Shown: piece after piece, positions 1 through 35,036 of the stretch | How positions within the stretch are numbered: the stretch's first letter is position 1 | Layout of the letters: each line of letters starts with the position of its first letter | Origin: a virus | Length of the DNA: 35,036 bases | Virus record (IMG/VR): IMGVR_UViG_3300034954_000939 | Coordinates: 1 to 35,036 of that record | Reading direction: 5' to 3' (one strand) | Made by a program: the position numbers and the translations under genes | The notes under the pieces: model-generated | The model's database searches: none | What the model was told of the DNA's origin: nothing | What the model saw: the letters and a program-made list of their open reading frames with translations, nothing else

Positions 1-35
1 GTTTATTTGGCACAATTATTCCCCCATTATTTTAG
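1..35 (+). CDS. C-terminal end of a possible third high-light-inducible protein (partial)
   Basis: A frame open from the window edge ends in LFGTIIPPLF and a TAG stop, 9 bases before the next ATG. The tail resembles the C-termini of the two Hli proteins that follow (TTGNIIPGIF and TTGQLIPGYV), sharing the G-x-(I/L)-I-P core. A third tandem hli gene cut by the window edge is therefore likely, but only about 11 codons are visible. A second frame, open to a TGA at 46-48, is an alternative. Confidence 0.35.
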   Translation, partial: LFGTIIPPLF

Positions 36-44
36 GTACAAAAA

Positions 45-152
45 ATGACACCAGAAGCAGAAAAGTTCAACGGTTGGATGGCAATGATCGGATTCGTTGC
101 AGCAGTCGGAGCATACGCAACAACAGGTAATATCATACCAGGTATTTTCTAA
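45..152 (+). CDS. hli: High-light-inducible protein (Hli), 35 aa
   Basis: This is a one-helix chlorophyll a/b-binding-like protein. It starts MTPEAEKFNGWMAMIGFVAA and ends TTGNIIPGIF. The family signature ExxNGRxAMxGF is present, with Trp in place of the usual Arg. In the family the helix inserts in the thylakoid membrane, binds pigment and helps dissipate excess excitation and protect photosystem II. Cyanophage copies are thought to keep host photosynthesis running during infection. The stop shares one base with the next ATG, so it is probably co-translated with the second hli. Confidence 0.9.
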   Translation: MTPEAEKFNGWMAMIGFVAAVGAYATTGNIIPGIF

Positions 153-274
153 TGACAGATAAAGATTCAAAAAAATTTGCTGAGAAATTAAATGGCAGAC
201 TTGCTATGCTTGGCATCATCGCAGGTATCGGAGCATACCTTACTACAGGACAACTAATTCCTGGTTACGTGTAA
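152..274 (+). CDS. hli: High-light-inducible protein (Hli), 40 aa
   Basis: This is a second one-helix Hli protein. Residues 9-23 carry the intact signature, with EKLNGRLAMLG, followed by a membrane helix and the end TTGQLIPGYV. Unlike its upstream neighbour it keeps the Arg of ExxNGRxAM, which with the Glu forms the conserved pair in the helix and is linked to pigment binding in this family. The ATG overlaps the previous stop by one base. Tandem hli copies are typical of cyanophages. Role inferred: photoprotection of the infected cell. Confidence 0.92.
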   Translation: MTDKDSKKFAEKLNGRLAMLGIIAGIGAYLTTGQLIPGYV

Positions 275-276
275 GT

Positions 277-450
277 ATGACTGGTCTAGAACCAACTACT
301 ATCACACCCTTTCAGGCAATCCTATGGTGTCTTTACCCCATAGGTGCCTTAGTATTTGTAGAGTTATTTTTACGTGCCATCAACGGTGACGATGATGATG
401 ACGACCAAGGTGGTGGCGTAATGACCCCAGTTTATCAAGGAGCATCCTAA
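277..450 (+). CDS. Small membrane protein with an Asp-rich tail, 57 aa
   Basis: The protein has a hydrophobic helix at about residues 12-32 (AILWCLYPIGALVFVELFL), then a run of six Asp (about residues 37-42), GGG and a short polar end MTPVYQGAS. The layout suggests one membrane-spanning segment with an acidic cytoplasmic or lumenal tail. It lies 2 bases after the second hli and its TAA overlaps the next ATG, so it belongs to the same transcription unit. Function unknown; it resembles small conserved cyanophage proteins. Confidence 0.7.
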   Translation: MTGLEPTTITPFQAILWCLYPIGALVFVELFLRAINGDDDDDDQGGGVMTPVYQGAS

Positions 451-524
451 TGCAGCATCTTTTATTCACATCAGTAATTGCAATCTACATTCTTACAGGT
501 GTAGGTAACATTGCATTCGCATGA
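450..524 (+). CDS. Micro-ORF: hydrophobic 24-aa peptide
   Basis: The peptide MQHLLFTSVIAIYILTGVGN-IAFA is almost entirely hydrophobic and could be a single membrane helix or a signal-peptide-like segment (it ends AFA). It is joined by TAATG to the gene before and by ATGA to the gene after, so every base is used for coding in a row of coupled micro-genes. Real translation is inferred only from this packing. No family recognised. Confidence 0.5.
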   Translation: MQHLLFTSVIAIYILTGVGNIAFA

Positions 525-616
525 AGAAAGTATTTTATAACCCTTACTATCCGTTGATAGAATTCGGATTCTTTGTTATTGTAGGAACAGTAGCAGGGTT
601 TGCAGGTGTAGTATGA
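521..616 (+). CDS. Micro-ORF: 31-aa single-helix membrane peptide
   Basis: The product starts MKKVFYNPYYPLIEFGFF and continues as a Gly/Val-rich membrane helix (about residues 12-31). A positively charged start followed by one helix fits a small membrane subunit or modulator. It overlaps both neighbours by 4 bases (ATGA). Size and build recall small photosystem subunits, but no specific family could be recognised, so the function is left open. Confidence 0.5.
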   Translation: MKKVFYNPYYPLIEFGFFVIVGTVAGFAGVV

Positions 617-933
617 AAAGATTACCTATTAGTTGGGTGCCAAAAATTTTTGCATGGGCACTATGCTTTGCTGTATTGATTGGTGTATCCACCACAGCGT
701 ATGCAGATGTACCTGTATTGTATGTTCAAGTTCCTCAGTGGACTGATGATTGGGCAGTATGTGCGGTAGATATACCTGACGCTCAATGCCATTGGTATGT
801 GCAGCAAGCAGACAATACCTTTGGAGAAGGATTTGACTGGGAAAATGCACCATGGTTTGATGTCAACGGATTGAATGACGTTCCAGCGATACAAGCATCA
901 ACAGCAGTGGAGAGATTGCAAGAAATTAGATAG
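613..933 (+). CDS. Secreted or periplasmic protein of unknown function, 106 aa
   Basis: A clear signal peptide (about residues 1-31: KR at the start, a hydrophobic core, and cleavage after TTAYA) precedes a mature domain of about 75 residues that is rich in Trp (7) and acidic residues and has two Cys (AVCAVDIPDAQCHW). Two cysteines in an exported protein suggest a possible disulfide. It is the last gene of the 5' micro-ORF row and is followed by a short gap before gp45. Its role could be in the thylakoid lumen or periplasm; nothing in the sequence decides this. Confidence 0.75.
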   Translation: MKRLPISWVPKIFAWALCFAVLIGVSTTAYADVPVLYVQVPQWTDDWAVCAVDIPDAQCHWYVQQADNTFGEGFDWENAPWFDVNGLNDVPAIQASTAVERLQEIR

Positions 934-937
934 TGTG

Positions 938-952
938 TTATCATGATGATAA
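938..952 (+). promoter_or_regulatory. Small hairpin in the gp45 leader
   Basis: TTATCA (938-943), loop TGA, TGATAA (947-952) form a 6-bp A/U-rich stem. Its 3' edge touches the Shine-Dalgarno site AAGGA (951-955), which sits 9 bases before the gp45 ATG. In T4, RegA represses gp45 and gp44 translation at AU-rich sites around the start codon. regA is present in this window, so this leader is a candidate target. The stem is weak. Confidence 0.3.
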
Positions 953-964
953 GGAAACTTTATC

Positions 965-1654
965 ATGAAATTACGTCCACCTATGGAACTATCTGAAAAG
1001 ACGTTGAAGATTCTTCAGAACTTCACGACTATCAATCAGTCTTTGGCATTCAAAGAAGGAAGAAAACTAAGAACTATATCTGTCATGAAGAACGTATTGG
1101 CAGAAGCAGAGATAGAAGAATATATCCCAAAGGATTTTGCAATCTATGATTTACCACAGTTTCTCAATACACTAGCGTTGTATAGAGATCCAGATATTGA
1201 TGTGTCTACCAACCCAAACTTTGCTCATATTAAGGCAGGTGCATCACAAAGATCCAAATACTTTTTCTCAGACCCTAGTGTAATTGTTGCACCACCTGAG
1301 AAGGAGATGGTTCTTCCTAGTGAGGATGTGACCTTCAATCTAGGCGAAGAGCAACTTGCTAAAGCATTGAAGTCAGCATCTATTCTACAACTACCAGACT
1401 TATCTGTTGTTGGTGGTGAGGGTGCAATCAAAGTTGTTGTAAGTGACCGTAAGAACGATACATCAAACGAGTTTGCACTTGTTGTAGGACAAACTGACAA
1501 GGAGTTCTCATTCAACTTCAAGATCGAGAATATCAAACTAATACCTGGTGCTTATTCTGTCGCTATCTCTTGCAAAAATCTTGCAAGGTTCTATAATACA
1601 AATTATAAACTAACTTATTTCATAGCGTTAGAACCTGATTCTGTTTACTCATGA
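965..1654 (+). CDS. gp45: DNA polymerase sliding clamp gp45
   Basis: At 229 aa it matches T4 gp45 (about 228 aa) and shows the same kind of start: MELSEKTLKILQNFTTINQS, then FAIYDLPQFLNTL at about residues 58-70. The trimeric ring is loaded by gp44/gp62 and tethers gp43 to DNA. In T4 it also activates late transcription with gp33 and gp55. Shine-Dalgarno AAGGA lies 9 bases upstream. The next gene starts inside its last codons (ATGA). The first Met is used; the internal Met7 (PMELS) aligns better with the T4 start and is an alternative. Confidence 0.92.
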   Translation: MKLRPPMELSEKTLKILQNFTTINQSLAFKEGRKLRTISVMKNVLAEAEIEEYIPKDFAIYDLPQFLNTLALYRDPDIDVSTNPNFAHIKAGASQRSKYFFSDPSVIVAPPEKEMVLPSEDVTFNLGEEQLAKALKSASILQLPDLSVVGGEGAIKVVVSDRKNDTSNEFALVVGQTDKEFSFNFKIENIKLIPGAYSVAISCKNLARFYNTNYKLTYFIALEPDSVYS

Positions 1655-2151
1655 ACATCTTTGTAACCTCTCCCAATCCTCGCTTTTCAGCACAGGTATT
1701 GCCTGACAAACATATAGTCAAGATGCCATTAGAAACATGTCAAATGCTTTCTATTGTGGCATCACCTGAGTGGGGTTACAACTTTGGCACTTTACCAAAA
1801 CTTGATGGCACAGCATACAAGACTGAGAAAGGTGCATTCCGCAATCACCCTTGCACAATATGGGCACAGACTAATTGGACATGGTTGATTCAACATGGTC
1901 TTGCATTATGTGCTGAGTATACACATCGGTATGGTAAGATTCATAGTTGTCAGTCAACCATAGAACATGCTGCAGAGATATTTCCAGAACAAGATAGTGA
2001 ACCCACAGAGTTTGTCTTTGCAGGTCCTGATAAGTTCAAGCATGACGATAGCATAGACATATTCACAAAATACAAAAGGTATATTGCCTCAAAACCATGG
2101 GCAGCATCCAACTACCTACGTGATGACACTAGAAAACCACACTGGATATAA
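1651..2151 (+). CDS. Conserved cyanophage protein, MNIFV-DKHIVKMPLET family, 166 aa
   Basis: The N-terminus carries a block seen in many marine phage proteins: MNIFVTSPNPRFSAQ, then LPDKHIVKMPLETCQML at about residues 17-33, a basic KGAFRNHPCTIW block at about 60-71 and HGLALCAEYTHRYGK at about 83-97. Related proteins are sometimes labelled pyrimidine dimer DNA glycosylase by pipelines, but the T4 DenV catalytic N-terminus (Thr2) is not evident, so that label is not adopted. It lies between gp45 and speD with overlaps at both ends. Function unknown; a DNA-related role is only a guess. Confidence 0.7.
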   Translation: MNIFVTSPNPRFSAQVLPDKHIVKMPLETCQMLSIVASPEWGYNFGTLPKLDGTAYKTEKGAFRNHPCTIWAQTNWTWLIQHGLALCAEYTHRYGKIHSCQSTIEHAAEIFPEQDSEPTEFVFAGPDKFKHDDSIDIFTKYKRYIASKPWAASNYLRDDTRKPHWI

Positions 2152-2476
2152 GCACATATTGTTCGAGTTACGTGGATGTCCAAGTGATTTACTCGACAAC
2201 GAAGAATTTATTAGATTGTGTTTATACTCTGCTGCTAAGAAAGCAAAATCTGAACTAATCAATGTTAGTGCACATAAATTTGACCCACAAGGAGTGACAG
2301 GTTTAGCGATGCTTGCTGACAGTCATATTAGTATTCACACATGGCCTGAAAAAAATCTTGCCATGTGTGATATTTTTACCTGTGGTGTTGACGCTACACC
2401 TATGGAGGCAGTAGAATACTTGTGTAAGCAATTTCAATCTAAAGACCTAACATACTCACATCATGAAAGAATTTGA
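2123..2476 (+). CDS. speD: S-adenosylmethionine decarboxylase (pyruvoyl enzyme), 117 aa
   Basis: This is the prokaryotic class 1B enzyme that decarboxylates AdoMet to give the aminopropyl donor for spermidine. The motif DSHISIHTWPE contains Ser67, the expected self-cleavage and pyruvoyl residue, and His72; Cys87 lies in DIFTCG. These match the processing and catalytic residues of bacterial SpeD. The residue before the cleaved Ser is Asp, where many homologues have Glu. Start taken at the internal ATG (MTLENHTGYKHILFEL), which fits the family length and overlaps the upstream gene by 29 bases; no Shine-Dalgarno is visible. speD is a known cyanophage auxiliary gene; no speE lies in the window. 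Confidence 0.88.
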   Translation: MTLENHTGYKHILFELRGCPSDLLDNEEFIRLCLYSAAKKAKSELINVSAHKFDPQGVTGLAMLADSHISIHTWPEKNLAMCDIFTCGVDATPMEAVEYLCKQFQSKDLTYSHHERI

Positions 2477-2924
2477 TTATGATCTCAATTACAAAGAACT
2501 TGATTTTACAAACGAGGAAACTCGTCAACTATATCGTATTGGAAGAGGGGAGCAAGGGGTTTTACTGGTTCGCCCTTATACTAACGATATATGTGCTCAT
2601 TGGAGATTCAAAACTCCAGAAATAGCGAAGAAGAGTGCTCAAAAAATTTACGAAATGTATCTTGACTATCGTGATCAAGAGGATTTTATCGGTATGGATA
2701 TGTGTCGTAAGTTTCTTGAGATGGGATTTACTAGGTCAAGGAGATATGCCAATCATAGAAACGGTAAAAAGTATGATAAAGAAGGCAATGTAATACCCCA
2801 AGAAGAAGATCATGCTACTTGTCATTTTGCTAAGTCTGCTACTATATTCAAACAAACAAGAGATGTTGTTGCGAAAAGTGAACCGTATGTTAGTATGAGA
2901 AAACAGTGGAGAAACAATGAGTGA
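2463..2924 (+). CDS. DUF4385-like cyanophage protein, 153 aa
   Basis: The protein has the conserved blocks of this phage and bacterial family: FDYDLNYKELDF near the start, LYRIGRGEQGVLLVRPYT at about residues 23-40, HWRFKTPEIAKKSAQKIYEMY at about 46-66 and MGFTRSRRYANHRNGKKYD at about 87-105. It is soluble and basic at the C-terminus. It sits between speD and gp44 with overlaps of 14 and 8 bases. Biochemical function unknown; the constant place among replication genes suggests a DNA or nucleotide role, which is inference. Confidence 0.8.
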   Translation: MKEFDYDLNYKELDFTNEETRQLYRIGRGEQGVLLVRPYTNDICAHWRFKTPEIAKKSAQKIYEMYLDYRDQEDFIGMDMCRKFLEMGFTRSRRYANHRNGKKYDKEGNVIPQEEDHATCHFAKSATIFKQTRDVVAKSEPYVSMRKQWRNNE

Positions 2925-3858
2925 TTTTATATGGGTTGAAAAATACAGACCCAAGACAATTGATGACTGCATTCTCCCTGATGGTATCAAGAAAACCTTC
3001 AAGGAGTTTCTAAATAAGGGGGAAATACCTAACCTACTACTAGCAGGTCCGCCTGGTATTGGAAAAACAACAGTGGCGAAGGCACTGTGCAACCAACTAG
3101 GAGTGGACTGCTATGTCATTAACGGATCAGACGAAGGAAGATTCCTTGATACAGTTAGAAACCAAGCTAAAAACTTTGCCTCCACTGTTTCCCTTACGGG
3201 AGGGGGGAAGCATAAGGTTATTATCATTGACGAAGCAGATAATACCACCCATGATGTTCAGTTACTTCTTCGGGCGAACATCGAATCGTTCTATAACAAC
3301 TGCAGATTTATATTTACATGTAATTACAAGAACAAAATCATAGAACCTCTACACTCTAGATGTTCTGTGATAGATTTTACTATCACAAAAAATGCCAAAC
3401 CTCAGATCGCAGCATCTTTTTTCAAAAGGATTAACAACATCCTCGAACAAGAAGGAGTCAAAGCAGACAACAGAGTTATTGCTGAACTCATCAATAGACA
3501 CTTCCCCGACTGGAGAAGAGTCCTCAATGAACTTCAACGACATTCTGCATCTGGTTCTATAGATGTTTCCATACTTGCAGATTTTTCTTCAGTAAAAATA
3601 CAAGAACTTATCAAGTTTCTAAAACATAAAGAGTTTCAAAATGTTAGGAAATGGATAGTTCAGAACCTAGATAACGATCCTTGTGCTATACTGAGGAATG
3701 TATATGACTCTATGTACGAGTCACTTCAACCTAAGTCAATTCCAGAAGCAGTTCTAATTATTGCGAAATACCAATATCAATCTGCTTTTGTTGCTGACCA
3801 TGAGATAAATCTATTAGCAGCACTAACTGAAATTATGTGCTCATGTGAATTCAAATGA
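2917..3858 (+). CDS. gp44: Clamp loader large subunit gp44 (AAA+ ATPase)
   Basis: This RFC-type AAA+ ATPase opens and loads gp45 with gp62. Seen: WVEKYRPKTIDD at the start (RFC box), Walker A GPPGIGKT at residues 44-51, Walker B VIIIDEAD at 101-108 and the LHSRC arginine-finger motif near 145. Length 313 aa compares with 319 in T4. The ATG overlaps the upstream stop by 8 bases. T4 RegA represses this gene, and regA is encoded about 4 kb downstream. Confidence 0.95.
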   Translation: MSDFIWVEKYRPKTIDDCILPDGIKKTFKEFLNKGEIPNLLLAGPPGIGKTTVAKALCNQLGVDCYVINGSDEGRFLDTVRNQAKNFASTVSLTGGGKHKVIIIDEADNTTHDVQLLLRANIESFYNNCRFIFTCNYKNKIIEPLHSRCSVIDFTITKNAKPQIAASFFKRINNILEQEGVKADNRVIAELINRHFPDWRRVLNELQRHSASGSIDVSILADFSSVKIQELIKFLKHKEFQNVRKWIVQNLDNDPCAILRNVYDSMYESLQPKSIPEAVLIIAKYQYQSAFVADHEINLLAALTEIMCSCEFK

Positions 3859-4070
3859 CCTTCTTATCTTGTCCACCAGTATATTTTTTACCTGGTACAT
3901 GGGAGTTGTCTTGTAAAGACCCTATCATCCCACATCTAACACTCAATCCTAATTTTACATTTGGAATATCTGTAGTAGTAATTTTATTATTACTTACCAG
4001 TTTTGGTGTATACAAATCTTTCTTTGCTAATAAGACATTAGCAGATCCATGGGATGATCATGACGATTAA
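3855..4070 (+). CDS. Small single-pass membrane protein, 71 aa
   Basis: About 35 polar residues rich in Pro and aromatics (with CPPVYFLPGTWELSC) precede a strong membrane helix at about residues 37-58 (ISVVVILLLLTSFGVYKSFF) and an acidic tail DPWDDHDD. ATGA overlap with gp44 implies coupling to it. No family recognised. A membrane anchor next to clamp-loader genes is curious but unexplained. Confidence 0.65.
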   Translation: MTFLSCPPVYFLPGTWELSCKDPIIPHLTLNPNFTFGISVVVILLLLTSFGVYKSFFANKTLADPWDDHDD

Positions 4071-4371
4071 TACTCAAGGTATGTCATATGGGGATGGTGA
4101 GAGCACTCAAAGTTTGGAAGAACAACGTGCTGCCTTACCAGATCATAAACCCAATCAAATCAATCTCATAAGTGATGCTTTGAAAGAGGAATTGAAAGCA
4201 ATTATCAACGAAGTGTTGGATGAGAGAGAGTATGAAAGAAAACTCAACGGACCTTATGATATGATGGAGGGAATTGAAGAACTTAGCATAACTGCTGACA
4301 TTGATGATGCATATGCACATCATTTCAATCCTGTGGGCATAGAAACTTTTATCTCGGAGATGGAAATATGA
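4060..4371 (+). CDS. Hypothetical acidic protein, 103 aa
   Basis: This is a soluble, acidic protein with a helical middle (residues about 35-60, LISDALKEELKAIINEVLDE) that could form a coiled coil. Two in-frame ATGs lie at 4054 and 4060; the second is preferred because GGGA (4051-4054) lies 5 bases upstream. It overlaps the preceding gene by 11 bases and the epimerase by 4. No family recognised. Confidence 0.6.
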   Translation: MTINTQGMSYGDGESTQSLEEQRAALPDHKPNQINLISDALKEELKAIINEVLDEREYERKLNGPYDMMEGIEELSITADIDDAYAHHFNPVGIETFISEMEI

Positions 4372-5264
4372 AATGTTTAGTAACAGGGGGAGCAGGTTTT
4401 ATAGGTTCCCACATAGTAGGTAAATTACTAGAAAATAATCATCATGTTGTTGTGATAGACAATGAGTCATCAGAAGCAAATGATGCGTTCAATTGGTACG
4501 AAGACGATGCTGAGAACCATGTTGTTGACATACGTGATTTTGATGCTTGTCGCCCTTTGTTTGAGGGCGTTGATTACGTATTCCATCTAGCAGCACATAG
4601 CAGAATACAACTCGCTATGCAAAAACCAAAAGAATGTTTGGAAACAAACTATTTTGGCACATACAATATGCTAGAGTGTGCAAGACAAGCAGGTGTGAGT
4701 AGATTTGTAAACTCATCTACATCATCCTCCTATGGTTTATTAAACAAACCACCACTACAGGAGGACATGAAAACTGATTGTCTCAATCCATACTCTGCAA
4801 GTAAAGTAGGAGCAGAAACCTTATGCGAGATGTATTACAGATTGCATGGACTGAGAACTATAACCTTGAGGTACTTCAATGTTTACGGTCCTCGTCAACC
4901 TCTAAAAGGGATGTATGCACCAGTCATAGGTCTTTTCGAGGAGCAGAAAAAACGTGGAGAACCTCTTACGATAGTAGGAGATGGTGAACAACGTAGAGAT
5001 TTTACACATGTATATGATGTAGTTGACGCTAACATCTGTGCGATGATGACAAATTTCTCTGGTGTCACAGTAAATATAGGATCAGGTAAGAATTATTCAG
5101 TCAATGAGATTGCTGCATTTATATCTGATGATACTATAACAATTCCTGAGAGACCAGGTGAAGCAAGAGAAACTCTTGCAGACAACTCAAGAGCACAAAA
5201 GTTGCTCAGTTGGACACCAAAATGCACTTTGGAGGATTACTTTGATCCCAACACCTATCTTTGA
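4368..5264 (+). CDS. NAD-dependent sugar-nucleotide epimerase/dehydratase (extended SDR), 298 aa
   Basis: This has the GalE-type fold. The NAD-binding GGAGFIG lies at residues 7-13, DNESS follows beta-2 at about 31-35, DIRD at about 54-57, catalytic Ser in SSTSSSYG at about 116-123, and YSASK at 142-146 gives the catalytic Tyr and Lys. RYFNVYGPRQ and GDGEQRRDFTHVYDVV are the usual sugar-nucleotide binding blocks. Members convert UDP- or GDP-sugars. The substrate cannot be read from sequence; a role in glycosylating phage or host surface structures is inference. It lies in the middle of the replication operon with ATGA coupling upstream. Confidence 0.9.
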   Translation: MKCLVTGGAGFIGSHIVGKLLENNHHVVVIDNESSEANDAFNWYEDDAENHVVDIRDFDACRPLFEGVDYVFHLAAHSRIQLAMQKPKECLETNYFGTYNMLECARQAGVSRFVNSSTSSSYGLLNKPPLQEDMKTDCLNPYSASKVGAETLCEMYYRLHGLRTITLRYFNVYGPRQPLKGMYAPVIGLFEEQKKRGEPLTIVGDGEQRRDFTHVYDVVDANICAMMTNFSGVTVNIGSGKNYSVNEIAAFISDDTITIPERPGEARETLADNSRAQKLLSWTPKCTLEDYFDPNTYL

Positions 5265-5400
5265 ACTTCTCGTACTGATCATTATGGTCGTATGGTTGAA
5301 CGTTTTATTATCACAACTTGGTTATTATGATGTCTCAGAAAAGTCTAAAAACTCCCCTAAGATATCCAGGCGGAAAAAGCAGGGCAGTCACAAAGATTAG
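5242..5400 (+). CDS. Possible TTG-started small membrane protein, 52 aa, overlapping two genes
   Basis: GGAGG at 5231-5235 is a near-perfect Shine-Dalgarno site 6 bases before TTG at 5242. The frame encodes IPTPIFELLVLIIMVVWL, a membrane helix, then a Lys/Ser-rich tail to TAG at 5400. It overlaps the end of the epimerase by 23 bases and the start of the methylase by about 70. The build (one helix plus basic tail) is like the other small membrane proteins here. The SD inside an upstream gene could be chance, or could serve the methylase weakly. Confidence 0.4.
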   Translation: MIPTPIFELLVLIIMVVWLNVLLSQLGYYDVSEKSKNSPKISRRKKQGSHKD

Positions 5401-6154
5401 TCAATTCTTCCCAGATTTGACTAATTTTGAAGAATATAGAGAACCATTTTTAGGAGGTGGTTCTGTTGCACTGTGGGTGAGTAAACAATTCCCTCACCTA
5501 GACATATGGGTCAATGATTTATACGAACCATTGTATAATTTTTGGCACATGTTGCAGACAAATGGTGATGAGATGACTGATAGTCTGAAAAATTATAAAA
5601 TTACTCACCCAGATCATGATACAGCAAGAGAATTATTTGAAGAATGTAAGAGTAAGGTTGGAGATAGGAGTACAGATAACTTAAATAGGGCAATTGCTTT
5701 TTATATCATCAATAAATGTAGTTTTTCTGGTCTTTCAGAGGCATCATCCTTTTCAAAACAGGCAAGTGATTCTAATTTTTCGATGAGAGGTATCGAAAGA
5801 TTGCCAGAATACTCAGAAATTATAAGAAAATGGAGGATAACTAACGTATCATACGAGTTTTTGTTAGGTGGAGAGGACACATTCATCTATCTTGATCCAC
5901 CATATGAGATAGGATCAAATTTATATGGTAAGAAGGGAGGTATGCAGAAGTATTTTCATCATACAAACTTCTCAAAAGCATGCTGTGAAGCAAAACATCA
6001 CATGTGTGTCAGTTATAATTCTTCAAACCTAAACAAACGTAGATTTCACGACTGGAAGGCAGTAGAATACGACCATACATATACAATGAGGTCTACCGCA
6101 GACTATACATCTGCACAAAAAAACCGAAAAGAACTTGTACTTACTAATTTCTAA
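5327..6154 (+). CDS. dam: DNA adenine-N6 methyltransferase (Dam / D12 class)
   Basis: It transfers a methyl group from AdoMet to adenine N6. Motifs: TPLRYPGGKSR near the start (AdoMet-binding loop of D12 enzymes), EPFLGGGSVALWV at about residues 39-51 (motif I), VNDLYEPLYNFW, and the catalytic DPPY in YLDPPYEIG near residue 190. About 275 aa, near T4 Dam (259) and E. coli Dam (278). Start: two adjacent ATGs at 5327 and 5330; no good SD, so coupling to upstream translation is likely. The target, possibly GATC, is inferred from the family. It may protect phage DNA from restriction. Confidence 0.9.
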   Translation: MMSQKSLKTPLRYPGGKSRAVTKISQFFPDLTNFEEYREPFLGGGSVALWVSKQFPHLDIWVNDLYEPLYNFWHMLQTNGDEMTDSLKNYKITHPDHDTARELFEECKSKVGDRSTDNLNRAIAFYIINKCSFSGLSEASSFSKQASDSNFSMRGIERLPEYSEIIRKWRITNVSYEFLLGGEDTFIYLDPPYEIGSNLYGKKGGMQKYFHHTNFSKACCEAKHHMCVSYNSSNLNKRRFHDWKAVEYDHTYTMRSTADYTSAQKNRKELVLTNF

Positions 6155-6375
6155 TGAGAGAGCAACTTATCAGAGCACTTCTTGCACATGCACAGGGAGA
6201 TATCCAAAAGCATGTAGCAAATGTAGAGGTCTATCTCACTAACCCTGCAGGTATTGGAGAACATTCTGACATTACAGAGGCAATTGAGACTGAATTAAAC
6301 ATCATTGCTAAGTATCAAGATCAAATTGATGTGATAAACAAGTACTTCAAGAAAAAAGATGGAGCGAGTGAATGA
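6154..6375 (+). CDS. Conserved small cyanophage protein, 73 aa
   Basis: This soluble, all-helical small protein starts MREQLIRALLAHAQGDIQKH, followed by NVEVYLTNPAGIGEHSDITEAIETEL, a block I recognise as common in cyanophage replication regions. The second half is a probable helix pair (IIAKYQDQIDVINKYFKKK). Its ATG shares one base with the methylase stop. Function unknown; an adaptor or structural role is possible. Confidence 0.75.
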   Translation: MREQLIRALLAHAQGDIQKHVANVEVYLTNPAGIGEHSDITEAIETELNIIAKYQDQIDVINKYFKKKDGASE

Positions 6376-6511
6376 TCTCTATGATGATATGGAGAGACTG
6401 AACTCTTTATATCAAGAATTATGTTGGGATAATGATGTTCATCTTGACATGATACCTGACTATGACAACAACTGTATTATTATCAAACCTCGTGACACAA
6501 AAAACAATTGA
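6359..6511 (+). CDS. Small acidic protein, 50 aa
   Basis: The product starts MERVNDLYDDMERLNSLYQE with an amphipathic helix, then an acidic DNDVHLDMIPDYDNN and the end CIIIKPRDTKNN. It overlaps the previous gene by 17 bases and the following gene, as annotated here, by 50. The pattern looks protein-like rather than random, and the size fits the small helical proteins of this operon. No family recognised. Confidence 0.55.
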   Translation: MERVNDLYDDMERLNSLYQELCWDNDVHLDMIPDYDNNCIIIKPRDTKNN

Positions 6512-6947
6512 TTCTTGGATTGAAGACCTTTTAAGCATTCCAAATCCCGCATTTGCCAACATGCCACCATGTCCTTATGCAAAAGCAGCATGGATAGAAG
6601 GTAAAGTTATTGTAAAGAAATTTGTAAGTTTCAATCAGTTGAAAGAAGATATAAAATTTGTAAAAGATCGTGTAATGATCTTTTATTTCAAGGAAAATGC
6701 CCTACCATCATGTAAAGACCTAGAAATTTTAGCAAAGGATTTCAATTTACAGTTTCCAGATCTAATTTTTTATGACGAACATCCTGATACCATAGAGGAA
6801 GTGGCAGGTATAAAACTGAATAGTGGCATATGTGCATTGATTGTACAAAATAGAAAAGATATAGAAGAAAAGAGAGCAGAATTACAGAAAACAGGGTATT
6901 ATGATAATTGGAAACCAGAAATGAAGGAGAGAATCTTTGAACGTTGA
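6462..6947 (+). CDS. Conserved cyanophage protein with PNPAFANMPPCPYA motif, 161 aa
   Basis: The conserved part begins at about residue 15 (TIDSWIEDLLSIPNPAFANM), then PPCPYAKAAWIEGKV and later FPDLIFYDEHPDTIEEV and a helical, charged C-terminus. The first 14 residues overlap the upstream gene by 50 bases and look less conserved, so translation may start later, possibly at a non-ATG codon near 6507; ATG 6462 is kept because it is the only good start. It lies directly before gp62. Function unknown. Confidence 0.7.
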   Translation: MTTTVLLSNLVTQKTIDSWIEDLLSIPNPAFANMPPCPYAKAAWIEGKVIVKKFVSFNQLKEDIKFVKDRVMIFYFKENALPSCKDLEILAKDFNLQFPDLIFYDEHPDTIEEVAGIKLNSGICALIVQNRKDIEEKRAELQKTGYYDNWKPEMKERIFER

Positions 6948-7323
6948 TCTCAAGGATTGGTTGAACAGTATCAACTACAGTAAGAAGAACCTTATTGATG
7001 AAGATCCTGATGTAGAAAAGAAATATCCAGCATATATTATCAATAGATGCATGTCTGGTCATCTTGATGCCATCATGTATGCAAATGAAATGAATTTATA
7101 TCATAACCTCAGTCCTAAGTTACAATATGACTTTTTACTAAATATTTTACGATCCAAGAAGAGGTTCTCTCCTTGGGTGAAGAAAGAAGAATTGAAAAAT
7201 CTTGATTATGTGAAGCATTACTACGGGTATAGTAATGAAAAAGCGAAACAAGTTCTTCCACTCCTTTCTAAAGAACAACTCACATTTATACAAGAGAAAC
7301 TTGAACGAGGGGGATTGAAATGA
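6937..7323 (+). CDS. gp62: Clamp loader small subunit gp62
   Basis: This 128-aa protein shows the gp62 pattern: LKDWLNSINYSKKNLIDEDP, then YPAYIINRCMSGHLDAIMYA at about residues 31-50, YDFLLNILRSKKRFSPWVKK at about 67-86. It is the non-ATPase subunit that joins four gp44 copies and contacts gp45. As in T4, it is directly followed by regA. In many cyanophages, as here, it is separated from gp44 by extra genes. The start codon at 6937 is TTG (gaaTTGaac region reads as fMet); GAAGGAGAG at about 6923-6931 is the Shine-Dalgarno site. Confidence 0.9.
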   Translation: MNVDLKDWLNSINYSKKNLIDEDPDVEKKYPAYIINRCMSGHLDAIMYANEMNLYHNLSPKLQYDFLLNILRSKKRFSPWVKKEELKNLDYVKHYYGYSNEKAKQVLPLLSKEQLTFIQEKLERGGLK

Positions 7324-7757
7324 CGGTGGTTATGGAAACAGAATATAGTTGGACACCTGATAAAATGGTTGAGGTGCTCCTATCAGAACCAGATGATTTT
7401 CTCAAGGTAAGAGAAACTCTCACAAGAATCGGAGTCGCATCCAGAAAAGAAAAGAAGTTATATCAATCATGTCATATACTGCATAAGCAGGGTAAGTATT
7501 ACATTGTGCACTTCAAAGAATTATTTGCTCTTGATGGTAAGAAGGCAAACCTTAGTGTGAATGATATACAGAGAAGAAATAGGATAGTTGCCTTACTATC
7601 TGACTGGGGATTGGTTGGTGTTCTGAAATCTGACACCATAGATGACATTGCTCCACTTAATCAGATCAAAGTTATATCATACAAAGACAAGGGTGACTGG
7701 ATACTAGAGACGAAGTATAATATTGGTAAGAAAAAAACACCAGCAGATGTCAACTAA
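7320..7757 (+). CDS. regA: RegA translational repressor
   Basis: From residue 16 on, the protein aligns with T4 RegA: MVEVLLSEPDDFLKVRETLT, then LYQSCHILHKQGKYYIVHFK at about 48-67, DWGLVGVL, and KVISYKDKGDWILETKYNIG near the end. RegA binds AU-rich initiation regions of early mRNAs (in T4: 44, 45, rIIB and itself among others) and blocks ribosome binding. An N-terminal extension of 15 residues precedes the T4-like start. The SD GAGGGGG lies 7 bases before ATG 7320, which supports the long form over Met16 (7365). The ATG overlaps gp62 by 4 bases. Confidence 0.95.
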   Translation: MTVVMETEYSWTPDKMVEVLLSEPDDFLKVRETLTRIGVASRKEKKLYQSCHILHKQGKYYIVHFKELFALDGKKANLSVNDIQRRNRIVALLSDWGLVGVLKSDTIDDIAPLNQIKVISYKDKGDWILETKYNIGKKKTPADVN

Positions 7758-7845
7758 TACATTCTTACTTGTTCTTCTTGTTATAGCAGCATACAGTAAT
7801 CTTTACCTCACTTATCGTAAGAACCGAATCAGACCTCGCAAGTAA
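7747..7845 (+). CDS. Small membrane peptide, 32 aa
   Basis: MSTNTFLLVLLVIAAYSNLY is a membrane helix, followed by the strongly basic end RKNRIRPRK, giving the positive-inside pattern of a one-pass protein. It overlaps regA by 11 bases and closes the replication operon before the promoter gap at 7846-7908. No family recognised. Confidence 0.55.
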   Translation: MSTNTFLLVLLVIAAYSNLYLTYRKNRIRPRK

Positions 7846-7908
7846 TTCTGTATAATTAGTAGTGTCGCCTTATAGGGACATTACAATTAGACGCTCAAGG
7901 AGGTCACC
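7846..7908 (+). promoter_or_regulatory. Leader of hsp20 with a sigma-70-like -10 box and strong Shine-Dalgarno
   Basis: This 63-base gap is one of the longest between genes here. TATAAT at 7851-7856 is a perfect -10 hexamer; no good -35 is visible 16-18 bases upstream. AAGGAGG, 5 bases before the ATG, is the best ribosome site in the window. Together they suggest a separately started, strongly translated transcript for hsp20. Confidence 0.4.
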
Positions 7909-8340
7909 ATGTTTGGAACAGATGGCAGTATTACACTGTCTGTAGGAGATACTTACGATTATCTTCAGAAGATAAGACGTAACATGATTGGATTCGATGA
8001 TTGGCATCAAAGATTCGATACACCAATACAAAACTACCCACCTTATAATACTATAAAGGTATCAAACCACGAGTATAGAGTTGAGGTAGCAGCAGCAGGA
8101 TTCAAGAAAGAGAATCTAAAAGTCTATACACAAGAAGGACAACTTGTTATAGAGGGCAAGAAGGAAGATGGAGTGGAGCATGAGTACATGCATCGAGGTC
8201 TAGCACAACGAGCATTCACTCGTGCTTGGTCACTACCAGAAGAACTTGTCGTCAAGGATGTGAGATTTGAAGATGGTCTATTACTCATAGACATCGAGAA
8301 AGTTGTACCAGAAGCACAGCAGCGAAAAGATTGGCTCTAA
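7909..8340 (+). CDS. hsp20: Small heat shock protein Hsp20 (alpha-crystallin family)
   Basis: The 143-aa ATP-independent chaperone has an N-terminal arm ending in PPYNTIKVSNHEYRVEVAAA, then the alpha-crystallin domain at about residues 47-135 (AGFKKENLKVYTQEGQLVIE, then GLAQRAFTRAWSLPEELVVK and GLLLIDIEK). It would hold unfolding proteins, and in cyanophages it is thought to help capsid or host protein stability; it is a common core gene of T4-like cyanophages. It has its own Shine-Dalgarno and probable promoter. The C-terminal I-x-I oligomerisation motif is not evident; the protein ends EAQQRKDWL. Confidence 0.93.
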   Translation: MFGTDGSITLSVGDTYDYLQKIRRNMIGFDDWHQRFDTPIQNYPPYNTIKVSNHEYRVEVAAAGFKKENLKVYTQEGQLVIEGKKEDGVEHEYMHRGLAQRAFTRAWSLPEELVVKDVRFEDGLLLIDIEKVVPEAQQRKDWL

Positions 8341-8343
8341 ATA
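8336..8343 (+). promoter_or_regulatory. Late-promoter-like octamer TCTAAATA
   Basis: This differs from the T4 late promoter TATAAATA by one base. It spans the hsp20 stop. The expected start site, 6 bases after its last A, is 8349, the A of the next ATG. The same spacing is seen before PTOX. No Shine-Dalgarno is visible for the gene at 8349. Confidence 0.35.
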
Positions 8344-8348
8344 CATAC

Positions 8349-9080
8349 ATGTATTCAAGAGTCTTACGACATATCAAACCCAAAGATCTAAGAGAAACTA
8401 TATCTCTTAGGTTCACTGATATCCTCAATCCAGTCTTCTGGATTGGGGATTCTCTCAAGCCTGAGGTTAATGAAAAACTCATGCAGTTTGCAGAGGCATT
8501 TGTTGCTTTTGTTGATATGGATGAGAGAGCGATAGTAGATGTGCTGTTGCTTGGTGGTAATGCAGGGTATAATTATACACAATACTCTGACTTAGATGTG
8601 CATATAGTTGTAGATCCTAAGTTCATACCTGATTGTAACCCAGACTTACTTGACCAATACTACATGGACAAGAAAACACTGTGGGAATTGACTCATAATG
8701 TGACAATCTATGGTGTAAAAGCAGAACCCTATATTGAAAGACCAGGCATCACAAGAAAGAAGAGTCAAGGTGTTTGGAGTATCATGAAGAAGAGTTGGAT
8801 ACAAGAACCAACACCTTTTGAGGGTGATGTGGATGAAAAAGAGATAGAGAAGAAGGTAAACAATTTTATAAATCAAATCAATTCACTAATCAAAGCATCT
8901 GATGCTGATGGTCTAAAGAATCTAGTCAAGAAACTAAGAGATTCTAGAGGCACATCACTACAGAAGTATGGCGAATATGGATTTGAGAATATGGTATTCA
9001 AAGAGTTACGAAATCAAGGATATATTGACAAAATACGTACAGTTGTGGTAAACTTGAAGTCAAAGAGTCTTTCTTTATGA
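8349..9080 (+). CDS. Nucleotidyltransferase-like protein (Pol beta superfamily), 243 aa
   Basis: Residues about 68-91 carry the superfamily pattern: LLLGGNAGYNYTQ, then YSDLDVHIVVD, where the GG motif and the two Asp of SDLDVH would bind NTP and metal. The rest is helical and basic with no recognised domain. The fold is shared by tRNA-adding enzymes, antibiotic adenylyltransferases and MNT toxins, so the substrate is unknown. Start ATG 8349 (MYSRVLRHIKPK) is preferred to TTG 8331. A strong hairpin lies inside the gene at 8423-8448. It couples to the next gene by ATGA. Confidence 0.75.
   Translation: MYSRVLRHIKPKDLRETISLRFTDILNPVFWIGDSLKPEVNEKLMQFAEAFVAFVDMDERAIVDVLLLGGNAGYNYTQYSDLDVHIVVDPKFIPDCNPDLLDQYYMDKKTLWELTHNVTIYGVKAEPYIERPGITRKKSQGVWSIMKKSWIQEPTPFEGDVDEKEIEKKVNNFINQINSLIKASDADGLKNLVKKLRDSRGTSLQKYGEYGFENMVFKELRNQGYIDKIRTVVVNLKSKSLSL
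8423..8448 (+). other. Strong intragenic RNA hairpin
   Basis: CAATCCAG (8426-8433), loop TCTT, CTGGATTG (8438-8445) is a perfect 8-bp inverted repeat, extended to 11 pairs by CCT and GGG with one G-U pair. It lies in codons 25-34 of the nucleotidyltransferase-like gene. A few pyrimidines (TTCTCTC) follow but not a T-run, so it is not a typical terminator. Confidence 0.5.
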
Positions 9081-9340
9081 TCAAAATTATAATATTCAAA
9101 AACAACCTCGTTCTTATCGCTAGACTAGAAGAGGTTGGATCTGAAATGGGTGAACCAGATTGCAAACTAATCGATCCATTTGAGTTAAAAGGTGAGTATC
9201 TAGAGTCATGGCCTTCATTCTCCATGCAGCGTGAGATGATGGTGCATTCAGATAGTTTTCTTACAATATTAGAACCAGACAAGCATCACTTAGATAAGTA
9301 TCAGGCGTTGACTGCTAAGAATGTCACAGAAAAATCTTAG
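9077..9340 (+). CDS. Conserved cyanophage protein, 87 aa
   Basis: The conserved N-terminal stretch starts IIIFKNNLVLIARLEEVGSE, then GEPDCKLIDPFEL. It has a beta-rich look (a small barrel is possible) and a variable C-terminal half with MVHSDSFLTILEPDKHHL. This family is a frequent small gene of T4-like cyanophages and has no known function. It overlaps the radical SAM gene by 20 bases. Confidence 0.75.
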   Translation: MIKIIIFKNNLVLIARLEEVGSEMGEPDCKLIDPFELKGEYLESWPSFSMQREMMVHSDSFLTILEPDKHHLDKYQALTAKNVTEKS

Positions 9341-10721
9341 GATATTATGGTGTTATCCTAATCAACATATGAGAGTGACACCGCCAGGTGGTATCGCTAT
9401 CATAACAGCATGTTTGAAGAGAGCAGGTTATCATAATATAGATTTATTTGACGCTACATGGTTTCCAATAGACACTGAGTTAGAGTCAGCACGTACAGAC
9501 AGAGATAAAGAAAGATCTAAGAGAGGGATGATGCCTGAGTACACATGGGATGGCACAGGATTTAGGATTGAAAATGTAGATATGTATGATGCATGGAGAC
9601 AAAAGGTTATTGATTTCAATCCAGATGTAATCATATCTTCATTAGTAGAAGATACTTATTATATTTGGCAAAAAATGATGGATCGTGTGATAGATCAATC
9701 ATTTATCAGTGTGGTGGGTGGTGTATTTCCAACTGCTGCACCTCATTTATTTGAAGATAAATGTGATTATTTGTGTAGAGGTGAGGGTGACGAGGCGATA
9801 CCAGAAATGATGGATTATATATCAGAGGGTAAGTCATGTAAAGATCTTCTAAACGTGTGGCCAAATCCACTAAGAGATGTAGTAGACGTAAACACACTTC
9901 CTATTACAGATCACACGATATTTCCTGACAAATCTCTGTACAGACCATTTCAAGGTAGGATTGTCAAGATAGCGACCATTGAAACACAACGTGGGTGTCC
10001 ATTCAAGTGTGCATATTGCAATTCACCAGGTAAAAATGTACTGTATGCAGAGGAGAATGCAGGTAAATTCTTCAGACGTAGATCTATACCCCACATAAAA
10101 GCAGAGATGTTAGATCTAATAGAGAAACATCAGATTACATTTGCATGGGTGATCACCGATACTCTTCTTACCATGCCACCAAGAGAGTTTGATGCATTTT
10201 GTGACATGTGGGAAGAATTCAATCTACCATTTTTTGCACAAACGAGACCAGAACTCTTTACACCATATCAAGCGAAGAGATTGAAAGAGGTTGGTTGTCA
10301 AAAGATAAACATTGGTGTAGAGCATGGAGACCCTGAGTTTAGAAAAAAATATATTGGTAGAGATTATAAGAATGAGTTGGCGATCAAGGCATTTGATATA
10401 GCACATGAAGCAGAGTTGTCAACTACATGTAACTTTATCTTTGGATATCCGTATGAAACTATGGATGATGCCATGAAGTCTGTTAGACTAGCAGCAAAAC
10501 TAAAATCAAACGACTTGAATGGGTTTATCTTCACACCTTACCATGGCACACCATTAAGAAAGATGGCAGTAGAAGCAGGTTTTATTTCAGATGACCTCAT
10601 AGTTGATATGAGAAATGATGATCAAGGAACATTTCTTAATATGCCACCTCCCTATATGAGCAAAAATGATATACAATATATGCATGATAACTTTGTTCGT
10701 ATGGTGAGGGAATTGGAATGA
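9321..10721 (+). CDS. Radical SAM protein with B12-binding-like N-terminal domain, 466 aa
   Basis: Residues about 1-200 look like a cobalamin-binding Rossmann domain (PPGGIAIITACLKRAGY, VVGGVFPTAAPHLF, DYLCRGEGDEAIPEMM) but lack the cobalamin ligand motif DxHxxG. RGCPFKCAYCNSPG near residues 222-235 gives Cx3Cx2C, the 4Fe-4S ligands for AdoMet cleavage. NIGVEHGDPEFRKKYIGRDY and FGYPYETMDDA are typical of B12-radical-SAM enzymes. Such enzymes methylate or rearrange unactivated carbons; the substrate is unknown. It lies between a conserved small gene and gp43, with ATGA coupling to gp43. Horizontal acquisition is likely but not tested. Confidence 0.88.
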   Translation: MSQKNLRILWCYPNQHMRVTPPGGIAIITACLKRAGYHNIDLFDATWFPIDTELESARTDRDKERSKRGMMPEYTWDGTGFRIENVDMYDAWRQKVIDFNPDVIISSLVEDTYYIWQKMMDRVIDQSFISVVGGVFPTAAPHLFEDKCDYLCRGEGDEAIPEMMDYISEGKSCKDLLNVWPNPLRDVVDVNTLPITDHTIFPDKSLYRPFQGRIVKIATIETQRGCPFKCAYCNSPGKNVLYAEENAGKFFRRRSIPHIKAEMLDLIEKHQITFAWVITDTLLTMPPREFDAFCDMWEEFNLPFFAQTRPELFTPYQAKRLKEVGCQKINIGVEHGDPEFRKKYIGRDYKNELAIKAFDIAHEAELSTTCNFIFGYPYETMDDAMKSVRLAAKLKSNDLNGFIFTPYHGTPLRKMAVEAGFISDDLIVDMRNDDQGTFLNMPPPYMSKNDIQYMHDNFVRMVRELE

Positions 10722-13213
10722 GATATTATACGAACGTACAGATGGTCGGGAATGATTTTCTTGTTCGTGGATATGAAAATGGAAAAAACTTTACCACTAG
10801 GGAAAAGTTCCAACCAACCATGTTCATACCTAGTAAAAAGAAAACTAAGTACAAAACATTAGATGGTAAGTATGTTCAAAGCATACAACCTGGTACTGTA
10901 CGTGAGACTAGAGATTTTATAAAGCAGCATGGTGAGGTAAGAGGGTTTGATATCTATGGAAACAACAGATACATCTATCAATACATCTCTGAAAAATATC
11001 CAGAGACTGAAATCAAATTTGACATCAATAAAATCAAGTTAGTTACGATTGATATTGAGGTGAAATCTGAAAAAGGATTTCCTACAGTAGAGGCATGTGA
11101 TGAGGAGATGTTGTGCATCACATTACAAGACTATGCTACCAAAAGAATCCTCACATTCGGTGTAGGTCCTTATCATCATAACGACAAGATGGTCAAGTAT
11201 GTCCAATGTAATGATGAGTATGATTTACTTCAGCATTTTGTAAATTTCTGGTCACATGATCCACCAGAAGTTGTGACTGGTTGGAACTGTCAGTTATATG
11301 ACATACCATACCTTGCTAAGAGGATCACTAGGGTGCTTGGAGACAAGGCATGTAAGAAACTATCTCCTTGGGGTTTAGTCACTCATGAGGAGATTTACAT
11401 GCAGGGTAGAGCACACACTGTATATGATATTGGTGGTGTCACAGTGTTAGATTACCTTGATTTGTACAAAAAATTTACATATAAGGCACAGGAATCATAC
11501 CGTCTTGACTACATAGGAGAGGTAGAACTAGGTCAGAAGAAGTTAGATCACTCTGAATATGATACCTTCAAAGAATTTTATACGAAAGCGTGGAATAAGT
11601 TTGTAGATTACAACATTCAAGACGTTAGACTTGTTGACTCCCTTGAGGAGAAGATGAAACTGATTGAACTAGCAGTTACTATGGCATATGATGCCAAGGT
11701 AAACTTCACTGATGTGTTTTATCAGGTTCGTATGTGGGACATGATAATCTACAACGATCTAAAAAGAAAAGGCATAGTCATACCACCCAAAAAGGATCAA
11801 GATAAAGCAGAGAAATATGCAGGTGCATATGTAAAAGAACCAAAACCAGGCATGTATGACTGGGTTGTATCGTTTGACTTGAATTCTCTGTATCCTCATC
11901 TTATAATGCAGTATAATATATCTCCCGAAACTGTTCTTGATGAACGGTATCCATCAGTTTCTGTCGATAAACTGTTGAATGAGGAGGTAGATCTATCTAA
12001 TCTCAAGGACGTAACTGTATGTCCTAATGGTGCGATGTTTACCACGAAGAAACGTGGTTTCTTACCCAAGTTGATGGAGAAAATTTACAATGAACGTGTC
12101 ATCTTCAAGAAAAAGATGTTACAAGCGAAGAAAGACTATGAGAAGTCACCGTCAAAAAAACTTGAAAGAGAGATTGCAAGGTGCAACAACATCCAAATGG
12201 CGAAAAAGATCCAACTTAATAGTGCCTATGGTGCTATCGGTAACAATTACTTTCGTTATTATAAGTTGGAAAATGCTGAGGCTATTACTCTCGGTGGTCA
12301 GTTCAGCATACGATGGATCGAGAGAAAAGTAAACGAGTACATGAACAATGTACTAAAGACACAGGAGAAAGACTATGTTATTGCTTCAGATACTGATTCC
12401 ATTTATCTTCATATGGGTCCTCTGGTTGAAGTTGTATACAAGGGGAGAGAAAAGACTGCTGAAAGCATCGTCACGTTCATTGATAAGGTCTGTCAGATGG
12501 AACTTGAAGGTTATATTTCGAGTTCTTATGAAGCGTTGGCCAAGTACGTAAACGCATATGAACAGAAAATGTTCATGAAACGTGAGACTATTGCTGAACG
12601 TGGAATATGGACTGCAAAAAAACGCTACATACTCAATGCATGGGATATAGAGGGAGTAAGATTTGCTGAACCAAAACTAAAGATGATGGGAATAGAAGCA
12701 GTCAAATCTTCTACACCTGCACCTTGCAGAAAGATGATCAAGGAAGCACTGAATATTATAATGAGTCAAACTGAAGATGATGTCATCAATTATATTGAGA
12801 CGATGAGGAGTGACTTCAAAAAACTTGACCCTGCCATGGTTGCATTCCCTAGATCGTGCAACAATCTTGCAAAGTATGTCAGCAACTTATCGATATATTC
12901 TAAAGGTACACCTATACACGTAAGAGGATCTCTCCTCTATAATCATTATGTCAAGAAAAATAACTTGGAGGCAAAGTATAGTGCCATTGCTAATGGTGAG
13001 AAGATAAAATTTGTTTATCTTACAAAACCCAACCCTATCAGAGAAAATGTGATATCATTTATATCTGATTTCCCTATTGAACTTGGTCTAGGAAAGTATA
13101 TTGACTACGACCTCATGTTTGAAAAATCATTTCTCGAACCACTGAAAGCAATACTTGATGCTATCGGATGGGAGGTCGAGAAGACTGCAACATTAGAATC
13201 ATTTTTTATCTAA
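10718..13213 (+). CDS. gp43: DNA polymerase gp43 (family B)
   Basis: At 831 aa it is shorter than T4 gp43 (898). Exonuclease motif I TIDIEVKSE lies near residue 108; ExoII-like WNCQLYDIPYL near 188 and ExoIII YNIQDVRLVD near 300 follow. Polymerase motif A is SFDLNSLYPHL (about 386-396), motif B KKIQLNSAYGAIGN (about 495-508) and motif C SDTDSIYL (about 556-563). It replicates the phage genome with gp45 and gp44/62. The C-terminus should carry the clamp-binding peptide; it ends LESFFI. The whole gene is intact with no split or intron. Confidence 0.97.
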   Translation: MRYYTNVQMVGNDFLVRGYENGKNFTTREKFQPTMFIPSKKKTKYKTLDGKYVQSIQPGTVRETRDFIKQHGEVRGFDIYGNNRYIYQYISEKYPETEIKFDINKIKLVTIDIEVKSEKGFPTVEACDEEMLCITLQDYATKRILTFGVGPYHHNDKMVKYVQCNDEYDLLQHFVNFWSHDPPEVVTGWNCQLYDIPYLAKRITRVLGDKACKKLSPWGLVTHEEIYMQGRAHTVYDIGGVTVLDYLDLYKKFTYKAQESYRLDYIGEVELGQKKLDHSEYDTFKEFYTKAWNKFVDYNIQDVRLVDSLEEKMKLIELAVTMAYDAKVNFTDVFYQVRMWDMIIYNDLKRKGIVIPPKKDQDKAEKYAGAYVKEPKPGMYDWVVSFDLNSLYPHLIMQYNISPETVLDERYPSVSVDKLLNEEVDLSNLKDVTVCPNGAMFTTKKRGFLPKLMEKIYNERVIFKKKMLQAKKDYEKSPSKKLEREIARCNNIQMAKKIQLNSAYGAIGNNYFRYYKLENAEAITLGGQFSIRWIERKVNEYMNNVLKTQEKDYVIASDTDSIYLHMGPLVEVVYKGREKTAESIVTFIDKVCQMELEGYISSSYEALAKYVNAYEQKMFMKRETIAERGIWTAKKRYILNAWDIEGVRFAEPKLKMMGIEAVKSSTPAPCRKMIKEALNIIMSQTEDDVINYIETMRSDFKKLDPAMVAFPRSCNNLAKYVSNLSIYSKGTPIHVRGSLLYNHYVKKNNLEAKYSAIANGEKIKFVYLTKPNPIRENVISFISDFPIELGLGKYIDYDLMFEKSFLEPLKAILDAIGWEVEKTATLESFFI

Positions 13214-13384
13214 ATGGATTTACCAATTAACGACAAGGATCTGAGCACCATAGTAAATGCTCTACATCTTGGAGGAGACACATCTTTATATCAAAGACTA
13301 AAGATAGTCAAAGAGGTCAGAGAGATGTATCCTGACGGTCCTTACAAAAAAATTATAAGAGAAAAGTATGGTATGGTAATCTAA
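13214..13384 (+). CDS. Small conserved protein after gp43, 56 aa
   Basis: The peptide starts MDLPINDKDLSTIVNALHLG, has a helical middle (LYQRLKIVKEVREMY) and ends YKKIIREKYGMVI. Its ATG directly abuts the gp43 stop and its own stop shares a base with the next ATG. Charged and soluble. No family with known function recognised; the position suggests a small replication accessory, which is inference. Confidence 0.65.
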   Translation: MDLPINDKDLSTIVNALHLGGDTSLYQRLKIVKEVREMYPDGPYKKIIREKYGMVI

Positions 13385-13842
13385 TGTTTTTTGATAAAGT
13401 GAGTCTTGTCACTGGGGGATTTGATCCCATACACAGTGGACACATTCGTTATTTTGAACGAGCAAAGGATCTATCAAACTACCTCATAGTAGGACTAAAT
13501 GGTGATCCTTGGTTGAAGAGAAAGAAAGGTCAATACTTCCAGTCATGGACTGAACGTGCTGACATAATAAGACATCTCAATATGGTTGATGCTGTAATAT
13601 CATGGGATGATGCAGATGACTCTGCCTGTGGTGCTATAGACAAGTGTCTTGAGATCTCAAACAAGGTTATATTCTGTAATGGTGGTGACCGTGGCAAGGG
13701 AAACACACCTGAACTTGACAAATTTCAATCGAATGATAGAATTATATTTGAATGGGGTATTGGTGGCACAGATAAAATGAACAGTAGTTCATGGATTCTA
13801 CACGGATACTTTGAACGCCAACGTAAATTATTAGGCATTTGA
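13384..13842 (+). CDS. Cytidylyltransferase-like protein (HIGH family), 152 aa
   Basis: GGFDPIHSGHIRYFERAKDL near residues 11-30 carries the HxGH motif of the glycerol-3-phosphate cytidylyltransferase / RfaE family, followed by YLIVGLNGDPWLKRKKG. These enzymes couple NTP to sugar or alcohol phosphates. The usual ISST signature near the end is here GGTDKMNSSSWIL. With the epimerase at 4368 it suggests a small set of sugar-nucleotide genes. It lies between gp43 and uvsX. Substrate unknown. Confidence 0.85.
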   Translation: MFFDKVSLVTGGFDPIHSGHIRYFERAKDLSNYLIVGLNGDPWLKRKKGQYFQSWTERADIIRHLNMVDAVISWDDADDSACGAIDKCLEISNKVIFCNGGDRGKGNTPELDKFQSNDRIIFEWGIGGTDKMNSSSWILHGYFERQRKLLGI

Positions 13843-13844
13843 TT

Positions 13845-14849
13845 ATGGACTTGTTGAACGAAATAGTAAAGGAGATTGGTTCTGACTATGCGAAAATCGC
13901 ATCCGATAAAACAGATACTGAGAGATATATTGACACTGGATCGTACGTTTTTAATGGACTCGTTAGTGGGTCTATTTTGGGCGGTGTTTCTAGCAATCGC
14001 ATTACTGCTATTGCTGGTGAAACGTCAACTGGAAAAACTTACTTCTCCCTCGCAGTTGTCAAGAACTTTCTGGACAATAATCCTAATGGTTATGTCCTTT
14101 ATTTCGATACTGAGTCTGCAGTCAACAGGGAACTCCTTGAGTCTAGACGAATTGATACAAAAAGGGTCGGACATATCGAGGTTGTCACTGTAGAAGAGTT
14201 CCGTAACAAGGCACTCAAAGCGTTAGACATATATCTAGATAAACCAACAGAAGAACGCACACCTTGTCTATTTGTATTAGACTCATTAGGTATGCTTTCT
14301 ACAGAAAAAGAAATCAAGGATGCACTAGAAGACAAGAACGTCAGAGACATGACAAAATCACAACTTGTCAAAGGTGCTTTCCGTATGCTCACACTCAAAT
14401 TAGGTCAAGCGAATGTCCCACTCATTGTCACAAATCATACATACGATGTCATCGGAGCTTATGTACCAACTAAAGAAATGGGAGGGGGTTCGGGACTCAA
14501 GTATGCAGCAAGTACAATCATATATCTCAGCAAAGCAAAAGAAAAGGATGGAACGGAAGTCGTTGGAAATGTTATCAAGGCAAAGACTGTCAAATCGAGG
14601 TTGAGTAAGGAGAATAAACAGGTTAGTATTAGATTGTTCTATGATGAGCGTGGTCTTGACAAATACTATGGACTGTTAGATCTTGCAGAGAAGTATAAGA
14701 TTGTAAAGAAGGTAGGTAATCGATATGAAATAAAAGGTAAGAAGGTATATGCCAAGGAAGTCTACAGTAATCCAGAAAAATATTTTGATGATGAGATTAT
14801 GCAAGCACTAGACGAAGCATCTAGGAAGGAGTACAGTTATGGTGAGTGA
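13845..14849 (+). CDS. uvsX: UvsX recombinase (RecA-like)
   Basis: This 334-aa strand-exchange protein is T4-like. Walker A GETSTGKT lies at about residues 58-65, Walker B CLFVLDSLGML near 142-152, and loop region GGGSGLKYAASTIIYLSKAK near 216-235. It forms filaments on ssDNA for recombination-dependent replication and repair. Start: ATG 13845 (MDLLNEIVKEIG) is preferred to TTG 13839. It overlaps gp41 by 11 bases. Confidence 0.95.
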   Translation: MDLLNEIVKEIGSDYAKIASDKTDTERYIDTGSYVFNGLVSGSILGGVSSNRITAIAGETSTGKTYFSLAVVKNFLDNNPNGYVLYFDTESAVNRELLESRRIDTKRVGHIEVVTVEEFRNKALKALDIYLDKPTEERTPCLFVLDSLGMLSTEKEIKDALEDKNVRDMTKSQLVKGAFRMLTLKLGQANVPLIVTNHTYDVIGAYVPTKEMGGGSGLKYAASTIIYLSKAKEKDGTEVVGNVIKAKTVKSRLSKENKQVSIRLFYDERGLDKYYGLLDLAEKYKIVKKVGNRYEIKGKKVYAKEVYSNPEKYFDDEIMQALDEASRKEYSYGE

Positions 14850-16218
14850 GAGAGTTCCTCTTACGATTCTCAAGAATCTCCTACATGATGAAGAATACAC
14901 AAGAAAGGTTCTACCTTTCATAGAATCAGATTATTTTGATGAGACAGCAGATAAAACTGTCTTTGAAGAAATATCATCGTTTCTAAAAGAGTATGATAGT
15001 CTTCCTACTAAGGATATACTTCATATTGAAGTAGAGAAGAGAACTGATTTGAGTCAGGATCAGTTTGTATCTATTGGTCAGTTGATAGATGCTCTTGATG
15101 TAGCAGAATATAGGAAAGAATGGGTGCTTGACACCACTGAAGCATGGTGTAAAGAGAGAGCAATATACAACGCATTGATGGAGAGTATCAAGATTGCTGA
15201 TGGACAAGATGAAAACAAAAAACCAGATGCTATTCCTAGTATATTATCAGATGCATTAGCAGTAGGATTTGATCAACATGTTGGACACGATTACATAGAT
15301 GATGCACAAGATCGCTATGCTTACTATCACAAAATTGAGAACAAAATACCATTTGATCTTGAATACTTCAATAAAATTACGTCAGGTGGACTCTCTGATA
15401 AAACTCTCAACATTGCTCTTGCTGGCACTGGTGTTGGTAAGTCTCTATTCATGTGTCACGTTGCCTCTAGTGTGCTATTACAAGGTAAGAATGTCCTATA
15501 CATCACTCTTGAGATGGCAGAGGAAAAGATTGCAGAGAGGATAGATGCAAACTTACTCAACACAAACATCAAAGACATAAAGGATTTACCACACTCTACA
15601 TTCTCTAAAAAAGTAGATAAACTTGCTGCAAAAACACAAGGTAAACTTATTGTCAAAGAATATCCAACTGCATCTGCACATGCAGGTCACTTCCGTGCCT
15701 TATTACAGGAACTGAAGTTGAAGAAATCATTCACACCTGATATAATATTTGTAGATTATCTAAACATCTGTGCCTCATCACGTTATAGAGGTTCAGTAAA
15801 TATCAACTCATACACCTATGTCAAAAGCATCGCAGAAGAACTTAGAGGATTGGCAGTCGAAGCTTCTATCCCATTATTTTCGGCAACGCAGACTACTAGG
15901 TCTGGTTTTGCTAGTTCAGACCCTAATCTTACTGACACAAGTGAATCTTTTGGTCTTCCAGCTACTGCTGATCTTATGTTTGCCCTTATTAGCACGGAGG
16001 ATTTGGAAGGTCTTAATCAAATAATGGTCAAACAATTGAAGAACAGATATAATGATCCTACCATGAACAGGAGATTTGTTGTTGGTATTGATAGAGCAAA
16101 GATGAGACTGTATGATTGTGAACAAGATGCTCAATCAGACATAATGATTGACGAGAATGATACTGCAGAGTATAATGAAAAAGAATCTAAAGCGAAATTC
16201 GATGACTTCAAATTTTGA
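14839..16218 (+). CDS. gp41: Replicative DNA helicase gp41 (DnaB-like)
   Basis: The N-terminal helical domain (MVSERVPLTILKNLL onwards) is followed by the RecA-like motor with Walker A GTGVGKS at residues 196-202 and Walker B DIIFVDYLNI near 298-307. FSATQTTRSG near 352 is the H3/sensor region. Length 459 aa compares with T4 gp41 at 475. It moves 5' to 3' on the lagging strand and recruits gp61 primase, encoded at 23802. SD AAGGAG (14826-14831) lies 7 bases upstream inside uvsX. Confidence 0.94.
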   Translation: MVSERVPLTILKNLLHDEEYTRKVLPFIESDYFDETADKTVFEEISSFLKEYDSLPTKDILHIEVEKRTDLSQDQFVSIGQLIDALDVAEYRKEWVLDTTEAWCKERAIYNALMESIKIADGQDENKKPDAIPSILSDALAVGFDQHVGHDYIDDAQDRYAYYHKIENKIPFDLEYFNKITSGGLSDKTLNIALAGTGVGKSLFMCHVASSVLLQGKNVLYITLEMAEEKIAERIDANLLNTNIKDIKDLPHSTFSKKVDKLAAKTQGKLIVKEYPTASAHAGHFRALLQELKLKKSFTPDIIFVDYLNICASSRYRGSVNINSYTYVKSIAEELRGLAVEASIPLFSATQTTRSGFASSDPNLTDTSESFGLPATADLMFALISTEDLEGLNQIMVKQLKNRYNDPTMNRRFVVGIDRAKMRLYDCEQDAQSDIMIDENDTAEYNEKESKAKFDDFKF

Positions 16219-16606
16219 TAGTAAATACGTAAAGTTTGTGAACCAAGTAACAAGTGAAGAATCTAAAAATGGTGTAGCATTTGTAAATCGTATTAGAGAC
16301 CTAGAAGAAAATTCAGATATACATCGTCTACTCACTGCTGCTGTAGGTATGAGTGCAGAGGGTGGAGAATTTTTGGAGATCGTAAAGAAAATGATCTTTC
16401 AAGGTAAACCATACAATGAAGAGAATGTAAGACACCTCAAGATAGAATTAGGAGACGTTCTATGGTATGTGGCACAGGCATGTATGGCATTAGATATAAG
16501 TCTTGACGAGATAACTGATATCAATATAGACAAATTATCAAAGAGATTTCCTGACGGACATTTCTCTGAATACTATTCTGAAAACAGACAAGAAGGAGAC
16601 CTGTAA
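16202..16606 (+). CDS. mazG: MazG-type nucleotide pyrophosphohydrolase, 134 aa
   Basis: The all-alpha NTP pyrophosphatase has the EExxE-like block EGGEFLEIVKKMI at about residues 57-69 and the metal-binding ELGDVLWYVAQ at about 86-96. Cyanophage MazG is a well-known auxiliary enzyme proposed to hydrolyse dNTPs or alarmone-like nucleotides and so shift host metabolism. Start ATG 16202 (MTSNFDSKYVKF) is chosen over an upstream ATG at 16148 because it fits family length and overlaps gp41 by only 17 bases. Confidence 0.88.
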   Translation: MTSNFDSKYVKFVNQVTSEESKNGVAFVNRIRDLEENSDIHRLLTAAVGMSAEGGEFLEIVKKMIFQGKPYNEENVRHLKIELGDVLWYVAQACMALDISLDEITDINIDKLSKRFPDGHFSEYYSENRQEGDL

Positions 16607-16613
16607 ATAAATA
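16606..16613 (+). promoter_or_regulatory. Late-promoter-like octamer AATAAATA
   Basis: One base differs from T4 TATAAATA. It follows the mazG stop directly. The expected start site (about 16619) falls in the loop of the hairpin at 16611-16631. Confidence 0.4.
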
Positions 16614-16631
16614 CCCTCATACAGAGGGTAT
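16611..16631 (+). promoter_or_regulatory. Hairpin sequestering the Shine-Dalgarno of the gene at 16633
   Basis: ATACCCTC (16611-16618), loop ATACA, GAGGGTAT (16624-16631) is a perfect 8-bp stem. GAGGG (16624-16628) is the only Shine-Dalgarno candidate, 4 bases before ATG 16633, and is fully paired. Read-through transcripts would hide it; a transcript starting in the loop would expose it. T4 genes e and soc are controlled in this way. Confidence 0.6.
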
Positions 16632-16632
16632 C

Positions 16633-17529
16633 ATGGCAATCTATAAAGACTTAGAAGATCAAGACCTGACACAAGATGAGAAAAATTACTTTGGTAATGC
16701 AGGTTACTTTACAAGTTCTGGAGATGTTATGGCAGGTGTTGTATATGAAAGATTCATATACACACAATATAAAGAACTAAACTTAGTACCTGCAGGTTTT
16801 GCACCACCACGAGCAGGTGGTCATGGGAAAGACTTTGAATTTTTTATTAGAAATTATAATGGAATAATCCCTCAGAATAGCACTTCGGGTGGTATGGGAA
16901 TGAATGTGGGTGTAGAACTGAAACTAAGTGAGACAGATGATTATGGTCAAAGTGGTGTAAAATATGATGGAGCATGGGTTCTACATGGGGGTATGGATGG
17001 TGTAGCGATGGAGAAAAGAAAGTTATTGAAAGCAGCAGGTGTGGAACAAGTCATAAGAAATAGATGGAATCCAAAAGGTATCCCTAATATTAGAGCAGGT
17101 GTATATTCAACTCAAGTATCGGAGGCAAAAAGACAGGAGGATAAAAATAGATTCAGATCGTTTGAATATAAGAGCAATAGTTTTGTAAATTTGTGTGCAA
17201 AGTATTATCTTTCAAAACAATGCCCCTATATTAACATATCTAACCTTGGTCTTTATCATTTTGGTACTGACCCTGCTGGATTGGCAAAAGAATTTGGAGT
17301 GAAAAATTTTACCACAGCAGTGAAAGGTATGGTGTGTAGAGTCAGACTCAAACAATCAGGTAAAAATAGTCTTACATACAACGCATCATTGAAAATAGAT
17401 GCAGATGCTGGTGTCACTGCATCGCCAGTCAATCTAAACGACCCTATCTTTGCAGAAGAATTGCAAGAAGATGCTATGATGTGTACAAACGCACCAAATA
17501 ATCTTGCACTATTGAGAGCACTTTTATGA
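16633..17529 (+). CDS. Cyanophage protein of unknown function, 298 aa
   Basis: A soluble protein starting MAIYKDLEDQDLTQDEKNYF. GGHGKDFEFFIRN near residues 62-74 and VGVELKLSETDDYGQSG near 94-110 place acidic residues before E-x-K on a predicted strand, a spacing that could fit a PD-(D/E)XK nuclease core, but this is weak. A second half, from about residue 170, is basic. It has its own regulatory leader (hairpin plus late-promoter-like octamer), suggesting late expression. The next gene starts in its stop codon. Could equally be structural. Confidence 0.7.
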   Translation: MAIYKDLEDQDLTQDEKNYFGNAGYFTSSGDVMAGVVYERFIYTQYKELNLVPAGFAPPRAGGHGKDFEFFIRNYNGIIPQNSTSGGMGMNVGVELKLSETDDYGQSGVKYDGAWVLHGGMDGVAMEKRKLLKAAGVEQVIRNRWNPKGIPNIRAGVYSTQVSEAKRQEDKNRFRSFEYKSNSFVNLCAKYYLSKQCPYINISNLGLYHFGTDPAGLAKEFGVKNFTTAVKGMVCRVRLKQSGKNSLTYNASLKIDADAGVTASPVNLNDPIFAEELQEDAMMCTNAPNNLALLRALL

Positions 17530-17834
17530 AAAATGATAAAAATATGGATGAACTTGTTGACATGTTCATCAAATTATATGCTGTAAAACCCAAAGTAAAC
17601 ACGCTAAAAAAGAAAGAGATACTTGATTTTATGAGGTTTGTATTTACCTATACACAAAAGCATCCTAAATATAATCAAACACAGACAGACTTGATGGTTT
17701 ATATCAAGTCTTTTGACGACGAGATCTACAAAAAAATCCGTGAAGCATTTTCTGACCTTCATAACCGAAGCACGTATAACCAAGGCATCCCAACAAGCAA
17801 AAAGATTGGGATTAGTCGGAGACGGGCACGGTGA
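17526..17834 (+). CDS. Small basic helical protein, 102 aa
   Basis: Starts MKNDKNMDELVDMFIKLYAV with helices rich in Lys and aromatic residues (TLKKKEILDFMRFVFTYTQK) and a very basic end KKIGISRRRAR. ATGA overlap upstream. Its last 95 bases also encode the start of the next protein in another frame, which is a long overlap for this genome. No family recognised. Confidence 0.6.
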   Translation: MKNDKNMDELVDMFIKLYAVKPKVNTLKKKEILDFMRFVFTYTQKHPKYNQTQTDLMVYIKSFDDEIYKKIREAFSDLHNRSTYNQGIPTSKKIGISRRRAR

Positions 17835-18633
17835 TTGGTACGATCAGCAAGGTAATTTAAAAGCAAAGACTGTCAATGGTGAACTCAAAATGTTCGGTAG
17901 TGGCAGTGCAGGTGAAGATGAAGTAAAAGATAAACCAGAACCATATAGAGATATAAGTAGAGTATCTCAATCACCTACAGCATTCCTCAACACACCAAGA
18001 GGACAGCAACTCAATACACAGGCGAGACAAAGACAACCAGAAGCACCATCAGGGTCAGGTACAACTACACAAGCACCACAACCAAGGGCACCTTTGACTG
18101 TTGCCTTTGATAAATTTGATGATGAAGAAGTGACAGCCAATGTTCTTGCCACAGTTGGTGAGATAGCAACCGAGAACTTCTATTATATTTTTCCCAGTAG
18201 AGATAGTGACATAGAAGAGTTGAAGGCTGCGTATCCAGATCTCAGTGAGTCAATTATAGATGATAAAAATGCAGAGACAATATACGATGTATTACAGTCA
18301 TTATATGAAAACGGATATGATGCACTCAATATTGTAGTAAGAAGATCTAGAGCAGCAGCCATATCCAAATTGGCGTATGAACAGAATGGTGCTCTTTACA
18401 AGTTCAAGATGCTGAATGTCATTCCTGTTGATGAGAGATCAGTAAGAGAACAGTATTTGGCAGGTGATATATTCAAACAAGGTTCAGTTGTAGAGTGTCA
18501 TGGTCAGACAGGAGAGATTATAAGAAGAGGGGCAAACCATTTGATTTGTATAGACGAACAGAAGCAAATTTTTAGAGCATGGATATCAGAAGCAACAGAA
18601 CTTAGTAAGTTTGATCTACCCATTGAGTTCTAA
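17740..18633 (+). CDS. Modular cyanophage protein with a LVGDGHGDWYD repeat-type motif, 297 aa
   Basis: Start taken at GTG 17740, giving VKHFLTFITEARITKASQQA, which matches the MKxFxxFxxEA-type start of many cyanophage proteins. RLGLVGDGHGDWYDQQGNLK follows at about residues 22-41, then a Pro/Gln/Thr-rich linker (about 75-125) and a folded C-terminal half with DDEEVTANVLATVGEIATEN and VVECHGQTGEIIRRGANHLI. The linker suggests two separate domains. It lies first of three Lys/Gly-rich module proteins. Possibly virion-associated; function unknown. Confidence 0.7.
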   Translation: MKHFLTFITEARITKASQQAKRLGLVGDGHGDWYDQQGNLKAKTVNGELKMFGSGSAGEDEVKDKPEPYRDISRVSQSPTAFLNTPRGQQLNTQARQRQPEAPSGSGTTTQAPQPRAPLTVAFDKFDDEEVTANVLATVGEIATENFYYIFPSRDSDIEELKAAYPDLSESIIDDKNAETIYDVLQSLYENGYDALNIVVRRSRAAAISKLAYEQNGALYKFKMLNVIPVDERSVREQYLAGDIFKQGSVVECHGQTGEIIRRGANHLICIDEQKQIFRAWISEATELSKFDLPIEF

Positions 18634-18636
18634 TAT

Positions 18637-18644
18637 ACTAAATA
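18637..18644 (+). promoter_or_regulatory. Late-promoter-like octamer ACTAAATA
   Basis: It shares TAAATA with T4 TATAAATA and lies in the 35-base gap before the gene at 18669. The expected start would be about 18650, leaving a 19-base leader without a clear Shine-Dalgarno. Confidence 0.35.
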
Positions 18645-18668
18645 GAATACGTAAAGACAGTTAGTGAC

Positions 18669-19226
18669 ATGAGTAATCCTTGGTCAGACACATATAAAAA
18701 AATCAGAGAACCTTATTTGCAAGAAAAAATGGCAAAGAAGGACTATGATGGTGATGGTAAGATAGAATCTGGTAAGGATGAGTACATGGGTTCTAGAGAC
18801 AAAGCCATCAAGAAAGCGATGGGTAAGAAAGTTGAGGAACACCATCAGAAAGATGCTGACGGTAAAGTCATCGAGCATGATGACACTACACCTGCATCAG
18901 TGGAAGAGGGTGCACCATATACAGTAACTAATGCTGATAAATCTGGTAACACACCTGCTTATCAAGGTCTGTTGAAAAATAAGTTGAATAAGTTGACAGG
19001 TAAACCATTATATAAAGCAGCACCACATTTACAATTAGATAAAGCACATTACGAACCTGCAAAGGTAGCAAAACCAAATTATTCTAACTGGAGAGAAGAT
19101 TTTGTATGGCAAGATGAGGTAGAGGAAGCAATCAAGAGACCTAAGTTAGACATACAGGAGAAAGGAGTCAAGAATAAAGTAGAGATAAATCCAGACGACG
19201 GACTGAAGGAAGAAAAAAAAAACTAA
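18669..19226 (+). CDS. Lys-rich module protein with Asp-rich loop, 185 aa (frame 1 of a probable frameshift pair)
   Basis: The N-terminus (MSNPWSDTYKKIREPYLQEK) is followed by KKDYDGDGKIESGKDEYMGS, an Asp-rich loop resembling an EF-hand with spacing off by one at its end, and a repeat of the theme in KDADGKVIEHDD. The rest is Lys/Pro-rich. The frame ends in a run of ten A (19213-19222) then C and TAA. A -1 shift on A AAA AAC continues into the frame at 19223 and gives a product of about 271 aa. Late-promoter-like octamer upstream. Confidence 0.7.
   Translation: MSNPWSDTYKKIREPYLQEKMAKKDYDGDGKIESGKDEYMGSRDKAIKKAMGKKVEEHHQKDADGKVIEHDDTTPASVEEGAPYTVTNADKSGNTPAYQGLLKNKLNKLTGKPLYKAAPHLQLDKAHYEPAKVAKPNYSNWREDFVWQDEVEEAIKRPKLDIQEKGVKNKVEINPDDGLKEEKKN
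19217..19226 (+). promoter_or_regulatory. Candidate -1 ribosomal frameshift site A AAA AAC before UAA
   Basis: The zero frame reads AAA AAA AAC TAA. A AAA AAC (19217-19223) is a consensus X XXY YYZ slippery heptamer. After a -1 slip the next codons are CTA ATC CCT GAC (LIPD), and that frame is open to 19483. AAGGAAG (19206-19212) lies about 9 bases before the P-site codon, as in the Shine-Dalgarno-stimulated -1 site of E. coli dnaX. No clear 3' pseudoknot was seen. A natural or sequencing indel in the ten-A run would look the same. Confidence 0.5.
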
Positions 19227-19483
19227 TCCCTGACGTAAAGGTAATAAAGAAGAGTGTAAAGGACATGTCCAAACCCGCAGGTGTTACTGGGGGTGTGGAC
19301 TATCGTCTTATGTCACAATCACATGAACCTGATGGTGATATGATTGAGATGGCAGACTTTAGTCTAGACGATCTCGAAAAACCAAAAAAGAAAGAGTTTG
19401 ATATAACTAACCCTAGAGAGCGAGCAGCATATAGCAGACTCAAAAAAATGGGTAAGAATCCACTTATAAAGAAGGTGGACTAA
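19223..19483 (+). CDS. Downstream frame of the frameshift pair (about 86 aa, or 72 aa if started at ATG 19265)
   Basis: The frame reads LIPDVKVIKKSVKDMSKPAG and on through YRLMSQSHEPDGDMIEMADF to TNPRERAAYSRLKKMGKNPL. It is open back through the A-run, so it looks like the C-terminal part of the protein at 18669. An ATG at 19265 could start it alone, but it has no proper Shine-Dalgarno (GGA touches the ATG) and lies within the palindrome GGACATGTCC. EPDGDMIE recurs as EPEGQMLE in the next protein. Confidence 0.6.
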   Translation, partial: LIPDVKVIKKSVKDMSKPAGVTGGVDYRLMSQSHEPDGDMIEMADFSLDDLEKPKKKEFDITNPRERAAYSRLKKMGKNPLIKKVD

Positions 19484-19486
19484 ATA
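19479..19486 (+). promoter_or_regulatory. Late-promoter-like octamer ACTAAATA
   Basis: It overlaps the stop of the previous frame and the first base of ATG 19486. If used, the start site would be about 19492, inside the gene, so either translation starts later or this copy is chance. GAAGGTGG upstream already gives a usable Shine-Dalgarno for 19486. Confidence 0.2.
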
Positions 19487-22005
19487 TGTTACATGAAAAA
19501 GCACTCAGCAAAAAGCAACAAAGGTTCTTTGGGATTGTTAGAGCGGCTCAAAAGGGCACTTTCAAAGGCGAGACCACGCCACAGGTTCAAAGAGCTGCTG
19601 CCAGCATGACTAAAAAAGATGTAAAGAAGTTTGCATCTACTAAACACAAAGGTCTTCCAGAAAAAAAGGTCAAGAAGGAAGAGACCTGTGGTAAGGGTGA
19701 ATACTATTGTAATGATGACCAGAAATGTAAACCTATACCCAAGGGGATGAAAGTGAAAAAGGATGGATTCCTAGTCAAAGAGACTTCAGTGGCGTTCACT
19801 TATAAGAGTGGAAGTGGTTTTGATGCAAAGGTTGGTAATACATCAGTAAGAAACACAATCAAGAATGTGAAGACAGCAGGGGAAACAATCAAAAACATCA
19901 AGAGTGATGGACTTGTAGCTGGTGTCAAGAAAACTTTTAACAAGAATACACCACCTAAAACATCTATTGGTGATAAAGTAAGCAACGCTATTAGTCAATA
20001 TAAACTAAATATGGGTGAGGGTTCTCTCCACAAATGGTTCAAGGGTTCTAAATCCAAGGACGGTAAAGGTGGATGGGTCAACGTAGTGACAGGTGGAACT
20101 TGTGCTAGTGACGAACCTGGTGAGGGTACACCTAAGTGTGTGTCATCCTCTAAGAGAGCAAGCATGTCTAAAGCAGAAAGACTCTCTGCTGCTAGACGTA
20201 AGAAAAAAGCAGATCCTGGTCAACAACAAAAAACTGGTGCTGCAAAACCAACTTATGTCTCGACTGATAAACCTAAGAAAAAGATGAAAGAATCATTCGC
20301 TACTAACAAATACAAAGATATGGCGAAGAGAGATGCTGAACTCAAGCGTAAGGAAGATCTCAAAGTCAAGTCTAAGAAAGAGTCAGTAGAAATAGACGAG
20401 GCGAAGTATGAGAAAGGTGCATCAACTTATGGTAAGGCATCTATCAGAAACAAGAGAATGTTTGGTAAGGGTGGTAACGCTGCTCCTCCAGAGGAGAGAG
20501 GTGCTGCAATCAAAGTCAGACAGGCAAGGCATCAGGAAAGACGTTACGTTAAGAAAGGTAATAAATATCATGAGCCAGGTAAACATAGACCAGAAGTCCA
20601 TGGTGTAAACAAACCAGAGGAGGAAAGGAAGGGTAAAAACATGAAAAAAGAATCAGTTTTCACACCACTTGTCTTCACAGTCAGTGAAGCAAAGATCGAT
20701 AAGATTGATCCTAAGAATAAAAGGAACAGGAGAAACGTAGCGAAGTTTGGTAAGCAAATCAAACCTTACGATCCACCTGGTAAGGCATATAAGAATGAGA
20801 TGGGTAAGTTCATGCAAAAGCAAAGACAAGATATGCATGACAAGAAACGTGGCGTAAAGACTAAAGTGAAAGAAGATCATGTACCACTGACAGGTGACGC
20901 ACAAAAAGAATATGAAAAGTTAGTGAAGATGGCAAAAGATAAAAATCTTGATATGAAAAAGAGACAAGGTGCTGATGCAGCAATAACACAGGGTGGACAT
21001 AGCAGCGTTCTAAACAAAGAAGAATCAGATAAGAAGGGAAAGGGAAGTGGTAGTAAGGATGCTTGCTATCATAAGGTCAAGTCACGTTACAGTGTGTGGC
21101 CAAGTGCTTATGCTTCAGGTGCCTTAGTCAAGTGTCGTAAAGTCGGTGCTGCAAACTGGGGTAATAGTAGTAAGAAAGAAGACTATGGTATCATAAGTTT
21201 CCAAGACTTCATATATGAGAAATGCTGGAAGGGGTATGAGAAGAAAGGCATGAAGACCATGTTCGGTAAGAGGTATCCAAACTGCGTAAAAAAGGAGGAA
21301 GCTGACCTTCCTGTAGACGAGTGTTGGAAGACACATAAGAAGGTCGGCATGAAGATGAAGGGTGGCAAGATGGTTCCAGACTGTCGTCCTAAAAACGAAG
21401 CAGTAGAAACTGAGAAGAAACCTAAGAAGGCAATGGATGCAGGTGCCAGAGGCAGAAGACTTCTACAGCGTAGAGAGTACAAAGCAAAAGTATCTGAGTT
21501 CATACCCAAGGAACTAGAGGATCATGTAGTATATGAAGGGGATCCAAACACCAATTTGTTCCCTGCTGGTACACAGCAAAAAGTAAAGAAAGTATTGGAT
21601 GCTGGTTCTAACTTTATGAAGAATAATAAGGTTGGTAGAGTAATAGGTAAAATTTTCGGACCTTCTAATCCAAATAATAAAGGCAGCAACTACACATCTG
21701 GTGGTAAGATAGCAAACTCATATGAACCAGAGGGTCAGATGCTAGAAGGATCTGCTGCATGGCAGAGGAAAGCTGGAAAAAACTCCAAGGGTGGGTTGAA
21801 TGAGAAAGGAAGAAAGTCTTACGAGGCACAGAATCCTGGCTCAGACCTCAAGGCACCTGTCACAGGTAAGGTAAAACCTGGTGGTAAGGCAGCGAAAAGA
21901 AGGAAGTCTTTCTGTGCTCGTATGGGTGGAATGAAAGGACCTATGAAGAAACCTAACGGTGAACCTACACGTAAAGCGTTAGCGTTGAGAAAGTGGAAGT
22001 GCTGA
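19486..22005 (+). CDS. Mosaic protein of small Lys/Cys-rich modules, 839 aa
   Basis: Modules in order: residues 1-60 DUF3008-like (ALSKKQQRFFGIVRAAQKGT); 68-92 Cys module (CGKGEYYCNDDQKC); 103-115 FTYKSGSGFDAKV; 178-255 KWFKGSKSKDGKGGWVNVV, then CASDEPGEGTPKC and ADPGQQQKTGAAKPTYVSTD; 523-560 DACYHKVKSRYSVWPSAYAS; two tandem 21-residue CW...C repeats (580-600, 613-633); 755-839 SAAWQRKAGKNSKGGLNEKG to ALALRKWKC. Very basic, low in hydrophobics, no signal or membrane helix. Each module is known to me from separate cyanophage proteins, none with a function. DNA-binding, packaged internal protein is one possibility. SD GGTGG 8 bases upstream. Confidence 0.85.
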   Translation: MLHEKALSKKQQRFFGIVRAAQKGTFKGETTPQVQRAAASMTKKDVKKFASTKHKGLPEKKVKKEETCGKGEYYCNDDQKCKPIPKGMKVKKDGFLVKETSVAFTYKSGSGFDAKVGNTSVRNTIKNVKTAGETIKNIKSDGLVAGVKKTFNKNTPPKTSIGDKVSNAISQYKLNMGEGSLHKWFKGSKSKDGKGGWVNVVTGGTCASDEPGEGTPKCVSSSKRASMSKAERLSAARRKKKADPGQQQKTGAAKPTYVSTDKPKKKMKESFATNKYKDMAKRDAELKRKEDLKVKSKKESVEIDEAKYEKGASTYGKASIRNKRMFGKGGNAAPPEERGAAIKVRQARHQERRYVKKGNKYHEPGKHRPEVHGVNKPEEERKGKNMKKESVFTPLVFTVSEAKIDKIDPKNKRNRRNVAKFGKQIKPYDPPGKAYKNEMGKFMQKQRQDMHDKKRGVKTKVKEDHVPLTGDAQKEYEKLVKMAKDKNLDMKKRQGADAAITQGGHSSVLNKEESDKKGKGSGSKDACYHKVKSRYSVWPSAYASGALVKCRKVGAANWGNSSKKEDYGIISFQDFIYEKCWKGYEKKGMKTMFGKRYPNCVKKEEADLPVDECWKTHKKVGMKMKGGKMVPDCRPKNEAVETEKKPKKAMDAGARGRRLLQRREYKAKVSEFIPKELEDHVVYEGDPNTNLFPAGTQQKVKKVLDAGSNFMKNNKVGRVIGKIFGPSNPNNKGSNYTSGGKIANSYEPEGQMLEGSAAWQRKAGKNSKGGLNEKGRKSYEAQNPGSDLKAPVTGKVKPGGKAAKRRKSFCARMGGMKGPMKKPNGEPTRKALALRKWKC

Positions 22006-22011
22006 AGCATA

Positions 22012-22017
22012 TATAAT
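22012..22017 (+). promoter_or_regulatory. Possible -10 box TATAAT
   Basis: A perfect TATAAT lies in the 31-base gap before the gene at 22037. TTGAGA (21985-21990) is 5 of 6 to a -35 box, but the 21-base spacing is too long for a typical sigma-70 promoter. Weak support only. Confidence 0.25.
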
Positions 22018-22036
22018 ACACGCACACGGTATTATT

Positions 22037-22225
22037 ATGACTAAATTTTTACTGCCTATCGCTATCAACGTTATCAACAAAGCGGTAGATAAGATCCCAG
22101 AGGATCTAGAAGAAAAACTCAAGGAGTTTGTCATCGGACTTCTAAAGAAGGCTGCTGCCAAGTCAGGCAACAAAGTAGATGACCAGTTAGTAGAAGCTTT
22201 AGAGAAAGCACTACTGAATAAATAG
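22037..22225 (+). CDS. Small helical protein, 62 aa
   Basis: Starts MTKFLLPIAINVINKAVDKI and continues as amphipathic helices (LEEKLKEFVIGLLKKAAAKS, then DDQLVEALEKALLNK). The first helix is hydrophobic enough to touch membrane. It stands alone between the mosaic protein and the structural-type gene, with short gaps both sides. No Shine-Dalgarno visible. Function unknown. Confidence 0.65.
   Translation: MTKFLLPIAINVINKAVDKIPEDLEEKLKEFVIGLLKKAAAKSGNKVDDQLVEALEKALLNK
22217..22224 (+). promoter_or_regulatory. Late-promoter-like octamer AATAAATA
   Basis: One base from T4 TATAAATA. The expected start (about 22230) leaves a leader of about 21 bases with a Shine-Dalgarno AGGAAG before ATG 22251. 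The next gene is structural in type, so this is the most conventional late-promoter candidate here. Confidence 0.45.
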
Positions 22226-22250
22226 AACTATCAAATAGGAAGAAAAACTA

Positions 22251-22844
22251 ATGGCACCACTATGGGGAGCAACTGACTCTGACGAGTCAAAGCCTAAGAA
22301 TTTGACCACTGTCGAGAAAAGAGATGTCTTCGCAAACAATAGTGGTTGGGTAAGAGCTGCAGGTACTGCACTCAATGGAAACGACAACGCTGATGCAACA
22401 CCAGAGGTGTTGGTAGCGATTGGAGAACTAGCAACAAGTCTAGGACAGGCAACAATATCATCTGTAAGATTTACAACCTCAGAGGTTGATGCATCTGCAG
22501 GTGGTACTCTTTCTGTTGCTGTAGAATTCAATGAGCAGGTCACAGTTGCGACTGCTGCACCACTCATGGTCGTAACAAATAGTAGAGCAGGTGGTGGTAG
22601 TGCTGCCAACTTCACTCTAACAATGGATGGAACTCTTCCAGTAACTAACGATACTCTCACATTTTCTACCACACTAACTGGTGGTGACGGTAAGCAAGCA
22701 GAGGATGATGTGTTGTCTATAGGAGCACAAACAATCGACCTCAATGGTGGAACAATCGTTGATACTATTGGTGGTGGTAACGCTGAGAGAGCAATCTCTG
22801 GTGCTCAAGGAACTGCTGCTGGTGGACTTACAGTTGTAGCATAA
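22251..22844 (+). CDS. Virion structural-type protein with Ig-like/SwmB-like domain, 197 aa
   Basis: The N-terminal MAPLWGATDSDESKPKNLTT with FANNSGWVRAAG is a start shared by conserved cyanophage virion proteins. From about residue 65 the protein is Thr/Gly/Ala-rich with alternating beta-strands (TTSEVDASAGGTLSVAVEFN, then TNDTLTFSTTLTGGDGK), like bacterial Ig-like or SwmB adhesin repeats. No Cys, no signal peptide. A capsid or tail surface decoration is the likely role. It has its own Shine-Dalgarno and late-promoter-like octamer. Confidence 0.7.
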   Translation: MAPLWGATDSDESKPKNLTTVEKRDVFANNSGWVRAAGTALNGNDNADATPEVLVAIGELATSLGQATISSVRFTTSEVDASAGGTLSVAVEFNEQVTVATAAPLMVVTNSRAGGGSAANFTLTMDGTLPVTNDTLTFSTTLTGGDGKQAEDDVLSIGAQTIDLNGGTIVDTIGGGNAERAISGAQGTAAGGLTVVA

Positions 22845-22849
22845 TGTAA

Positions 22850-23221
22850 ATGAAATTTGATGAATTGAACGAGGAGAATCATCTCCTCTTTGCTATTAAA
22901 TATTATGAAAATCCTCATGCTGCCACAATGGAAGACTTTGAGGAGGATCTAAAAAGATTCAAATATATCAAGAGACTGTTGAAGAAGTATGTGGTTTCGG
23001 GTGAGTTGAAGCATCATCTCATCTTGAACCACCTTATTATATGTTTCAATATATTTGGTGAGGGTACAATACCACTTCTTTTCTATAAGATTGAGAAAGA
23101 ATATTGGTCTATACTCAAAACATTTTTATTATTTCTCAATAGAATACCTGACTATCCTAAAACTGGTCTTGATTCTCTTGATATTGATAAGGAATGTAAC
23201 GCTATTCTAAATTCTATCTGA
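22850..23221 (+). CDS. Conserved T4-like cyanophage protein, 123 aa
   Basis: Starts MKFDELNEENHLLFAIKYYE and has RFKYIKRLLKKYVVSGELKH near residues 41-60, LILNHLIICFNIFGEGTIPL near 62-81 and EYWSILKTFLLFLNRIP near 88-104. Helical, aromatic-rich, soluble. I recognise the pattern from T4-like cyanophages, where it lies near primase, but no activity is known. It starts a coupled run leading to gp61 and nrdAB. Confidence 0.75.
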   Translation: MKFDELNEENHLLFAIKYYENPHAATMEDFEEDLKRFKYIKRLLKKYVVSGELKHHLILNHLIICFNIFGEGTIPLLFYKIEKEYWSILKTFLLFLNRIPDYPKTGLDSLDIDKECNAILNSI

Positions 23222-23406
23222 TGGATCAGGATAAACTAGAAAGAATCATGCAACTTATTCGTGAGGACATGCCTACGAATAATATTTCTAGTGGAAACAT
23301 CAAGCCTGCTACTGAGTTAGGTGATGATCCTATCGTACGTAAGAAGAAAAAGAAAAAAAAGTATGCTTATCTGGGTCCTAGATCTCGTAAGACTTGGATG
23401 CCATAA
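23221..23406 (+). CDS. Small basic protein with KKKKKKK run, 61 aa
   Basis: MDQDKLERIMQLIREDMPTN is a helix; the second half DDPIVRKKKKKKKYAYLGP and SRKTWMP is strongly basic and may bind nucleic acid. Shares one base with the stops on both sides. The A-rich stretch for the Lys run (23341-23360) is another possible slippage site but no alternative frame continues usefully. Function unknown. Confidence 0.65.
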   Translation: MDQDKLERIMQLIREDMPTNNISSGNIKPATELGDDPIVRKKKKKKKYAYLGPRSRKTWMP

Positions 23407-23801
23407 TGGAAGATAATAATAACGTCAACGCTGCCATACTGGAGAGACTAGAGAAAGTAGTAGAGTCTTTACAAGATAACTCTGTAAAGATGGGTCAACT
23501 TCTTGCTGTACATAATGAGAAACTTGACAAGCAAGATCGTATTGATGCAGTATTATTTGAGAAGATAGAGCAGGTAGATCAGAAATTAGATAGACACGCA
23601 TCAGATATCAAGAAAGGATGTGAGAGAGACATAATGCTTGTAGACAACCGTCTAAGAACGATAGAGAAGAAGATGTGGACTATTGCAGGTGCTTTGACTG
23701 TGATAAGTTTCATTGTATCACCGATAGGACAAAGATTTATCAGAGGAACGTTGCAAGTTCCACCACAATCTGCTATAGTTGACACAGATATAAATGTTTG
23801 A
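23406..23801 (+). CDS. Coiled-coil protein with C-terminal membrane helix, 131 aa
   Basis: A long heptad-rich coiled coil at about residues 5-85 (ILERLEKVVESLQDNSVKMG, EKIEQVDQKLDRHASDIKKG) is followed by a membrane helix at about 90-110 (MWTIAGALTVISFIVSPIGQ). The layout is like XhlA-type hemolysin/holin accessory proteins of other phages, so a lysis role is possible but not shown. Start ATG 23406 is chosen over TTG 23394. Directly upstream of gp61. Confidence 0.7.
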   Translation: MEDNNNVNAAILERLEKVVESLQDNSVKMGQLLAVHNEKLDKQDRIDAVLFEKIEQVDQKLDRHASDIKKGCERDIMLVDNRLRTIEKKMWTIAGALTVISFIVSPIGQRFIRGTLQVPPQSAIVDTDINV

Positions 23802-24776
23802 ATGCTACACATCGATTCCAAATACATTGGATTGGTGTCTGCTCGTTTAGCAAAGTTCAAAAGAACAAAGGATAATCTATACAATTTTAGATGCCCTTTC
23901 TGTGGAGACTCCAAGAAAAACAAGAATAAAACACGAGGATACCTCTTTCAAAAGAAAGGGGATTTTATTTTTAAGTGCCACAACTGTGGTGCATCGAAAG
24001 GTTTCTCTACTTTCCTAAAGGAGATAGACCCCACTCTGCATAGTCAGTACACTATGGAGAGGTATAAGAGTGGTCTGACAGGTAAGGGTAGATTTACTGA
24101 GGAACCTACATTTACATTCAAGAAACCAGTGTTCAAGAAGAAGGTAGACCTACCACTGGCAAGTGAAGATCCACAGTCAAAGATATATTTGAGGAAGAGA
24201 GGACTCGATCCCGATAAGTTTTACTATGCAGATAGATTCAAACATTTTTGTAACAAACATAAACCCACATTTGATGACACAAAGTTTGATCATCCTCGTA
24301 TAGTCATACCAATGTATGATAAAGATAGGAGTTTGATTGGGTTCCAAGGGAGGTCTTTAGACCCTTCTCAAAAACCTAAATATCTCACTATAATGCTATC
24401 AGAAGAATCACCTAAACTGTACGGTCTTGATACAATTAATGAAGAAGAACCAATCTACATCGTTGAAGGACCGTTCGATTCCACACTCGTGGAAAACTCG
24501 GTTGCTATGTGCGGCTCCGATGTTGATATTAGGTCGCTTGGTTGGAGCAATTATATTTGGGTTTTTGATAACGAACCACGTAACAGAGAGAACATCAACC
24601 GAGTCTCCAGAGTCATCGACAACGGAGACAAGGTAGTTCTATGGCCACAAAACATTGTTGAAAAAGATATCAACGACATGTTTCTTGGTGGACAGAATAT
24701 AAAAACCCTGCTAGAATCAAATACGTATTCTGGTTTAGAAGCAAAACTAAAACTACAATCTTGGAAACGAATATGA
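23802..24776 (+). CDS. gp61: DNA primase gp61
   Basis: The N-terminal zinc ribbon is CPFCGDSKKN (about residues 32-41) with FKCHNCGASKG (about 57-67), then a TOPRIM region with YIVEGPFDSTLVE near 220-232 and SNYIWVFDNEPRNREN near 249-264. It makes pentaribonucleotide primers for the lagging strand with gp41. 324 aa compares with 342 in T4. ATGA overlap with nrdA means the primase and the reductase are coupled. Confidence 0.92.
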   Translation: MLHIDSKYIGLVSARLAKFKRTKDNLYNFRCPFCGDSKKNKNKTRGYLFQKKGDFIFKCHNCGASKGFSTFLKEIDPTLHSQYTMERYKSGLTGKGRFTEEPTFTFKKPVFKKKVDLPLASEDPQSKIYLRKRGLDPDKFYYADRFKHFCNKHKPTFDDTKFDHPRIVIPMYDKDRSLIGFQGRSLDPSQKPKYLTIMLSEESPKLYGLDTINEEEPIYIVEGPFDSTLVENSVAMCGSDVDIRSLGWSNYIWVFDNEPRNRENINRVSRVIDNGDKVVLWPQNIVEKDINDMFLGGQNIKTLLESNTYSGLEAKLKLQSWKRI

Positions 24777-27067
24777 GCAATGGCATCAACGTAAAAAAGA
24801 GAAAGGGAACTATCGAACCCTTGAATCTTGAAAAGATGCACCTAATGGTAGATAAAGCATGTGATGGTTTGGCAGGTGTGTCTGCATCACAGGTAGAGAT
24901 ACAGTCTGGACTACAGTTCTATGATGGTATATCAACCTCAGAGATACAGGAGATACTTATCAAGTCTGCCAACGATCTTATTGATTTGGATGCACCAAAC
25001 TATCAGTTTGTTGCTGCTAGACTCCTTCTATTTTCTCTTAGAAAGAGTCTATATGGAGTCATGGAGGACATACCTCATCTATCAGATCATATTCACAAGT
25101 GTGTTGATGATGGTGTGTATGACCCTGCCATTCTAGAGAAGTATTCCGAGGAAGAAATCAGTAGATTGCAAGGTGTTATAGACCACTCTAGAGATTTTAT
25201 ATTTACATATGCAGGTCTTAGACAGGTTGCTGACAAGTATCTTGTTCAAGACAGAAGCACAGGACAGGTGTACGAGACACCTCAACAAATGTACATACTC
25301 ATTGCAATGACAATATTTGCTGAGTATGATAAAGAAACCAGACTAACCTACGTCAAAAAATACTACGATGCAATCTCCAAACACAAACTCAACATCCCAA
25401 CACCGATCATGGGAGGTGTCAGAACACCTATTCGGCAGTTTGCGTCTTGCGTTCTGGTTGATGCTGACGACACCTTGGATAGTATTTTTAGTAGTGATAT
25501 GGCCATTGGTCGTTATGTTGCACAAAGGGCAGGTATTGGCATCAATGCAGGTAGAATCCGTGGCATCAACAGTAAAATCAGGGGCGGTGAAGTTCAACAC
25601 ACAGGTGTCGTCCCTTTCCTTAAAAAGTTTGAAGCGACTGTCAGATGCTGCACACAAAATGGCATCAGAGGTGGATCAGCGACTGTCCACTTTCCAATCT
25701 GGCACCAAGAAATAGAGGACATACTTGTTCTCAAGAACAACAAAGGAACCGAAGACAATCGTGTTCGCAAACTTGACTATAGTATTCAAATTAGTAAATT
25801 ATTCTATGAAAGATTCATTGCCAGTGGTGATATCAGTCTGTTCTCTCCTCACGATGTTCCTAATCTTTATGATGTCTTTGGAACCGAAGAATTCGATAGA
25901 CTCTATGAATCGTACGAGGCAGACCCAAATATTCCTAGAAAAACAATTGCTGCTCAAGAACTCATACTAAACTTACTCAAGGAAAGAGCAGAGACAGGTC
26001 GTATCTATATCATGAATATCGACCACTGCAACAGTCATAGTTCATTCTTAGACAAAGTGAACATGAGTAACCTTTGTCAGGAGATTACACTGCCTACAGT
26101 GCCATTGAATCACATAGATGATAAGGGTGGTGAGATTGCATTGTGTATACTATCTGCTATCAATGTAGGTAAGATACAATCAGATAAAGAACTTGAAGAA
26201 TTATGTGACCTAGCGGTTCGTGGATTGGAAGAACTAATTGATTATCAAGAGTATCCAGTCTCTGCTGCAGAGATCTCTACAAAGGCACGTAGATCGCTTG
26301 GAATAGGGTACATAGGTCTCGCACACTATCTTGCTAAGTTAGGGTTCAACTACGACTCACAGGAGGCGTGGGATGCTGTACATGGACTCACTGAATCATT
26401 CCAATATTACCTCTTGAAATCATCAAATCAGATAGCAAAAGAGAAGGGTAAGTGTGAATACTTCGATAGAACAAAGTATTCTCAAGGCATACTACCAATC
26501 GATACATTCAAGGCAGATGTAAATGATATTACATCACAACCTTTGGAACATGATTGGCAGACACTTCGCACTGATATCAAGGAGTTTGGACTGAGACACA
26601 GCACATTATCATCTCAGATGCCATCCGAATCTTCCTCAGTTGTATGTAATGCGACCAATGGAATCGAACCACCAAGAGGGTTCTTGTCGATCAAGAAATC
26701 AAAGAAAGGTCCTCTCAAGCAAATTGTGCCCAGTTACAATTCGTTAAAAAATAAATATACTTTACTGTGGGAAATGAAAAGCAATCGTGGATACATCAAT
26801 GTTGTATCTGTAATGCAAAAATTCTTTGATCAAGGTATATCTGGTAACTGGTCTTACAATCCAGAAAATTATCCCGATAATGAGGTACCTGTGTCTGTCA
26901 TGGCACAAGACTTCTTGACCACCTATAAGTATGGTTGGAAGACATCTTATTATCAAAATACACATGACATGAAGTCAGATGAGGTAGAGGAAACCCCATC
27001 AAATGTTGTTGATTTATTCTCACAAATCGAAAACCAATCCGAGGAATGTGAATCCTGTGCAATTTAG
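24773..27067 (+). CDS. nrdA: Ribonucleotide reductase class Ia, large subunit NrdA
   Basis: It reduces NDPs to dNDPs with NrdB. An N-terminal ATP-cone (NVKKRKGTIEPLNLEKMHLM) is present. Active-site residues by alignment with E. coli: Cys225 in FASCVLVDADD, Asn-Cys439-Glu in SNLCQEITLPT and Cys462 in IALCILSAINVG. The C-terminal redox tail ends CESCAI (CxxC, against CESGACKI in E. coli). 764 aa. Start ATG 24773 within the primase stop is preferred to TTG 24761. Supplies dNTPs for the replisome genes around it. Confidence 0.95.
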   Translation: MSNGINVKKRKGTIEPLNLEKMHLMVDKACDGLAGVSASQVEIQSGLQFYDGISTSEIQEILIKSANDLIDLDAPNYQFVAARLLLFSLRKSLYGVMEDIPHLSDHIHKCVDDGVYDPAILEKYSEEEISRLQGVIDHSRDFIFTYAGLRQVADKYLVQDRSTGQVYETPQQMYILIAMTIFAEYDKETRLTYVKKYYDAISKHKLNIPTPIMGGVRTPIRQFASCVLVDADDTLDSIFSSDMAIGRYVAQRAGIGINAGRIRGINSKIRGGEVQHTGVVPFLKKFEATVRCCTQNGIRGGSATVHFPIWHQEIEDILVLKNNKGTEDNRVRKLDYSIQISKLFYERFIASGDISLFSPHDVPNLYDVFGTEEFDRLYESYEADPNIPRKTIAAQELILNLLKERAETGRIYIMNIDHCNSHSSFLDKVNMSNLCQEITLPTVPLNHIDDKGGEIALCILSAINVGKIQSDKELEELCDLAVRGLEELIDYQEYPVSAAEISTKARRSLGIGYIGLAHYLAKLGFNYDSQEAWDAVHGLTESFQYYLLKSSNQIAKEKGKCEYFDRTKYSQGILPIDTFKADVNDITSQPLEHDWQTLRTDIKEFGLRHSTLSSQMPSESSSVVCNATNGIEPPRGFLSIKKSKKGPLKQIVPSYNSLKNKYTLLWEMKSNRGYINVVSVMQKFFDQGISGNWSYNPENYPDNEVPVSVMAQDFLTTYKYGWKTSYYQNTHDMKSDEVEETPSNVVDLFSQIENQSEECESCAI

Positions 27068-27089
27068 AGTAACCGAACCTAACAAACGT

Positions 27090-28235
27090 ATGAGTGTAAA
27101 AGGAATGACAGTGTTCAATAAGGAACACGTCGATACCAAACAACAACCTATGTTCTTTGGTGCACCTTTAGGAGTACAAAGGTATGACACATACAAATAC
27201 CCTGTGTTTGATAAACTTACAAATCAAATGCTTGGATATTTTTGGAGGCCAGAAGAGGTATCTTTACAGAAAGATCGTGCAGACTATCAGACTCTTAGAC
27301 CAGAGCAGAAGCACATCTTCACTAGCAACCTAAAGTATCAGATACTCCTTGACTCTGTGCAGGGTAGAGGACCTGGCATGGCATTCGCACCATACTGTGC
27401 ACTACCAGAACTTGAAGCTGCGATGAATGTGTGGCAGTTTATGGAGATGATACACAGTAGATCATACACTTATATTATCAAGAATGTTTATTCTAATCCG
27501 ACTGAGGTTCTTGATACCATACTCGATGATGAGAAGATAATATCTCGTGCTAAGTCAGTGACTGCAGCATACGATGACTTTATTAATGCAGCACATGAGT
27601 ATGATACAAGTAATCATTGGAAATCAGGGTGGAGAGATCATGTGAATGCTGAACTCGAAGAGAAGGAACTGAAACGTAAACTTTATCTTGCTGTATCAAA
27701 TGTCAATATCCTTGAAGGTATTCGTTTTTATGTTAGTTTTGCTTGCAGTTTTGCATTTGGAGAACTCAAACTCATGGAAGGTTCGGCAAAAATCATCTCA
27801 CTTATTTCAAGAGATGAGAATCAGCACACCGTATTGACTCAGCAAATGATAAAGATGTGGCAGAAAGGTGATGATCCTGTCATGCTTGAGGTGATGAAAG
27901 AAGAAAAGGATACTGTCATAGCGATGTTTAGAAATGCAGTAGAAGAGGAGAAAGAGTGGGCACAATATCTATTCAAAGATGGCACAATGATTGGTTTGAA
28001 CGATAAATTACTTGTCAAGTATGTTGAGTGGATTGCAAATAAGAGAATGAGAGCGATAGGTTTAGATCCAATCTATGATGCACCTATAAAGAACAACCCA
28101 TTACCTTGGACTGAGCATTGGATCTCATCTAAAGGATTGCAGGTTGCTCCACAAGAAACTGAGGTTGAGTCCTACGTAGTGGGTGGTATCAAACAAGATA
28201 TGAAGAAGGATTCATTTAGTGGGTTCAAATTATAA
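27090..28235 (+). CDS. nrdB: Ribonucleotide reductase class Ia, small subunit NrdB
   Basis: It holds the di-iron tyrosyl radical. Conserved ligands: Asp in LKYQILLDSVQGR, Glu and His in EMIHSRSY whose Tyr is the radical residue (E. coli Tyr122), and Glu-x-x-His in SRDENQHT. The MFFG start block (QQPMFFGAPLGVQRYD) and FFWRPEEV-type YFWRPEEVSLQKD follow. Start is uncertain: ATG 27090 fits family length (381 aa); ATG 27105 (MTVFNKE) has AAAGGA directly against it, and GTG 27048 would overlap nrdA by 20 bases. Confidence 0.94.
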   Translation: MSVKGMTVFNKEHVDTKQQPMFFGAPLGVQRYDTYKYPVFDKLTNQMLGYFWRPEEVSLQKDRADYQTLRPEQKHIFTSNLKYQILLDSVQGRGPGMAFAPYCALPELEAAMNVWQFMEMIHSRSYTYIIKNVYSNPTEVLDTILDDEKIISRAKSVTAAYDDFINAAHEYDTSNHWKSGWRDHVNAELEEKELKRKLYLAVSNVNILEGIRFYVSFACSFAFGELKLMEGSAKIISLISRDENQHTVLTQQMIKMWQKGDDPVMLEVMKEEKDTVIAMFRNAVEEEKEWAQYLFKDGTMIGLNDKLLVKYVEWIANKRMRAIGLDPIYDAPIKNNPLPWTEHWISSKGLQVAPQETEVESYVVGGIKQDMKKDSFSGFKL

Positions 28236-28878
28236 ATTTTATTTTGATGGATGCTCCATGACATATGGAGGAGGGTTGGGGAAATATGGATACAATCCTC
28301 TTGATGTTCGTTGGTCAAAATTAATAAGCGATCATTACGATGCAGAAGAGCATAATTTTTCTAAGGGTGGTGCTGCTAATGAAACCATTCTTAGGAATTT
28401 TTTTGTTGAAAATTTTGATGAGTTACATACCTACGATGCATTTTTTATACAATCGACATACCCAAGTAGGGGTGAATACTTTGATGACATTGACGGTATA
28501 TGGAAAAGATATAAGTTTGTAAGTAATGGAGAAGAGAAAAAAAGATTATCTAAAGAAAATCCACAACTCCTAAACTGGATACAATACTACTTGACTAGGA
28601 TATTCAGTGAAAAAGGTGGAGAGGTGAAGGAGAAAGTAATGTATAGAAGTATAGATTCTTATATAAAATTATTGAATAAACCTGTGTTTTGGTCTACAAA
28701 TATGCAAATAGATGGTAGGTACAGACATGTTCTACCTAGTGTAGCAACAATGAAGTATGATTTTTATTTCAATAGTGATACAACATACGACAGATTGCCA
28801 GATAAACACCCATCACCAGAAGGACATAAAGAGATTACAAAAATAATGATAGATATAATGGATAAAAAATTATTATGA
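28219..28878 (+). CDS. SGNH/GDSL-hydrolase-like protein, 219 aa
   Basis: The start (GTG 28219) gives FYFDGCSMTYGGGLGKYG, the GDS-type block I with Ser13 as nucleophile; FSKGGAANETILR near 47-59 fits block II and DKHPSPEGHKEI near the end gives the Asp and His of block V. The block III GxND motif is missing (IQSTYPSRGEYF instead). Such phage proteins may deacylate glycans or be inactive. The gene is visibly more A/T-rich than nrdB, which suggests recent transfer. It overlaps nrdB by 17 bases. Confidence 0.7.
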   Translation: MGSNYKFYFDGCSMTYGGGLGKYGYNPLDVRWSKLISDHYDAEEHNFSKGGAANETILRNFFVENFDELHTYDAFFIQSTYPSRGEYFDDIDGIWKRYKFVSNGEEKKRLSKENPQLLNWIQYYLTRIFSEKGGEVKEKVMYRSIDSYIKLLNKPVFWSTNMQIDGRYRHVLPSVATMKYDFYFNSDTTYDRLPDKHPSPEGHKEITKIMIDIMDKKLL

Positions 28879-29207
28879 AACCACAATCAGCCAAGGCGAA
28901 GGGTAGAAAGTTACAACAGTGGGTCAGAGATCAACTTATAGAACATAGAAATATTCACCCCGAAGACATTGAGTCTAGGAGTATGGGAGCAGGTGGTGAA
29001 GACCTGATAATGGCAAGAGATGCTAGACAAAAGTTTCCATATAGTATAGAATGTAAGAACCAAGAGAAGTTAAATGTCTGGGATGCATACGAACAAGCAT
29101 GTGCTAACTCAGGTGACCACGAACCTATCGTATTCATCAAGAAGAACGGTAAGAAACCCTTGGCAGTTGTAGACGCTGAACACTTTATTAATGGAACAGG
29201 AACTTAG
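28875..29207 (+). CDS. PD-(D/E)XK nuclease-like protein, 110 aa
   Basis: Starts MKPQSAKAKGRKLQQWVRDQ, then SRSMGAGGEDLIMARDARQK and FPYSIECKNQEKLNVWDAYE. The pattern G-E-D ... E-C-K is the metal-binding core of PD-(D/E)XK nucleases (Glu/Asp near residues 42-43, Glu-x-Lys near 58-60). Homologues in phages are described as putative endonucleases or Holliday-junction resolvase-like. Likely in DNA processing or host DNA breakdown. ATGA overlap upstream. Confidence 0.8.
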   Translation: MKPQSAKAKGRKLQQWVRDQLIEHRNIHPEDIESRSMGAGGEDLIMARDARQKFPYSIECKNQEKLNVWDAYEQACANSGDHEPIVFIKKNGKKPLAVVDAEHFINGTGT

Positions 29208-29337
29208 ACAAGAACTTCTGCCTATACTCATGAAATACTTTTCAAAGTATCGTGGAAAGGAGGCAAATAATCGTGCTATATATGAATGTGCAGATCAATT
29301 AGTAGAAACATTATGCAAAAAATTGTCAACGCAATAG
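29191..29337 (+). CDS. Small helical protein, 48 aa
   Basis: Starts MEQELRQELLPILMKYFSKY, then GKEANNRAIYECADQLVETL, ending CKKLSTQ. Two amphipathic helices, two Cys. It overlaps the nuclease-like gene by 17 bases and the next gene by 25. Function unknown. Confidence 0.55.
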   Translation: MEQELRQELLPILMKYFSKYRGKEANNRAIYECADQLVETLCKKLSTQ

Positions 29338-29534
29338 CAATCTTATCAGGTGTCGGAGTCCTTGCAATCGTAGGGGCAGGTGGATACCTTTATCTAAATA
29401 AAGATGCCTTGATAGAGAAGGCGAAAGGACAGATCTTGGAACAGGTTACAGGTGGTCTAGGAGGAATAGTAGGCGACTCATTACCTGATGTGACAGGAGA
29501 TGCTATACCCTCTCTACCAGTTTCTCCATTCTAA
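29313..29534 (+). CDS. Small membrane protein, 73 aa
   Basis: MQKIVNAIAILSGVGVLAIV is a membrane helix (about residues 3-27), followed by an amphipathic helix DALIEKAKGQILEQVTGGLG and a Pro/Ser-rich end DAIPSLPVSPF. Start ATG 29313 is chosen over an upstream GTG. I recognise similar proteins in cyanophages; function unknown. A holin or antiholin role cannot be excluded. Confidence 0.65.
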   Translation: MQKIVNAIAILSGVGVLAIVGAGGYLYLNKDALIEKAKGQILEQVTGGLGGIVGDSLPDVTGDAIPSLPVSPF

Positions 29535-29537
29535 CTA

Positions 29538-29837
29538 ATGCTATCAACCCAATATCGTCTAAGATTGCAAGCAATCTGTAAGGACATCGCCTCTGGAACA
29601 GAGGTCAGTATGCAAGACATGATATGGGCACAGAAATTAGCGAAAGTAAACACCTCTGCAAGAGGTATGCTAAGTAAGGCTCGTCGGATGAGTACAAATC
29701 CGAACGAGTCTTTTCTGAATAACTTGAACATAGGAGACCCCGATTCAAGTAACCATCGTAGGGGTTTCGGTAGTCCAGATGAAGTAGTGGACTGGTTTCA
29801 CCAAGAAAGATCAGATGATTGGAGGCAACGTGACTGA
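29538..29837 (+). CDS. Conserved cyanophage protein, 99 aa
   Basis: Starts MLSTQYRLRLQAICKDIASG, then SMQDMIWAQKLAKVNTSARG and a C-terminal GFGSPDEVVDWFHQERSDDW. The block MIWAQKLA with a following basic RRM is recurrent in T4-like cyanophages. Helical N-terminal half, acidic C-terminus. Function unknown. The next gene starts (GTG) within its last codons. Confidence 0.75.
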   Translation: MLSTQYRLRLQAICKDIASGTEVSMQDMIWAQKLAKVNTSARGMLSKARRMSTNPNESFLNNLNIGDPDSSNHRRGFGSPDEVVDWFHQERSDDWRQRD

Positions 29838-29958
29838 AGAAAACAAAAGACCAAGAATTAAAATCAACAAAGAAGAAGTTGCTAAGATAGCAAAGCAGTA
29901 TAAAAAAATAAAGAAGTATCAGAAATCTTCTTTTGCACAGATAAAGAAACTTGGCTAA
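29830..29958 (+). CDS. Small basic protein, 42 aa, GTG start
   Basis: GGAGG at 29821-29825 lies 4 bases before GTG 29830. The product starts VTEENKRPRIKINKEEVAKI and is rich in Lys (about 13 of 42), so it may bind nucleic acid. It overlaps both neighbours by 8 bases. No family recognised. Confidence 0.55.
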   Translation: MTEENKRPRIKINKEEVAKIAKQYKKIKKYQKSSFAQIKKLG

Positions 29959-30280
29959 AGGATACGATTTATTTGGAGACCATGGGAGGAACTTACCTAC
30001 TCCTCATGGCAGTGGCACAAGACCCATGTATGCTGACATGGGAAAGTCATGTAGACCAGACCCAAATGCTAAGAGAGAATACCCTCATCTGTATGCTGTC
30101 TTTCTTCTTGACTCACACAACACCAGTTACTTTTACATAAGAGAGAATGGTACATACTACTGGTTACATGCTCGTAAAGATGCAGATGATCTTGAGATAG
30201 ACGCAAAGGATATACAATTAGATTTGTTTGGTAAACCTGTCCTATCTAATGAGTGGGTATTGAAGGAAATATTATACTAA
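29951..30280 (+). CDS. Conserved cyanophage protein, 109 aa, TTG start
   Basis: TTG 29951 starts (M)AKGYDLFGDHGRN, followed by HLYAVFLLDSHNTSYFYIRE and DIQLDLFGKPVLSNEWVLKE. A beta-rich, small soluble protein with a duplicated DLFG word (residues 6-9 and about 91-94). The upstream SD is weak. Function unknown. Confidence 0.65.
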   Translation: MAKGYDLFGDHGRNLPTPHGSGTRPMYADMGKSCRPDPNAKREYPHLYAVFLLDSHNTSYFYIRENGTYYWLHARKDADDLEIDAKDIQLDLFGKPVLSNEWVLKEILY

Positions 30281-30283
30281 ATA
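30276..30283 (+). promoter_or_regulatory. Late-promoter-like octamer ACTAAATA
   Basis: Overlaps the stop of the gene ending at 30280 and heads a 24-base gap. The expected start (about 30289) leaves a leader of about 16 bases before ATG 30305. Confidence 0.35.
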
Positions 30284-30304
30284 AGCCAGCAATGTTATTA
30301 TATT

Positions 30305-30706
30305 ATGACAGACTCAGCAAAAAAAGAACCTAAGAAAGGTATTGTAGGTAAGATAAAGGAAGCTGTTGACGACAAAGAAGAACAGTTAGTTATCCTTAGT
30401 ACATTTGTTCGCCTTGGTGTGATGATCTGGGCAGGTGCAATATTAACATTGAATTATGTTGAGATACCTGGTTATAAACAAGAACAAAAAATTGACCCGA
30501 CCTTCATAGCCAGCGTGTTTACTGGGGTGTTAGCTACGTTTGGTGTCCAAGCGGGTTCTAACAAGAAAAATGGTAACAACACAGCGAGTGGTAACATAAG
30601 TAAAAAAGATATGGAGATGCTTATAGAGAAGGCATCACAGACAGCACCAGCACAGACAATAAGAATTGAACAAGCACCTATAAAAATAACACCTGACTCA
30701 AAATGA
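30305..30706 (+). CDS. Two-helix membrane protein conserved in cyanophages, 133 aa
   Basis: A basic N-terminal arm (KKEPKKGIVGKIKEAVDDKE) precedes membrane helices at about residues 35-55 (FVRLGVMIWAGAILTLNYVE) and 67-85 (FIASVFTGVLATFGVQAG), then a polar tail with QTIRIEQAPIKI. This build and size resemble class II holins, and the family is widespread in T4-like cyanophages, but lysis function is not shown by sequence. Late-promoter-like octamer upstream; ATGA overlap downstream. Confidence 0.7.
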   Translation: MTDSAKKEPKKGIVGKIKEAVDDKEEQLVILSTFVRLGVMIWAGAILTLNYVEIPGYKQEQKIDPTFIASVFTGVLATFGVQAGSNKKNGNNTASGNISKKDMEMLIEKASQTAPAQTIRIEQAPIKITPDSK

Positions 30707-31254
30707 AAAAGTGGATTGGATTGAGTCTTGGGACTCTCTTTGGTATTTCTCACATTGCCATGATAGGACTTCTCTCAAGGAGAGATAAATTTCCTGTGAT
30801 ATCTCCTCCTGTAGGTCCTTACACATCATATAAAGTGAGTGTGTCGGAAGAAGGATATGCTATTTCATACAAAGCAAATGATCCAAAGACAATGTATAAG
30901 ACCACTAGGATCAAAGAGAAGGGTGGTTTCTTAGGATTAGCAAATGAGAACAAGGAGATACTTGAAGAGTACACGATGGATGGTGACGTACATATACAGA
31001 AACAATATCAAACAAATGGAGGGGGAAAAGATCCAGTAGCCAGTAACAAAAGCGAAGCATGTATCAAAGCAATCGGAAGTGCAGAAGGCACAGGACGTTT
31101 GGTGGGTACATCGATTGGTGCTAGTGCTGCTCCTTCTCTTAGTAGTCTTCCCTATGTTGGTTGGGTTGCTGCTGGTTGGGTGGCGATGTTCGGTGGCGAT
31201 AAGGGTGCTGATATAGGTGGTGGTATGGCAGAGGATCTGAATAAGAATTGTTAG
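30703..31254 (+). CDS. Membrane-anchored protein with Gly-rich C-terminus, 183 aa
   Basis: A signal anchor (about residues 4-25, WIGLSLGTLFGISHIAMIGL) is followed by an extracytoplasmic-type beta domain (SYKVSVSEEGYAISYKANDP) and a Gly/Ala-rich end (about 125-175, SAEGTGRLVGTSIGASAAPS with YVGWVAAGWVAMFGGDKGAD) that could insert in membrane like a glycine-zipper. Two Cys. Coupled to the preceding membrane protein, suggesting they work together at the cell envelope. Function unknown. Confidence 0.65.
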   Translation: MKKWIGLSLGTLFGISHIAMIGLLSRRDKFPVISPPVGPYTSYKVSVSEEGYAISYKANDPKTMYKTTRIKEKGGFLGLANENKEILEEYTMDGDVHIQKQYQTNGGGKDPVASNKSEACIKAIGSAEGTGRLVGTSIGASAAPSLSSLPYVGWVAAGWVAMFGGDKGADIGGGMAEDLNKNC

Positions 31255-31304
31255 TGAGTCCACACTCTGTTAGGTAATTATCACTAGATCTGGTACTATA
31301 TAAA

Positions 31305-31493
31305 ATGTACGGGATTGAAACGATCATGCCCCAAAAACACTACTCTCTTGCTTGGTTTGACAACCAGCATTTAGAGCACCATGTATGTGTATATGCACCT
31401 GATGCATACACAGCACAAAGAAATGCAGTAGAGGATGTTCCCTATCTGAGGGAGCATCCTTACGTTGTTTATGAGGTCTTACAGGAACTATGA
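31305..31493 (+). CDS. Conserved small cyanophage protein, 62 aa
   Basis: The conserved part is MPQKHYSLAWFDNQHLEHHV, then APDAYTAQRNAVEDVPYLRE. His- and aromatic-rich, soluble. The true start may be ATG 31326 (MPQKHY...) rather than 31305. TATATAAAA just before 31305 may be a promoter remnant. It overlaps the following peptide gene by ATGA. Confidence 0.65.
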   Translation: MYGIETIMPQKHYSLAWFDNQHLEHHVCVYAPDAYTAQRNAVEDVPYLREHPYVVYEVLQEL

Positions 31494-31594
31494 AGGACTT
31501 ACCGATAACATCCACCCTCATAATACTGACAACAATAGGATCAGCATTATATTTTTTACCCCAATATGCTTGGGCACATTCTATAATGGTATAA
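31490..31594 (+). CDS. Signal-peptide-like micro-protein, 34 aa
   Basis: Starts MKDLPITSTLIILTTIGSAL and ends YFLPQYAWAHSIMV, with a hydrophobic helix and a possible signal cleavage after AWA. Its stop (31592-31594) lies inside the inverted repeat before PTOX. Joined by ATGA to the gene upstream, 14 bases before PTOX. May be exported, or a membrane helix. Confidence 0.5.
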   Translation: MKDLPITSTLIILTTIGSALYFLPQYAWAHSIMV

Positions 31595-31608
31595 GTATAA
31601 ATACTTAT
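31591..31608 (+). repeat. Perfect inverted repeat abutting the PTOX start codon
   Basis: ATAAGTAT (31591-31598), AA, ATACTTAT (31601-31608): 8 bases on each side of a 2-base centre; as RNA, 7 pairs around TAAA. It ends on the base before ATG 31609 and contains TATAAATA at its centre. Confidence 0.6.
31596..31603 (+). promoter_or_regulatory. T4-type late promoter TATAAATA before PTOX
   Basis: This is an exact match to the T4 late promoter octamer recognised by gp55. In T4 transcription starts 6 bases after the last A, here 31609, the A of the PTOX ATG. No Shine-Dalgarno is visible for PTOX. Confidence 0.55.
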
Positions 31609-32112
31609 ATGAAACAGTTCAATACTTTCGTCTTAGACACTACAATATATGTCTTGGACTTTCTCTATAGAGGTAGAGATTTTCAGAGATTCTGGGTGTT
31701 GGAAGTTATAGCTAGAGCACCTTACTTTTCTTTTATCAGTGTGTTACATTTCCGAGAAAGTCTTGGACTTCGAGGAGAAGATCATACATACTTAATGAAG
31801 GAACATTTCTATCAGGCACTCAATGAAACAGAACATTTGGAAGAGATGGAGACTCGTGGAGGCAATGAGTTTTGGATCGACAGATTCTTCGCTAAACACT
31901 TGGTTCTTCTTTATTATTGGATTATGGTTGTTTACTACCTCATTGATCCAGTAAACGCTTACGACATCAACATGAAGATTGAGATGCATGCATACGAGAC
32001 TTACACAAAGTATAGCGTGTGGCATCCAGAGGATACAAAGATAGCAGAGATTGCACAGGATGAGTTAGAACACTCTAAAGAACTACATAAAGCAATGCTA
32101 ATGAACATATGA
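31609..32112 (+). CDS. ptox: Plastoquinol terminal oxidase (PTOX / alternative oxidase family), 167 aa
   Basis: This di-iron membrane-bound oxidase passes electrons from plastoquinol to O2, giving a safety valve for photosynthetic electron flow. Iron ligands: Glu32 in VLEVIARAPYF, Glu73 and His76 in NETEHLEEME, Glu in KIEMHAYETYTKY, and Glu and His in DELEHSKEL. FHFRESLGL-type LHFRESLGLRG is also present. PTOX is a known cyanophage auxiliary gene. It has an unusual 5' end: late octamer and inverted repeat right at the ATG. Start ATG 31609 gives the family N-terminus; upstream codons are not conserved. Confidence 0.94.
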   Translation: MKQFNTFVLDTTIYVLDFLYRGRDFQRFWVLEVIARAPYFSFISVLHFRESLGLRGEDHTYLMKEHFYQALNETEHLEEMETRGGNEFWIDRFFAKHLVLLYYWIMVVYYLIDPVNAYDINMKIEMHAYETYTKYSVWHPEDTKIAEIAQDELEHSKELHKAMLMNI

Positions 32113-32264
32113 GATACCACATCTATTGGAATCATAAAATACTATTGAAAGATTTAGATGAAGAAGAGTTTAAAAATATATGGGGTAAGATGCATTGGGT
32201 ATATAATGACGAATTGAATTACGTAGAGGTAGGAGAACCAATACTAGAGGAGCATTCTTGCTGA
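32109..32264 (+). CDS. Small Trp-rich acidic protein, 51 aa
   Basis: Starts MRYHIYWNHKILLKDLDEEE, then FKNIWGKMHWVYNDELNYVE and the end EEHSC. Aromatic-rich, soluble, acidic. ATGA coupling to PTOX upstream and a one-base overlap with the next gene. No family recognised. Confidence 0.55.
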   Translation: MRYHIYWNHKILLKDLDEEEFKNIWGKMHWVYNDELNYVEVGEPILEEHSC

Positions 32265-32368
32265 TGGTGGTTTGGGGTGTCATTTGGATGCTTGCCATAC
32301 TTATAGTAATTGTCTCTTGGTACATCTACTATATACTACGCATGTCGTTTAAAGAGATGGATGAATGA
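32264..32368 (+). CDS. Small membrane peptide, 34 aa
   Basis: MVVWGVIWMLAILIVIVSWY is a membrane helix, followed by IYYILRMSFKEMDE. ATG shares a base with the previous stop; the next gene starts within its last codons. Function unknown. Confidence 0.5.
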   Translation: MVVWGVIWMLAILIVIVSWYIYYILRMSFKEMDE

Positions 32369-32573
32369 CCTAACAATATTCATATTTGGTCTAAGTTTTG
32401 CAGCAATTGTAGGTGCAACTTTCGCATTCATGTGGAGAATGACAGGTGCTGTATTAGAGGACGTAAAAAAACCACCACGAATAATACATCCTGAGATGAA
32501 GGACGTAGAAAATGGTGAAGAACTTTTAGTATTCAAGGTGAAAGATGTCGATTCCACAGATCACGATTCCTAA
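32361..32573 (+). CDS. Small membrane protein with RIIHPEM motif, 70 aa
   Basis: A membrane helix (about residues 4-26, LTIFIFGLSFAAIVGATFAF) precedes KKPPRIIHPEMKDVENGEEL and LLVFKVKD. The R-(I/L)-HPEM-x-D block followed by an EEL/LLVFK strand is typical of a small cyanophage protein family. Start at ATG 32361. It overlaps the next gene by 29 bases. Function unknown. Confidence 0.65.
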   Translation: MNDLTIFIFGLSFAAIVGATFAFMWRMTGAVLEDVKKPPRIIHPEMKDVENGEELLVFKVKDVDSTDHDS

Positions 32574-33297
32574 GTCGGGAGTTGAAGAAGTTATAATACC
32601 AAACATATGGGGTGCCGATCATACTATTTTGCACCCACAGATACCTTATGTCCCTGTGATGGTAGACATAGGTAAACCTATAGTTGATATGCCAGGTTGT
32701 GTAGAGGCACATGAACTCAATAAAACAGGTGAAGGTGGTACTAAGAATAAACAATTAGCAAAAGACGATGATACTATAACAATCTGTGATGCTGGTATGC
32801 CATCTTTTGATGCCATGGACTATACACCAGAACAACTTATAATACAAAGAGAAATACCACCTCCAAAGGTTGATCCACCACCAGATATAGATCCACCAGA
32901 GATTCCTGATACAGGTGATGTTGTGCCAAAGACTGAATGTCCTGGTCCTAATCAGTTGAGAGTTGGTGATCTCACACAGTCTGGTGATGAAAGAGTTGTT
33001 GGACATGAACTACAGGGCACCACCTGTGTGACATTGTATGAACCAACTACAGTGGTAGAGAAATTTTTACCATCTACAAATCAAGCCACGACTACAGCAG
33101 CAATAGCCATAGTGGCCACAGCATCTGCTGCAGCAACACCACTCTTGCTACGACTTATAAAACCTGCCATCAAAAAACTCACGACCACTGTCCAAAAGAA
33201 ACTTGGAAAGCATCGTGAGTTGTCTAAGTCTGAGATACAAACTAACGCTTATCGTGCTAAGAAGGGTCTCCCTCCACTAAAGGTGAAGAAAAAATGA
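32545..33297 (+). CDS. Virion structural-type protein, 250 aa
   Basis: Starts MSIPQITIPKSGVEEVIIPN, then HPQIPYVPVMVDIGKPIVDM and PGCVEAHELN, which I recognise from conserved cyanophage structural proteins. A Pro/Asp-rich stretch (about residues 106-126, IPPPKVDPPPDIDPPEIP) is followed by a beta segment with two Cys and a membrane-like helix (about 180-205, ATTTAAIAIVATASAAATP). The end is basic (KKGLPPLKVKKK). The helix near the C-terminus suggests membrane contact or insertion. Role in the virion inferred from family only. Confidence 0.7.
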   Translation: MSIPQITIPKSGVEEVIIPNIWGADHTILHPQIPYVPVMVDIGKPIVDMPGCVEAHELNKTGEGGTKNKQLAKDDDTITICDAGMPSFDAMDYTPEQLIIQREIPPPKVDPPPDIDPPEIPDTGDVVPKTECPGPNQLRVGDLTQSGDERVVGHELQGTTCVTLYEPTTVVEKFLPSTNQATTTAAIAIVATASAAATPLLLRLIKPAIKKLTTTVQKKLGKHRELSKSEIQTNAYRAKKGLPPLKVKKK

Positions 33298-33938
33298 ATC
33301 CAATAATCAATTTACTCAAGGATAAAAAATCAAATAAAAATCCATCCACTCCAATACTACCAAAAGATGTTGGGTGGATTGAAAAAAAATTGAATAAATC
33401 TGAGTTAGATTTTATTTGGTATTGTATAGAAAATAAATCAAATCATAATGATATCCAATATAAACTGGCAGGTAATATTACTGCGAGTTATGAACTTAAG
33501 GATCATAAAAATTTATTTTGGACTTCGGTTGTGAATCCGCTTATAAAAGATTTTGAAGACTATTACCTTCAAAAATCTGAAGGAAAACTAAGATTAGATA
33601 AGTTGTGGGTCAATTATCAGAAACAAACTGAGTTCAATCCCATTCATATTCACACGGGAGTTTATAGTTTTGTCATATGGTTGAAGATACCAACCCATCA
33701 CGAGCATCAAAGAAAACTCCCCATTGCAAGTCCATCAAATTCTGAAACAATATCAAATTTTCAATTTACTTACACTGATCTTCTTGGTAAGATAAGATCT
33801 TACAATTATAATATGAGTCCAGAAGCGGAGGGTACTATGTTATTGTTCCCAGCTACATTATCTCATCAAGTATATCCTTTTTATAATTGTGATGACACAA
33901 GGATAAGTGTGTCAGGAAATGTTAGTTATTGCCAATAG
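33294..33938 (+). CDS. 2OG-Fe(II) oxygenase-like protein, 214 aa
   Basis: WVNYQKQTEFNPIHIHTGVY at about residues 105-124 gives His118 and His120; LLFPATLSHQVYPF at about 183-196 gives His191, and DTRISVSGN gives Arg203, matching the metal and 2-oxoglutarate residues of this fold (HxD/H ... H ... R). Such cyanophage enzymes may hydroxylate proteins or nucleic acids; the substrate is unknown. The gene is A/T-richer than its neighbours. It ends 17 bases inside the convergent gene on the other strand. Confidence 0.78.
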   Translation: MNPIINLLKDKKSNKNPSTPILPKDVGWIEKKLNKSELDFIWYCIENKSNHNDIQYKLAGNITASYELKDHKNLFWTSVVNPLIKDFEDYYLQKSEGKLRLDKLWVNYQKQTEFNPIHIHTGVYSFVIWLKIPTHHEHQRKLPIASPSNSETISNFQFTYTDLLGKIRSYNYNMSPEAEGTMLLFPATLSHQVYPFYNCDDTRISVSGNVSYCQ

Positions 33939-34626
33939 ATATTTCTTTTAGATCACTAGCATTACCATTAGGTATGACCTTGATTTCATGCTTATGCTGA
34001 CCTACCACGCCAGGTGGATTTACTAATACAACATCAGCACAAGTCTTATAATAAGGTGACTTGGGATGGAACATAATTCCAGCCTGCATTAGTTCGCCAC
34101 AATTCTTGAGTCTTGCTATTTCAAAATCTAATCTTTTATTTGCTGTTGCTTGGTTGACATTATTGATTACTGCTTGTGCTGCTTCTTTACACTGTGCTTG
34201 AAGTGATTTGTCTAGGGGGAAAGAGAATGTTGCAGAGAATCCTAGATTTATATTTTGCGTTGCCTTCTGCCCTGTGCGAGTAGGGATATAATAGAGGATC
34301 TCACCAGGAGCATCAGGGATACCGTCATCATTATTATCAGCGTTATTATATACAGGGTCATTATACCATGGTTCATAAGGATCTGACCAATTTCCTGTTC
34401 TGGTGACATAGGGGGTAAAATTTGCGGTAGGACCTTGACATTGAACACCACCTCCGTAGGTGTTAGTAATATAAGGACCTTGTAAAACTTGAATTGCCTG
34501 GTTGGTTACGGAGCCAGAAGAGTTGGCAACAGGGTTTGCTGTTGCAGATACACCACCTACGTCTGTTGCCATAACAGGAGTTATGTTACCAAAACTTACC
34601 GCTATTGCGAGAAGATACTTGTTGAT
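33922..34626 (-). CDS. Secreted conserved cyanophage protein, start codon not found
   Basis: The reading frame INKYLLAIAVSFGNITPVMA is a signal peptide, followed by ATANPVANSSGSVTNQAIQV, LQGPYITNTYGGGVQCQG and later KRLDFEIARLKNCGEL with several Cys. I recognise this as a conserved, probably virion or envelope protein of cyanophages. Position 34626 is the ATC (Ile) codon where homologues would have MNK; no ATG, GTG or TTG fits. ATG 34572 lies after the signal peptide. So the start is non-standard, mutated, or reached by frameshift. It runs opposite to all genes upstream of it. Confidence 0.7.
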   Translation of the reverse strand: MNKYLLAIAVSFGNITPVMATDVGGVSATANPVANSSGSVTNQAIQVLQGPYITNTYGGGVQCQGPTANFTPYVTRTGNWSDPYEPWYNDPVYNNADNNDDGIPDAPGEILYYIPTRTGQKATQNINLGFSATFSFPLDKSLQAQCKEAAQAVINNVNQATANKRLDFEIARLKNCGELMQAGIMFHPKSPYYKTCADVVLVNPPGVVGQHKHEIKVIPNGNASDLKEISIGNN

Positions 34627-35036
34627 GTGGTGACCGATTGTATGGTTTGTTCTCTTTGTATTATGGTATGAGTCTGAAGACCTGGAGCTACGTAGTGTTC
34701 TGTGAATTGGAAGGGTGCTCCTTGTTGAGTCACTGTCCAATTTGGTTTGTTGTCCACATCTAGTCCTGTCCATGATGAAGTTACTCCGTTCAATGTATTT
34801 GATTGAGCTGAACCCACGTCTGGTGTCATGCTCGTACCATCGTGTTGGACGTTTGTCCCACTGACCGAGTATGTCCAGCCAGTCGAGTAGTCCATTGAAT
34901 TAATGGTTTCTGAAATCGTGCTAGTCGTTTCCGTTGTTGAGGTCATCGAGCCCTGGGTGAAATTCGGAACCACAGGCACAGCCACCGCATTCGGTGCACT
35001 GACAAGGGCAACTACACCCACAACTATCGCACGATA
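34602..35036 (-). CDS. Secreted Thr/Ser-rich conserved cyanophage protein (5' end outside window)
   Basis: The frame is open to the window edge: YRAIVVGVVALVSAPNAVAV, a signal-peptide core, then PVVPNFTQGSMTSTTETTST and a beta-rich, Thr/Ser/Gln-rich domain with SMDYSTGWTYSVSGTNV and QQGAPFQFTEHYVAPGL. This family is usually next to the one downstream, as here. A GTG at 35021 is inside the signal peptide, so the true start lies beyond the window. Probably a surface or virion protein; function unknown. Its last 25 bases overlap the possible start of the next gene. Confidence 0.75.
   Translation of the reverse strand, partial: YRAIVVGVVALVSAPNAVAVPVVPNFTQGSMTSTTETTSTISETINSMDYSTGWTYSVSGTNVQHDGTSMTPDVGSAQSNTLNGVTSSWTGLDVDNKPNWTVTQQGAPFQFTEHYVAPGLQTHTIIQREQTIQSVTTSTSIFSQ

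Follow-up and report, generated by a model that had tools for sequence, protein, structure and literature searches.

Sequence comparison indicates that a gene of a T4-like cyanophage very probably makes both a short protein of 185 amino acids (aa) and a fused protein of 271 aa from one slippery joint. The shift would be mainly a ribosomal -1 slip, with RNA polymerase possibly contributing; we put the probability of this reading at about 60%. The gene lies in a window that comprises a whole IMG/VR record (35,036 bases). For the polymerase-UvsX region of the window, the nearest matches are T4-like cyanophages, such as P-TIM68 (71%) and P-SSM2. The slip gene, its parts and its two neighbouring genes are on the plus strand.

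Briefly, T4-like cyanophages would have a long modular protein, rich in lysine and mostly disordered, and the gene would encode its first part. The majority of ribosomes would terminate at the TAA (19224), yielding the 185-aa protein. A fraction would slip one base back on A_AAA_AAA or A_AAA_AAC and read to 19483, giving 271 aa. We take the main slip to be ribosomal. RNA polymerase slippage on the A-run possibly adds messages with an extra A, which would encode the same protein. That both products are made, and in what ratio, is what we infer.

A slippery joint abuts the stop codon

The 0-frame open reading frame (ORF; 18669-19226) starts with ATG and encodes 185 aa, the N-terminal part of the modular protein and its short product; relatives of it were found. 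It ends GAA GAA AAA AAA AAC TAA. This agrees with the initial annotation, which had the frame ending in AAA AAA AAC TAA with A_AAA_AAC before the stop. The heptamer A_AAA_AAC (19217-19223) abuts the stop codon (19224-19226), as the slip site does in relatives. A second heptamer, A_AAA_AAA (19214-19220; 0-frame AAA AAA), lies one codon upstream and overlaps the first. Both fall in a tract of ten A (A10; 19213-19222), on which RNA polymerase as well as the ribosome might slip. The joint is borne by a shared C-terminal module, PKLDIQEKGVKNKVEINPDDGLKEEKKN (19140-19223). In relatives, this module is followed either by a slippery site and stop or by an in-frame continuation. The window has an in-frame heptamer of the form X_XXY_YYZ, as in bacterial -1 programmed ribosomal frameshifting, and a run of at least nine A or T, as in programmed transcriptional slippage. 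In Escherichia coli, A_AAA_AAG ranks with the heptamers that slip most efficiently, and A_AAA_AAC is reported to slip with low efficiency (PMC4066793). Of the two overlapping heptamers in the window, A_AAA_AAA may be the better slip site.

The A10 tract is the sole 10-A run in the window, where about 0.3 would be expected from the A-to-A step rate. We also examined 741 distinct ORFs of at least 100 codons from the fetched loci. A slippery heptamer abuts the stop in 37 ORFs of the slip-gene family. Outside this family 17 ORFs end so; 14 are a single unrelated conserved gene end (GGGTTTA) and three are A-type. Elsewhere in the window, a run of eight A (23353-23360) occurs in a lysine stretch (RKKKKKKKYAYLGP) of a 61-aa ORF (23221-23406) and is a possible slip site. 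Locus L159 has nine A in a lysine-rich stretch that resembles it.

The -1 frame evolves as coding sequence

A -1 slip leads into a frame of 86 codons (19223-19483) that begins LIPDVKVIKKSVKDMSKPAG, is open to the stop ending at 19483 and would form the C-terminal part of the long product (185 + 86 = 271 aa). Its first ATG is codon 15 (19265). No Shine-Dalgarno sequence precedes this ATG, or any start in the first 60 codons of the frame. The initial annotation had described just such a frame, open to 19483 and lacking a good start of its own, and our analysis bears this out.

We estimated selection on the codons immediately after the slip. For the window group, pN/pS is 0.14 across the 14 codons ahead of the first ATG (three sequences only); with the same three sequences, one shifted frame gives 1.08 and the other has no synonymous change. 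At A_AAA_AAG loci, pN/pS is 0.04 over the 24 codons at the start of the -1 frame and 0.13 for the group with no nearby start codon. Shifted frames of these loci give 1.2 or more, or have zero synonymous change. Judged by these ratios, the -1 frame evolves as coding sequence, under purifying selection, from the slip point on.

Two separate proteins could be made instead, if translation stopped at TAA and then reinitiated, or started independently, at a later ATG such as that at 19265. GenBank annotates P-HM2 and P-HM1 in this way, as gene pairs PHM2_164/165 and PHM1_163/164, and abutting genes occur at this position in S-TIM4 and P-RSM4. We consider this very improbable for the window. The ATG at 19265 has no Shine-Dalgarno sequence, and the codons ahead of it are coding-constrained. 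In addition, in five relatives (L008, L015, L148, L164 and L169) the 42-113 codons past the slip contain no ATG. Hence, the conserved start of those -1 modules cannot come from separate initiation, and we rejected separate initiation as a general explanation.

The two frames are also found fused. In L022, a single 496-aa ORF matches the 0 frame of L014 (E 2e-44) and then its -1 frame (E 1e-34). Similarly, L131 reads EEKKKLSEAKPLIPTVKTTKKDKRDMSKPDGTAKVDYR in a single frame where the window requires a slip, and both L130 and L131 have the window's own joint in one frame, NPDDGLKEEKKKLSEAKPLIPTVKTTKKDKRDMSKPDGTAKVDYR. One-frame versions of the A_AAA_AAG-type joint occur in L156 and L162.

The site and the frame relation are kept in relatives

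We aligned the shared module KLDIxExGVKNKxEINP and used the alignment to scan for relatives. Counts are of distinct sequences, since IMG/VR assemblies may share phages. In five distinct loci (the window, L007, L008, L009 and L014), A_AAA_AAC or A_AAA_AAT abuts the stop. Eleven further distinct loci have A_AAA_AAG abutting TAG or TAA at the same module. Wherever a heptamer abuts the stop at this module, an open -1 frame follows, extending over as many as 845 codons. The site and its frame relation are kept across distinct relatives, as is characteristic of -1 frameshifting. The remaining same-module loci run on in one frame, apart from a few A-tract loci in a third (+1) class. The initial annotation had proposed aligning homologous genes as a check; among the relatives, many distinct loci retain the slippery site with its adjoining stop, and homologues fused in one frame also occur.

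Some loci stand apart. In L045 (6019-6028), A_AAA_AAA abuts TAA and the -1 frame is open for at least 207 codons, into a SNWRED-type module; an ATG soon after the joint may be an ordinary gene start. In L137, L140, L141, L145 and L123, a joint of 11 or 12 A precedes a long frame in +1 relation, which would be reached only through polymerase slippage or an uncommon kind of ribosomal shift.

The relatives also bear on whether the A-run was miscounted in assembly, or a recent indel broke a one-frame gene. A-run length does differ between relatives, and L130 and L131, with 11 A, are fused in one frame at the window's joint. Nevertheless, the window, L007, L008 and L009 (ten A, then C) and L014 (eleven A, then T) come from several metagenomes and share one -1 relation. 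Coding constraint is kept in the -1 module, and the layout recurs, with no long A-run, at A_AAA_AAG loci and in isolate genomes. The initial annotation had offered an indel in the ten-A run as its alternative. Against this, four relatives (three with A10-C, one with A11-T) stand in the same frame relation, and we regard an indel as unlikely. Sequencing error was rejected as a general explanation, the layout being kept at same-module and sister-module loci.

A sister module shows the clearest arrangement

A second set of loci carries a sister module. Here, the 0 frame ends FSEWRxIxEKK with A_AAA_AAG abutting TAA or TAG; a -1 slip leads into VxGPVEVMPxLDDPDG. We found this arrangement in 32 distinct loci, with the -1 frame open in all. 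They include the isolates P-HM1, P-HM2 and MED4-213; P-HM2 has one additional codon before the stop. P-HM1 and P-HM2 were assembled with 454 software, and metagenomic relatives agree with both. When the -1 part of P-HM2 alone was used as the query, all 29 loci recovered kept the slip arrangement. The last three codons are invariantly GAA AAA AAG, while the remaining Glu codons are chiefly GAG and a further Lys codon alternates between AAG and AAA. In GenBank, sister loci are annotated as two genes (PHM2_164/165 and PHM1_163/164), or the second part is missed. The distance from slip to ATG is 6, 7 or 8 codons, changing by whole codons only, which argues against separate proteins. Over this stretch ahead of the first ATG, pN/pS is 1.1 and no constraint at the protein level is seen.

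Other gene ends in these phages also attracted attention. In P-HM2-type phages, a truncated cytidyltransferase-like gene always ends G_GGT_TTA TAA (L003 1610-1618, and L090, L105, L108, L113 and others). This end has the form of a slippery site, but only 15-34 codons are open in the -1 frame; GC190 seems to be split into two genes in these phages. A frame change is also seen in L078 (4803-5665; MED4-213 CPMG_00012/00011), where two overlapping short genes stand in place of the one 297-aa gene, PHM2_112, of P-HM2.

Putative stimulatory signals in the two modules

In the window, a Shine-Dalgarno-like AAGGA (19206-19210) precedes the heptamer by 6 nt and the 0-frame P-site codon by 7 nt. Its role is doubtful. 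Compared with synonymous-codon shuffles, it is no stronger than the codons predict (P 0.61). Such a motif exceeds synonymous expectation only in the A_AAA_AAG module loci (P 0.01-0.26) and in L114. The dnaX-like Shine-Dalgarno stimulator of the initial annotation is present as a motif and has no demonstrable effect. The wider proposal, a short and a fused protein made by a -1 slip, is upheld by the site in relatives, the adjacent stop, the coding -1 frame and the one-frame homologues; the case for the stimulator, and for the ribosome as sole agent in the A10-A12 subclass, is weaker.

A predicted RNA hairpin (19260-19309; z -2.7), of uncertain role, begins 36 nt past the heptamer of the window. 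Its z-score is -4.5 in L007 and -1.0 in L009, with one compensatory pair across the three sequences. In the sister module, the hairpin starts 6-9 nt past the heptamer and four pairs have compensatory changes. The covariation score of this hairpin beats 500 of 500 shuffles and all slid versions. A downstream hairpin at a spacing of 5-9 nt is thus seen in the sister module, whereas that of the window is 36 nt away. The unremarkable Shine-Dalgarno-like motif, the distant hairpin and the low efficiency of A_AAA_AAC in E. coli weigh against the favoured reading.

Ribosome or RNA polymerase

An alternative is that RNA polymerase slips on the A10 tract and messages with extra A are translated normally to give the 271-aa protein, so that the ribosome need not slip. 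We hold this to be possible, though clearly less probable than a mainly ribosomal slip. A run of nine A or T permits efficient slippage by bacterial RNA polymerase (PMC5009743), a length that A10 exceeds, and Thermus dnaX provides a precedent. The pure A-run is kept although KKK is encoded by AAA throughout in merely 23 of 472 cases. Furthermore, related joints of 10-12 A number 13 in frame, five in -1 and five in +1 relation, a tally of 23 distinct tracts of which several are related and not independent events; genuine A9 tracts are all in frame, two poorly framed A9 rows having been set aside by eye. Ribosomal -1 shifting alone is no explanation for A10-A12 tracts in all three frame relations. 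For these relatives, polymerase slippage or drifting A-runs fit better than a dedicated ribosomal signal.

Conversely, the A_AAA_AAG loci have six or seven A, too few for polymerase slippage, yet 11 of 11 show the same -1 relation and adjacent stop. Like the A_AAA_AAG sites, all five A-type -1 loci have the adjacent stop. The A_AAA_AAG sites are best explained by the ribosome. In the A10-A12 subclass, which includes the window, the shift may result partly or wholly from RNA polymerase slippage.

The joint as a possible point of module exchange

The window and L008 are 99.7-100% identical in each 300-base block over 3.3 kb, up to AAAAAACTAA. Past this point they are wholly different for one module, and then alike again at 91%. 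The swapped modules are both in the -1 frame and differ in length by a multiple of three. In the fetched loci, runs of at least ten A occur almost only at such lysine joints. One tentative reading, which we think less probable than its converse, is that slippery sites are shuffling joints: cyanophages would swap short peptide modules at A-rich lysine joints, the window and L008 being a caught exchange. Because the joints slip, a module could then be attached in different frames without losing its expression. If so, each gene would always yield a short and a long protein.

The gene and its neighbourhood

Upstream of the slip gene lies a gene (17713-18633) with a partial match to the phage 'cytidyltransferase' family phrog_395, at the T4-GC190 position. 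Gene order around it matches P-HM2, S-SSM5 and P-SSM7. In named phages, the slot of the slip gene is occupied by GC534, GC715, GC654 or gp185. The slip gene belongs with the modular genes at the GC534/GC715/gp185 position, lying right after the GC190 cytidyltransferase-like gene and having modules in common with them. The next gene (19486-22005) encodes an 839-aa modular protein with DUF3008 at its N end and DUF6321 at its C end. S-layer-like and replication genes follow beyond it. Within its single frame, the 839-aa gene includes a module that L010, L012 and L016 have as their -1 product. Modules of the 839-aa protein recur in the slip gene of relatives; modules travel between the adjacent genes.

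Pfam matched neither the 0-frame part nor the -1 part. In PHROG, the 0-frame part matches families of unknown function and the -1 part has no match. Among named phages, no match was found for the -1 part alone or for the shared module with its joint. Rfam returned nothing for the window or for four relatives with the joint. For the 185-aa ORF, the AlphaFold prediction is mostly disordered and of low confidence (mean pLDDT 55, exceeding 80 only at residues ~81-120). The product of T4-GC190 was detected in S-SM1 virions (PMC3037559). As the slip gene is directly downstream of that position, the likeliest guess is a role for its protein in the virion or its assembly.

Comparison with known recoded genes

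As in dnaX -1 frameshifting, the cyanophage gene has a lysine heptamer and two putative products with a common N terminus. The sister module adds A_AAA_AAG and a covarying hairpin 6-9 nt downstream. Unlike dnaX, the shift is predicted to lengthen the product rather than shorten it as in E. coli; the genes are unrelated, and the window has A_AAA_AAC on A10 with no demonstrable Shine-Dalgarno effect. Transcriptional slippage in Thermus thermophilus dnaX, on a run of nine, resembles the A10 of the window and the mixed frame relations of its relatives, with truncated and full-length products expected. However, the A-runs of the sister loci are just six or seven long, followed by G, and would not be expected to make the polymerase slip.

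In lambda gpG/gpGT, the T3 coat protein and Ig-like extensions, one phage gene gives a short and a -1-extended protein, as predicted for the slip gene. The slip gene differs from lambda G/GT in location: it lies in the interval from the cytidyltransferase-like gene to gp61/nrdA, whereas genes of the tail assembly chaperone type sit between those for the major tail protein (tail tube) and the tape measure. Its putative long form is also disordered and modular. We found no sequence relation to gpG/gpGT-type frameshift genes.

CsoS2 of alpha-carboxysomes is disordered and repetitive, like the slip-gene protein. It occurs in two lengths, which arise via -1 frameshifting (PMC5009743), as predicted for the slip gene; it belongs to a host microcompartment, not a phage, and we claim no sequence relation. 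Further counterparts are GC534/GC535 of P-HM1 and P-HM2, gp185, GC715 and GC654. These share the slot after T4-GC190 and have modules in common, and GC534 with GC535 forms the same slip arrangement. They are nevertheless annotated as separate hypothetical or 'possible cytitidyltransferase' genes, and the word 'frameshift' is absent from PMC3037559.

Few marine viruses have been sampled as well as T4-like cyanophages. Even so, the open-licence literature searched yielded no report of such a recoded gene in this group. In that literature, searches for cyanophage frameshifting and for DUF3008/DUF6321 gave nothing on the slip gene. The clearest version of the arrangement sits in the isolates P-HM1, P-HM2 and MED4-213, so the claim is testable in existing laboratory phages. 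If the joint both sets two protein lengths and permits modules to be exchanged between frames, recoding would serve the evolution of phage proteins as well as their dosage.
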